This document shows, in pieces, positions 1 through 64,000 of a DNA stretch of 64,000 nucleotides. The notes beneath the pieces are model-generated. The model did no database searches. It was given only the letters and a program-made list of their open reading frames with translations, and was not told the origin of the DNA. The position numbers and the translations under genes are program-made. The stretch spans positions 47,889,762 to 47,953,761 of the forward strand of contig NC_053042.1 in NCBI RefSeq assembly GCF_003473485.1, given 5' to 3'. The number at the start of each line of letters is the position of its first letter. Position 1 is the stretch's first letter. This DNA comes from Medicago truncatula (taxonomy: Eukaryota > Streptophyta > Magnoliopsida > Fabales > Fabaceae).

Positions 1-185
1 AAAAAAAAAAATGCATAAATTAATATCAAAATATGTTGAAAGTGCAAGAACCAATAATATATTTAAGCCTTTATAAAATTAACATTAAAATATTTTTTTC
101 CTACAAAAAATAACTCATTTAACTATTAATTTAAGGATTTGGTGTACCAATACATTCGAACTTTTGGATATACCATAGAATTTGC
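1..185 (-). mobile_element. Partial MULE-type MITE, cut by the window edge
   Basis: About 100 bases here match, in reverse orientation, the left end of the complete element at 17429-17846. They share the stretch around ACTCATTTAACTATTAATTT and the terminal motif CCATAGAATTTGC, which ends this copy near 185. The other end lies outside the window or has decayed, so no target-site duplication can be read here. Confidence 0.55.
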
Positions 186-837
186 ACTATGATATAGGTA
201 CGCTTTCGAAATTCATCATAACATGTATACCGATAGTATTATTTTCTTTTGATGAAGTAATCAATGGCTATAAATTCATTATTAAGATAAATAAATAGAA
301 TGATCGAAATTCAAACCCCACTTAATTATTTTATTTTGAAAGGTTTAATAATTAAATTTGTTAATTTTCTTTAAAATCTAAGACTATCTCACTAATTAAC
401 TTTTACATAGTTTAAAGGTTAAATTAGTGAAATATTAATGATTTATTCTTTTTTTAAGATCCCCTAAATACTGTGTGTGTTTCTGACAGTGGGTGTGACT
501 TTGTCTCCGTGTCTTACGTCCATGTCTTTCTCTTCTTCTCTCACTCAATGCACTGTATGTGACAGATTCATTCATTCTAATTCTATTATATTCTTTTCTA
601 TACCAAATAAATACGTACTGTATTACGCAGTCATTTTCTCTCTTCGGACTAAGCAAAGCCATTTGCAAATTTCCATCCATTGGTTTCTGTTTTGTGTACT
701 ATTATACATTCCAACTGTGCCGGCCATGGTCGGCTTTTCGCATTCACATTATTCTCTTTCATTCTTTCTACCTTTTCTTTATTTTGGAGAGTTATACTTA
801 TAAAATAAACTTTGAATATCTACAAGGGTCCATTAAT

Positions 838-3800
838 ATGGGCTGTGTTCAAGCCAAACCATTAGAATCTGAAGCTAACTATAGAGGACTAGACAGGTTC
901 AAGATGGAAAATGGGTATGTTCCAAGTTCTGATTTTGTTGCACACAGAAGATCTACTGGTCAAAGTCAAAAATATGTTGCAAAGGGTAAGGATATTGATC
1001 ATCATGTACATCAGAGACAACCCAGAAAGCATAAAGTAGTTGATGGCAATATTGGTGGTGCAAGAGGAAAGAGAGATGGTGAGTTGAAAGATAGTAAGAA
1101 GCAGTTGAATAGGTGTTTTGATGATGAGATGGTGGATGGTTGGCCTAAATGGTTGGTTGATAATGTTCCTTCTCAAGTGTTGGCTGGTGTTGTTGCCAAG
1201 AGTGCCGAATCTTACAAAATGATTGATAAGGTTAGATGCTCTTTCTTCATGTAACAGTTCTGTTTCATGATTTTTAAACGTAGTATAGTATATATGGATT
1301 AAGCAATGATTTATGTCAAGGGTTTTGGAAAATTCCAAGTACAAAATGATTTGGTAATTCAATGGCTATCGGCTTTAGTGTGCTATGTAGCGTGTTCACT
1401 GTTCGGTGTACACATTTAGTAACATTCAATTATTCTATTTTCTCAAATTATTACTGGTCTATCCGTTATTGTGTCTGGTCTCAATACTACATTCATAATG
1501 TGAATACTTTGGTAGTTTGGATATCTAACAATGCTTCCAGACATTTTTCATGATGAGGCATCATTCTTCAGCAAGTTATATTTTTCTTTGCTTGAATCTA
1601 AGGTGTTCCAAAGTTAATCTTTTTGCATTTGAATTGCAAATTAAGAAACATGATTTGAATTGCCAATTCCAAAGCCTTGTTAGTCATAGGTCATAAGTAT
1701 GTACTAAGTGTAACCAAGGATCCAATTGGTTAGTTATATCGGGAAAGTTTAAGCAATCGTGGAATCATAATATTGATTTCTATCTAGAAATAGAATAATA
1801 TTGTCTGGTACAATATTCAATGCAACTTAAGCCTCTTGGTCTTGTTTTCTAATCATTGACAATCTAATATGAAAGTCTTGATGAAATTCATTAGTTTATA
1901 GTTTGTTTAGAGAAAACCAAATTGGAAGATTATAATAACTAAAAATATTGGCAGAAGAGAGCAAGCTATAGTTGACTTTGGCCTATGTTATTTACATTTT
2001 GTAGGTAGGACAAGGAACCTACAGCAATGTTTATAAAGCTCTAGATCGAGACACCGGAGATATTGTGGCCCTCAAAAAGGTTCGCTTCAATACATCACAG
2101 CCTGAAAGCATTAAATTTATGGCAAGAGAAATAACTATATTACAGAGATTGGATCATCCCAATGTAGTAAAACTTAAAGGGTTAGCAACTTCAAGAATGC
2201 AGTACAGCATATATCTAGTTTTTGATTTCATGCCAACAGATTTGTCAAGAATTATTTCTCGGCCTGGAGAAAGACTAACTGAACCACAGGTTAGAAGAAT
2301 TTTCTTTGATGAATTGAACATTTTAGCAGTTGGATTCATTTATTCTCCTTAATAATCTTATAAAGTCAATGTAGGTCAAATGCTATATGCATCAATTGCT
2401 TTCAGGTCTTCAGCATTGCCATGATAGAGGAATTTTGCATCGAGATATAAAAGGGTCAAATCTTTTGATTGATAAAAATGGGATGCTTCAGATTGCAGAT
2501 TTTGGACTTGCCAATTATTATAGTCCAAATCAAGATCAGCCTCTCACAAACAGGGTTGTGACGCTATGGTACAGAGCTCCTGAATTGTTGTTAGGTTCCA
2601 CCGATTATGGAGTTGGTATTGATCTATGGAGTGTTGGATGTCTCCTTGCAGAAATGTTTAAAGGAATTCCAATCATGCCTGGAAGAACAGAGGTAACTAA
2701 CAATTAGGCTCAAATGATAAGTGTACTCGGCTATTTGTCATTGTCTTTTATTTTGCTCTTAGAATTCGGTCTTTAAGCCTAATTCAATCCCAGAATCTAG
2801 CTCGAGAGGTGAAAATTGTGCAGTCATTATAAGAACCACTTTGGTCATATATATCTTAAGGATTGCTCTATGCATAATTTTGTGAGATATCGTCTGCGTA
2901 TAGCTGCTAATCATGAAGTTTTCCTGCTTCCAGGTTGAGCAACTTCATAGAATTTTTAGGTTATGTGGCACACCGTCGCAAGAGTATTGGAGAAAGCTGA
3001 AACTTTCTACAACTTTTGTACCTCTGAAGTCTTATAGACCAAGTCTGGTAGAAACTTTCAATGATCTGCCCCCATCTTCTTTAGGTCTTTTATGTACTCT
3101 TCTTGCTTTGGATCCTGCATTCCGCGGTAGTGCGTCTAAAGCTCTTAAAAATCCGGTGAGTAAAGACAGCAATTTCTTCTCCTTAATGTGGTTCAGATCT
3201 TGAACTATTTATCCATGTATGTATTTAACTTATATTTAACTCCCGTTTCATGACATGAGTTTGAAATGTTTTACAAGAGTTGTCAAATTTGTGGAAACAT
3301 ATTCCCTGCAGCCCAATTATTCATCTCGACCATCTGATCAAGAATTAATGGTCGAGATTGATTATTGCGTGGTATTATTACTGAAGGGGATGTGGATCCC
3401 AAGTTTTTTGTATGTTCACCATAAATCAAGTGACTTGTAGAATTACATATCTCACAGATATGTGTTCTGCTTAAGCATTGATGGTCTAATGAATTTGTGC
3501 AATTTAATTTCACTAATCATTTTTGTGATGAAAAAAAAACATAATATAGACTTTATGTTCTCACGATGACTCAATATAGGCTCATGCAAGGAAACAGTTT
3601 AATGCTTAAGCAATTCCGAATTTACAAATATCTCTTTCCCGCAGTTTTTCTTTACAAGCCCATTGGCTTGTGATCTATCTGGTCTGCCTGCAATCTACAA
3701 AGAAGAAGATGAGCATACTCCAGCTAAAGAACAGATAAAGTAAGTTAATCTTGTCTATAAAGGTTTTGATACATTATATTTTATTATCATACGTCTAATG

Positions 3801-4424
3801 TGAATGTGATATATCTTAGTTTCTTGGTGAGAATTATTGCTTTGCTCTTATTTACAGGTATATTAACTCTAAAATCAGGCGTTCTCGTACATTTATGGAG
3901 CGTCGCAAGAATTTAGCATCTAATAGGCCAATAGAACATACTGTATCCTCAAAAGAGGTGAGTATTAAACCTTATGCTTTAGAACATCATGTGACTAATG
4001 AAAATTTTTCCATTCACAGGGTTAGATTATCATTTTAGTTATGCAAATGGTGCTATAAACATCATGGTTATTATTGCAGGTACTCAGAAATAATGCTGAG
4101 GCTGAAACTTATGTTCCAAGTGAAGAACCAGGTAGTGCAACAAGTAGTACTTCATCAAGTGTAAACCAAGCTGGAGTTGGGGACCACTCACCCCTATTTC
4201 TCTCTCCATTTCTTGGTTCTGATCAAAAGCAACCCCACAAAATCCATAGTAGGCGTGCAAATATTGGTGAAAAAAACATCAAGAACCTTCCTCCATTATC
4301 CAAGCCAAAACCAAATGCAACCAAGAAAGATGATGGCAGATACAGAACAGACCAGATTTTCAGGTCCACTTCCACCAGAGAATTTAGAAAATTAAAAACA
4401 GAAGAACATTTACTCTTTGATTAG
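838..4424 (+). CDS. CDK-like Ser/Thr kinase with N-myristoylation signal (At1g54610/IBS1-type)
   Basis: Seven coding exons, 838-1230, 2005-2289, 2375-2692, 2934-3155, 3645-3739, 3858-3957 and 4080-4424, join in phase into 585 residues. The protein begins MGCVQAK, a classic N-myristoylation plus palmitoylation signal, which decides the start over an in-frame upstream ATG. Kinase motifs are complete: glycine loop GQGTYSNV (133-140), VALKK with Lys155, HRDIKGSN with Asp250, DFG 268-270, WYRAPE before residue 297, and a CMGC-type insert GRTEVEQLHRIF. In the C-helix, PESIKFMAREI replaces PSTAIRE. The C-terminal 180 residues are basic, Ser/Thr-rich and probably disordered. Plant kinases of this group are CDK-like but lipid-anchored; Arabidopsis IBS1 takes part in defence priming. 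It likely phosphorylates Ser/Thr targets at membranes. The 5-prime leader (about 480-837) is CT-rich. Exact orthology is inferred from memory. Confidence 0.93.
1373..1500. mobile_element. Degenerate MITE in kinase intron 1
   Basis: The segment around TTCTCAAATTATTACTGGT, followed by a GTGTCTGG-type motif, closely matches the right half of the small inverted-repeat element at 50231-50381 in the acyltransferase intron. The ends are too worn to define, so the borders are approximate. Confidence 0.35.
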
Positions 4425-6111
4425 GCAATCCAAGATTATGTATACCTAAAAAATTGATTATTTCATTATATCATTTGATTTTATGTATTTTGAAAGTTAC
4501 TCTACATATTCAACGTTTTTTGTCATTGGAAATAAAAGGGTCATTTTCAATGATTGAATTAAAGAAAAATACAGTTTACTATGTGTTATAGAAGTGTTAT
4601 GCAATTATTTACCATGTTAGCATTTTAGCAACTATTTAAGCTTTAATATATTGCAACTTGGAAGAATGAAGAAAAGAATAACTACGGTAACATTGAGCTA
4701 ACACTTGGCACAAATGAAATTTGAAACATGCAATTGATTATTTTATGCTTATGTACCAATTATCAAAGTATTTATTTACTTATACATATATCATTGTTAA
4801 GGCTAGATATTTTTAATTGTTCACGTCATACATTATATGAAGTTAGTTGAGTTGTCACTTTCTGTGATAGTCTTGAGAAAATCTCTAATCGTTCCTACTT
4901 GTTTTGTTTTACTCTTTTGTCTTTTTTTTTAGCTTCATAATCAATTGATAGAGTGCCACCATTAAATTTTTGGATTAAGGTATGCAGAACAAAGAGATAA
5001 TGGTGAATAAGGAGCTGTTAAGTGATATTGTGATAATCACCAGCCTTGGTACCATCTGTTAAACAATGAAACTCAATTGGTCAAGTCCAAGTAAAAATTC
5101 CAAACCTTAACAGTGAAAGGTTCACTTTTGTTAGTATGTCTATTTTAAGCTATTTCTATAATAAAAGATAAAATAAAGTTAAATTATTGTTCTCGAGTGT
5201 GCAACATATGATTGTTGTTTGCTTGAGTTACTAACTTAGCTGAGATGTCTTGCTAGCATAACGAGGGTTTTGCACCTCTCAGATTATATATATAAAAAAA
5301 AAGTCAAATGATTTTTATATAAGTTGTTTTCATAAGCTAGCATAAAAAGATTATAGAAATAAGCTGAAAAAAACTTATAAACACGTCGTAAGTTGTTGTT
5401 GCCATAACCTCTCTCAAATAGTATCACATGAGCTTATGCATATTGATAAGCTCAAATACATCAACTCAAACAGCTCTTTGTTGATCAGCTTATTGAGAAT
5501 ATTTTAGTAGAAGGTCAAAAGTTGAATTGGGCAGGTTAGACTAGACTTGGTTGGCATCTAAGATAAAAGTCAATAACAGACACTGAAGCTGTTTAAATTA
5601 CTGTTTAAGTAAGATCGCAAATTTATTATCATAACAACAACTACCCTAGCCAAAAAATAAGATGAAAACTTAGGAGAAAGAATTAAATATTTACGAAGGA
5701 ATGTCTTTTTTGCTGAGTTTATATATGAAGTAAACTATGTTAAGATTTATTCAATATCATATTTTTATGGTTATTAAAAGCATAGACCATGCATCAAAAA
5801 GAAAAAAACTTAAGATTAGTAATCTCAATTCTTAGAAACATTTAGAATTCTTGCTTGTTTGATACAAAGCATGCTAATTTTCACTTGTTCTAAGTTCTTA
5901 CAATAAACATTAGACACCTTTGATGACATTTTCATTACAAAGCACATATATTCCAAAAAAACACAACATGCTCCCTAATTCATTTTTCATGTAAAACATC
6001 TTATCTTACAAATACATCCAGAAATATTTTTCCTCTTTAGTTTGTTTCAATTTCTTACCTTGAAAGCTAAGATTACTAAACATTTGATTCAATCTAAGGG
6101 CTAGTCACAGT
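4425..6111. other. Intergenic AT-rich DNA
   Basis: Holds the 3-prime flank of the kinase gene and the 3-prime flank of the DUF3511 gene on the other strand. Apart from the repeat at 5290-5480, I see no coding signal, RNA gene or clear element. Confidence 0.6.
5290..5480. repeat. Dispersed AAGCTTAT-rich legume repeat fragment
   Basis: Repeated AAGCT/AGCTT words and the end motif CAACTCAAACAGCTC resemble a common legume non-autonomous element whose copies start with ATAAGCT and end in CAAACAG. No target-site duplication is visible, so it is treated as a fragment. Confidence 0.4.
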
Positions 6112-6372
6112 TCACACGCCATACCGAACATCGCTGAACTTGTTCTTGATCCACTTGAAGCTGTTTCTTACACTACTTTTAAGCTTTCCTTCCACTGCCA
6201 ACACATTATAAGACTTGATTCTCTTCTTCCTCTTAAGCTCTGAATCATTTGATGCAGAAAAACCACTTCCCTTATCACTTGGTCCATTGAAATTATATGA
6301 GTTAGACCTTTCACTGTATCCAAATTCAGTGTAAGAACAAGAGTATTCAGGAAATGACTTGCTTTTCTCCAT
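6112..6372 (-). CDS. Small DUF3511-domain protein
   Basis: Single-exon frame of 86 residues starting at MEKSKSFPEYS. An upstream in-frame ATG would add 11 residues, but the MEKSKSF start looks like the family N-terminus. The C-terminal half carries the DUF3511 signature: a basic run RKKRIKSYNVLAVEGKLK followed by SSVRNSFKWIKNKF and an end at RYGV. Family members are plant-specific, about 80-120 residues long, and have no established biochemical role. The basic C-terminus and the Ser/Tyr-rich N-terminus are typical. There is no signal peptide or membrane segment. The gene faces the kinase gene tail to tail. I am confident of the family and cannot state a function. Confidence 0.85.
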   Translation of the reverse strand: MEKSKSFPEYSCSYTEFGYSERSNSYNFNGPSDKGSGFSASNDSELKRKKRIKSYNVLAVEGKLKSSVRNSFKWIKNKFSDVRYGV

Positions 6373-7808
6373 CACCAAAAAAGCACACTTGTTTCTAAAA
6401 AGCAACCTTCCTTTTGATCTCTCTCACTGCATGAAACATGAAATGTTTGTATTACATGAAGAGAAAGTTGTGAGGTTTTAAGAAGGGAAGATTTAAGTCA
6501 TGATCATGTGTGGTGGCACCCCATGTGTGATGTTGGATACATAGCTGCCTCTTTTTGAATTTTAAGAATCATGAATGTCATTGGTAGTGTGGGAAGTGGG
6601 ACATACTTTTAGAGGTTTTGGTTGGAGATGCCACTATCTAATAGTGATGATACAATGTGAATTCTCATTGCAATAGATTGGGACCTACCCTTTTTAGTGG
6701 GGGGACAAAGTTGGTTGCTTTATCTAGTTTTTGATAGAGAGATAAGGCACTAGTATTTGCTTTTAACAAATGCTAAATTTTTATTTGTTGCCATGTTTTA
6801 AAAATCGGAACGAATCGTACGGTTCAATCGGTTGAGTTTATAATCAGGTTGAACCATGATTTAGTTCAATCAGATTGAACTGATTGAACTATAATTCAGA
6901 GGTCTAGTTGGTTAAATATCGATTTAATTTTTTAAAAACGTTTATTGGCTTGCCATCATTCATCGACATTTATGTATGTTGTTTGGTCATGGGGAGCTTC
7001 TAGTGTCCCAACCATTTCTATATGTAATGAAAATTGGAGTCATCTTCCACCTAATGTCAAAATCAGTGGCTTAGTGCTTTTGTGGGCCTTGAACTCTCAT
7101 GCAAATCACATATTCAAAAGATTGCATTGTATTGCATGCCTAGATTTTAAATTTTGCTTTGAGACAAATTATGTAATGCAATTATCATCTCTGCCTAACT
7201 CTGATTTTCCAAAGTCATATCGGTATTATTAGTAGTACAAACTACAAATGGGACAAAACCATTTGTGCTACACAATTTTTTTATTAATGAATATCTTAAA
7301 ATCTATATCCTTCGAAATTTTATTTAACATAATATGTTTTTTATACCACATAATTGAGGGTGTGATCAAGTTGTGCTGTCACATATCTAAATGATCAGAT
7401 CTTAACTTTCATTCATGAAATTTAATTTATTAGTAAATAATTTATAAAAATATAAAAAGAAGATAGAGTTTGAATTGGACTTTGTTTCGATATGTTCGTG
7501 ATTATAAAAACTAGAAAACGAAAATAAAAGACTTTTGGGTACATGTAGACCCCCATGTTTGGTAGTATGAGGTTAGTACCAATTTAAGTGGGTTTTAAAA
7601 GCTTTGGTTCTTCTTATCTTATAGATTCGAATATTTATAGCTTCTAAATGAATCAGTTGGTCGATTTTGTCCAATGAGCAATCAACATCTTTATGAATTT
7701 TCTCTTGTTAATATATTAACAAAGATGAAAAAAGGAAAATGCAAATTGAAAAGAAAGTGAGAAATAAAAGTAAGTTCAATAAATGTAACAAAAAAAAAAA
7801 ATTGCAGA
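6373..7808. other. Intergenic, includes presumed promoter of the DUF3511 gene
   Basis: The first several hundred bases are presumably the promoter of the minus-strand DUF3511 gene. Further on there is an hAT-like fragment (6793-6940) and a 95-codon plus-strand frame at 6945-7232 with no recognisable domain. Nothing else can be supported. Confidence 0.5.
6793..6940. mobile_element. One-ended fragment of a CGGTTCAA-type hAT element
   Basis: ATGTTTTAAAAATCGGAAC resembles the terminal inverted repeat of the intact element at 11552-12369 (CATAGTTTTAAAACTCGG). It is followed by the same kind of CGGTT/GGTTGAACC words. Only one end is seen. Confidence 0.45.
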
Positions 7809-8160
7809 AGTGTTAAGAGTTCCAATAAGAGATAGTCTGACAATGTGTTTTATAGGTGGGACATTCCTCACATCACAAGTTGGTTTTGTGGGCTTGCGTT
7901 AGACCTAATCACGATTTCTAATTTCTAACATGATATCAGAGTCTCCTTCAAGATCCGTTAGACCACATGCTATCAGATTTTTGCTATCAAACCATCCACC
8001 ATTTATGTCCACATCCCAGATGCCCAGTCTTGGGCGTGATGGTGTGTGTTAAAGAGTCCCACATCGAATATATATCCTAACAATATGTTTAGCACCTCAC
8101 AAACCGATTTTGTACAGTTGTATTAGACCCATCCACGATTTTTAGTAAGAAGCTCCACGA
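7809..8160 (+). mobile_element. TRIM-like miniature LTR element (fossil)
   Basis: Two diverged direct repeats begin TGTTAAGAGT (about 7811-7930) and TGTTAAAGAGTCCCACATCG (about 8047-8160). A primer-binding site of the Met-tRNA type, TATCAGAG, directly follows the first repeat near 7933, and a short non-coding middle separates them. This is the plan of terminal-repeat retrotransposons in miniature. The repeats are well diverged, so it is an old copy and looks worn. Confidence 0.7.
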
Positions 8161-8423
8161 AAATGATCATACTCCTATTTACTTTTCTTTTTTAGATAAG
8201 CAATCACTCCTACATTCTTAATATTGTCTGAATTCTTCAAGAACAAGCATCATATCAATATATGCGCTGTTCAGATTCCAAAATTTTGCAAGCCTCTAGC
8301 AAAATGAAAAATTAAACATGCTGGTTACTGAACACAATCATGGTCCATGGATTAATCGAGCAACCTAAACATCAATCAAAACCATGAAGATGAAAGTTTA
8401 TGACTTTTTCCTGCCCTTTTGTT

Positions 8424-8515
8424 CACGACAAACAACATTTGAAAACTCGCACATAAAATGTTCGGCTAAATAAATTTGACATTACCAATTAAGTTAGAAC
8501 TTGCCGACATGCTAT
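8424..8515 (-). mobile_element. tRNA-type SINE-like fragment
   Basis: Read on the minus strand, a box A-like ACTTAATTGGTAATGTC is followed by a box B-like GAGTTTTCAAATG, about the spacing of a tRNA-derived SINE head. The tail is unclear. Confidence 0.35.
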
Positions 8516-11386
8516 GTTTACTTGCTAACAAGTGAAAAAAGAGACTTTTAAAGTGAACTTTCTTTTACATTTCTATAAACAATGTAAATGACAAAAAGAA
8601 ATATTCTTAGTTATTCCTGGAAATGCGTTATTCCTAAGAGGTATTTTATCTTATCTCCATAAAATAAATCACAATAAATATTCCTAAATGTTCTGATACC
8701 AAAAACTTTACATGTTAATATTTATAAAAATAATAATGATGATGATAACAATGACGACGACAATATTTTTTTATTCATATGTGCTATCACATTTTCATTA
8801 TGTTTATGTTGAGCTCAATAGTTAATGACCTTCAGAAGAATTGTTTTGGAAAATTTGAGTTTTGTTATTAATTTCTTATTTAATATTCTTTTTTGATAAA
8901 TATTGTATAATTTTTAAAGATAGTAGTCAATAAAAAGATTTTTTTTTTTGACTAAAATAACCATTTACAAATCAACTGTTCCATTATTTGGTTTTATTAA
9001 CTTCTTTATTATTTGGTTTATATTATACTTTAAAAAAATATATTAAAATATACATTTGTATTTTTGTTAGATGATCAAACTGTTTTTATTTTTGTTTCAC
9101 TAGCTAGTATGTCAATTAAAAGAAAACTATACTAGAGTTCAACTAAAAGGCAAATAAAGTATGATCAATTATTTCAATCCTTCTAAAGGAATCAATTTTT
9201 TTTGTAAGCCCAAAAAATTCAATTTTTTTAACCATTTGTTTAACGAAATTATTATGCAATAGTGGTAAAGAGATTTAAGCATATGGCTTGATATCATGAT
9301 GTGTACCATCCAAACCTTGCCATTAGTTAAAAGAAAGCATTGTCATTGCAGTGAGTGAATGATAACTATATATATCACTAACATAACATTATTAACTAGT
9401 ACTACTACTTACTGATCTTTATTATTATATCATAAAAATGTATAAGAAAATTGCTTGTCCTACCAATTCCTACTTTAATGAGTAATGAGAAGCTTCCCAA
9501 AGAAAGACGTTGCATGCACTCATGAGATAGATGACAAATCACTGGTTGGTGAGAATATAAAACATGACTAACATGACAAAGTATAATTCTTAAACTCAAT
9601 ATTTGACTTAAATTATACGTATGTTACTTATGGTATTTTTCTAATTTAAAGTTAGTGGTTGTCTAGGTGTAGATCGATTAAGGTCAATATTATTTTGAAA
9701 AGAGTTAAAAGCATATGATTTTGTTTACAGTTAAAATTGTAAAATCAGCTTCGCAATAATTGTTGTGGACCACAAAATTCAAGACAATTAGAACAATCCC
9801 TCTAAATATGAATATTTTTCATGTTGAAAGTAATAACATATGGACACTTGGTGAGTGCTTAGGTTCTCATCCAAAGTTCGTAACAGCAATGCCAAGTCAT
9901 CATAATGCTACCACAAGCATTCCTTGGCACTTGAGCATGTTCTTAATGATATTTTTCAGTAACTACTAAAAATGACCCCTCAAAATTTAAATAATGACTC
10001 GTACAAGAGAAAAACAATTATTCATTCACATTCCATTACTCAATTGCCTATTATGTTTTTTAAGAGAAATGTTATATGAAATAAAAAAAAATAAGTTCAA
10101 CATCCAATTTGTATACTCTTTGGCTTCGATGGGGATGTGTAGCTCACTCGACTGAACTGTAAGATTAAATGAGTTAAAAAGTTAAAAATTCAAAGTTCAA
10201 ATTCTGACAAAAGATAAAATAATATTTACCATTAAAGAATACTCTTTAGATAATATGTTCTCTTTTCATTTCAATCTTTATTAATATCACATGTTTTTTA
10301 TTTGGAATTATTCATATATTATTAAACTGATCAGTTTTGGGTACTTTTACCCTTTTAACACAAGGCATGCATCTGTGAAAACACAAGGCACGCAGATAAA
10401 GACTTCACACGACACACGCTGTTGTTCATATTTTGAGGAGTAATGTCTGCTGCAAACTATAATCATGTCTTATAGTACTAGTGTCTTTTGTTAATAGTGT
10501 TCTAATCATTATTATGCTAGGCGTAGTAAGATTAGTACTAGTATTAAACAGTATGTGAATACTGAATTTTGCTCTAAATTGTATAAAACGAACGTTTGCA
10601 ATTTGCATAGTAATGTGCTGCATATAGATTTTATGGACATGGATTTTCTGTGTAGTTTGGTGTGTTATGGTGCAGAGGATTTATTTTACATTTTTATTCT
10701 CTGTAATTACTACTTAGTGTTAATTTGAGTGTTTTAATTCCTAATTTTAAATGTTTTTAATATAGTTTCTAATTAGTCATTTACTTATTGGTATATATAT
10801 TATATATTTTGTCTCCTCCTCTGTCTGTTGTTCTACGGTTTAAGTTTCTTATAGTTTCTTCGATTAAAAGTAATCATATTTAAGACATTGCAAGATACTA
10901 AATATTAACATCTATCTGAACTATAATTTAAACTTTAGATCATATTGCGAGAGATTAACTCCTTCTGTTAGACTCAATCTTCGATAGATACTTCTTGTCC
11001 ATTCTTCTTAATGCAGTACTTTTGTTGACACACATTTTTTATATCAGGAAAATGTGGTAACTGGTAAGTAGTTCATTGCATCTGATACCTTGCCATTCAA
11101 TAATTAACGACAGGCGTGATTTTTTATTGCAATGACATGATTGTTTCTCGTATGATGATTTTTATGTAGGTTCAGGATAGGGAAGAATCAAGGTTAGAAT
11201 TATAAGGAATATTATTTGAACAACCACTTTTGTTGACAACTTACGAGACAATATAAATATACAAAGAAAATGTGAGTATTGACCCAAAATCAAAGCAAGA
11301 GAGAGAAAAAGTAAAAACACATTTTATATATGAGAAAGAAAGTTGTTAGAAAATGATCGTTCAAATATCATTTCTCTAAAATTATA
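8516..11386. other. Long intergenic AT-rich stretch
   Basis: Apart from a SINE-like segment at 10128-10230, I find no supported gene or element. Short open frames at 9405-9599, 9760-9969 and 10426-10623 lack domains, codon signal or splice context. A short GAT/GAC microsatellite-like run lies near 8735-8765. Confidence 0.55.
10128..10230 (+). mobile_element. tRNA-type SINE-like element
   Basis: GATGTGTAGCTCACTCGAC is a good box A, and AGTTCAAATTC about 50 bases later is a good box B. An A-rich 3-prime part follows. Borders are approximate. Confidence 0.45.
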
Positions 11387-11551
11387 CTCCATCCGTTTCA
11401 AAAGAGTGTCGTTTTAGGTGTTTACACACATATTAATAAATGCAATGATTAAAAGAAAGAGAATAATTATTTTACCAAATTATCCTTATTAATTATTGGT
11501 TAGTTTTAAAAGTAATATTTTGGAAGTAGTGTGTAGAGTATTAATTGGAGG

Positions 11552-12369
11552 CATAGTTTTAAAACTCGGCTCGGTCATCGACTCGGCGGGGGTACTGGGT
11601 CAATGAGTCAATGGTCGAACCACCGAGTCATTGGTCGAACCGCATGACTGAATCGGAACCACTCGGATGACTCGGTTAGATAACTCGGTCCTTAGATTAA
11701 ATTTATATAGTTATTTAATCGGATTAACTCGGATTGAATCGGTGACTCGGTCACTTTAGAAACTAAAATAATTAATGAGTGTTGTAATTTAAAAAAGGTT
11801 TACATTTAAGGACAAAAATAAAATCAAATGGGTGTTTAAATATATGGACGAAGAGAGTAATATATATTCAAATAAATATAGTAAAATAAAAAAAATCTTT
11901 CAAAAAAAATATTGTAAAAAAAATGGTTATTAAAATATTTGAGATGTCGGACAATAATATTTAAATGATAAGAGTGTGCTTGGTTACTTAAAAAAAATAG
12001 AGTGTACTTCGTTCCCCTAAAAAAAACTGTTCAGTTATTATATATAAATAATAAGAAGTAATTTTAAAACAAAAGAGGTTCATGTTGCAGTGGATAAGCG
12101 ATTGCCTTGCAAGCTCGGAGACGCGGGTTAAACACCCAGCGCTGCCATTTTTTGGCTTAATTAATTCAATTAATTTCTGCTTTACTTCAAACCGGTCCGG
12201 TTTGTCAAACCCGCCGGTTCACCGGTTTTTCCCGAGTTTGACCGAGTCACGCCAGTTCAGTCCGGTTTGATTACATGACCGATCCATTTATCAACTCGAA
12301 CCGGTCACCCCACCGGTTCCTGGTCGGACCGGTTCAACCGGACGGTCCGGTCCGATTTTCAAAACTATG
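11552..12369. mobile_element. Non-autonomous hAT-like element nested in the Stowaway
   Basis: Ends CATAGTTTTAAAACTCGG and (reverse complement) CATAGTTTTGAAAATCGG are inverted repeats. A perfect 8-bp target-site duplication ATTGGAGG flanks the element at 11544-11551 and 12370-12377. The sub-terminal regions are rich in CGGTTCG/ACTCGG words; the right one is notably GC-rich. No transposase is present. An 8-bp duplication points to the hAT superfamily. Confidence 0.85.
12074..12150 (+). repeat. tRNA-like segment inside the hAT element
   Basis: GTTGCAGTGGATAAGCG (box A-like), CTTGCAAGC (anticodon-loop-like) and GCGGGTTAAACACCC (T-arm-like with CCC/GGG pairing) occur in tRNA order within about 70 bases. 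Stems pair only partly, so it is not called a functional tRNA. It may be a captured tRNA pseudogene or a SINE head. Confidence 0.4.
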
Positions 12370-12523
12370 ATTGGAGGGTACAATTGAAAAGAAAAAATTA
12401 TTATTGCATTGGAAACTGAAAGTGACATTCATTTTAAAACAATTTTTTTTTTTGCTAAAGCGACACTCATTTTGAAACGAAGGGAGTACTAGTTTTTGGA
12501 CGGATTTCATCTAATGCAAAATG

Positions 12524-12622
12524 ATTTTTTTTTTTTTTTTGTGGTGATCGTGGTCAGGGTTCGAACCACAGACCCTGCGTATAACATGCATTGTCCATGT
12601 CAATCGAATTAAGCTTACTAGT
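12524..12622 (-). mobile_element. Short tRNA-type SINE with A-tail
   Basis: On the minus strand, TAAGCTTAATTCGATTGACA serves as box A. A clean GGTTCGAACCC box B lies about 50 bases later, and the copy ends in a run of about 16 A. The total is near 95 bp. This is the clearest SINE-like copy in the window. Confidence 0.6.
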
Positions 12623-14299
12623 ATCCGTGGAAAGTGTATTAAAAATTAAAGTACCATTGTGAAAGAAAAACATCATAATATTTTAAGTAATCGAAAGTAT
12701 AGAAGATGGAGTAGTTAGATGGAATAACTATTTAAATAAATGAATTTTTTACGGGACTATTTAAATAAATGATATAGTATTATTTAAAATAAAATAAAAA
12801 ACTGTCTTTATATTTTAAAGTTACAAATAATTTAAGATGAACAAATATTTTTAATATAACATTTATATCTAGAACGTATATAGAAATATTTGAACCATTA
12901 AATAAGTTGACATGGGAGTTCCTTAAAAGAATTTTTTTTGACATGGGAGTAAAACCATGCTCAAAGAGTTGAATAGGAGGGAAAAAGGGAAAAGTTAAGA
13001 GAATAAATGTTGTAGAGATAAACGCAAACTTGGTTGAGAATGTGTTCGGTTGAACTATATAACTGAAGTGCAGTCAAAACATCTAGACTGTTCGATTTAG
13101 ACCAGATCATCCAAATGTGATAATGCAGTTAAACTGCACTCAAATCCAATCTAAATGAATGTAGAGAGATTTTGTGAGAGTGTATATATCAAAGTTGAAG
13201 AAATAGAGGTTGGATAGCTTAACTAGTTTTAATTAATAGTTAAAGAGTTGGAGGTTCAGGATTTAAATCAAGCGGAAGAAAACAAACTAATATAACAATT
13301 AACTTCCTAACGTCTGCCATTCCAAAATCAAAAATCAAAAATCAAAAGTTGAAGAATGTTGTTGAGAAGCAAAAGTATCGCTGTCAATTGGCCAGGATGT
13401 CTCAAATATGATGAGTCCTTAGTTTTTGTGTATCTGTTCCTGGAAACTATGCATTTAGGGATGTCTCCCATAGTTAGGGGTCCTCATTAATTGTTTATTC
13501 ATGCATTGCTCTTTTTTCTATCTCTTTCTTTTGATTATTGGACTATTTCAAATCAATATAATTGGTAATTTTGATTTGACTTAAGATCCAATCTCACAAT
13601 TTGCATGCCACTCAATTTTGATTTTGCCATTTTTATATCATGGTCATATTAGTGTGGCTGTTAATATTAGAATTTTTTAAGAATATATTGTTGAATATGA
13701 TACTCTTTTCTTATTGAGGAGCAATTTTAGTTGTTCCCTAACTTTATTATCATTCCTCTCCATTTTGTTTAATGTAACATGCTCATGTGTTTTTGCAACA
13801 GAATCATTCGTGAGAGTTTTCTATTGGATTCTTTTGTGATGTAAAATTACTCAAGAGTATAAGTTATTTTGGAATAGAACATTGTATTAAAGTAGAGCCA
13901 ATCAAATGGAATAGTACATTGTGTTAAAATGGAGCCAAATCAAATATGATCCTTGATGCTGATAATAACAATTCAGAATGGTGTTATAGCATATGTACTT
14001 ACAAAAGTGCTTATGTATAAGTTACATATTCTGTTGTGCATCAGACATATTATTTTATCACGTTATTATAATATTACTATTTTTTTATATAGATAGACAA
14101 AATGACAATAACATTTGAAAACTCACATATAAAAATGGACGAGTCGGGGTTTCAATCCCGATCAAGGTGTCGGTCTAGCAATTTCAACATTTTTCTTAAA
14201 ATATTGTGATGCATACTCGGCCTGAGACTTTAAAGACATAAGGTCTACCTTTGGGCCATGTGTGTATGTATCTAAGACCAAATACGGGTAGTGATACAT
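12623..14299. other. Intergenic AT-rich DNA
   Basis: No gene is seen. Weak SINE-like hints lie at about 13206-13290 (GGATAGCTTAACTAGTT then GGTTCAGGATTTAAAT, plus strand) and at 14085-14185 on the minus strand (GCTAGACCGACACCTTG then GGGATTGAAACCCC). The rest shows nothing I can name. Confidence 0.45.
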
Positions 14300-14412
14300 G
14301 GGCAAAGTTATTATGCGTAAGTCATTTCCTTATGCACCCTGCATAAACACTTCACAACCATCAGATTTAGAATATATTTCACCGATCAGGCAACTTTCTT
14401 CCTTTCTCCACA

Positions 14413-14766
14413 CTAATTTTGCAGTGAACTCATCCAATGCAAAAGAAACAAAGCTCGATCTGAACCAGATTGGAGGAAAGCAACACGAACGAGGCTGGCA
14501 AGCAACTGTTCGTTTTCGTTGAAATCGAAGCTCAACAGCGACAACTCTCTTTCTCTGTAACTGTCTCGATCGTGACCACGGCCACGGTCCCGATCCCGGC
14601 GGTCGGAATCAGAGGGTTTGGGATCGGAGGAGCGGTTGTTGTTATTAGTGGAAAGGAGAAGTTCTTCTTGGTCGCGTTTGTGACCGGCGACTTGATTGTG
14701 GCGGCGTTCGAGTGCTTGATCGAGGCTTGAATCCGGGCTTTGGGTTTGGTTTAGGTGACCTTGGCA
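14413..14766 (-). pseudogene. Captured gene fragment encoding an Arg/Asp-rich peptide
   Basis: One minus-strand frame stays open for 117 codons with no early ATG. It reads like real protein: a Gln/Glu-rich start (LDQALERRHNQVAGHKRDQ), a run of Asn and Ser, a strongly basic and acidic alternation (RRDRDRGRGHDRD), then LSLLSFDFNENEQL. Such RD/RS-type sequence is common in RNA-binding or splicing proteins, but no family is recognised. It lies wholly inside the 14300-15022 element and its base composition differs from the flanks, so capture from a host gene is inferred. The donor is unknown. Confidence 0.55.
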
Positions 14767-14864
14767 CTAGCCGATGGTGGTCGCCTCCTCACCCGAGGCT
14801 GATTTCCGGCGGTTCTATTTTCAATTGCACCCTGCTGGATCAAAGAAAACAATTAAGTACATCT

Positions 14865-14961
14865 AATGGTTTTGGAGTACGAGTCACAGAAACCATTTCC
14901 ACAACAAAATGGTTTTGGAGTCCAACTCACAGAAACCATTTCCACTGCAAAATGGTTTTGG
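14865..14961. repeat. 43-bp tandem repeat, about 2.3 copies
   Basis: The motif AATGGTTTTGGAG...CAGAAACCATTTCC recurs at 14865, 14908 and 14951 with a period of exactly 43. Each unit contains the inverted words AAATGGTTT and AAACCATTT, so each can fold. It lies just inside the right terminal repeat of the Pack-MULE-like element. Confidence 0.8.
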
Positions 14962-15031
14962 CATAATGAGCTGGGATTTATGCAGGGTGCATAAGGATTC
15001 CTTATGCATGATAACCGCACCCGTGATACAT

Positions 15032-16430
15032 AGACCACCTTATGTGGCATTAGTTAACGATCAAATCTCAAGATTGGTGTTTCTATTCATCTTCTCACAT
15101 GTTCAAAACACTTCAGATTCATTTCAAGAATTGTTACTCCTGAGTTCTACCTACTTCCTCTCTAATAGATTCGTTTATGATCTTATTTGGTATGACCATT
15201 CATCGAAAAACAAAAATATCAAATAATGGTATATGCTCTCTTTTTTTTCTTCCTGAGAGGAGGCTATCTTATGCTCTTGTTGATCCTTTATCACCCAACA
15301 CTCAGTAGTACACATCAAGTAATGAACAGTCAATGCTGTTCGGTTTTATTTTTCTGAAAACTACTTTCTTCACCTTTTTTCCTTTGTATCACAACAATGA
15401 CAATGTTAGGTAATATAAGCATATGCTGTTTCTATTTATCTGTGACATAAAATGCATGAACCCCTAACCCCTATTTTAATCCTCCAAAGATAAAGACTCC
15501 ATCAGTCCATTATACTCAATCCAACAAAGATTAAACAATTTAAATATGTCACTGGATGCAACAAATAAAAAATCATGGCATTATGGCATATATATGGTAG
15601 AAACATGGCGGATATAAATAGAAAAAAAAGTGCAGAAAAGTATATATGAACATATGAGAAGTGCAATGAATAATGATAAACTACTAACCAGATGTTGGAG
15701 GTTTATGCTGCGTTTAAACATCTTCACTTTTGCTTTAAAAAACCTCTTAGGACTTGTGTATATATAACTTCGTAGGAGTTTGAAAAACTGGTCATGCTTT
15801 TTCCTGATGTATTGTTCATGGTGAACTCTAGAAGACTCGTCGTAGTTTAGGGGGATTTTCATCTTTATGGCAGACAGGGATTAAGAGTGTGTGTGTTAAG
15901 ATACTCATGGAAGTGAAAGGAAGATTGTGTTTTTTTGTGTTGTTTTATTTTATGATCAAATCTATTTGATTGTATTTTATGATCAAATCTATTTCATTGT
16001 TTCAAAAAATAAATCAAATAAAAAAGATTTTGAATAAATTTAAATATGATTGTATCACGTTTGAGTGTTGTTGATATGATATCGATTGGTGGTAATTAAT
16101 ACAACTCTCTTTTTGGAAGGTCAAGGGAGGCTTCAGCCAATTTATGCATGAATGAATTATCGTGTCAATTTGATCCATAAACTAATAAAAATCATATGAA
16201 GTTTATAAACTATACTCCTATCCATTTTGTTGGTCTCTTTTGAAGGACTAAATTGATGATGAAAGTATAATTTAATGACATTTTAGTTAATTTTAATAGT
16301 TTAAAGATTGAAGATTATTGGTGATAGAATGATAATTTAAAAACTATATTGATTCTTTGTTGCTTCCGAACCTTTTTTTTTTTTTTTTTTTTTTTTCTAT
16401 AAATAAGTGGTTTTTGGTATTCACATTAAA
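15032..16430. other. Intergenic; one weak small coding exon candidate
   Basis: Besides the 15689-15862 candidate exon I see no supported feature. The right part (from about 16370) is a long T run leading into the tandem array. Confidence 0.45.
15689..15862 (-). CDS. Possible first exon of a small unknown gene
   Basis: An ATG at 15862 opens 58 codons (MKIPLNYDESSRVHHEQYIR..., basic with several Lys/Phe/Tyr) that end in phase at a plausible donor CTG|GTTAGT at 15689/15688. Reading past the donor gives a hydrophobic tail that looks like translated intron. No domain is recognised and no second exon could be assigned with confidence. It may equally be a chance frame. Confidence 0.25.
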
Positions 16431-16439
16431 ATGATTTTT

Positions 16440-18085
16440 TATATCTTTATTTATTAATTTTGTTAGGTCTGCAGCAATTTAACCTAATTTTTTTCCACTC
16501 ATTTGCTTTATTACGTTTGCAATTATTTAACCTAACAAATTCCATCTAAAAAATGCAACGCACCAATTAATTCATTCCTATCCTCTTGCCTCTTTTTTTT
16601 TAAGGAAATATTTTCTACACTTATTTATGCTGCACGTTTGTTCTATAAACTATAAGCATATCAATGATCACGTTTGATGCCTTTTATTTTATACTTTTTT
16701 TTTTACAATTTTTTGTACACTTTCTTATATAAGGAAATATTTTGTACACTTATTTAATAAAAAAAAAATGCATCGCGCCAATTTCATCTTATCCTCTTGC
16801 TTTTTTTTTTTGAAGGAAATATTTTCGACACTTGATGTTGCACGTTTGTTCTAGAAACTATGAGCATATTCTTATTTATTAATTTTGTTAAGTCTGCAGC
16901 AATTTAACCTAATTTTTTCCCGTTCATTTGCTTTATTAGGTTTGCAATTATTTAACCTAACAAATTCCATCTAAAAAAATGCATCGCACCAATTTCATTC
17001 CTATCCTCTTGCCTTTTTTTTTTAAGGAAATATTTTCTACACTTATTTGATGTTGCACGTTTGTTCTAGAAACTATGATCATATCCTTATCCTTATTTAT
17101 TAATTTTGTTAGGTCTGCATCAATATAACCTAATTTTTTCTCGCTCATTTGCCTTATTAGGTTTGCAATTATTTAACCTAACAAATTACATCGAAAAAAA
17201 TGCATCGCATCAATTTCATTACTATCCTCTTGCCTTTTTTTTTTAAGGAAATATTTACTACACTTATTTGATGTTGCACGTTTGTTCTAGAAACGATAAG
17301 CATATCAATGATCACGTTTAATGCCTTCTATTTTATACTTTTTTTTGGATTTATTTTTTTTTTGACAATTTTTTATACACTTTCTTATTTAAGGAAATAT
17401 TTTGTACACTTATTTAATATTAAAAAAAGGCAAATTCTATGGTACACCCAATATATTTGAGTGTATTGATACACTCGCTCTTTAAATTAATAGTTAAATG
17501 AGTTGTTTTTTTGAAGAAAAATATTATTTTTTATCATTTATAATTATAATAACTAAATCTTATTCATAAAAAATGTCAACAAAATAAAATTATTATTTTT
17601 TGAATTTTTTTCGCTCATAATTGAGAACATTAATTATTTTTTACGATAATATGTAAAAAAAATTATTATGATTGTTATAAATAATGAAATGATGTTTTTT
17701 TTATTTATTTTTATGAAATGATGTTCTATAAAATATAACTATTGACAAAGAGCTATTTATTACATAAAAAATGATCGTTAATTTATAAAATTATGAAACA
17801 GGAGTACCGGTACACCTCACTTTGTGAGTGTACCGTAGATGTTCCCTTAAAAAAATGGATCGCATCAATTTCATTCATATCCTCTTTTTTTTTTTTGCTA
17901 TCCTCTTGCTTTTTTTTTTTTTTTTTGACAATATTTTGTACACAATACTAGAAAAATTCATCGCACTAATTTCATGCCTTTTTTTTTTACAATATTTTGT
18001 TCACTTTTTTTTTTAACCAATTTCATGCCTTTATTTCATTCCTATCCTGTTGCCTCTTTTTTTTTACAATATTTTCTACACTTAT
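16440..18085 (+). repeat. Tandem array of a ~220-bp AT-rich unit
   Basis: A unit containing TTAGGTTTGCAATTATTTAAC, ATGCATCGCACCAATTTCAT, TATCCTCTTGCC, a T run, AAGGAAATATTTTCTACACT and GCACGTTTGTTCTAGAAAC recurs. Starts of the ATGCATCGC word lie near 16550, 16770, 16977 and 17200, giving periods of 207-223 bp. After the MITE insertion at 17429-17846 the array continues as shorter, decayed pieces (17855, 17957, 18018). Copies are imperfect, so the array is not recent. Confidence 0.85.
17429..17846. mobile_element. MULE-type MITE inserted in the tandem array
   Basis: The ends GGCAAATTCTATGGTACACC and (reverse complement of right end) GGGAACATCTACGGTACACT are imperfect inverted repeats. The 418-bp element is flanked by a perfect 9-bp duplication TTAAAAAAA (17420-17428 and 17847-17855), copied from the poly-A part of the array unit. 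The interior is very AT-rich and non-coding. A related copy lies at the left window edge. Confidence 0.75.
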
Positions 18086-19067
18086 TTAATACGTTTACAA
18101 ACTGAATACCATAATTTCCATGCAAACTCGGCTACCCTAATTTCCATGTAAACTTGGTTATATATACCAAGCCTTAAACGTGTTTCTCTCTAAACAAAAC
18201 AAAAAAACCTTAAACCGTGTAAAAATTTCACACAACACAAAATTCATATATTTTTATATTTAGAACTTTGCAAATGGAAAGACGTGACCTTAGAACTTAT
18301 TTTTTTCACCGTTACCAATTATATATTGCATTTTATTATTCGTATGTTAAATCCTTTACAATAAACCCTAGCGGAGCACGGGTCAAAAATCTATTTTTAA
18401 TTAAAAATAGTGTTTTTTTTTTTTACCATGTTGTATTTAAACTTATTTTGAATCGATGAGTTGAGGAAAAAAATAAGTGGTTTTGAGGGAAATTTTTTTT
18501 GTTGTATTTAAACTTTATTTTGAATAGCTACAACGAATTTATCCAAATAGAAAATGTTGGCCTTTTAAACACATGATTAGGAGATTCCTAAGTTGTACCT
18601 ACAACATGATAAAAAAAAAAAACACATGATTTGGCTGTCATACTTGATTTTCGAGGTTTAAAATTGATTTTAACATGTTCGATTGTTTTTGCATAGAATT
18701 GATTTTGCTTAAAAAAAATAATTCTAACTTAATGTTATGATTCATAATTTTTTATGATAAAAGTGATTTTAAGGTAAATTTTATTATTCAAATCACTTTT
18801 GTGTTCAACTTACTTATAAGTAAAATCAACTCATTAGATTTCAATATTTTTCACCACCGAACCAAAGATGCACTCGATTGATACAAATAGCCACATACAC
18901 ATGTAATATACAAGCTTTTATTTTTCCAAATTAACTTTCTTGCAAGTATGCAAAATGAAAAAGCACTCACTTAGATTTTCCATTACTTATAGTACAAGTA
19001 AGGAACATTATTACATTCTGGTAAAACTAACCTCTTGAAAAGAGAAACAAATATTTCCTAGTAGTTA
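18086..19067. other. AT-rich DNA, 3-prime flank of the peroxidase pseudogene
   Basis: No coding or RNA feature is supported. Several T and A homopolymers occur, and a degenerate inverted word set lies around 18600-18850. Confidence 0.5.
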
Positions 19068-19897
19068 TCACATTTCTAAAAATCCTTCCACAGCAGAAGT
19101 AAGAAATGATTTGCTACCCTTATTCCTAACAGAGCAATTAGCTCGAATCTCTCCTTTAGTTCCAGTCAAAACATTAAGCTGCCCCATTTTAAGCATAGCA
19201 GCAACAAATTTCTCAAAGAACAAAGATTGATTCACAGCAAAGTTAGTAACAATATCCTTAGTCCTCTTATCAGTGTACAAATCTTGGTCTGAAGTAAAGA
19301 GACCCTGATGGTTCATAAGATCAAGGTAGTATTTATTATCAAATTTGTTGGGACTACGAAGTTTTTCGATTATCTTGAAGGCCTCTTTCCTAAGACTCAA
19401 GTTTGGTGGTGCATCTTTCTCACTTGGCTCACTTGCTGATCCATCCAATAATACTGATCCATCACAACCCTGCATTTTCATTTTTTTAATCCATAAATAA
19501 CCAAATATAATAAGTTTGGATTTCCAAAGTTAGCTAATTTAATCACCACATATGCTAATTACAAGCATTGTAATGCTTAATTAGTATTGTTTATAGTATA
19601 AGCTGATCCTAACTAATTAAGCTAAATATACATTAAATGTATTTACCTGGACAAAGCAGGCATGGAAGTGAAGGCGACGAAAGCCAGCAGCTTGACCAAC
19701 ATCATCATTGAAGATCTTTTCTGATGATAGATTCAAGCTTAGGACATTTTGAATCGTAGAAGGTCCATGATAGTCCCTTCCTTAACTATAGGAGGAGGTT
19801 TGGCTTGTGCTTCAGACACTTTGATGTGGGAAAATGAAAGAAAGGTAAGAATTAGAAGAAAGGTGAAGAAAGCACTCCTACAAGAAGCATAAGCCAT
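19068..19897 (-). pseudogene. Class III peroxidase pseudogene (PRX12-like)
   Basis: Exon 1 (19647-19897) encodes a signal peptide (MAYASCRSAFFTFLLILTF...) and the VSEAQAKPPPIVK segment typical of legume peroxidase 12-like proteins, then a +1-type frame shift, then the distal heme region. There the usual HFHDCF reads HFHACF, so the calcium-binding Asp is lost. After an intron (donor at 19646, acceptor near 19470), exon 2 gives GCDGSVLLDGSASEPSEKDA and then jumps straight from IIEKLR to SPNKFDNKYYLDLMNHQG, missing about 130 residues that include the proximal heme-ligand HTIG region. The C-terminal MLKMGQLNVLTG and IRANCSVRN motifs remain. Intact family members are secreted heme peroxidases of cell-wall and H2O2 chemistry; this copy cannot work. 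Confidence 0.9.
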
Positions 19898-19992
19898 TGT
19901 GATATGTAAAAGTTAAAAAGATAATGATTCAGATGTAATAGCCACACTAGTATTTATAGTAATATGGTGTTGTTGGGTGTACATGGATATAT

Positions 19993-22569
19993 TGTTGAGA
20001 TTTTATCTTCATATCTCTCTCTATAATCTCCTTAGATTAAGGGATTGTACAGTTGTATGCTTTATTTGTTTTTCCTAATTTATAGCCTCTGATATGCTAA
20101 TTCACTCCTAAGTTGTAGCTTATTTGTAACAATATATATTGATGGTATGTACCCATCTGATTCATTGAGAAAGTATCAGTAATAAAATACTTCTTTCTTT
20201 CAAGTTGGTATCAGAGCGATACCTATTTTTTTCTTTTCGAAACCCTAGCCAAAATGAGTGAAAAAAATATTGAAGCATCTGGAATAAAATCAATTCCAGT
20301 TGTGGTTCAATCTGAAGGCGTTTTTAATGCTGGAATCGTTCTTGATGAATCAAACTATGATGTTTGGTCACAATTGATGGAGATGCATATTGCTGAAAGA
20401 GAAAAACTCTCTTATATTAGGGGCAAAATGAAGAAACTTTCTGAAACTGATGATGGGTATGAGAAATGGTATGCTGAAAATCAGAAAGTGAAGAGATGGT
20501 TATTGATGTCCATGAAACCTGAAATCATGAAGAGGTATTTACGTATACCTACTGCCCATGAAATATGGAGTGCCTTGTCGAAGGCATTCTACGATGGAAG
20601 TGATGAATTGCAGGTCTTTGCATTGAATCAAAGGGCTTTTGCTGCTAGACAAAATGGAAGGCCTTTATCTGAATACTATGGAGAACTAGTTGAGATATTT
20701 CGAGAATTGGATCATCGGGATACAGTGATCATGAAAGATCCTGATGATTCAATTGCATATAAAAAATCCACTGATCGATTGAGGGTCCATATATTTTTGG
20801 CTGGGTTGGATGGCACTTTCGAGCAAGTTCGTGGGGAAATTCTGCGTAGGGATCCGATTCCAGGATTGGAAGAATGTCATGGCTTGATTCGGCGAGAAGC
20901 TGTGCGACACGCTACTCTAAAGGGGGAAACTAAAGACTTTGAATCTGCTGCAATGATGACTCGAAATCGACAAAGACCAAGTAAAGGTACAGACAAATCT
21001 GCTTACAAGTGTACCCACTGTGATCAAACTGGACATTCCAAAGATCGCTGTTATGAACTTGTGGGATATCCAGAGTGGTGGGATCACAGTCGAGCACCTA
21101 AAAAGCGGGGCTCTAAGAATGCTTTCGCTGCTGCTGCTGCTGAAACAAATGCAAATGATGACAATGGAAAAATGGGCTTATCATTGGTGACAACAACAAA
21201 TATTGATGGTAAGGCTCTAAATATCTCTGCACCTGTTTTAGATAATATATGGATAATTGATTCTGGTGCTACAAATCACATAACTTTTGATTCTAGACAT
21301 ATTGCAAATCTTAAACCCTCTTCACAAAAATCCATTTGTACTGCTAATGGTAGTGAGGCCTCAGTTGTTGGTGAAGGGTCTTTATCTCTCACTGAAACTT
21401 TAAATCTTGACTCTGTTCTAGTTGTCCCATCTTTAAATCATAACCTTTTATCTATTTCTGAAATCACAACATCCTTGTCATGTGTTGTTATTTTTTGGCC
21501 TAACTCTTGTGTTTTTAAGGACATCCGAACAAAGCAGACGATTGGTTATGGTATTAAGCGGGGGAAGCTGTATTACTTGGACTTGACTTCAAAAGGCTGC
21601 AATTTGTTGTGTCAAGCTTTGAAAGTGGAAAGCTCTAAGCAAAATAAGAATAAGACTGAAGTTTGGCTATGGCATCGACGTTTGGGTCATGCATCCTTTG
21701 ACTATATCAAAAGATTATTTCCTAGTTTGTTTGAAAATTTGGATTCTTCAATTTTTCGTTGCGATGTATGTGAACTTGCAAAAAGTCACCGAACTTCATT
21801 TCCTCTTACTTTAAATAAAAGTCCTTTTCCTTTTATGGTTATTCATTCTGATGTGTGGGGGCCATCTAAAATTTCAACATTAGGTGGCTCACGTTGGTTT
21901 GTTACCTTTATTGATGATTGTACTAGAGTAACTTGGTTGTGGTTAATGAAATCAAAAAGTGAGGTGAATTTGTTATTTCAGAAGTTCCATAAAATGATTA
22001 AAACTCAGTATAATGCTCAAATTCAAGTTCTTAGGAGTGACAATGGAGGAGAGTATAAAAGTTCTGAATTGAAACACTTCTTTGAAGTAGAAGGCATTAT
22101 TAATCAAACAACTTGTTCCAATACACCCCAACAAAATGGGGTTACTGAACGAAAAAATCGTCATTTGTTAGAGGTTGTTCGTGCTATATTAATAGAGGCT
22201 CATATGCCATTATCCTATTGGGGGGAAGCTATTGCTTTTGCAGTATATTCAATTAATCGAACACCGTCACGATCTATTGCATATAAAACACCTTTTAAAG
22301 CTCTTAGTGATGTTGTTATTGCACCAACAGTTCCAAATTTACCACTTCGTATCTTTGGTTGTGTAGTGTTTGTTCATCTTCATAAACATGAACGTAGTAA
22401 ATTAGCTCCTCGTGCCTTACGGTGTGTTTTTCTTGGATATGCTATGCATAAAATTTCTTTCAAGTTATATTTGAGCATGACAATGTGGAAAATGTATTGG
22501 AATACAAAGTTTGACACAAAATGGAACACCGTCCTTTTTTTGGACAATTTCAAAATATTATATATATAA
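19993..22569 (+). mobile_element. Broken Ty1/copia retrotransposon (fossil)
   Basis: A probable 5-prime LTR of about 210 bp (TGTTGAGA ... TTTCA, 19993-20202) is followed by a Met-tRNA primer site TTGGTATCAGAGC and, from 20254, a gag-pol frame. Parts seen in order: a copia gag region, a CCHC zinc knuckle, the protease motif DSGATNH, a GAG-pre-integrase zinc region and the integrase core with its DNGGEY and TPQQNGVTERKN motifs. The element looks incomplete and broken. The gag-to-integrase part reads well, suggesting moderate rather than great age. It lies about 100 bp upstream of the peroxidase pseudogene start. Confidence 0.88.
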
Positions 22570-22982
22570 CTTAAACACAAGATTGTGTCATTGACAAATT
22601 TTATTATTTCATTATCCAATTAACCATTTATGTCACATATGCACAAATTGCCAGAAGTATATATATTTTTAGATTAAATATGTAAATCGTCCCTGTAAGT
22701 TCGCGTGTTTTTGGTTTTTATCTCTGTATCTTTTTTTGTTCTAAAACAGACCATGTAAGTTATAAACCTTATGCCACATGGACATCTGGAATGACACATA
22801 AGCCTCACATAAGGTCTGTTTATAACTTACAGAATCTGTTTTTAAACAAAAAAAAAGATATAGGGATGAAAATCAAAAACACGCGAATTTACAGAGACGA
22901 TTTACATATTTAAGCCATATTTTTATGAAATAAAGTGGTTATGGAGTAATCTAAATGGTATATGGTGTTCCATTTTGTGTAA
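22512..22982. mobile_element. Outer inverted-repeat element enclosing another MITE
   Basis: ACACAAAATGGAACACC near 22512 and GGTGTTCCATTTTGTGT near 22965-22981 form inverted ends of about 17 bp. Between them lies a second inverted-repeat element. No clear target-site duplication was found. Confidence 0.45.
22670..22915. mobile_element. Fold-back MITE with ~100-bp arms
   Basis: The left arm (TTAAATATGTAAATCGTCCC then GCGTGTTTTTGGTTTTTAT) and the right arm (AAAAACACGCGAATTTACAG then ACGATTTACATATTTAA) pair over about 100 bases around a short centre. This TAAATATG...GTCCC family is frequent in legumes. It is non-coding. Confidence 0.75.
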
Positions 22983-23424
22983 AAAGTTGTGGTCCAATAA
23001 CACAACAATAATTTAAATTGAGTTTGACAAACTTTATTTTTCTTGCATATAAATTCTCAGCAGCCTGTGTTGATTATTCAAGGACGTCTCAGATTTATTT
23101 ATTTATTTATTATTGCAGAAGCACGCAGATTTATTAGACATTATACATGACTTGATCAAAATAAAAGTTTGTTAAGGACACTTTTCCATTTTGTGTGTCC
23201 CTTAATATAAGAGTTAGCCTTATGTGGTCACAACCTCAAATTAAGAATGCTTAAACGCATTTACACAAATAATTTTTTTAATTAAATTCCTTTGTTTTTG
23301 TATGAGTGTGCCTAAATATATTTTAGTTGGGGTTGTGTCGAAATAAATAGTTCTCTTTATTGTTTGGTGTACAAAGCTAAAACAAAAGAGAAAAAGGAAA
23401 CCAAAAGAAACAAGAAAAAAAAAA

Positions 23425-23610
23425 GAGCTACATTCTCAAATAAAAAGTTCCAGCTGCATCACTTCGAAGAAGATTCAAAAGATCCACTGGAGGAGACTCG
23501 TGACAAAGAAACTCAAAGTTTGATGATGAGGCACAAAACTTAACCAAAAAATCCGCACATTGATTCCCTTCTCGGAGGGTGTGATTGATCGTAACATTTC
23601 TTTACTCCAA
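23425..23610 (-). mobile_element. L1-type LINE remnant: RNase H C-terminus
   Basis: On the minus strand the frame reads LREGNQCADFLVKF, then PPVDLLNLLRSDAAGTF, ending at a stop after FYLRM. This is the C-terminal end of the plant L1 RNase H region and matches the plus-strand copy ending at 29518 (LREDNQCADFLAKLG). Only about 55 codons remain, so the copy is heavily 5-prime truncated. Confidence 0.75.
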
Positions 23611-24329
23611 TAGTTCTCTGATATAGGATGGTTTTTAAAATTCCACATGATTTCTTTAAAAAAACGTTTATATTTGATTTATAATTGAAAAACATAAATT
23701 ATTTTTCTTTCTTTATAATACCAATAATTTATAGAGGTAAGTTTATAAAAGTAATACATTTCTTTTTTTACTAAGAAGGAATTTGTATATATATAAACCA
23801 TTATTTACATTTGAATAAAAGACAAGCGGGCAACAAACTGCACCATTAGACCTTTTTAGATGACAAAATCAATTCTCTCGTAATATCGATAAATTTTTCT
23901 AATGCCTCTCGTAACAAGGAATGGAGGTACATATCATTTTCTTATATAAAAGTGTCTCCTTTAACTTTTTATTGATGTCTTAAAAATATTTGTTTACATT
24001 CTCCTTAATTCTTGATAGATAGAATCCTTAGATGAAGATTAGACCTGATATATTTTTTTTATAGCCCTCTAATTTATAAGGGAAAAGGGGTTGTAATAAT
24101 TCAGAATTCGGTTCGATGGTGTGACCAAGTTTGAAAGTGTCCTTAAAATGGGAGCTCTGTTCAGTCTACTGTAGGGATAGACTTAGCGCCCTTAACAACT
24201 GTCCTTGTTTGTAATTAAGAACGAAACAGAGGACAGAAATTAGCACAAAGCATCACGTCTATTTTCATAGATTCATTCAATTTTGATGGCAAGTACACTA
24301 AGCCCTTTTGTCAACAAAAAAAAAAAAAA

Positions 24330-24425
24330 CTAACAGAAAATGTGAGATTTTTTTACGGTTAATGATCACGATGCCGGGATTCTGAACTTCATATACAACA
24401 CACAAATTGCTTAAACCAATCTAAG
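24330..24425 (-). mobile_element. tRNA-type SINE-like element
   Basis: Minus strand: CAACTTAGATTGGTTTAAGC (box A-like), then GTTCAGAATCCCGGC (box B-like), then GTGATCATTAACCGT and an A run. The tail wording resembles the SINE at 12524-12622. Confidence 0.45.
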
Positions 24426-24549
24426 TTGGGTCAAGAGGATCATTATCTTAGTGTGCTCTAGCATAAAAAGGATAATCTTCTCATCAGTAGGGAATAAACA
24501 CATTAAAGTTCAAAGAACGATTACATAAGGATATACATTTATCAACTCA

Positions 24550-24661
24550 TTTGCGTTGGTCTAGTGGTATTGGCTTGAGATGGGAGTGTGCTCCTCTTCA
24601 AGATCTCAAGTTTAATTCACTCTATGTCAAATTAAGTGGGCTAATTTACCTTTTAAAAAAA
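24550..24661 (+). mobile_element. tRNA-type SINE-like element with A-tail
   Basis: GTTGGTCTAGTGGTATTGGC (box A) and CAAGTTTAATTCACTC (box B) lie about 50 bases apart, and the copy ends TTTTAAAAAAAATG. A related minus-strand copy lies at 45890-46010. Confidence 0.5.
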
Positions 24662-24824
24662 ATGATATACACTTATCTTCTTTAAAGAAACTAACATAAC
24701 TAAAATTTAAAGGTTTTGAATTCAAGATACGTCTTTCTACCATTTTTTTTTTACAAGGCTAATTAAAAAAGAAAACAGGAAAAAAGAAAGAAAAACAGGA
24801 ATAGAAGATAAAACAACTAGTTTC

Positions 24825-25065
24825 TAATGAAGAGTGTTCCCAATTCGTCCCTAAGAAGCGGTAACAAGCCTTCAGGAGAAGAGGAATGAATTGTGAAAAC
24901 ATCATCTACAAAGACTCCTAATTTCACCATAAAGTTCGCACTTTAGTTGCCTTATCTGAAAGTGTGGTGGAGCGTGTAACCTCTAGAATTCAACAAGTCC
25001 TTAATGTCCTCGATGAGCACGGAATATACATGGAAGTGGGAGGTATCCCCATTTATGAATCTTCA
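24825..25065 (-). mobile_element. Second L1-type LINE RNase H remnant
   Basis: Minus strand: FINGDTSHFHVYSVLIEDIK, then DLLNSRGYTLHHTFR, then ANFMVKLGVFVDDVF, ending LLPLLRDELGTLF. This parallels the C-terminal RNase H of the 27940-29720 LINE (LIQGDTQYYHVYVVL...IKELL...HTLRE). Two stop codons interrupt the frame, so it is older than the plus-strand copy. Confidence 0.7.
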
Positions 25066-25689
25066 AGAAGATGTCTATATTTGTTGGGTACAAACTAATG
25101 GATGAGAAATAATCTAGTAGATTAAATTTAAATTATTTGGTAAAATTTCGGGTTGAATTACCTGATAAATATAAAATAACATGCAAATGAATTGTTTTTG
25201 AAAGAAAATGTATTGTTAATTACTATTTATTTAAATTATAAATTCAAACCCTGTTTGAAGTAGAACACAAAATGAGATAAACTAGTAGAAAAGTGATATA
25301 AACTAACTATGTATTTTATATGTGATGGATATATTAACTTCATGAAATTTACAAAATAAAATAATATTATTGGAACCGTTTAATAACATATAAATTGTTA
25401 ACATTTCAAAAGGATGTGATAATGTTTTCTTGACAATCAGGATGTGATAATGAATTTAATATACCCTCTTCTTTTTTTGACCGAATATACATATTCATTC
25501 TCTTATAAACTTTGAGTCCTTTATCGTTAATTAAATAAAAATAAAATAAATCCAACATCTCTTTATTCTTTCATAGATTTCAAGGAAATTAACAAACAGT
25601 CCGTTTTGGAGTCTATGAAAAACATAAAACAGCCGATTTGATTTTTGGAGTGCGTAGCACGAGTAGTTTATTGATTTATTATTATAAAA

Positions 25690-25875
25690 TACAGTAGAGG
25701 AATGCTAGCAACATCCACTTTTAAACACTCTCTTTAGCACTTACTATTTTATTGAATGAAATCAATGTATGTTCCACCATTTTTTGTAGGTTCAATTTTC
25801 AAAGTGTAGAACAACAATGATTTAAATCAATAAAAAAATGAGTATTAGAAAGAGTGTTGTTAGCATTACTCAATG
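25690..25875. mobile_element. Small MITE with imperfect inverted ends
   Basis: GGAATGCTAGCAACATCC at the left and, on the other strand, GAGTAATGCTAACAACACTC at the right form imperfect inverted ends of an element of about 180 bp. It is non-coding and the borders are uncertain. Confidence 0.5.
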
Positions 25876-25879
25876 CAGC

Positions 25880-26450
25880 ATAACAACAATACATGTTAAG
25901 AGGTAATCTCAAACTCCATAGATGCACTCAAACTCCATAGATGCAAAAACTAAGTTTGCAATGTGCATAGTTTCGGAGAAGACCGAGAAAATGAGAAGAA
26001 GAAATTTTAGAGCTTGTTTGAAACACTTTCCAAAAACTCCTTTTTAGTTTTTAAAAACTTGAAAATTAAAAACTTATTTACTAAACTATTTTTAAAATTA
26101 CAGTTTTTGAAACTGTTTAGAATTTTTTAGTTTTGGGGACTAAAAAACTAAAACATGTAAAATAATAACCATTATGAAAAGAGAACTTGTATATTTCAAA
26201 AAACTGAAAACAAAAACTATTTCAAACAAGCTCTTATTTATTATCTCAAAATCTAAGTATTGCAATGAAGCATTATAGCTTTATATAAAGCGTAATCAAT
26301 AATTCTAACTAACTATAACTAACTAATGTAGTTAACTAACTTTGTTACATCAAGCTAGTTAAGTTTCACACAGTTACTTGCTACACAAGTAACATATACA
26401 TCTCAATATAAATTATCTTTTAATAGCCCCTCAAGCTGGAATAAATGTTG
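25880..26450 (-). mobile_element. LTR relic of a copia-like element (fossil)
   Basis: A repeated AACTAACTA-rich segment is followed by CCCCTCAAGCTGG, the reverse of a typical polypurine tract beside an LTR. The left part has the CTTCTTCTCATTTTC wording usual near LTR ends when read on the minus strand. A hAT-like MITE (26010-26234) sits inside. The relic is partial and old. Confidence 0.45.
26010..26234. mobile_element. hAT-like MITE, 225 bp
   Basis: Ends AGAGCTTGTTTGAAA and TTTCAAACAAGCTCT are near-perfect inverted repeats. The interior is AT-rich with TTTTTAGTTTTTAAAAAC-like words. No exact target-site duplication was readable. Confidence 0.65.
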
Positions 26451-26929
26451 AGTGTGCCAGTTTTTGATATTCATATTGGATCAACTAATTGAGTTATTTG
26501 CTTTAATATGATTTAATCATGGATTTCAATCAATGATTTAGTAGTTCGACATTAACTCAATGATTCAATACTTCTGTCGAATCGATGATCGAACCGAGTT
26601 AATAAAAACTATTTTTAAATTTAAAGTGTGAACTTGCTAAAAATAAAAACTATTTTTACAATAATTCAAATTTTAAATTAATTATTTATTATACCTATAG
26701 AAAAATTAAATTTGTTTGTACGCGTTGGAGATTGGCCACTGACGCGGATAACATCAAACTCTCTTTTCCTTTTGTGGTTCTCATCTATACTTTCCTACTA
26801 CACAATCATGTCGATGGGTCATAATATGTCTATGAGAATAGAAAAATACAATAATCATCCGATATACAATTTCCTTCTTTTTCACAAAAATGAAGGTTGT
26901 GCCAGATGACAAGGTTGGGAAGTAGGGAT

Positions 26930-27260
26930 ATCTTGGCAGATTGCAACTGGAATTACCTCCACTTATTGAGAGCGCTGCTCTGGTAAGACAGCACTAACCT
27001 GAACTCTTCAGGTCATTCCGTCCTGAGCCTTGAGTCCGAATCAATCAAAACCCATCTCAGGACACTCCCTCCTCAAGGATGCTCCGTCCAAGATTCTTCC
27101 GACACAACACATATCACCGGCCACTTCCAACACCTTAATACCCCCACTTGGGTCATAGGCTTGCGCTACCAAGCCCGGTATTTTTGTAGCTTAATATGCT
27201 CATATATAAACACTGACACACTTTCTTAATTGAACGATGTGGGACTTGTAATTAGGTGCA
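26930..27260. repeat. Unclassified dispersed repeat, possibly TRIM-like
   Basis: The segment is GC-richer than its surroundings and ends with ACGATGTGGGACTTGT, the reverse of the TCCCACATCG word typical of legume TRIM repeats. No second terminal repeat was found, so the class is uncertain. Confidence 0.3.
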
Positions 27261-27939
27261 TAATATATGACTATCTTAAAATTTAATAACTACAACAGTA
27301 TGAAGTTTACAAGACATGGTGGAGAATGATCGGTCCATTAGGAACGATGCTTCAAGAATATACTTTGGATATATCTAGTTAAACATAAACTGCAAAATCG
27401 GACTTCCTTAATATTGTGTGCATATTTGATAACATGTAAATTAGGAGACGGATATGGTCCATCCATACAAAGTGTTGCTCTAATTTTAATTGGAGCCTTT
27501 GCTAATATATGGTGGGATTCATCTTTTAAGTTAATAAGTCTTTGAATCGGATTTCTCGTGTTTTTATTTTTTATATAAAAGTAAAGATATACATGCATAG
27601 AATGAATTTTCATACTCTAACCTATTGATAGAAATTCCAGTTTCAATTATTTGAGTTTTATAAAAATATTTTGATAAAAAATGAGTTCAATCTGAACTTA
27701 CATACTTTTTTTTAAGGAGCTGAACTTACATACTTACCTTTGTTTAAAAAAAAGAACTCTCATCTTCTGTCTTGTTTTATTGTTTAAACTTTCGATTTTG
27801 AAAGGAAATAAATCATGGTAGTTCAATCGATCAAGAGATAAATAAAATCTAGTTAATTATTGTATCGACTAAAATTTAGACTTGAGTTCTCCCAAATAAT
27901 TATTGTATCGATCCCTTAGCAAATATTTGGGATTCCCTA

Positions 27940-29720
27940 TCCTTTAAGGGCGGCCTAAGAGAAGCGACTTCAACAGGACAGGTAGATTATCTCTAGCTAC
28001 TTCTATTTTATCTTCCATCCCGTTTTATTACATGCAAATTAATTGGCTTCCTCAAAACATTTGTGATAACATTTATCAAACAACCCGGAATTTTGTTTGG
28101 AGAGGTTTGAACAATAAGGAAGTCCACTTGGTAAATTGGAAGAAGATTACTAAGTCAAAGCATCTTGGTGGTTTGAATATTATAGCAGCTAAGGAAGCCA
28201 ATACATGTCTTCTTGGAAAACTTGTTTGGGATATGGTCCAATCAAAAAATAAGTTTTGGGTGAACCTCTTTTCCAACAAATATACAGGTGGCCCAAACAT
28301 TCTTCATGCTAATGCTCACGCCAACTGCTCTCCCTCTTGGTCTTCCATTATTCGTCCTAAAAACATCTTAAAACACGGTTACTCTTGGAGGGCGGGCGGG
28401 CTCGGGATCCTCCTCATTCTGGTTCAACAACTGGAGTCCTTATGGTTTCCTTGGTACTCTTGCTCCTATTATTGATATTCATGATCTACATCTTTCAACT
28501 AAAGACGTGTTTTCCAACAATGGATTAAACACACAAGATCTTTACACCAATCTTCCTCCCGCAATTGAAAATTACATCAACAACACACACATTATTTTCA
28601 ATGCCTTTGTTGAAGATGTGTTCATTTGATCACACAACAAAAATGGGGTTTATACTGCGAAAAGTGGAAACTCATGGCTCCTCTCCCTCTTTGAAACTCA
28701 AGCTTCCACTGCTAACAAGTTTTCTTGGTCTTGGATATGGAAAATGAAAGTCCTAGAAAAATATAAATTTCTTGTTTGGTTAGCTTGTCATGATGTCATT
28801 CCAACCCTCTCCATGCTCCATCACCGCAGTATAGCCTCACCCCTCTTTATTTCTATCTAGTCTTTGGAGGATTTGGAGGCATCGAAGTTTAATGTGCCTC
28901 AACAATGAAGTTTGGTCCCAAACTCGTCTTATCAATAACATCCACAACTTTGTTGACACTATCATTTCGTCCTTCAATCAAGAAGATTTGATTGCCTCTC
29001 CTGAGCGTTTTGTTAAGTGGAATTGTGGCAATCATATTTGTAGCATTCTGAATGTAGACGGAAGCTGTAATGGAACTCCTATTTGTACCGGTTTTCGTGG
29101 TGTGTTCCGCAACAGTTTTGGTTTCTTCCTCTCTACCTTCTCAGGTTCGATCACTCACTCTAACGATATTCTGCTGGCTGAGTTAACAGCAATCTATCAC
29201 GGTCTTAGGTTGGCAAGAAACATGGGCATCAATGATTTGGTTTGTTACTCAAATTCTCTCATTTCCATCAATCTCATACAGGGGGACACTCAGTACTATC
29301 ATGTTTATGTTGTCCTAGTTCAAGACATTAAGGAGCTTTTGACCATTGGTAATTTCTCTCTTCAGCATACTCTCAGAGAAGACAACCAATGTGCGGATTT
29401 TTTGGCCAAATTAGGGGCGGTTTCAGATGTTGACATCATTATTCATCCTACTCCTCCAGCAGACCTCCTTAGGCTGTTAAGGAGTGACACTTCGAGAGTC
29501 TTTTTCCCAATGGCGTAGTTGCTCTTTCTTTTCCTTTTCTTTGCATTTTTCTTTCTTTTCCTTGATTAGCTTTGTGACCAAGAATAATAATTTATCCTCA
29601 TAAGCCATTTTGAGTCCCAACCATTTAGTTTTAAGAACTTCTGTTTTAGAATAAAACGCTTTATTTTATTTTTTTTACTTAATTAGAATAAAACTCATAA
29701 ATTTCTTAAAAAAAAAAAAC
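27940..29720 (+). mobile_element. 5-prime-truncated L1-type LINE with RNase H
   Basis: From about 27940 the plus strand encodes the end of an L1 reverse-transcriptase region: MQINWLPQNICDNIYQ, NFVWRG, HLVNWKKITKSKHLGGLNI and LLGKLVWDMV. A degraded zinc-binding RT region follows (SWIWKMKVLEKYKFLVWLAC, about 28600-28830). Then 28892-29518 is an intact frame of 208 residues with an RNase H domain (LNVDGSCNG, LLAELTAIYHGLRLA, HTLREDNQCADFLAKLG). A T-rich 3-prime tail and an A run near 29707-29720 end the copy. At least two frame breaks separate the parts, so it cannot move by itself. Confidence 0.85.
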
Positions 29721-30487
29721 TCATAAATTTATAAGCCTAAGGCAAAGCGCAATGTAAGATTTACAACTCCTAGTTTCGCAACTCAATTGGCAACAAATGT
29801 GCTCTCTTATGGATGGCATTTATCAATCGAATTGTTTTTGGCTACATTTTTTTTTTTTTTTTTGTTTACACGATTTATCAACTGAATGAAAACTAATATA
29901 ATTAATATTTAATCCATTGGTTCCCTAATTAATTTCCATTTTTCATTTTGGTCTCATAATTAATAAAACGTACGTTTTGATCCTTCACTTTTTTCTCTGT
30001 TTGTCAATTAAATCCTGACTGTTAAGTTTAACCACAAATGCGTATGGTGGACCAACATTATATATAGTCCACCATAAACCTATTTATTTCTTTAATTTAA
30101 ACCATTCGATTTAATTTTTTAAAAAGATGAGCGTTGGATTATGAAGGTCCATTATATGTTACGGTATACCATCAATAACTACTATTTTCTCCATTTCTTC
30201 ATCTTCTTCCTTCATCAACATATCATCTTCATCATCAATCTTCATAAAAAATAAAAAATAAAAACACAGAAAACACAAAATCAAATTAACCCTTACCCCC
30301 ATCAAACCCTAAATTCAATAATGGACTTCTAATTAACCAAACCCCATTAAACCACAAACCCACAATCACAAATCAAAACCATACAATAAAAGAAAATTGA
30401 TTTTCCACCACCGCCGAATGAAGCATCAATCTTTGAGAACTGTTTATTTTTTTTAATTAGCACTACTGACATAATCTTCAAGAACTC

Positions 30488-30719
30488 AAAATACTGACAG
30501 CTTGTTGAGACCAGGACCCAGAAGACGAGGAATCTTCTTGATAACAGCTTCAGAAGCTAAAAAGGCACGGTACTTCTTTGCCAATTTCTTCACCAGTTTC
30601 TTATTTTTGTTTAGCTTCTTCAAAGCTTCAACATCCATTGATTCCAGTCCAATTTTCTGAGGCAATTTGACAGAACCACTGAAACACTTATCCTTTTGTG
30701 GGTCGTAGTTCTTTTGAGA
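30488..30719 (-). pseudogene. Captured fragment of 60S ribosomal protein L10a (uL1)
   Basis: The minus strand reads [20 protein letters not shown], then [19 protein letters not shown], then [20 protein letters not shown], then [12 protein letters not shown], and soon a stop. These are the conserved central blocks of plant uL1/RPL10a. A segment known from the intact protein between SVKLP and IGLE (around the PKMKICMLGDA motif) is absent, and both termini are missing, so this is about 75 codons of a roughly 216-residue protein. It cannot yield a working ribosomal protein. It lies inside the inverted ends of the 29926-32232 element, which explains its presence away from a full gene. Confidence 0.88.
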
Positions 30720-30860
30720 ATTGTGTTAACTGAGATTAAATAGAAAATGCTCACAAAATAAAAACTGTGTTTGGAGAATTTAATGGAAGCCATGTTACCT
30801 TGATTTACAGGAATGAGACATGTTCCAATTTTGTTTGTCTGATGTTTTGGTTAGTTTTTG

Positions 30861-31064
30861 TCACCGTGCGGTCGTCGTTGTTGTTGTTGCGGTAACTGTC
30901 ACCGTAGTTGCAGTAACTGTCGCCGTCGTTGAGTTCATCTTCGACATTGTTGCTGCGTTCCCCATTTCCCTCATAGCGTGTTCCGGATCTTCCTCATCCT
31001 GCTTCATCGCTTTCTTCTTTCCCCACCTTACACCATCAATTCCGGCGAAATCCACAACCACCAA
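30861..31064 (-). pseudogene. Coding-like GC-rich block inside the same element
   Basis: An ATG-led minus-strand frame of 67 codons (MVVVDFAGIDGVRWGKKKAM...) is followed by a Thr/Ala/Val repeat encoded by ACG/ACA/GTT triplets. The GC content stands out from the surroundings. No family is recognised. It could be a second captured fragment or simple-sequence DNA; the opposite strand is also open, which weakens the case for coding. Confidence 0.3.
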
Positions 31065-31125
31065 CAGTTCCGGCGAAATGGGGTTACCTTAATTTATCTC
31101 TTTTTATCTGTATATTTGATACAAA

Positions 31126-31852
31126 GGGTGTGTTTGGTAAAAATAGTTATAAGCTAGCTGATAGCTGAAAAGCTAACTTATAGCTGGTGGCTGATAACTA
31201 AAAAACTAACTTATTAAATTTAAAATGTTTGGTAAAATTAGCTGTTGAAATGACTGATAAATATAAAATGACATAAAAGTTCATATTTGTTTATTTTTAT
31301 TTCTTTATAAATCACATATATGATTTTTTTTCCTAATATATTTCTTTTTAATATTTCAAATTATTTTCATCTCCAAGATGATAAATGTGCTTTATGAACT
31401 CAATTGACATTTTTCAGTCAATAAATTTTATTTTTTTTACTAACTTTATTTAACTAAACTAGCTTCACAATTTATTTATTATTATAATTAAAATTAAATA
31501 CTACATTAATTAAAAGCAATGTCATAAAGAAAAAGTTAACAACAAAATAGAAAAAAGTATATCGTGTGGGTAGGGTAGGTTGGTTGTAGTAAACTATAAA
31601 AACATGGGAACATGGGTAGTTTATTTTTCTTTTATAAAATATTAAAATTAATGTAATAAGGTTAAAATTGGAAAAAATTATAAAAAGTTATCAGCTATAA
31701 GCTAAAAAGCTACTTGAAATAGCTTTTTAAAAAACGCAATAAGCTCATGAGAAAAGCTTGTTACCAAACACATCACGTTTTCATCCAACTAGCTTATAAG
31801 CTAGTCCAACAAGCTATAAGTTAGCTTATTTGTGTTATCAAACACAGACTAA
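31126..31852. mobile_element. Non-autonomous AAGCTAGCT-rich MITE nested in the Pack-MULE
   Basis: Inverted ends GGTGTGTTTGGTAA and (reverse complement) GTCTGTGTTTGATAA bound about 725 bp. Sub-terminal copies of TTATAAGCTAG, GCTATAAG and AGCTTATTTGTG recur inverted. A shorter member of the family forms the core of the palindrome at 53104-53825. The class is probably hAT, but no exact 8-bp duplication was found. Confidence 0.65.
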
Positions 31853-32232
31853 GTAAAGGTACAATGTTATGGTGATTGTGATATAGTTGATTCTGGTTTT
31901 TTCTTTCCTTTATTTTCTGGATTTTATTTGATGAATGTTGATGAAGATCAAGATGAAGAAGAAGTTGTGGGAAAGAAGATGAAGAAATGGGAAAGAAATT
32001 AAATGTTGTTGACTTACGGAAGGTAGAGTAGACATGCATAATCTAACGATCATGTTTTAATAAAAAAGATCAAATAGTTTAAATTAAAAAAGTGAAGGAC
32101 CATCACTAACAGAACTTTTATTATTTTGACAGAAAGGATCTATTTGGCAAACGGAGAAAAAAATGAGGGACCAAAACGTACGTTTTATTAATCGTGGGAC
32201 CAAAATGAAAACTTGAAATTAATTAGGGGATG

Positions 32233-32660
32233 TCTATGATCTCTTCCCAAACCAAACATGAATCTTTCAATCGAATGAGCATATCCTCTTTTCTCTATTT
32301 TTAAAAATCTTGAAAATGATTATTACCAATACAAGATTAAAATATTTGGAGGACTCTTCTGACCAAACAAATAATTGTCAACAAAGTTGTTTTTTTTTTT
32401 ATTCAAATCCAAAGAATTCTGATTAATTTATATGTAGGTCATCAATTCCGCATTGTATAAAAGGAGGCGTTAAACAAAACACTTGTTTTTCCTATTTTTC
32501 ATCGTAAAGAGAATTCACCATTGGATCAAATAAGCCTTAATTTTATAGCAATAATACAATTTAAATACATCAATCAACCAACAGTATTTCATTTGAATGT
32601 TTCTATTTACATGAACGTGATGATCAATTCTCAATTCTAAACTCAATAAAACATGCTTCT
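32233..32660. other. 3-prime flank of the receptor-like kinase gene
   Basis: AT-rich DNA without a recognisable gene or element. It presumably holds the kinase terminator region (minus strand). Confidence 0.5.
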
Positions 32661-33821
32661 TCACAAGGGCATTGAGTCTAATAATTTGACAACCTCTGGC
32701 ATTTCAGGTCTATCTTTCTGTAACTCACCAGTACACATGCAAGCAATACGTACATACTCCCTAACACTCTCCTCCTTCAACCCTTCTTCTCTTGGAATAT
32801 TTCCATCCAACATCTCTAGTTCAGTGTTCCTTTCCTTCATCTTCCTGGCCCAATTAACAAGCCCAATATCATTTCCTTCCAATTTCACAGCCAAATTGGG
32901 CCTATGGCCCGACACGGTTTCAATCATCAACACTCCGAAACTATACACATCCACTTTCGGGTTTGCTACATTAGACCCATCTCGATACTCAGGTGGCATG
33001 TAACCTATAGTACCCGCCACCTGCGTTGACACATGCGAATGTGATTTATCCATCCTACGTGCGAGTCCGAAATCAGCTATATGGGCCTCAAACTCAGAGT
33101 CCAACAAAACATTACTGGCCTTGATATCTCGATGAATAATGGGCTTTTCAAGCCCATGTAAATAACAAAGCCCATGAGCAACACCACGTATGATTTTGAC
33201 ACGTGTTTCCCATGGCAAAGGAGAACGAATAAAATCGATTGAAATAGAAACCTCATCGTTTTGGTGAGTGGAAGAAGAGGTTGGAGATGATTCATGAAGC
33301 CATTGATCGAGGTTTCCTTTTTCAATGAACTCGTAAACGAGTAACCGTTCAGCTCCAGAAGCCCAATAACCGAGGATTTTCACGATGTTGTGGTGGCGGA
33401 GTTTGCTTAGCGTTTCCATCTCCGCTGCGAATTCACGGAAGCCTTGAAAAGCGTCAGGGGAGAGTTTTTTGACGGCGACGGTAGCGCCGGTGGAGAGACT
33501 AGCTTTGTAAACATAGCCGAAGCTACCATCGCCGACGATGAGGGTGTTGGAGAAATTTTTTGTAGCGCGTGAGAGTTCTTCCATGGAGATTTTGAGATTT
33601 GGATCCCATGACCAGCTGGCATCGACGGGGAGGGAGGAGGAGCTGGTTGGGTAATGATTTGGGTTACGAAGTGGTCGGGTTCGGATCTGGTTGTTACGGC
33701 GGGTTTGGGTGGTTTTGCGGTGTTGGCAGATGAGGATGATGGCGGCGAGTATGACTGTGACGACGAAAAAACTGGCGATGGCGGCGAGGACGGCTAGGGC
33801 AGCGTGATCCATGCAAGGCAA
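32661..33821 (-). CDS. Ectodomain-less membrane receptor-like Ser/Thr kinase
   Basis: Intronless frame of 386 residues. A hydrophobic stretch at about residues 8-32 (ALAVLAAIASFFVVTVILAA...) acts as the membrane anchor. There is no signal peptide cleavage region and no LRR, lectin or other ectodomain. A basic juxtamembrane part follows, then a full kinase domain: GDGSFGYV (97-104), VAVKKL with Lys118, Glu134 in the C-helix, HRDIKASN with Asp232 (an RD kinase), DFG 250-252, and the activation segment TIGYMPPEY. Block wording such as RGVAHGLCYLHGLEKPIIHR and DGSNVANPKVDVYSFGVLM resembles the kinase domains of LRR-RLK group X (PSKR/EMS1-like), which is from memory. It probably relays signals at the plasma membrane through a partner receptor. 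The upstream leader has GA-rich repeats (GAGAGAAAGAGAG). Confidence 0.92.
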   Translation of the reverse strand: MPCMDHAALAVLAAIASFFVVTVILAAIILICQHRKTTQTRRNNQIRTRPLRNPNHYPTSSSSLPVDASWSWDPNLKISMEELSRATKNFSNTLIVGDGSFGYVYKASLSTGATVAVKKLSPDAFQGFREFAAEMETLSKLRHHNIVKILGYWASGAERLLVYEFIEKGNLDQWLHESSPTSSSTHQNDEVSISIDFIRSPLPWETRVKIIRGVAHGLCYLHGLEKPIIHRDIKASNVLLDSEFEAHIADFGLARRMDKSHSHVSTQVAGTIGYMPPEYRDGSNVANPKVDVYSFGVLMIETVSGHRPNLAVKLEGNDIGLVNWARKMKERNTELEMLDGNIPREEGLKEESVREYVRIACMCTGELQKDRPEMPEVVKLLDSMPL

Positions 33822-34020
33822 GAGAGAAAGAGAGTAAATTTATTGAGATTTGAGAGAGAAGGGGGGAAAAGATGGAATGAATGGTGTATGTAAGTTGAGT
33901 GGAAGGAATAAAAGGGTTTCGTGGAAAGTGTTGTTTGTAAGAGAGTTGACTAGACCAGTCAATGGTTTTTGTTTGCTTCTCTGGACTTAATCATTCAAAC
34001 AAGTATACTCTCTTTTCTTG

Positions 34021-34054
<34 letters not shown>

Positions 34055-34576
34055 GGAATGCTGAATTGGAGCAATTATAATCTGTTATTAGTTGGTAATA
34101 GTTGACTTTAGAGGCTTGGAGTGAATGATTGAGTTTCCCCATCACAACATTGACTTTCATGACAATATATTTAAGAGCACCTTCTTTTAAAAAAAAAAAA
34201 TTAATTTTATTAATGCTCAAAGGTAATGTCAATGGTGTTTTATGGTGGACTACTTGTTGAAGCAGTCTACAACTGCCCCTCTAGGCTCATGAATTTTGTG
34301 TAGTTATTTACGGACACAATTATTTGTTTTAGCGATTTAACGATACATAAATAAAACAGTAAACATATAATATTTTTTTGAAGAAGACGAAATAAACAGT
34401 AAACTTTGATAACTTCTCAGGTTGGCAAACTGCAAGTGCTGGTGCACTAGGTAGTATAACATGGAAAAATAACAGACAAAGATTTTGGATTTGTTTATCA
34501 GGTCCTAGGTTCTGTTATGAACTTCGGAAAAAAAAAAATGTTCTCAGAGTTGTCCATGTATTCTGTGAATCATCAA
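33822..34576. other. Kinase promoter region and simple repeats
   Basis: The upstream region of the minus-strand kinase gene and the downstream flank of the SET gene share this interval. A T run of about 27 lies at 34020-34047 and an A run near 34189-34200. No element or gene is identified. Confidence 0.5.
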
Positions 34577-37500
34577 TTATGGATTAGATGAGGGTGAGAA
34601 CGTCAAAAGCTTCATTTTGTCTTCGTTATCGACTTCAGTACCTTTTGCTTGGCTGGGTGCCCTTTGAGGAGTACAAGCAACATTTTTAATAATTGACGAG
34701 TAAAGATCAAACTCCGCCTTGAGTTTTAGGCAGGAAGCCTGTATCCACTTCTCTGCTACTGTCGTAGATACACTATCTTGGGTATCCTTCTCGTGTTCTT
34801 CAATGGCAGGCCGTATTTCATTGTATAAAGAATCAAGGGCTTCCCTAGCGTCATCTTTTCTTTTCTGCATGGAAAATCTTTAAATGAGATGAACATAAAA
34901 CCAGAGAATATAAATAACAATCACATGCTGCACATAATGAAACGACAATGAAGCATTTACGAATAAAGCAACAATGACCATGATTCATGACAGTTCTCAT
35001 TCAAGCTATGCCTGAAAATTCAATTATTTTGACGATGAAGTTCAAATTGATGTTCTGTTAGTTGTGACAGATGATGTGTGCATTTGGCAGAAATTATAAC
35101 AGATCTATGTTCTTACAATTATAACAAGGGTCTTCCAGATCGTACTATGAAATTACGACTAAATTATTAAAATGATCATCTTTGGAACTAAAAAGTTAAA
35201 ATACCAAGGTAACTAAGTTTTAGTCCACTAATAACATAATTGAAAGCTAGATGATGATATTCAGTAATTGGCACTTAAGAGAAATGCATAAGAAACGTCA
35301 TACCTCATAATCTAAAATCTCCTCCTGTGCTTCCTTTGATGCTAAAAGGCCAGCTGCATACTTTGCATCAATTTTCTTCTGTATGCGATTTTTAAGCTTT
35401 GCCCCCTTTGATCTTTTGGTAGAGATGGACTTTCCTCCTGCAGTGTTACTTCGAATGCGCGATATCATTGCATTTTTTTGGGGAAGATCCTGTTTGGTAT
35501 CTTGGGAGTACAACCTCATGTCCTCGCTTTCTATTTCAGTTTTCATTTTCTGAATACCTAATCCATTGATCCCAATTGAATTCAGTGGTTGAATATTTAA
35601 AACAGTGGACTCCGATGGTTCTTCAACTTTCAGTATAATAGCCATGGATTGTTCACTCTGTCCACCAACATTTGACGTGAGTTCATCCTCCGCAGAGTCA
35701 TATAAAGGAATTTTCTCAATTGAGTATCTGTAGTCAACAGCATAAACCAAAACTTATAAACCAGGATATGACAAGAAATATGAAATGAAGTAATCATGCA
35801 AAAAAGACAGTAAAATAAGAATAAAACTTTTATATTGCTGAAGTTATATGGTTTTGGATAAAGAGGAAGGAATAGATTGAATAAAAGACTTTGAATTGCT
35901 TTCAGGTTTGATATATGATCTGGTACAAAAAAGACTAAGCACAAAAGTGGGGGCAGATTCAATCAAGCACAAGTTCCTGTGCTAGGATCTCATCATTATG
36001 AGGTCTAGGAGTGGGGAAGGATTGACATATACATAGATATCCAGTCAGTAAAAGATAAAACGAAAGCAGCCTTTTAGAGATGAATACAGCACAGAAAAGA
36101 GTAAATTATAAATTACCTGTCATCATCATCTTCCCATAGATAAGTATCCTCCTGCTCCGATTATTCCAAACATGAGGAAGAAGAGTAGATGATTAAAACC
36201 AATAATAATCAATGAAAAAGAGAAGGAAATGAAGCTATTTCAATTGTTACAACTGCTAGATCTTTTTCATAAAAAAACATCATTTGAGCATACATTCCAC
36301 ACTATATCAAAACATACATAATCAAATCAAATAGAAGAGCCTGCCTCATTATTTATTAACATTGAATTTTCAATTTACAGTACTGTTTAACTTCAACCGT
36401 AGTATATCAAAACAATGAAAAACACCTAGCCATCACCTTCCAAGCTATTAGTGGGTCTTAAAAACTCATGGTCTACAACAGTCAACATCATGCCCATGCA
36501 TTTAAAAGGCTTAACTAATAAAAAAATTGCAATGAATTTGCTTTCAAGCGTTTTAACATTTATAAGATACTAGTAATATTAATTAAAACTCACTTGAAAA
36601 CCACGAGATTTTGCACCAAGGAATTCAGAACATTTGAGCGCACCACAGAGGCAGCGAACCTTTGCACCTCCAAACCATTCAAAATTATAGTCATATGCCA
36701 GTTCAGTTCCAATAGGAATATTTTCCAGTGCAAATATTCCAACTCTTATTTCCCCCATGACATTCCATTTTCTTGTCTCACAGTTTGGTTGACTGCAAAC
36801 ATAAAAGCATTCAGTTGATGTCAAACCTTGGGCAGTGGGAAATAGGAGGATAACAAAACAGGTCTACAATACTTGCATATTAGCAGGTCCAATTAATTTA
36901 ATATTAGGATTTTTGTTTGAAGTGGTTTACCAGGAATGGTTTATAAATCTTGCAAGGCTTCCTTTTCTAGTTGCATCGATAGATTCAGACGCATTAAGAG
37001 AAATGATAAATGCATCCTTAAGACCTGCAAAAGCAAACATAAGTTTTACAAAAACATAAAGCTAAATACTAGTCAGATAGAAACATTGATTTTATTGATG
37101 TTTGACCTTGAATTTCATAAGTATGGGATCTGCGCTTGGCTTCTTTGCATGATATTACTTCTCCACAGTATTCAATGACAAACTGTCCTGCCTGTATGAA
37201 ATAAACAAACAAATAAATAAATGAGAGCATGGCACTGCTGAAATAAAAGAAAAATAACCATATTAAGGCCTAAATTTCCCCATTATATGATTACCTTAAT
37301 TTCCTCATCAGCCAAAAGACCCCACCCTCGGCCTTCAGTTTTAAACAACTTTGTTTTTGCATATTCACACTTCTGAAATTTCTGCAAGCATGAGACATGG
37401 GACATGAATATATTTCATCTAGAGAAGAGAGAAAGAAAACGAGAATATTTCTTTAGGTAAAAGCTATTGAATTCATCTTCCGATTGCAATGATATCTATA

Positions 37501-40341
37501 GCCGCACTACTTAGAAGAAAAGTTGTACAGAGTAACCAATTATAACTACAGACTGCTATTAGCTAACTAGTTCGTTCATAATTGAATGCCAGTTATGCAA
37601 GTTAAGTTAACTGACTAGAAGCATCTAAAACCTTTCTTGATATCAGAATATATCATATATGAATTGGCGTAAGCTTCAATGCATCATCTGAAGTAAAGTT
37701 TAAGTAGGTCAAAGATTAAAAAAAGTATGCAATGAAAATAGGATATGAAAAAATTCAAGACAAGCAAACTTGACTGCTACTAAGAAACTTGTAGAACAAA
37801 ATAACCAGGGAAAGCAGAATACAAATACGCAACAAATTATCCTCTAAAAAAAAATATGCAACAAATTATGACAAGTGCCTCCAGAGACACAGGTTAAAGC
37901 AAATAGTAATAACTAATAACTTCTCTTGACCAACTTTTCAACTACCTGCAGGATGGTTATAGTGCGAAAGACTAACAAATATCATCACAAACAGACCCAA
38001 ACACGAACTCACCTGATTTTTACAATGGATGTCACAAGGGCAAAATCCAGGGGTGCATTCAGTGCTGGTTAATACATTTAGACACCCATCTCCACAGGCA
38101 CTGTCAGGATCATCTTCATCATACCTGCATTCACATATAGCAATATCCTCCTCCTTCTGCTTCTTATGCCTGCACAGAGATAAAGAGAAGTGCAAATGTA
38201 TTAATATAACATTAAGATTTCTCAAGAATGCTGATTCAGTAGTCGGTCAATTTTCCATTCCTCTGTCCTGGTCCTTGTACCATAGCCCTTGAATTGGTGG
38301 AATTGGTGGTGAGGGATCTAAATTCCAATGGGCTGGTATTCCATTGTTTGGATTTAAATAGGATATAATACAATTCGATTGGATAGACTCCATTATACTC
38401 CACACTCCACCTTTCCTACCCTCCAAATCAAAGGGTACAAGGTTGGAGTTAAATTTTTAATTGATTAAGTTAGAAAACTATATTTCCATATACAATATAA
38501 TGTTCTGCTACTGCATGATGATGTTACCAAATTCCTCTTCTGTATTATGAAGCAGGAAGGCACTGGATAACTTATGACAGCGGGAGATTTTATGAGTTCG
38601 TCAACAGAATGGAATTGGAAGTGAAGTGGTTAGTGCGATATTTGATTTCAGGGCATCAGCAATGAACCGCCTTCTATCCCACTGACTAAAAACTATCCCA
38701 CAAGGCCAGAAGTCGGATGAAATTTCTAGAGAGTTTACTCTTTTCGGCTAATAGCAATAAGGATATTAAAGAAAGCTAAGCACTAAATCAATTGAAAGCT
38801 AAAAAACAAAAGATTCAGCACTAAAACAATTTAGTAGAACTAAAACAAAGGGGTTTTTCACTAAAGATCCAGCATAAGTGGGGGGAAATGCATAGCCCAT
38901 AAGAATGATGGTTTTTACTTTGTAAAGCTATCCTGACGGTCTTCGCAAGAGTATGCATACTGCTATCACAGTTCAAGCTATTCATCTAAATTTACATTAA
39001 AGATGAAAGAGAGGCAGAAGCAGAGTGATGATTTTATTTCTTATGTAGTAGCCTATCTAACAAATACAAGCACTGCGCAGGATTAATTTGGCGAAGTACA
39101 CAAGCAAAAAATGTTCAAAATATTTTGGTTGCGAGGCAGAAGGGCTAAATCTGAAGCTAGTGAAGAAAGAATAAAGGTTTTATAATCAGAAAAAGATAAG
39201 AGAATTGGTATGAACATGACACATCAAAACATTTTAAACAAAATCAAAATATCCACTAGCTGGGAGATTAATTCAATATGGAAAAGTTTCGGGATGAAAA
39301 AAATTGATATATCCGCCGGCTGGTAGAGTTGGTATATGTGGTCGCCCAGTATGACATAGGTCAAAATATCTATTAGCTACGCGATTCTTACCGGAAGTTA
39401 CATTTAAGAATATATCCATTAAAGGAAGATTGGCCAATGGGGATCTTTACCTAACGATGCGGAGCAAATTCGGCATTTCTTGCTAGTTCTTCTCCCAATC
39501 TCGGACTCGACCTTTTAGCCGATTCGCACCTTTACTCTCTGTCTCAATCAATTCGGTCAGATCAATAGAGAAGTCAGGCACTCGATTGACTTAAAGGAAG
39601 ATTCCGCCCGTAAATTGATTGATCAATGTTACCGGGAAGCAGCAACAGAGACAGATTGAGTGCTAAAGCTTCTTAACAATTAAACTTATGTTAATTGAGA
39701 AGAGAACCTACAAGGGCCGGCCCAAGGGTAAATCCACTAAAGCCCTTGTTTTCGGCCCACCAACAAAAATTTATCTGTCTTCAGTTTTATAAAGAAAAAA
39801 AAGGCATCATATGCGGATAAAAAAGTCCCGTGTTATAAAATTTGATTTAAGCCTCACCGAATATTGAAAATTATTGGGCCGGCCCTGGAACCTACCATAA
39901 GAGAGAAACTAATCCAAACAAAGCCTAATTGAATACAGAAAAGTCCAAGATAGAGCAACATCAAACTATCCTATAACCTAAATAACTCATAACAGTAATG
40001 CACCTGATAGTTAACTTAGCAAACCAGTAATTAACATAACCAGTTAGTAATGCTACCGAGTGATAATATTTTTAACAAAGTTTAGAATCAAATTATATAT
40101 TCCATCATAAGCATAAGATAGCAAATTAAATTGAATGACCTAAATAAATTATAAGAAAATGAATACTAACCTTCGCATAAAAAAATCATTTTGATTGATA
40201 TGAATGTATTGAGGCAAATCTTCAGCAGCATGAGGATCCTTCAAAATAATAATAATAATAATAATAATGTACTTGTTATTACTTAGAGTCAAACATGAAG
40301 GAAACAAAAATTGTAAGAAAGAGGGAAAAGAAAATTACCAT
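34577..40341 (-). CDS. ASHH1: SET-domain histone-lysine methyltransferase, ASHH1/SDG26 type
   Basis: Ten coding exons, minus strand: 40339-40341, 40171-40238, 38013-38169, 37295-37381, 37107-37191, 36931-37024, 36594-36792, 36117-36151, 35304-35727 and 34577-34864, joining in phase into 479 residues (Arabidopsis ASHH1 is about 490). The start codon is the whole of the first coding exon (ATG|GTAATT); it then reads MDPHAAEDLPQYIHINQNDF. An AWS zinc region (Cys-rich, C36-C73) precedes the SET domain with GRGWGLLADEEIKAGQF, FINHSC (160-165) and ELAYDYNFEW (Tyr198/Tyr200), then post-SET C212, C214, C219. The tail is acidic then basic and probably disordered. Family members methylate H3K36/H3K4 in transcribed chromatin; Arabidopsis SDG26 promotes flowering. 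Intron 2 (about 2 kb) holds an hAT MITE. Confidence 0.93.
39280..39700. other. GC-balanced, organelle-like segment in ASHH1 intron 2
   Basis: Base composition here is close to balanced, against strongly AT-rich intron around it. Wording such as CCGCCGGCTGGTAGAGTTGG and TTTTAGCCGATTCGCACC feels like plant mitochondrial intergenic DNA. No gene was recognised, so a nuclear insertion of organelle DNA is only a suggestion. Confidence 0.25.
39712..39887. mobile_element. hAT MITE, 176 bp, in ASHH1 intron 2
   Basis: Ends AAGGGCCGGCCCAA and (reverse complement) CAGGGCCGGCCCAA form the inverted repeat, and a perfect 8-bp duplication GAACCTAC flanks the copy (39704-39711, 39888-39895). The CAGGG terminus and 8-bp duplication are textbook hAT. 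The low decay suggests a fairly young insertion. Confidence 0.9.
40246..40269. repeat. (AAT)n microsatellite
   Basis: About eight uninterrupted AAT/ATA units lie in ASHH1 intron 1, directly before the intron acceptor used for coding exon 2 (minus strand). Length changes here would alter the acceptor context. Confidence 0.9.
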
Positions 40342-40899
40342 ATGAATAACCTGAGAAGAAAAGTTGGCAATAAGAGGAATGGGAAAATGGAAACGAAGGG
40401 AACGTTGCAGAAGAGAGAAAAGGGTTGGGGGTGTGAAATAATGAATTATGATCGAAGAAATTTCAAAGGGGAATTTGATTTCTGGTAGAAACTAAACTCT
40501 TCTTGCGTTGCGTTCCAACTGTAGTGGTAGCGGTGCTTTCCTCACTTCCCTTTTTCACCAACAAATTTTGTGTTGGTGTGTATCTTGAGTGTATATATAA
40601 AAATCAACTGGTCTTGCTAACCATTGCGCTTAAGGGTTAATAAGTTAAAAGTAACATGTTTGCATTGGTTTTAATAATATTTTAATTTTTAAAAAGTTAA
40701 ATTTATCATTTTTCACTATTCTCTAATACTGTATTTTTATTTTTATCCTTTTATATAATGCCCCAAGGATAATAGTTAGCATTCTCCAAATCAATATCAT
40801 GATCTTTATTGGATATCAAATATTGTATAAATGTTTAGTTGAAGAAAATGTTACGTTACAATCTCCAATATGGTCTTTAAATTTTTTTTGTTGGTTGGA

Positions 40900-40986
40900 G
40901 TTTTAATTTTTTTTGAATAGTTGAAATTTAAACTCCGAACCTTATATATATTACGTATTATTCATACCAATTGAGCTAAGTTTACG
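40900..40986 (-). mobile_element. tRNA-type SINE with A-tail
   Basis: Minus strand: ACTTAGCTCAATTGGTATG (strong box A), then GGTTCGGAGTTTAAATTTC (box B), then an A run. About 85 bp; compact like the copy at 12524-12622. Confidence 0.6.
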
Positions 40987-41172
40987 AATACAGTATTTAA
41001 AATATATAAAATAGTATACTGCAGAGTAAATGAAAATGTATCATGCTAGTCTCTTCATCTTAATAGTGAAGCATATTGAAATTTGTGATAGTCTCTAACA
41101 TCTTAATAGCATAGAATAAAGTGATATATTTCTTATACTTTAAAAATTATTTATTATTTGTATACATTTAAG

Positions 41173-41972
41173 CATAGTGGTCAATAGCGGCCGTGCGTAA
41201 TGTAGCGGCCGCTATACATTTAGTTGAAATTTTTTAAATTGACACTATTTTAAAAATATTTTGTATGGTTTCCGAATTTTTAAATTTATTTTATGGTATT
41301 TTAGAGATTATTAAAATCAAATTGACTTTGTTGTAAGGTTTCTCTATTCTTTTATTTTTCTTCCTCTGTTTTATGGTTTATCTTGTTTTATGATTTTTTA
41401 TTTGTTCCTCTGTCTTTTAATTTTTGGCATTTTAATTTACTAATGTCTCATGAGATTTGAGTGTTATAATTAATTTTATATTAAATATAAGTTTTTTTTT
41501 AGAAATATGTAAGTTTGTTTATTCTTTATAACATTATTCATGTAATTTGTTCAAAAAATAATCAAACATCGATGACAACTATATGCCAACACGCTATCCC
41601 ACTTTTGAGATCGGCCTCTACGCACCGCTATCCGAGATTGACTACTATGTTGAATTTTGATTAAGACCTTCGATACTATGTTGGAGACTATAAAGCTTTC
41701 ATAATATTTTGGTGTTTTGTATGATTTATAAAAGATTCATGAGTAAAAACTTTCATAAGATTTGGGTGTTTTGTATGATTCATGAATGTTTCATGAGATT
41801 TGAATGTTATATTTAATTTTATATTAGATATATGTTTGTTTATAATTTATAGTATTATTTATGTAATTTGTCAAAGATGTTATCAAATAATGGTCATAGC
41901 GCTATGCGCTATCCCGCTATAGCATTTTTGGAGTCGGCCGCTACGCACCGCAATCCGCAATTGACTACTATG
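41173..41972. mobile_element. Non-autonomous hAT element, 800 bp, with duplicated end
   Basis: Ends CATAGTGGTCAATAGCGG and (reverse complement) CATAGTAGTCAATTGCGG are inverted, and a perfect 8-bp duplication CATTTAAG flanks it (41165-41172, 41973-41980). Sub-terminal GCGGCCGCTA and CGCTATCCC words are typical of this family. The right-end region occurs twice in tandem (41445-41649 and 41788-41972), each ending GATTGACTACTATG or ATTGACTACTATG. No transposase is present. Confidence 0.88.
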
Positions 41973-41980
41973 CATTTAAG

Positions 41981-43113
41981 TAACTAAGTTGAAGCGAGAT
42001 TGATACTTTGTGTGAGTTTATGGTTTATTCGATCATAATGAGTATTTTCCTCTTTTATTCGACAATTTATATATTAAACTACACTTGTAATTTTAAATTA
42101 TAAACGCATTCATCGGTCGCAAGTTTTTTTCTTTCTATAAACATCATCAAGTTTTTTTTTTCTCTAGAAGAAGAGTTCACTCATTTCGTTGGCAATTGTC
42201 TGAGCGATACAAGGAGAAACATAAATTACAAATAGTGGCAACTATATATGAATGTCCCTACTAACAAATGAGAAATCGTATTGACTTGTCGACTAATAAA
42301 CTCGATTTTGATTGAAGGATAATTTTACAATTATTGATTGATGATGTCGCCTAACTCTAATATATTTGAGGAAGGGGAAGAATATTGTATATATACCACC
42401 TACTTAGAGTCAATTTCAAAAACAACTTGATCCACTGAAAGACTCCTAACCCAGTTTAATGCAGAAAGGAAACCAAGTTTCACCAACTTGGGCAAGAAGC
42501 GCGATTGGAATTAGGGGTGACTGTTATAAGCTTATTTTTTTAGGCTTCAGCATGACCTTTTAAAAGTTTGTTATGGTCTACTAACTTGTTTAAAAATCTA
42601 TTTTATATGAATATCTTTAAAAACAAAAATCCGATCTCATCCCATCCAATTAATACGGTTTTAGTTAGATCGAAATTTGGATATCCAAAATACAAATGAA
42701 TTTTTTTTATTAATATTACACAAACACATTAAAATCATAGATTTGATAAAAAAAAATACAATATAAAATATATTTGAAATTAATATTATGAAATGAAAAT
42801 GATCGATTATGTTTGAAACATATTATGTGGTAAAAATTCCCTAAAAAGTATTATGCGGTAAAAATATAGATTAAATTAAACTAATATGTATTGTTTTTTA
42901 CTATTAAACAATAAATTAATGTAATATATTATCATAATAAAAAAAAATAAGAATTAAGGCGGTGTATTGGATATTAAGACTATCAAAATTTACAATTTGG
43001 ATTTCAATGGATTTACGTAGATTTTAAAGAATTTGAATTGATTTTATAAATTTATTATTATTTCAAAAGATTTGAAATCATAGATTTTATGGATTATGAC
43101 ACACTCTCTTTCC
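41981..43113. other. Intergenic AT-rich DNA
   Basis: No gene, RNA or bounded element is supported in this stretch. Confidence 0.5.
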
Positions 43114-43122
43114 TATATATAT

Positions 43123-43779
43123 GAGGCATATCACATGAGAATGGGTATCTTATGTGAGAATGATGAGAATAAATTACAGCCGTCAGATTAAAAATAATGG
43201 GTGAGATTAAAACATCACTTAAGTGACTCATGTGCCAAGCATGTGACCAATTCTCTCCCTCTTTTTCATCGTTCATGCACGCGCATTTCATCCTCATAAA
43301 GCTTGAACTTTCTTTCTTCCTTCAAATGGTGATAGGGTTATTATAATTGGTCATATGGTTATTGTCTACTTGCAACAGAACCATCAAAATCGAGATTGTG
43401 GCAGATTGATTGCAGATAAAATAGAAACGCATGACAGATTGCAGATTGAAATTGAAATAGAAAAACAAATTCAATCCCTAAATTCTAAAAAGAAGTCAAA
43501 TTAGAAGAAATTTGATGGAAACTTTCAAAAGGGGATGAAAGATGGTATACGAAGAATCGGTGGAAGATGGAACGGCAAACCCAGAAGAGGGAGAAGAAAA
43601 CCAGTGACACACGAGAATGAAGGAAGCGTGAACGATGGAAAAGAGGGAGAGAATTGGTCACATCCTTGGCACATGAGTCACTTAAGTGATGTTTTAATCT
43701 CACCCATTATTTTTAACCTACGGCTGTAATTTATTCTCATCATTTCACATAAGATACTCATTCTCATGTGGTATGCCCC
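43123..43779. mobile_element. MULE-like element with ~155-bp inverted ends
   Basis: Left end GAGGCATATCACATGAGAAT and right end (reverse complement) GGGGCATACCACATGAGAAT continue as inverted repeats for about 155-180 bp, sharing CACTTAAGTGACTCATGTGCC and AATTCTCTCCCTCTTTT. A 9-bp TATATATAT flanks both sides (43114-43122, 43780-43788). That duplication is low-complexity and so only supporting. The interior of about 300 bp is non-coding. Confidence 0.75.
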
Positions 43780-43789
43780 TATATATATA

Positions 43790-44217
43790 GATAGAGAGAG
43801 AGCGAGGGGGGAGGGGGGAGAGAGCGAGAGAATATACAATCCAATGAAAGACTCTTTAGTCATGATTGAATACCACAGAGTTTTTTTTTTTAAATGACAA
43901 AGAGTCTTTATTGAATATTACAAGACTTTTTTTAAATTGAAAAGAATCTTGATTGATACACTTTTTTTATAAAAAAAAGTCTTATAATCTCAAAAAAATC
44001 CTAATCCAATACTCCCTTAAATCTGCTTATTTGCTTCAATTTTGGAAAAAAAAAATTACCTACAAAGTCGATCGAGCAGTTTATACAAAATGGCATCCAA
44101 AAAATATATTTGATTTTATGAAGATTTCAAAAAATTTGGATAGATTTTCCATTTCATTTTAGATCAATTCAAATTTAAACAACCTTAAAATGTAGGATAC
44201 CACTACACGGTCCTAGT
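43790..44217. other. Simple-sequence and AT-rich spacer
   Basis: A GA/GGGGAG purine-rich tract lies at about 43790-43830, followed by AT-rich DNA with several A and T runs. Nothing else is seen. Confidence 0.6.
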
Positions 44218-44774
44218 TGTTGGGTCACTGGGGGAGCTCGGGGGACCGTCCACATCGAGGCTAGAACAACCGTACAAGCAAGAAAGACACCATACTCTTA
44301 CCCAAAACCTTAAGGCAATGGGTTTATGGGTCCTCTTACTTATAAGATGTTCAACCTTTACTATTTTATCCGATGTGGGACATATAACTCACACTTGCAA
44401 ACCAACACTCCCCCTCAAGTGTGAGTCCATCTATTCATCATGCTCCCCCTTCAAGGGGAAGCTCTTACTTTGCCTGTATCGTCGTTCCTGCACAAGGAGC
44501 CATTGTACCACCGTTGCGGCTTTCTGCGCAACAACCGGCTGCCTCGGTCGCACCCTTCGTCGAACCGGGGCTCTGATACCACTGTTGGGTCAGTGGGGGG
44601 AGCTCGGGGGACCGTCCACATCGAGGCTAGAACAACCGCACAAGCAAGAGATACACCACACTCTTTACCCAAAACCTTAAGGCAATGGGTTTATGGGTCC
44701 TCTTACTTATAAGGTGTTCAACCTTTACTATTTTATCCGATGTGGGACATATAACTCACACTTGCAAACCAACA
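44218..44774 (-). mobile_element. TRIM, whole-looking and young (fossil class)
   Basis: Two nearly identical terminal direct repeats (44218-44408 and 44583-44774, about 191 bp, each TGTTGGGTCA ... ACCAACA) enclose a 174-bp middle. In minus orientation the middle begins with a Met-tRNA primer site (GTGGTATCAGAGCC, next to the right repeat) and ends with the purine tract TTGAGGGGGAG beside the left repeat. Flanking CTAG on both sides is a likely target-site duplication. It looks whole for a non-coding TRIM, and the near-identity of its repeats indicates a recent insertion. Confidence 0.92.
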
Positions 44775-45081
44775 CTAGCAAGCAATGACATTCCCCATTC
44801 CTCGAGTAGACTATTGTATTGTACCAATATGGTAGCATTTGGGTGACAATGTGGTTGGTGACACTGACCAACCACAATATCACATATGACTTTCTTCTCT
44901 CTTTTTGCACAAAGTTTTTTAATTTTTTGTACACTTGTGACATTGTGGTTGACCAATGTCACCAATATAACCAACCACAATGTTATCCAAGCGCTATCCA
45001 TAGCCATACTAGGTTGTACATCATGGAAAGAAGTGTCAATATAGCTTTTCAAAGTGATATGCAAACATATAATATATTTTT

Positions 45082-45642
45082 TTGACTTAATTGCACTTTT
45101 GGTCCTCACATTTTGACCAGCTCACGAAAATGGTTATGCCTCTTTCAAATTGAACAAAATCGTCCATAAACTATCATGTTTTTTTTGCAGTTTTAGTCAT
45201 ACCTCCTGTTTTCAAATCCAGAAACGCACAAAATAGCAGTTTTAGTCGTACCACCTATGCACAACCATGAAATAAGCAAGGAATAAAACATATGGCTAAA
45301 AGGAATCTCCTTTATTCAGCACACTAACAAAACAAAACTAATTTCTAAGACCCTAATTTCAGGTAACATGTCTTAGAAATTAGGGTTTTTTGGTTGGTGT
45401 GCTGAATAAAGTAGATTCATTTTACCCACATGCTTTATTCCTTGTTTATTTCATGGTTGAACATAGGTGGTACGACTAAAACTAACTGCCATTTCTATGT
45501 GTTTCTGGAGTTGAAAATAGGGGGTAGGACTAAAACTGCAAAAAACATGATAGTTAGGTGACGATTTTATTCGATTTAAAAGAGACATGACCATTTTCAT
45601 GAGCTGGTCAAAATACAAGGACTAAAAATGCAATTAAACCTT
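45082..45642. mobile_element. 560-bp fold-back element (long hairpin)
   Basis: Two arms of about 260 bp pair almost throughout. Outer words are TTAATTGCACTTTTGGTCCT against AGGACTAAAAATGCAATTAA. Further in, GACCAGCTCACGAAAATGG pairs with its inverse, and the centre has AATTTCTAAGACCCTAATTT facing TCTTAGAAATTAGGG. Non-coding. A transcript across it would form a long double strand. Confidence 0.85.
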
Positions 45643-45889
45643 TTTTATTTTTTATTTTTTTTATGGAGTAGGCAAATACAATTATTTAACATAATTTTCT
45701 TATCCGTTTTTATAATAGGTTCCCATATCAACCGTCAACACCACCACTATTATCAGACTTATTAAGTTTTTTGGTTTTGAAGGAATCAGACTTATTAAGT
45801 TAACAAGGACGTCACAATTTTTAAATAAATTTATATAAAGCAATGGTATTTAACTTTGATATATTGTTATATCAGCTATTGTTTTATTT

Positions 45890-46010
45890 TTTATTTTTTA
45901 TAAGAAACTAAATTAATCTAGTTCAAATTGGCACAAGAGAGAATAAAACCTAAGTTCTTGAGTACACTCTCATGTTCCAAACTAACATCACTAGGTCAAT
46001 CCAAGTGGGT
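45890..46010 (-). mobile_element. tRNA-type SINE-like element
   Basis: Minus strand: TGGATTGACCTAGTGATGTT (box A-like), then ACTTAGGTTTTATTCTC (box B-like), then an A-rich tail. The middle, GAGAGTGTACTCAAGAA, matches the plus-strand copy at 24550-24661. Confidence 0.5.
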
Positions 46011-48220
46011 TGTTATATCAACTATTGTATAACTATAGTTTGTGTAAATTGGATGTTATTTTGACGGATCAAATACTTAATTTGCCTATATAATAAGCAT
46101 ATTGTCAAATTTTGAATGGAAGCTATGAGAAATGAATATTGTGTTAGATGTAATAACAATCAATCATGTTTCTAACATAAAAAAATAACGAGGAATAAAT
46201 TGAGGCCATAAAATGACTTCTGGTTGGGAGAATTTCAAAGTGGAAACCATTTTTACACTTTTTTCTGCATAGTTTAGTTACATGTAGCGTACTGCAGTCC
46301 AGATTACAGAACAAGAAAGGCACAATTAAGAATAAAAGATCTGCTATGCTTAAAAAAGCTGACTTTGCTATGAGGATTCCTTGGTTTAGGTAATGCTTTA
46401 AACAACAACTTGGGCAACGGACTGTTTATCGTTATTTTTATGAGGAAAAAGTAACAAATTTTGGCAAGGGAGAACGTTAAAGCATCTCAATCTGCCACGG
46501 TCAAGCTAAGACCAACAAAGCCAGGTTGGACATTTCTCTTTTGTCATTTGCCTCTCTGCTTTTTTGGACCCATGCATTGCCATCTCAAACCGTTATTTAC
46601 TTTAATATTGGAAAAGGTATAGATTTGATGTAAAGAGAAAATGATACTATTACGAAAAATAAATTATTTATATTAGGTATGTGTATATGATTACCGTAAA
46701 AAATGTTTATTTATGGCGGTGAAAATTAAATTTAAACAATTTTTTTTCTATGTAAAATCTGAGCAGTCGAACAACTATGCAAGACTTAATCACTTACATT
46801 TGAATTTTAACAATTTTTTTCTTTCCTTCAAAAAAAAAAAAATCTTTTTCTTAAGTTTGAGTCACTCCTAAGAGAATTTGACAACACAATTTCATCAAAA
46901 ACTTTAAGACATTATATGAGTCACCCACATCATTAGACTTGATCCACACAATGATCTCAATTCCACTACCCCAGCAAGCTGACCATGATTTTGATACCAT
47001 TTGTTGGAGAATTTGAGGACATACCAAATACAAAATTTTAAACTTGAAGTCAATTTATTTGTGTTAGGGGAAGATCCAATAATATGTGTAACGATAAATA
47101 CTTCTTTGATCACAAACTTAAATAAAATGGATTTAGAAATAGACGTAAGTGAAAAGAATTAAATTAAAATAAAAATGAATTAAAAATGTCTTTTTTAAAA
47201 TTATCAAATAATATGTATTTTGATGTGTTTAAAATAAGGTGGCAACTAGGCTATCCATGAAAGAATGATGAGTAATTTACCCCAACTAATATATATTAGC
47301 CACATAAGTACATATTCATGAACTATCTTGACCCCACAAATAAATTGTTCATTTTCATTGGTTGATGGGTAAATTACCTACTATTCTTCAAAGGTAATTT
47401 TAAAAAAACCTTAAAATAAAGTATTTTAACCGGTATATGGTTCGATATTTTTATCTAGGCTTAGGCTTGTGATCAAAATCTGAAAAAAGTATCCATTCCC
47501 AGGCTACCAAGACACTCATATGTGAAAGTGTAGAAATACATTTTCATTTGAATAAAACAAACTTCTGCACTAATTTCTTGTCATGACCAACCTTACAGAC
47601 CCTGTGACAAATGAAAAACAATTGAGTATCTCATCAGAACCACTGGATCATGCCCCTATAATATGGACCCCACTAGTAATGGGGTAAAAAATAGATAGTC
47701 GGAACAATTTTCACTGTGACATAGACAGTGACATGAGTCATAAAATGAAATGAAAGAAGCACAAGTTTTCTTTTTCACCACACAATATTTATTATTTGAG
47801 AAATGATATTTGAATATCTATTTTGTGACAATTTTTGCAATAATTTTCTCTCTCATACTCACATTATTTTTTACTTTATTTCTCAATTGTTTTGATTTTC
47901 GTGCAAATATTAATTTTTTCTTTATAAATTATAGTTGTCCCAAAAGTTGTCAATCAAATGTTCAAATAACACTCCTCTTATTATTTTTATTTCCTCAGCT
48001 CAAAAACTGAAAAACCACACTTTCTTTTCTTTTTCTTTCTTTTTCTTCTGCTTGAAGCTTTTGCATCGCATTCTAAAACAAAACAAAGCCCACAAATTTT
48101 GACCCTTAATCCAACGCTCTCTGATTCAGCTAAATGCAAATGAACAGTTTCCATTTCTGGGTCTTACTCTTTTTCTCTTTCTCTCTCCCTGCTTAGTTTC
48201 AACCAGCAGGAGGAGTATTC
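46011..48220. other. Intergenic region and promoter of the acyltransferase gene
   Basis: No gene is seen. A possible MITE lies at about 47268-47392 (GAGTAATTTACCC facing GGGTAAATTAC). The segment 46841-47050 contains TTTTGATACCATTTGTTGG, a reversed Met-tRNA primer-site word suggesting an old TRIM fragment. The last 200 bp are CT-rich and serve as the presumed 5-prime leader of the DHHC gene. Confidence 0.45.
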
Positions 48221-51200
48221 ATGGCAGCAAAGCGCGTGTACCAAGTTTGGAAAGGAAGTAATGTAAAGTTCTCTTCTTTTCTTCATTCTTCCTTCTATTT
48301 TTAGCTTATTTTTCATTTGGGTATGTTCTAGATTTCTGGGTCTGTGATTTGTTTGTTGCTGGAATGTGTAAGTAAAGTAAAAATGAGATTTTTATTTAAC
48401 ATGAAATGCATTTTATTGGGATGCTGAGATTGTATTTTTTTGTTTGTTTTGGGAATTCTACAATTGTATAATCAGTGGGTCAACCAAGTGATTCGGGAGA
48501 ATCCGAGTTCGAATCCAGACTCAAACATATTTGGCTAGACTTTACTTAGCTTTGGGCCGAACTTTGTACTTATGATTACAAGGCCTCATTTCGTAGGAAC
48601 CGGAGGGTTAAAGCCAAAAAAAATGTGAGTGTTGGGTCTGTATTCTGCTTGTGCCCGATTACAGCTGGCTTGCTCCTCAATATATTTGTTATTAGTGTAA
48701 TGTTAACCAGTGCCCCAAGAACCAAATATAGTATATATTGCATTGGAAATTATGTTTTCAATCCCTTAAAAGTCAATAAAGTCTCTTTTTTAATTTAAAA
48801 CTTTCTCTTTATTGGTTTTCTTAACTAGTGCCCGGGCACTGGTTAACCCGACCCTTGTTATTATTTGGGAGAGGTAGCTAAAGCAAAACTTCAGCTTTTG
48901 ATCAATTTTCCATTTGTATCTTTGGATGGTTGTTTTCATGTAAAACAATAAAATCATGTCAGATATGATTACAATCACTGGCTTGCTCCTTCACTTATGC
49001 TTTCAATGTTTGTTGATTATTGAAGAAGGATGACATTCATGCCAGGTGTTTTTTTTTTGGTGATTATGTGCTTTGAGTAGAGGTATCATGAAGGTCATTT
49101 GCATTCTCCCTGTGAAATGACTTCTGATTGTTGGCTTCAAATGCGAGCGATTAAGTCCCTCTTCGATTATGAATGAGAGCAGTGTTGAATATATAAGAGA
49201 GGTGACCATATACATAATGCCTTAATGTTTTGGGTGGAGATGCAGTGTCAAGGTCTCTTAGGGGTCCTGGAATTTTAGCCCATTCCCGCTCCCGGCACTC
49301 CCCTAGACTCTGGACTCCTCAACACTAACTAAATATAAATTGTAAAGTTTGTGAGTAGAATATTAAATTGGTTGGATTAAATGGTCTGGAGGACTTGAGC
49401 AGTGATTATGTTTCATGTTTTGTTTTACCCCATTGATAAAGTACAGGGTGAGAACCCAAAGAAATAATGACTTCTGAAGTCTGAAAGATATAGTGCATGA
49501 TAAGATTATTAACACGTACATCAAATTATAGTTGAACTCTTTAAGTCTTAATAGAAGTATATGCATAAACATGGTAAAATAAGTTGATATTGATACTATA
49601 TATAGGCCACTTCTCTGTTGCACACTTGCACCTACTGAGTACTGAAGTGTTTTGGTTTTCTAGTCAACATTGGGTTTGTATTTTGTACTATTAATGCATC
49701 AGGGCCTTTTCTTTATATTGGTTTCCAATCTCCTATACTGTCTTTTTTGAACAATGTAGCATTCTGTTAATGCTGTAATCTTTTGGCTGATTTCAGAAGT
49801 TCTTTTCTTTCTTGTGAATTATTTTCAGCTAATTATTAATTTTTACCATATCTCGTAATTATCTCCTGAATCTTTTGCAGAAATTCATATTGGGAGGGAG
49901 GTTGGTATTTGGACCAGATGCCAGGTCCCTGCTTATCACTCTGTCATTGATTATTGTTCCAGTTATCATCTTTTGTGTATTTGTAGCAAGGCATCTTCGG
50001 CATGCATTTTCTTCATATTATTCAGGATATGCTATTTTAGTAGTGGCAATTCTCTTTACTATCCACGTAAGTTCTGTTAAATGTTTCTTTCATTTTTTAA
50101 TGTGTTTATCCATTTATTTCCATTGTTGGGACTTGGTTTGTGTTTAAGGTCCATAGTCTCAATTTAAATAAGTTAGTGTATCCTAATATTATTATATATA
50201 TTTACCATCTTCCTACTTACCTGTTATATGAAGCATGGACACTCCTCGAATTAGGTGTGTTCGACGCGTTTCCGACACGACACCGACACATATGATTAAC
50301 TAAATTATGTCATTTTCTCAAATTATTACCGGTGTCGGTTTTTGTATCGTGTCCGTGTTTGTGTCTCACGATGCATCTATTAATGTTTTTTTCCTAAAAC
50401 TGTTTGATTTTACTAAAGGAAGGTCAAGAGCTGTTTTTGTGACAGTTTTATTCTTATGTTTTTGATTTTCTCCAATCTTTTGTAATGATCTATATACACA
50501 GTATAATCCCACAGTATATATTTTTAGGTCCTGGTGCTTCTCTGTTTTACTTCTGCACGTGATCCGGGTATCATTCCAAGGAATTCACATCCACCAGAAG
50601 AAGAGTTTCGTTATGAATCTTCTACAGTAGCCGGACAACAAACACCAAGCCTTCAGTTCCCACGAACAAAAGAAGTAATGGTCAATGGCCTTCCTGTAAA
50701 GGTGAAATATTGTGAAACTTGTATGCTGTATCGCCCTCCTCGTTGCTCGCATTGCTCCATATGCAATAACTGTGTTGAGCGTTTCGATCACCATTGCCCT
50801 TGGGTGGGCCAATGCATCGGTCTGGTACGATATTCACAGTCATTCATGATACGTGTTTTCTTCTTCATTGATGTGCTTGGGTTGTTACTCGTTTGCTTTT
50901 GTTCTAATTTTTTTTGGGCTTTTCCAATGTGCAGCGGAACTACCGTTACTTCTTCATGTTTGTTTCTTCGGCAACAATTCTGTGCATCTATGTGTTTTCC
51001 TTCTCAGCATTTTACATCAAGGTTCTGATGGATAATAATGATATTGGGACGGTGTGGAAGGCGATAAAAGAATCCCCTGCATCTGTGATTTTAATGGCTT
51101 ATTGTTTCATCTCTTTGTGGTTTGTTGGTGGACTAACTGGTTTTCATTTGTACCTTATAGGCACAAACCAGGTCAGTCAATTTATCTTTTACATTTCTGG

Positions 51201-52016
51201 TTTCTATATCATTTATTGAATCTCATTTATTGGGGTACTCTTAGAGTAGTTTGTAACTATGCAAACCAAGGAAATCTGAAAGGGCGATTTTCAAAGAATT
51301 AATTCCAAAGTGTATTAATTAGAAATACAATATTCTTTGTGACTGCAAATCTTTTGAATGCACAAGGCATGCTATGGGATAAAAACTGTATCATGTCTAT
51401 GTTCATATATCTTATTAACTGTACTATTTTGTTATGTGGAAATTAACACGCAAAGGTCTGCGTTCCATGAATATTTTCATCATTCAGATTAGTGCTCTTT
51501 GTTTTGCAGACGACCTATGAAAACTTCCGATACAGAGCTGATGGCAGGATCAATGTTTTTAATCGTGGTTGTTTAAATAATTTTCTGGAAGTGTTTTGCA
51601 CAGAAATAAAGCCCTCAAGGAACAATTTCAGGGCTTTTGTTCAAGAGGAGGTACAAAGGCCGCTGACTACAGTCATTTCCCGGGGACGTGAACCAGATGA
51701 TTTAGGTGGAGATCGCCGTCCTAAGGTTGAAGATGATCTAGATATCGGTGAAGATCTATTGAAGATATCACAGCGTAGGAATATTGAGCAACTCGACGAG
51801 GACATTCAGAATAGAGGGAGCAATGGTGCGCCCCATAATACAGCTGAACCCGATTCAATTTTGTCGTCAGATCATCGAGCTACCACAATACGATCTGATG
51901 CTAGGCACTCGAGTTGGGAAAGAAGTGGAAACTGGGAAATTGCACAAGATGTCTTTGCCAATTCAAATGTCACCGAAAGCAGAAACTATGTCTCATCAAA
52001 GGAAACGCGCCAATGA
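48221..52016 (+). CDS. DHHC protein S-acyltransferase (PAT08-like)
   Basis: Five exons, 48221-48262, 49881-50066, 50528-50824, 50935-51171 and 51510-52016, join in phase into 422 residues starting [20 protein letters not shown]. Four membrane segments are visible at about 28-48, 55-82, 184-206 and 225-247. The family's DPG motif is at 88-90 and the cytosolic Cys-rich domain holds [20 protein letters not shown] with the catalytic DHHC at 163-166. The TTYE (TTxE) motif lies just after segment four at about 255-258. The polar C-terminal tail of about 140 residues is probably disordered. DHHC enzymes attach palmitate to cysteines of target proteins, typically at Golgi or plasma membrane. The protein closely resembles Arabidopsis At4g24630 as I remember it. 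Intron 1 carries a SINE and a MITE, and intron 2 another MITE. Confidence 0.94.
48474..48612 (+). mobile_element. tRNA-type SINE-like element in acyltransferase intron 1
   Basis: GTGGGTCAACCAAGTGATTC (box A-like) is followed by GAGTTCGAATCCA (strong box B). A body with TTTGGGCCGAAC and a short A run at about 48615 follow. Confidence 0.5.
48702..48847. mobile_element. MITE with AACCAGTGCCC ends, intron 1
   Basis: GTTAACCAGTGCCC at the left and GGGCACTGGTTAAC at the right are perfect inverted ends. The interior is AT-rich. About 145 bp, non-coding. Confidence 0.7.
50231..50381. mobile_element. GACACG-rich MITE in acyltransferase intron 2
   Basis: AGCATGGACACTCC...CCGACACGACACCGACA at the left faces GGTGTCGG...CGTGTCCGTG...GATGCAT at the right as imperfect inverted repeats of about 55 bp. 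It is a common legume family; a decayed relative sits in the kinase intron at 1373-1500. Confidence 0.6.
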
Positions 52017-52771
52017 CAAGTACAGTTTGTCTTTACGATATCTTAACGATGTCGAACATAGCTGATGTGGGATTACTTGGATAGTAAAGATGGAAAAGAA
52101 AGTGCTCCTTGATCAGATTTTGAATTGGAAGGAGTTAAGTAGTTGAACTTTCGGTATAAAAACTTAGATTACTTTTTGTGGTTATACTAGCTATTTGGGA
52201 AGGCATATAAACATATGTTTGTAGTTGTTTACGAGATAAAGTGTCTTGGTTATGTTTCCCCCATTTTTTAACTGTCCAATATGTGGATCTCATCTTAAGT
52301 TGGCTTTATTCTTTGTGTAAATAATTAGTGATGATACTGAAAAACTTTTGCTCCATATATTTCGTTTTAGGCACTGTAAAAAGTGGATTATCCTTGGTAT
52401 TAATGTGCTGACGGTTTTGTGGAGTATTCTCTATAGGCAAGTCAAAGATAGAAAATATGACCACTTGCTTAAAGGTCCGAATTCCTTACCAATTGGACCA
52501 CATGCCTCTAATTATATTTTGTTTTCCTATTACATTTAATACATATTATGACGAATACATATTTTGTTTTCCTACCGATAGAAAATCGACAATTAGGTTT
52601 CTAAAAAGAAATAAAAATATACAATTTAACCCCACAACAAAAAATGTTTCTAAGTAATCTATTCTTCAATAAAATGTTTATTTTTGTTATTTTTCTTCTT
52701 TAAGATTCAAACAAAATCATTTAATGACAACCATTATTCAATTAAACATCAACAATAATCGACAAATCTAA
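52017..52771. other. 3-prime flank of the acyltransferase gene
   Basis: Presumed 3-prime UTR for the first 250-300 bases, then AT-rich spacer. No other feature is supported. Confidence 0.5.
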
Positions 52772-52856
52772 AAGAGATCCATAACATATTTAAAAAGTTA
52801 GTATCATTAATGTATCAAAAATAAGATACATGTTATCAATAATAACATGTTTTTTC

Positions 52857-54062
52857 TACATTACCCTCTCTTGTTTAGAGGGTATTTACCCCTTCAAGAT
52901 ACCAACCAATCAAAATGTAATATACAAATGTAACATTAAATGTCAAATAAATGAGTCAATTTTTCTATAAAAAAAAAATCAATTTTAATAAGGTAACTTT
53001 TAATTTTTATTTAATTATATTTAGGTATACAATCTTAATTAATTTACACTGTAGGACTTGTAACAATTAAAATTTCACATCAAATTTAATCCATCATGGA
53101 TGAAGTGTTCGGTAAAATTAGTCGTTGAAGTGGCTAATAAGTATAAAATGACATGTTTATATATATATATAGACATTTTTTCTAATGTATTTATTTTTTA
53201 ATATTTTAATTTATGCTTAACTATGTTTTGGATCCCTATATATATATTCAAACTTTTGGTTTTAGTCTCCAATAAAATTTCACCGACAATTTTGATCTTA
53301 GTTTTTTTTTTTTTTTTTGTACAAAAGAGGAAAAAAGCTCATTGATCTCTACTTTTATGAATCCCAAAAATAAGAGGAAGGTGGAAAAAAATGCAAGCAA
53401 GAATATATAAAATTTTACAACGTACCGTAGGCTAGTTATAGTTAAATATAAAACATTTCTTTTAAGAAATATATATAAAGCGTTCATTAAAATATAAAAT
53501 AAAGCATGACAGTTTTTTTTTTTTCAAAGGAGAAAACGTGGCAGTTGTTTTATTAAAAAATAAGCTATGAACTTTGCCGTTATTTTTTAAGCCATGAACA
53601 TTTTGTTTTATTAAAAAATAATTATATTAAATTAATAGGGTTAAAATTGGAAGAAAATATAAAAAAACTACCAGCTATAAGTTCAAAAGCTACTTGAAAT
53701 AGCTTCTCAAAAAACGCCATAAGCTAGTTAAAAAAGCTTTTTACCAAACACATCTTATTATATCAAAACAAGCTTATAAGCTAGTCCAACAAGCTATAAG
53801 CTAGCTTATTCGTGTTACCAAATGCATCCATGATGAGTTGAATTTGATGTGAAATTTTAATTGTTACAAGCCATATAGTGTAAATTAATTAAGATTGTAT
53901 ACCTAAATATAATTAAATAAAAATTAAAAGTTACCTTATTAAATTGATTTTATTTTTATAGAAAAATTGACTCATTTATTTGACATTTAATGTTACATTT
54001 GTATATTATATTTTGATTGGTTGATATATAAATACCCCCTAAACAAAAGAGGATAATCTAGG
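52857..54062. repeat. Nested palindrome: ~230-bp inverted arms around a MITE
   Basis: Left arm 52857-53103 and right arm 53826-54062 are inverted copies. Shared words include CTCTTGTTTAGAGGGTATTT, ACCAACCAATCAAAA, GTAACATTAAATGTCAAATA and CATCAAATTTAA. Between the arms lies an AAGCTAGCT-rich MITE core (53104-53825) related to 31126-31852 but lacking its first ~85 bp. About 75 bp of direct repeat, AAAGAGATCCAT...AAGATACAT, flanks the whole at 52773-52850 and 54071-54142. Confidence 0.8.
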
Positions 54063-54185
54063 CCTCACCTAAAGAGATCCATGAAATATCTAAAAAATTA
54101 GTATCAATAATAATGTATCAAAAGTAAGATACATATTACTTAATTCATAATTACAATAAGATATTTTTTGACAAAAGTTACAATA

Positions 54186-54279
54186 ATATATTTACGTAGT
54201 TTTTTTTTTTTTTTTTGCATAAATATATATTTACGTAGTTTTTTTTTTTTTTTTTGCATAAATATATATTTACGTAGAT
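54186..54279. repeat. 39-bp tandem repeat upstream of the first inhibitor gene
   Basis: The unit ATATATATTTACGTAG followed by a T run and GCATAA recurs with TACGTAG at 54193, 54232 and 54271, an exact 39-bp period. It lies about 300 bp before the start codon at 54571 and is absent from the second gene copy. Confidence 0.85.
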
Positions 54280-54501
54280 AGTAGTTGTTTGATTGGCTAA
54301 AGAAGAAAGAAAATAAAAATTAGTTATTTGATTCTGTTAACAAACATGGGGCCAATAAAAAAAAATCGAATGCAATTCTATTTTTTGACCGAAAAATGAA
54401 AGGCCAGCAAGTAAGTTAAATTATTGGAGCAGCGTTTCCCAAGCATCGCAATCGCTGTGATTTCTTGAAAGTACGTTACCCTAAATTAGAATTTCCGTTA
54501 C

Positions 54502-54508
54502 TATAAAA
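54502..54508 (+). promoter_or_regulatory. TATA box of the first inhibitor gene
   Basis: TATAAAA lies 63-69 bases before the ATG and is conserved with its context TTACTATAAAACAC in the second gene copy, a spacing that leaves a leader of about 35 bases. Confidence 0.65.
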
Positions 54509-54570
54509 CACTCCAACACCTATGAAACCAAACACACTCCCGTCAAACCAAGGAACCCTAATTTAAAAAA

Positions 54571-55101
54571 ATGAATTCTTCAACAATTTGTTCCATGTTC
54601 CTTGGTTTGATCCTAATTTCTCAATCACCATTTGCATCAAATGCAAGACTTCTTGGTTTAGGAGGAGGAGGAGGACCATTAGTTTCCTTAATTTGCGCTG
54701 CTTCATCCAACAAGGTAGAATGTAGCAATGTTCTATCGAGCCCACAAATAGCGCAAGCCAAGGATAACAAACAACTCTCAATAGCTGTCGTTGAAATCGC
54801 CATAAAAAAATCTGTCGAAGGACAAGCTTTTCTTAAAGGATTGGCACAAAAAAATCCAAAACTTGAAACATGTGCAGGTTTTGCTTATGATGGAGTAGTA
54901 GGGTCTTTCAAAAGTTGCTTGGGTGAAATCACTGAGGATCCTCAAACTGCTAGTTATGATTGCAAAGTTGCTGTTGATGGACCTACTCAATGTGATAGAG
55001 TAATGGCTGATGAGCATATTGTTAACCCTGCTATTACTGCTCTTAACAAGCAAATCGCATTCCTTAGTGAACTTGCATCCAAAGCCGTTGATAAACTTTA
55101 A
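54571..55101 (+). CDS. Secreted invertase/pectin methylesterase inhibitor-like protein, copy 1
   Basis: Intronless, 176 residues. MNSSTICSMFLGLILISQSPFASNA is a signal peptide (split here: residues 1-25), followed by a Gly run and the four-helix PMEI fold. The first disulfide hairpin is C42-C51 (ICAASSNKVEC). The second pair is probably C101 and C141, with two extra cysteines, C116 and C131. The C-terminal helix reads NPAITALNKQIAFLSELASK. Family members bind and inhibit cell-wall or vacuolar invertases or pectin methylesterases; sequence alone cannot tell which. The Cys pattern and length fit, though the family is very diverse. The gene has an almost identical neighbour 7.5 kb downstream in the same orientation. 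Expression control is not visible beyond the TATA box. Confidence 0.82.
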   Translation: MNSSTICSMFLGLILISQSPFASNARLLGLGGGGGPLVSLICAASSNKVECSNVLSSPQIAQAKDNKQLSIAVVEIAIKKSVEGQAFLKGLAQKNPKLETCAGFAYDGVVGSFKSCLGEITEDPQTASYDCKVAVDGPTQCDRVMADEHIVNPAITALNKQIAFLSELASKAVDKL

Positions 55102-55529
55102 ATTGCATTCCTTGTATGGTTGTGTTATTTTGGGTATACTTAACCCAAAATGAGAAGAAGATTGTGATGGTTAATCTTGGTTTGGATATAATTTTAATTT
55201 TAGGGTCTTCTCCTTAATTTGGTGTGATGATATATATGGAGGGAGAGTCATTTAATAAACTAAATTAATAGCAATTTGTTGCTATTCTACCGTGTTCCGA
55301 ATATTTATTGTTGAGTTATTTTTTTTATTTCTTTTTCTTTGCAACAATTGTATTTTATTGCAGATTAATTTCTTGATAAAACATGATATATAAAATGTAG
55401 ATTAGAAGCATTTGATCACATAGCGAATTAGGGGTTGAAGGAGGAGGTATTGGATTCAATTCACATAAACTAACATTTACAATTGTCTATAAAAAACATA
55501 GCAAATTATGGGTAAGAGAAGCCGTTGTC

Positions 55530-55751
55530 AGGAGATGCCTGAACCTCAAACAAGATAACATCTAAAAACAATTAAACCGATCAAAACAAGCCAAAATCAA
55601 ACCCTCCCAAAACCAAATCAGGAGGGAGGGAAACAATCAAGACTTATGAAATCTAGTAAATGGCATCCCTAATCTATCTCTAGAGAGAAAATTAAGGAGG
55701 AAAGTATGTGCAGATGGCCACCGTTGAGTGGAATGCCAAGAGAGTTCCTGT
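55530..55751. mobile_element. 222-bp retroposon-like insertion in duplication copy 1
   Basis: The segment is flanked by an 11-bp direct repeat AAGCCGTTGTC (55519-55529 and 55752-55762). The matching position in copy 2 (near 63013) has a single AAGCCGTTGTC and no insert, so this is a filled/empty site pair. The insert has no clear tRNA boxes or terminal inverted repeats. A variable-length duplication suggests target-primed insertion, for example a LINE 3-prime piece. Confidence 0.75.
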
Positions 55752-57099
55752 AAGCCGTTGTCTCTAACACGAGTCTAAATTTTTATTGGATCCTTTTTTA
55801 ACACAAATTTATGTAATAGAATTCGATGATTATTTAATTTTTAAGGTGGGAGTGGATGATTATTTCATTGATCGGTACCATCATTAGCAATTTAGCATGA
55901 TATCAACAAATAAGGAATGACACTATGCACATTAAATCAAAGATAACAATTGTAGGGACTTAGATTCTCTCCATTGAAATTTCTCTCAATTTTTTTAAAG
56001 TGAAACCATCAAACATGATGAAAATTAAATTAAAATTAAAAGTGGGTATATAAACGGTGTAGATTGAAATTTGAAAAAATTGAGAGAATCTAAATCCAAT
56101 TGTTATAATGAAATCTCTCGATGAGATTTTTTTTGAAGAAAATGAAATCTGTCTATGAGATGACAACTAGAAAATTTTATTCTATTTTTCAATAATTATA
56201 CTTATACCCCTACAAATAATTAAAATTACAATTTTAACCCTTTTCAAAATTCCATCTATTCAATCATCAAGTTTTGCAAAAATCCAATACTGTTGACAAG
56301 TTTCTTGAAATTATTACCATACCGGAAAAATATATTTTTTGGAAGAATTGGTTAAAGTATTTTTTTATCAAATAGAATTAACAATACGAAATCAACTTGA
56401 TTCTTTTTAAGCATATTCATGATTATTATTAGTTATTCTTCATAAACTTATATAAGTATTAACTAGAATTTCATTGAAATAAATAAAAAAATCTCTATAG
56501 CTCTTTGTTAATCCTTAGAACCCTCTAAACCCATCTTTCACTTTATGCAAAATGTTCTTGTTCATCGTTTATGAACCACAACGAACATAACCTTTAATCA
56601 ATATAATAACTCCCGTGTATGTAATCTCACACCATTGCCATTTTCTTTATCACTGAAAAATCATCAAAACATCATCAAACAAAAACAAATACATCTACGA
56701 GCAACAACACTTCACTAAAAGGCGTGAAGAAGACACAGATGGTCGAGGCAAAAAAAACAAAGTGCCGTTGATTCAACCGCTGATTTCTAGATCTAAGGGA
56801 AGGAGACGAACACTAACAAAATGTTGCCACTGGATTCAAAATAACAAAAATGGATGAGACTAATAAATCATCGTCCATGTACCATGGTGGTTTTGGTGGG
56901 ATAAGAGAAAGAAAGAAGATTTTGTAGAAAGGGATTCAAAATAACAAAAAGGCTAGGACGAGGATCCTTGTTTTTGATGATCTCTAATTTTCCCTAAAAT
57001 TCCGAAAAATCTGTGCCAAATTTCGGAACACTTTGTAGGGTGAATGCTTGAAGGGTGCGATTTTAGAAAGGTTAAAATTGGTATTTATGATGGTTTGTA

Positions 57100-57420
57100 A
57101 GGATAGGGGTATAATCGTTGGGGTGCATGGTAAAACTTCTTGACAACTAACTATACAAATTTAATACAGAGTTGATCCACGTGATGACATTGATGGATCG
57201 TGAGTATGTGATAGGCCATGAGTATCATGTATGTCCGATATGCCCCCTAAAAATCAAGTTCGCGTTGTTGGTAAGTTCATCTTGTTGGAAAAATCTGCAA
57301 ATATGGATGTTGCAAGGGGTTTAGTTAAGAGATCCACATGTCGGTCTATGGGGGAGACATGTGAGACTTTAAGACTCTGCTTGGGAGTTTGGAAGAAAAG
57401 AAAAAAGAGAGTTTGAAAAA
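57100..57420 (-). mobile_element. Copia 3-prime-end relic (fossil), copy 1
   Basis: On the minus strand, VDLLTKPLATSIF resembles the D..LTKPL motif at the end of copia RNase H, and a purine tract TTTTTAGGGGGCAT follows where the 3-prime LTR should begin. It is a small, old, broken relic. Its partner lies at 63630-63840. Confidence 0.55.
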
Positions 57421-57560
57421 AAAGGAAGAAAGAAGTGGAAAGAATGGAGAGCATTGGGGGGGAGGGCTTTAAGGGGTTTACTTTTCTTCATAGTACAATT
57501 TTTTTTTTTTTTTAATTTGGGAAACTAGAAATTGTATTGGAGAAACGTTTTTCGGGGTTT

Positions 57561-59116
57561 GGGTAAATTTTTCAAATCCAATATATATTGTTATAATACT
57601 CGCTAAATTAAAAGTACATTAATCATTAATATTATTTTAACATTAACTAGAAAAACACTTAAATTTTTTGAAAGATTTATCTATTTTTTCTTCTAATATC
57701 ATCCTTCCAAAACACTCCCTTCTCTTTTCCTCCAAACTCCTAAATAAAGCCTAAGTTTTCTATCCTAAACTTGTTTTCAAACATAATGATAATCCGTGAA
57801 GATGTGTTTCATCTTGAAGTGGTAAACGTATGAAGGACAAAAAATTGATGGACCGTGAGTACCATGGTCCAATACAAAACTCATACTTTGCAGGTCAATT
57901 GAAATAGAAAAGTAGTCGATCTTAGAGTATGTGATGGACCATGAACTTCATATAAAATTTTCCAAACTATCTCTTGGAGCTTCAGAAAGATACACATTTG
58001 AGGACCGCCTCTGCGGATTACCAATGAGCTTTTCATTTTTATTGGAAAAGTTTTTTTTTTATTTTTTTATTTTACCACATTTTAGTGGGAAAAGGTTAAT
58101 AAATAAAAGAAAGGTCTTATTATTGTACATTTGTACTTCTTACAAATATTTTATTAATAAAAGTTCATGGTTTTGAATTAAACCCTAAACTTTGTATCAT
58201 GTTAAGTCCTTGCAATTGATCTCACCCTCATTGTTCCCTTAAACTAAGCATATATCACGAGATAGATTTTTTTATTTTATTTTACAGCAACTTAGTTTTA
58301 ACAAAACAAACTTAATTCATATCATAAAAGAATTCAATATTATGAGGAAATAATATGATGATTAGCTCAAGAAATAATCGCCCTTGCATGGGCTGCGCAA
58401 CCATATTCACTTCTTGTCAAACAAACTTTACCTCAAAGTTAGAAAAATAAGACAAATTAGTTTTAATACTAAAATATAAGTCGTTTTAGAAAAATAATTT
58501 TCCCAAAATATAAGTCATTCTATAACACCAATGATTTTTTTTCTATCAAATATAGTTTTTTAAAATGACTCGTAATTTCTTTTTCTTACACAAAATTAAT
58601 AACATTTTTTAATAGGTGTGAAATATACGAAACCCACTTATAATTTGGGAAGTCACGTGTGCACCTCCTCTTCAACCATGGACATCTTTGTAACCAAAAC
58701 TCTCCATCGTTGTTTCTCACACAACAACTACGTGAAGCAATACCCCGCTACAGATGAAGATTGGCATCCACATTACACCCAAGCCATCCTTGATTAGGCT
58801 TCTCCTACCACAAGCTTTTACCGCAATTTTATCACTGGATATATTAAAATCAGCAATTGCATCAAGACAGAGTATCAAGTCAAAAACTTGGGTACTAAAA
58901 TATGAGATGCTACATTCACTTGTAATATCCCAACATGCAATTTCTTTATGAAGATCCTTGCACCAAATGAAGTTGAAATCAAACTTGATTTCACTTTCCC
59001 TACACCTCTTGGCCGAACTTTTCCATCATTCTCTCAACTTGGAGGTTTTGTGTAAATCAAGCTAGAATAGTAAGTTGGATGTACGTATTGTTGAGTGATT
59101 GTGGCTTGAATTGATG
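57561..59116. other. Intergenic DNA between the duplicated blocks
   Basis: No gene is supported. A short GATGGACCATGAA-type word near 57930 echoes 57190, so part of this may be older duplicated repeat. The segment 58650-59060 is richer in coding-like words but shows no sustained frame or domain. Confidence 0.45.
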
Positions 59117-59124
59117 ATTAGAGG

Positions 59125-59422
59125 CAGGGGCGGAGCCACCCCCCAGCTAGCCTGGGCTAGTGCCCAGGCTCAGCTCCAACTTTCTTTGTAGGAAGCCCTA
59201 CAATTACTAGAATTTTTAGCTTTTCCTGCGGATTTTTGTGTAAATTCCGCAGGAAATGTATTTCCTGCAGATTTTGCCAAGGATTTAGGTTCCACAGGAA
59301 AGATATATCCGTAGGAAATGTGAATTTATCTGCAGGAAATGTGAAATTATTCGTAGGAAGGAAGTAACGTTTTGCGATAATTTTTTTGCCCAGGCTCTAT
59401 AAAATTCCTGGCTCCGCCACTG
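59125..59422. mobile_element. hAT MITE, 298 bp
   Basis: Ends CAGGGGCGGAGCCA and (reverse complement) CAGTGGCGGAGCCA are inverted, flanked by a perfect 8-bp duplication ATTAGAGG (59117-59124, 59423-59430). Sub-terminal GCCCAGGCT occurs near both ends, and the interior repeats CCGCAGGAAAT/GTAGGAAATGTG-type words. Little-decayed and non-coding. Confidence 0.92.
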
Positions 59423-59585
59423 ATTAGAGGCAAGGAACAATAAGAAGGGTTTAAGCTGAAGCTGGGGTGCATAAGCTGGAATTGGAAGCTTTGAAAGTAT
59501 CCAAAATTCAATAGGTGAGTTCCGTTAACTAGAACCCACCTTTGGGTAGCTTATGTATATGCATCGTGAGAAAACTATTGTATTA

Positions 59586-61112
59586 GGGTGTGTTTGTTTC
59601 ATGGAATGAAAATGTATTCCTAGGAATCTAAGGCTGGAATTAAAGATTGCTTTGTTTGGTAGATGGGAAAAACAAAAATATGCCTAAGAATACATTTTTC
59701 CCAGGAAAGCAGCTCCCCCACGTTCTCCCCCACATTCCACATATTTTTTCTCTCTTTTATTCCCATCTGATAGCTTGGGAAACTTTTAGTCCTAGGAAAT
59801 ATAAACCCATGATCTATTTAAAAAGCCATTTATGCCCCTGCAATTCCCGCTTTTCTTTCTCTGTGAACTCCTATTCCCGCTAAACATTCCACCTTCTTTT
59901 ATCTTCTATAAAAACCCATCATCTTTGTGGTGTTCATCAACTGCTTGCTATTTTGGTTCTGGATTTCACTCTTCTCTTCAAGGTACCATCAAATTCTTTT
60001 CAATTCTTCCATTACTCAACATAGATTTGGTCATTGATATCATTATCTCATTATTTTTTGGTGTACTGTTGTTGCTTATTGCCTTCTCTCAACTCATTTT
60101 TGTTCCTTTTTTGAGAAATTTAACCCACCTTTGTTTTGGTAAGCTAGTAACATGGATATTGTTGATTTTGATTCACTTAATCTTCTCTTTTTGTTTTTTG
60201 AGGGGTTGATACTTATTTTTATTGTTTTTTGTTTTTCAATTCTTCACCAAATTTCGTTAAAAAAAAAAAAACACTTTCTTTGAAGTATTAATTTTCATGT
60301 TTTTTTTCGCACCTTCCAATTGTATCAATTGAAGAATCTTGGTTTTTTAAAGATAAAATAAAATAATTTTGCAAATATATAATTTTTCAGATATAGGACA
60401 AGGTTCATGAGTAGCGAGTTAGGGTGTATGCCTCAGTTCTTGCCACTCTGAAATATGCCGCAGCTTCTAAATTATAAACATGGGATAACTCTACAAGGCA
60501 AACACAAACAAGAATCTCGATAGTGCTCCTATTTTAAGGAGATTTTTAACTGATGTTCTGTTTTTCATTTGGCATAAATATTATTTAAAACACTTCATCC
60601 TTTGCAAGGAGTTGATATTCACTGTTGTATTTGAAAGAGTAACCAAAAGGAACCAAAGTAAGTTGACAGAGAAACTCAATACTGTACAAATATTTTCGAG
60701 CAAACTTCAAGGAAATGAAACAAGTTTGTGTGCTCGTTATAAGGTGGACTGGTTGGACAATTAATCGCTAAAGAATTACCGTGATGAATAAATGAAAGAA
60801 GGATCGTAAATGCAATGAGAACGAATGTAATTTCCTTGATGATTGAAATGATAGTGCAATGCTTAGATTTTTTTAAGTTTTTTACAATAGGGGTATTTAT
60901 GTAATTATAATGTTCATTCTCATGATTCTACATCTCAAACCAACCATATTTCACTTATTCCTTGGAATTATTTTAAAAAAAGTTCCCAGGAATTAAACAA
61001 TTAACCAAACACTTTTTTTTTATATTTTTCTGGGAATACAAGTTTCACCTTCACATTCCTGGGAAAGTTAATTCATGGGAATAAGTTTTGAAACCCTCAA
61101 ACAAACACCCCC
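59586..61112. mobile_element. Harbinger/Tourist-like element, 1.5 kb, non-autonomous
   Basis: Ends GGGTGTGTTTGTTTCA and (reverse complement) GGGGGTGTTTGTTTGAGG are inverted, with TTA on both sides (59583-59585, 61113-61115), the PIF/Harbinger target. Sub-terminal TTCCTAGGAAT/CCCAGGAAT words recur inverted. The interior includes a TATAAAA-type word near 59911 and T-rich leader-like DNA, but no transposase is found. A 3-bp duplication is weak evidence alone; the end sequence carries the call. Confidence 0.7.
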
Positions 61113-61115
61113 TTA

Positions 61116-61924
61116 AGTTTAATTTTTGCTTGTGCAGAAAGCAACTGAGTGAATTATGTTGATATGTCTCATATATTAGTATTATGTTGCTAAATGTCAT
61201 GTTATTTGTACACAAATTATGGTTTTGATATCACACACTTTGTACGCTGCAGTTTGTACTTATTATGACATTGTATGAGACATTTGTGTATTGTATTTTG
61301 ATTTGACTTGTATTGTAATTTAATATATCTAGTACGAAGTTTAACGTTCATATAAATATTTTAGATAAATTTTTATGGGCGTTACATCACTTGTCTCGAT
61401 AAATTATATCTTCAAATTAAAAAGAAGGAAAAAACGTCAACTCAACAACCAAACTCAAACATATCAGGTCCAAAGGTTTCAAACAACGGTCCCAGTCACG
61501 TATAGAATTTTACGATTTCGGTTGTCACCAATGTTACATTGGGGATTTCTGTTGGTGTGAATTAATTACAATATTACACCACTTTTATGTATTGTATAAT
61601 TAAAGATATATTTGAAGTTATAAACTAAAGAAATAGCCTAAATGAGATAAATATATACTAAAAATGTGATTTTCATCCATCCCAATTAAATCGGGGGGTT
61701 TCATTGTACCAAAAAAAAAAATCGGGGGTTTCATCGTGATCTTTTCTCACTTTATAAAATCGGGGGAAACAGTAGAGGCAACTTCCAATACCTTATCGTC
61801 GTGGTCTTTCTCGGCGAGGGACCTTTTTCTCAAACCTTGATCAGGACCATATGATGCTTAAGAGCCAAACAGGAAAATGACACAAGAATTCAATTTGCGA
61901 GTGAGCATCATTGAAGGGAAATCT
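61116..61924. other. Intergenic DNA before the second inhibitor gene
   Basis: Contains short ATCGGGGG-type repeats at about 61690-61755 (three copies of AAATCGGGGG). No gene or bounded element is supported. Confidence 0.5.
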
Positions 61925-62012
61925 AGATTATTGGATCGCCGTTTCCCAAGCATCACCATTGCTGTGATTTGCTAAAAATATGTTAATTACCTTAAATTAG
62001 AATTTCCGTTAC

Positions 62013-62019
62013 TATAAAA
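62013..62019 (+). promoter_or_regulatory. TATA box of the second inhibitor gene
   Basis: TATAAAA in the same TTACTATAAAACAC context as copy 1, 71-77 bases before the ATG. Confidence 0.65.
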
Positions 62020-62089
62020 CACCCCAACACCTATGAAACCAAACACACTTTTCCTCAAACCAAGGAACCCTAATTTAAAAAAAAAAAAT

Positions 62090-62626
62090 ATGAATTCTTC
62101 AACAATTTGTTCCCTGTTCCTTGGTTTGATCCTAATTTCTCAATCACCATTTGCAGCAAATGCAAGAGTTCTTGGTTTAGGAGGAGGAGGAGGAAGAGGA
62201 CCACTGGTTTCCTTACTTTGCGCTGCTTCATCCAACAAGGTAGAATGTAACAAGGTTCTATCAAGCCCACAAATCACGCAAGCCAAGAATTACAAACAAC
62301 TCTCAAAGGCTGTCATTGAAATGGCCTTAAAAAAAGCTGTCGAAGGACAAGCTTTTCTTAAAGGATTGGCACAAAAAAATCCAAAACTTGAAACATGTGC
62401 AGGTTTTGCTTATGATGGAGTAGTAGGGTCTTTCAAAAGTTGCTTGGGTGAAATCACTGAGGATCCTCAAACTGCTAGTTATGATTGCGGTGTTGTTGGT
62501 GACGGACCTACTCAATGCGATAGAATAATGGCTGATGCGCATATTGTTAACCCTGCTATTACTGCTCTTAACAAGCAAATCCTATTCCTTAGTTCTCTTG
62601 CATCCAGAGCCGTTGATAAACTTTAA
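62090..62626 (+). CDS. Secreted invertase/pectin methylesterase inhibitor-like protein, copy 2
   Basis: Intronless, 178 residues, in-phase paralogue of the gene at 54571. I chose the ATG at 62090 because it matches the copy-1 start and opens the signal peptide; an upstream in-frame ATG at 62033 would add 19 polar residues before it and lies in the shared leader. All six mature cysteines of copy 1 are kept. Differences include a two-residue insertion (Arg-Gly) in the Gly run after the signal peptide, several changes in helix two (for example Ile to Met and Ser to Ala), and GVVGDG in place of KVAVDG before the last cysteine. The central 40 residues (AFLKGLAQKNPKLETC through the ITEDPQTASYDC segment) are identical. 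Role is as for copy 1: apoplastic inhibitor of invertase or pectin methylesterase, specificity unknown. Confidence 0.83.
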   Translation: MNSSTICSLFLGLILISQSPFAANARVLGLGGGGGRGPLVSLLCAASSNKVECNKVLSSPQITQAKNYKQLSKAVIEMALKKAVEGQAFLKGLAQKNPKLETCAGFAYDGVVGSFKSCLGEITEDPQTASYDCGVVGDGPTQCDRIMADAHIVNPAITALNKQILFLSSLASRAVDKL

Positions 62627-63629
62627 ATTGCATTCCTTGCATGGTTATGTTATTTTGGGTATAATCAAACCCAAAATGAGAAAAAAAGTCGTTTAATTTT
62701 AGGGTCTCCTTAATTTGGTGTGATAATGTATATGGAGGGAGAGTCATTTAATAAAGTAAATTAATAGCAATTTGTTGCTATTCTACCGTGTTCCGAATAT
62801 TTATTGTTGAGTTATTTTTTTTTTTTTTTATTTCTTTTTCTTTGCAACAATTGTATTTTATTGCAGATTAATTTCTTGATAAAACATGACATAAAATATA
62901 GATTAGAAGCATTTGATCACATAGCAAATTAGGGGTTGAATGAGGAGGTTTTGGATTCAATTACCGCTTACAATTGCCTATAAAAAAAACATAGCAAACT
63001 ATAGTTAAGAGAAGCCGTTGTCTCTAACATGAATCTAAATTTTTATCGGATCCTTATTTAGACACAAATTTGTCCCTAGACTTAAACAAACTTTATGCTC
63101 TGTAGGTTAATCCGAAGGACAATTGAAACAAAATTGTAAGGAAACAAATTGATGTATAAGAATTCGATGATTATTTGTAAAAAAAGAAAAAGAATTCGAT
63201 CATTATTTAATTTATGAGGGGGTAGTGGATGATTATTTCATTGATCGGTACGATCGACATGATATATGCTCTCTTCAATAAATAAGGGATGAAATTATGC
63301 ACAATAAATCAGAGATAATAATTGTAACGATTTAGATTCTCTCCATTAAAATTTCTTTCAATTTTTTTAAAGTGAAATCTCAACCATCAAATATGGGAGA
63401 GGAAATGAAAATTAAATTAAAAGTAAAAGAGGTTGGTGTATTTAAACGGTGTAGATTGACAACTGAGAGAATCTAAAATTCCGCTAATATCTAATTTGTT
63501 GATCTCTAATTTTCCGGAAAACTTGTGCCAATTTTTCGAAACACTTGATACAATGAATGTTTGAAGGGTGTGATTTTAAAAAGGTTAAAATTGATATAAT
63601 TGGTATTTGTGATGATTTAAGGCAAAATT

Positions 63630-63840
63630 GATCCACGTGATGGCTTGATGGACCGTTAGTATGTGATGGGCCATTAATATCATATATGTCCAATATGCCC
63701 CCTCAAAATCAATTTATTGTTGTTGGTAAGTTCATCTTGTTGGAATCCTCAAATATGGATGTTGCAAGGGGTTTAGTTAAGAGATCCACATGTCGCTATA
63801 TGATGGAGACATGAGAGATTTTAAGATTCTATTTGGGAGT
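63630..63840 (-). mobile_element. Copia 3-prime-end relic (fossil), copy 2
   Basis: The duplicated partner of 57100-57420, with the same purine tract (AGGGGGCAT on the minus strand) and flanking wording. It was already present before the segmental duplication. Confidence 0.5.
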
Positions 63841-64000
63841 TTGAAAGAAAATAGAAAAGATAGTTTGAAAAAAAGGAAGAAAGAAGCGGAAAGAATTAAG
63901 AGTATTGGGAGGGGAGATCTTTAAGGGGTTTACTTTTTCTCATAATACTTTTTTTTTTTTAATTTGGAGGGTATATATAGAAATATTTGATTTTTGGGGG

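Follow-up and report, generated by a model that had tools for sequence, protein, structure and literature searches.

Results and Discussion

A pair of long inverted arms encloses a fragment of an RPL10a gene

The Medicago truncatula DNA analysed here, a stretch of 64,000 nucleotides referred to as the window in the following, harbours a pair of long inverted arms between which a fragment of the gene for ribosomal protein L10a (RPL10a/uL1) lies on the minus strand. The fragment carries an internal deletion and is accompanied, within the same element, by a GC-rich block and a nested AT-rich insert (Table 1). The limits assigned to this element in an initial annotation, which had been made from the letters of the DNA, were 29926-32232 and lie within 4 nt of those determined by us (29923-32228).

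Table 1. Features of the RPL10a-bearing element and their positions in the window
Feature	Position	Strand	Remarks
Left inverted arm	29923..30316	+	outer 100 nt best conserved
Exact core ATTAATAAAACGTACGTTTTG, 21 nt, longest exact arm match	29959..29979	+	inverted in right arm; its 15-mer at 32172-32186 (-)
RPL10a/uL1 fragment	30501..30713	-	residues 38-129 of 216, 21 missing inside; stop-free
Junction of the internal 21-residue deletion (KLP/Q-KIGL)	30657..30662	-	hand-derived from codon order
GC-rich block, G+C 0.49	30850..31095		
Nested AT-rich MITE-like insert, imperfect inverted ends	~31125..31845		limits approximate
Right inverted arm	31863..32228	-	

The outermost arm segments (29923-30025 and 32126-32228) comprise 103 nt each and are 85% complementary. 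In a gapped alignment the similarity runs inward to about 30316 on the left and to about 31863 on the right, the arms being about 370-390 nt long. This alignment reaches a score of 281, while 300 dinucleotide shuffles average 41 and do not exceed 71. Arm identity amounts to 69% across 373 aligned columns and to 77% if ungapped columns alone are counted; the distance between the arms is 0.234 over 355 ungapped columns, or 0.28 with Jukes-Cantor correction. Divergence is lowest in the outer 100 nt (14 of 99 sites, 14%) and amounts to 26-28% in the three inner segments, a gradient that constraint on the ends, as transposase sites, would produce. An extension of the arms inward past the nested insert was rejected as not significant, its score being attained by 84 of 300 shuffles.

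At the outer edge of both arms the similarity opens with a 14-nt perfect match. Within the exact 21-nt core lies the palindrome AAAACGTACGTTTT; the inner 15-mer of the core, with up to two mismatches permitted, is present in the window at the two arm ends only (four overlapping matches; mean 0.19 and largest count 3 in shuffles). No further copy of the arm was found within the 64-kb window, and the core gave 0 matches to viral contigs, in which plant DNA is not expected. Pairing of the arms is associated with a duplex energy of -263.8 (plus strand) and -255.3 (minus strand), compared to -116.4 and -111.8, respectively, as the best values among 40 mononucleotide shuffles.

The RPL10a fragment is shortened at its 3' side and deleted inside

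As query we used a full-length RPL10a protein sequence, which was compared with two PDB chains. Tblastn of this query against the window produces a single strong match on the minus strand (30713-30462, E 1.9e-34), whose convincing part covers residues 38-129; the tail past residue 129 is unlike RPL10a and contains a stop. The Pfam family Ribosomal_L1 matches the fragment with 38 bits at a cut-off of 32.2. The initial annotation had placed an RPL10a fragment on the minus strand between inverted ends, and both the tblastn match and the arm alignment bear this out. No convincing RPL10a exons continue outside the element, nor does the window hold another convincing RPL10a match, the best of 13 further tblastn matches having an E value of 0.92.

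The recognisable part of the gene comprises 71 codons, instead of the 75 initially attributed to it, within a 79-codon stop-to-stop frame (30486-30725). This frame has no upstream start codon and its first Met is located inside the RPL10a fragment; the 70 codons of 30501-30710 are free of stops. The stretch of the protein that had been reported as missing inside the fragment corresponds to 21 residues and is lost in frame. The similarity breaks off after residue 129 (of 216) and the gene's 3' part is absent; what is present are residues 38-129 minus these 21, not a full coding region of some 216 residues. The 71 codons contain no intron. Splice-like sites flanking the fragment were spotted by eye, namely CTCAAAAG before AAC and CAAGGTAACA at about 30798 on the minus strand.

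Compared to the query, 5 of 71 residues of the fragment differ, one of them at the junction. With the junction residues excluded, 6 of 69 residues differ from PDB chain 9vtg_LA and 9 of 69 from 4v3p_LA. At five sites these two chains are alike and the fragment is different, although at two of the five it agrees with the query. The closest RPL10a PDB chains include those of 4v3p/4v7e, which we take to be from wheat. A comparison of the fragment with viral contigs, where plant DNA is not expected, gave 56 pattern stretches, 0 of which were confirmed. Since a start codon is absent, less than half of the protein is represented and a hole is present inside, the fragment cannot encode the ribosomal protein. 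The product of the element is most likely an inert relic.

Other contents of the element and its surroundings

The G+C content of the arms is 0.29-0.30, in contrast to 0.49 in the GC-rich block and 0.24 in the MITE-like stretch. Both the second GC-rich block and the nested MITE of the initial annotation are thus recovered, the latter as an AT-rich MITE-like insert with relatives elsewhere in the window, at 53601-53822 (83% over 223 nt), 53103-53154 and 25121-25182. A Pfam scan of two ORFs of the GC-rich block reveals no family above the cut-off. Transposase was found neither among three scanned ORFs of the element nor among the 12 scanned of the 15 window ORFs of at least 130 aa, and between 29000 and 33200 there is no Rfam match at gathering score.

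Inverted pairs of at least 60 nt within 6 kb occur seven times in the window, the RPL10a element included; hence, such structures are common here. A long inverted-repeat structure at 52899-54027 shows arm matches of 133 nt (92%) and 109 nt (88%) and contains, in its interior (about 53103-53824), two pieces akin to the MITE-like stretch 31125-31845. A further pair at 43185-43719 (94 nt at 96%, 347 nt between) is perhaps a young MITE, and at 45087-45637 inverted pairs are nested (one of 98 nt at 85%, the other of 114 nt at 89% and with arms 18 nt apart), which makes a hairpin-like element. Reverse-transcriptase-like remains at 27948-29518, which may be a LINE 3' end, lie about 400 nt from the RPL10a element, and the ORF 28835-29518 exhibits an RVT_3 domain (E 2e-19). 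At 20161-22566 a copia-type gag-integrase ORF of 802 aa is found. On the other side a protein-kinase ORF on the minus strand (32661-33839) ends about 430 nt from the right end of the element. PMEI is matched by two ORFs (54562-55098 and 62018-62623), each with E 1.9e-5 and short of the Pfam cut-off; they start nearly alike, with MNSSTICS.FLGLILISQSPFA, and perhaps go back to a local duplication. The window also shows peroxidase and receptor-like-kinase-like matches.

Target duplication and tentative assignment to the Mutator-like elements

Pack-MULEs are recognised by a target site duplication of 8-11 bp directly outside the TIRs with at most two mismatches (excerpts of PMC3903597 and PMC3310237). 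We let the arm ends vary between 2 nt inward and 6 nt outward and looked for duplications of 8-11 bp with at most two edits, which is slightly looser than the rule as it appears in the excerpt of PMC3903597, and obtained 0 candidates; the 9-bp duplication envisaged by the initial annotation is accordingly lacking at the ends of the element. As 69 of 300 random pairs yield a match in the same scan, even a positive result would be weak. The lack of a target duplication is a true negative, though a duplication would equally be lost by decay or by trimming of an end. A wider scan (ends +-15 nt, 9-11 bp, two mismatches) gives 11 matches, nine of which lie around an AATTAAT stretch, and in 0 of the 11 are both ends outside the arms; random pairs give matches in 142 of 200 cases. 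A candidate duplication, AATTAATT, was rejected, being a palindrome inside both arms with an equal score in 8 of 60 random pairs. Four other inverted-repeat loci were scanned from 3 nt inside to 8 nt outside, and three of the four show duplication matches, one of them in T-rich sequence.

The TIR library of tomato MULEs was built with a minimum of 100 bp at a similarity of at least 80% (excerpt of PMC3310237), values which are exceeded by the 103 nt at 85% of the present element. MULE TIRs often measure hundreds of bp (excerpt of PMC6446971), and a host-gene fragment, as demanded of a Pack-MULE, does lie between the arms. Of the designation Pack-MULE, the long arms and the captured host-gene fragment therefore stand, while the target duplication was not found, which is why we term the element MULE-like and not a proven Pack-MULE.

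Origin of the element

We consider it probable, at roughly 0.6, that the locus represents an old non-autonomous long-TIR element, most like a Mutator-like element (MULE), with a captured piece of RPL10a. The two arms would then be the ends of a transposon, whose superfamily would be Mutator and which would hold at least the GC-rich block and one shortened RPL10a piece between its ends. Nowhere in the window other than between the arms is RPL10a similarity convincing, which argues for such a capture, and arms with 103 nt at 85% together with their MULE-like length argue for a Mutator-like element. Against it speak the lack of a target duplication, the failure to see a transposase in the scanned ORFs and the absence of another arm copy in the window.

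The same missing duplication would be in line with two separate insertions of one repeat family in opposite orientations, which flank an RPL10a pseudogene fragment and never formed one mobile unit. An arm identity of just 69% and the abundance of long inverted repeats in the window point in this direction as well, but the arms are oriented toward each other in the manner of TIRs, their outer ends are the most conserved parts, and the perfect match of 14 nt starts the similarity at the outer edge of both, so that we regard an origin from two insertions as rather unlikely. Clearly less probable is a long-TIR element of another superfamily, for instance of the hAT or foldback type, which holds the fragment as a "Pack-TIR". 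The absence of a MULE-type duplication is compatible with this as well, and other TIR elements such as a frog hAT do take up host sequence (excerpt of PMC8277862); the length of the arms, however, fits MULEs best (excerpts of PMC3310237 and PMC6446971). Maintenance of the fragment as a functional short ORF or as an RPL10a-regulating RNA is very improbable, for the stop-free 70 codons with few replacements given the arm distance and the possible hairpin of the arms are opposed by the missing in-frame upstream start, the 21 lost residues, the replacements at five sites where both PDB chains agree and the ease with which the frame stays open in neutral simulation (see below).

Pairing of the arms could feed ordinary silencing of the element, and long MULE TIRs have been linked with siRNAs (excerpt of PMC6446971). 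The RPL10a piece is situated in the interval that separates the arms, so that small RNAs of RPL10a would not arise from arm pairing alone, and the window offers it no further copy as a pairing partner. A putative regulation of RPL10a through small RNA is possible but unsupported.

With Pack-MULEs, reportedly described by Jiang et al. in 2004, the MULE-like element shares long inverted arms enclosing a truncated host-gene fragment, a GC-rich segment and a nested insert, and likewise no transposase is seen inside (three ORFs scanned); it differs from them in lacking the 8-11 bp target duplication. Its arms, at an ungapped identity of 77%, are also less alike than the outer TIRs in three PM-ZIBP rows of tomato Pack-MULEs (87, 94 and 92%; excerpt of PMC3310237). 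The fragment itself resembles a truncated or processed ribosomal-protein pseudogene, as generally known, in being shortened, deleted inside and intronless over 71 codons; unlike such a pseudogene it sits between inverted arms and has lost the 3' part of the gene beyond residue 129. MULEs abound in soybean as well, for which SoyTEdb lists 2,373 Mutators (excerpt of PMC2830986). Capture of gene fragments by long-TIR elements is well known in plants, and the RPL10a element is one more case.

Age of the captured piece

If the arms were alike at insertion, the whole-arm clock gives d = 0.14 per arm (half of 0.28) and the outer 100 nt give d = 0.078 per arm (half of the distance of that segment). 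In a neutral simulation of 70 codons, d = 0.14 leads to a mean of 20.7 replacements, with at most six changes in 0 of 5000 runs and at most nine in 5 of 5000; the fragment shows 5-9 replacements against the three references. At d = 0.078 the respective counts are 151 and 1010 of 5000. Six or fewer changes in combination with a stop-free frame result in 3870 of 5000 runs at a rate of 0.02 and in 1111 of 5000 at 0.05. Rates of about 0.02-0.07 fit the captured coding piece, in contrast to 0.28 substitutions per site between the arms. At d = 0.14, 1228 of the 5000 neutral runs keep a frame free of stops; hence, an unbroken frame is not rare in the absence of selection.

Judged by the whole-arm clock, the captured RPL10a piece may postdate the arms. 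The runs at d = 0.078 match the observed changes more often, so that on the outer-arm clock the fragment need not be younger. If selection has slowed the outer ends, as we presume, the inner arms would be the better clock and the fragment would be the younger part. As other readings of the ages it remains that the arms were never identical, that an ordinary capture is as old as the outer arms, or that selection has acted on the fragment, the last being the least likely because of the internal hole and the missing start.

With more reserve than for the nature of the element as such, we infer that the RPL10a fragment might have been copied in by gap repair and template switching once the arms had begun to diverge. 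Capture by gap filling without transposition has been argued for most single-copy Pack-TIRs of animals, and a cargo possibly younger than its element would be a feature shared with them, although the RPL10a element belongs to a plant; for Pack-MULEs, transposition-independent capture is called unknown in the same source (all from excerpts of PMC8277862). That gap repair brought the piece, with no transposition, into a MULE-like element which had decayed before, by the animal Pack-TIR route in a plant, appears unlikely on the whole. The RPL10a element is of wider interest only in that its arms and its cargo possibly differ in age: if real, such a difference could serve, together with the parent gene and relatives, to test whether plant MULEs also capture without transposing.
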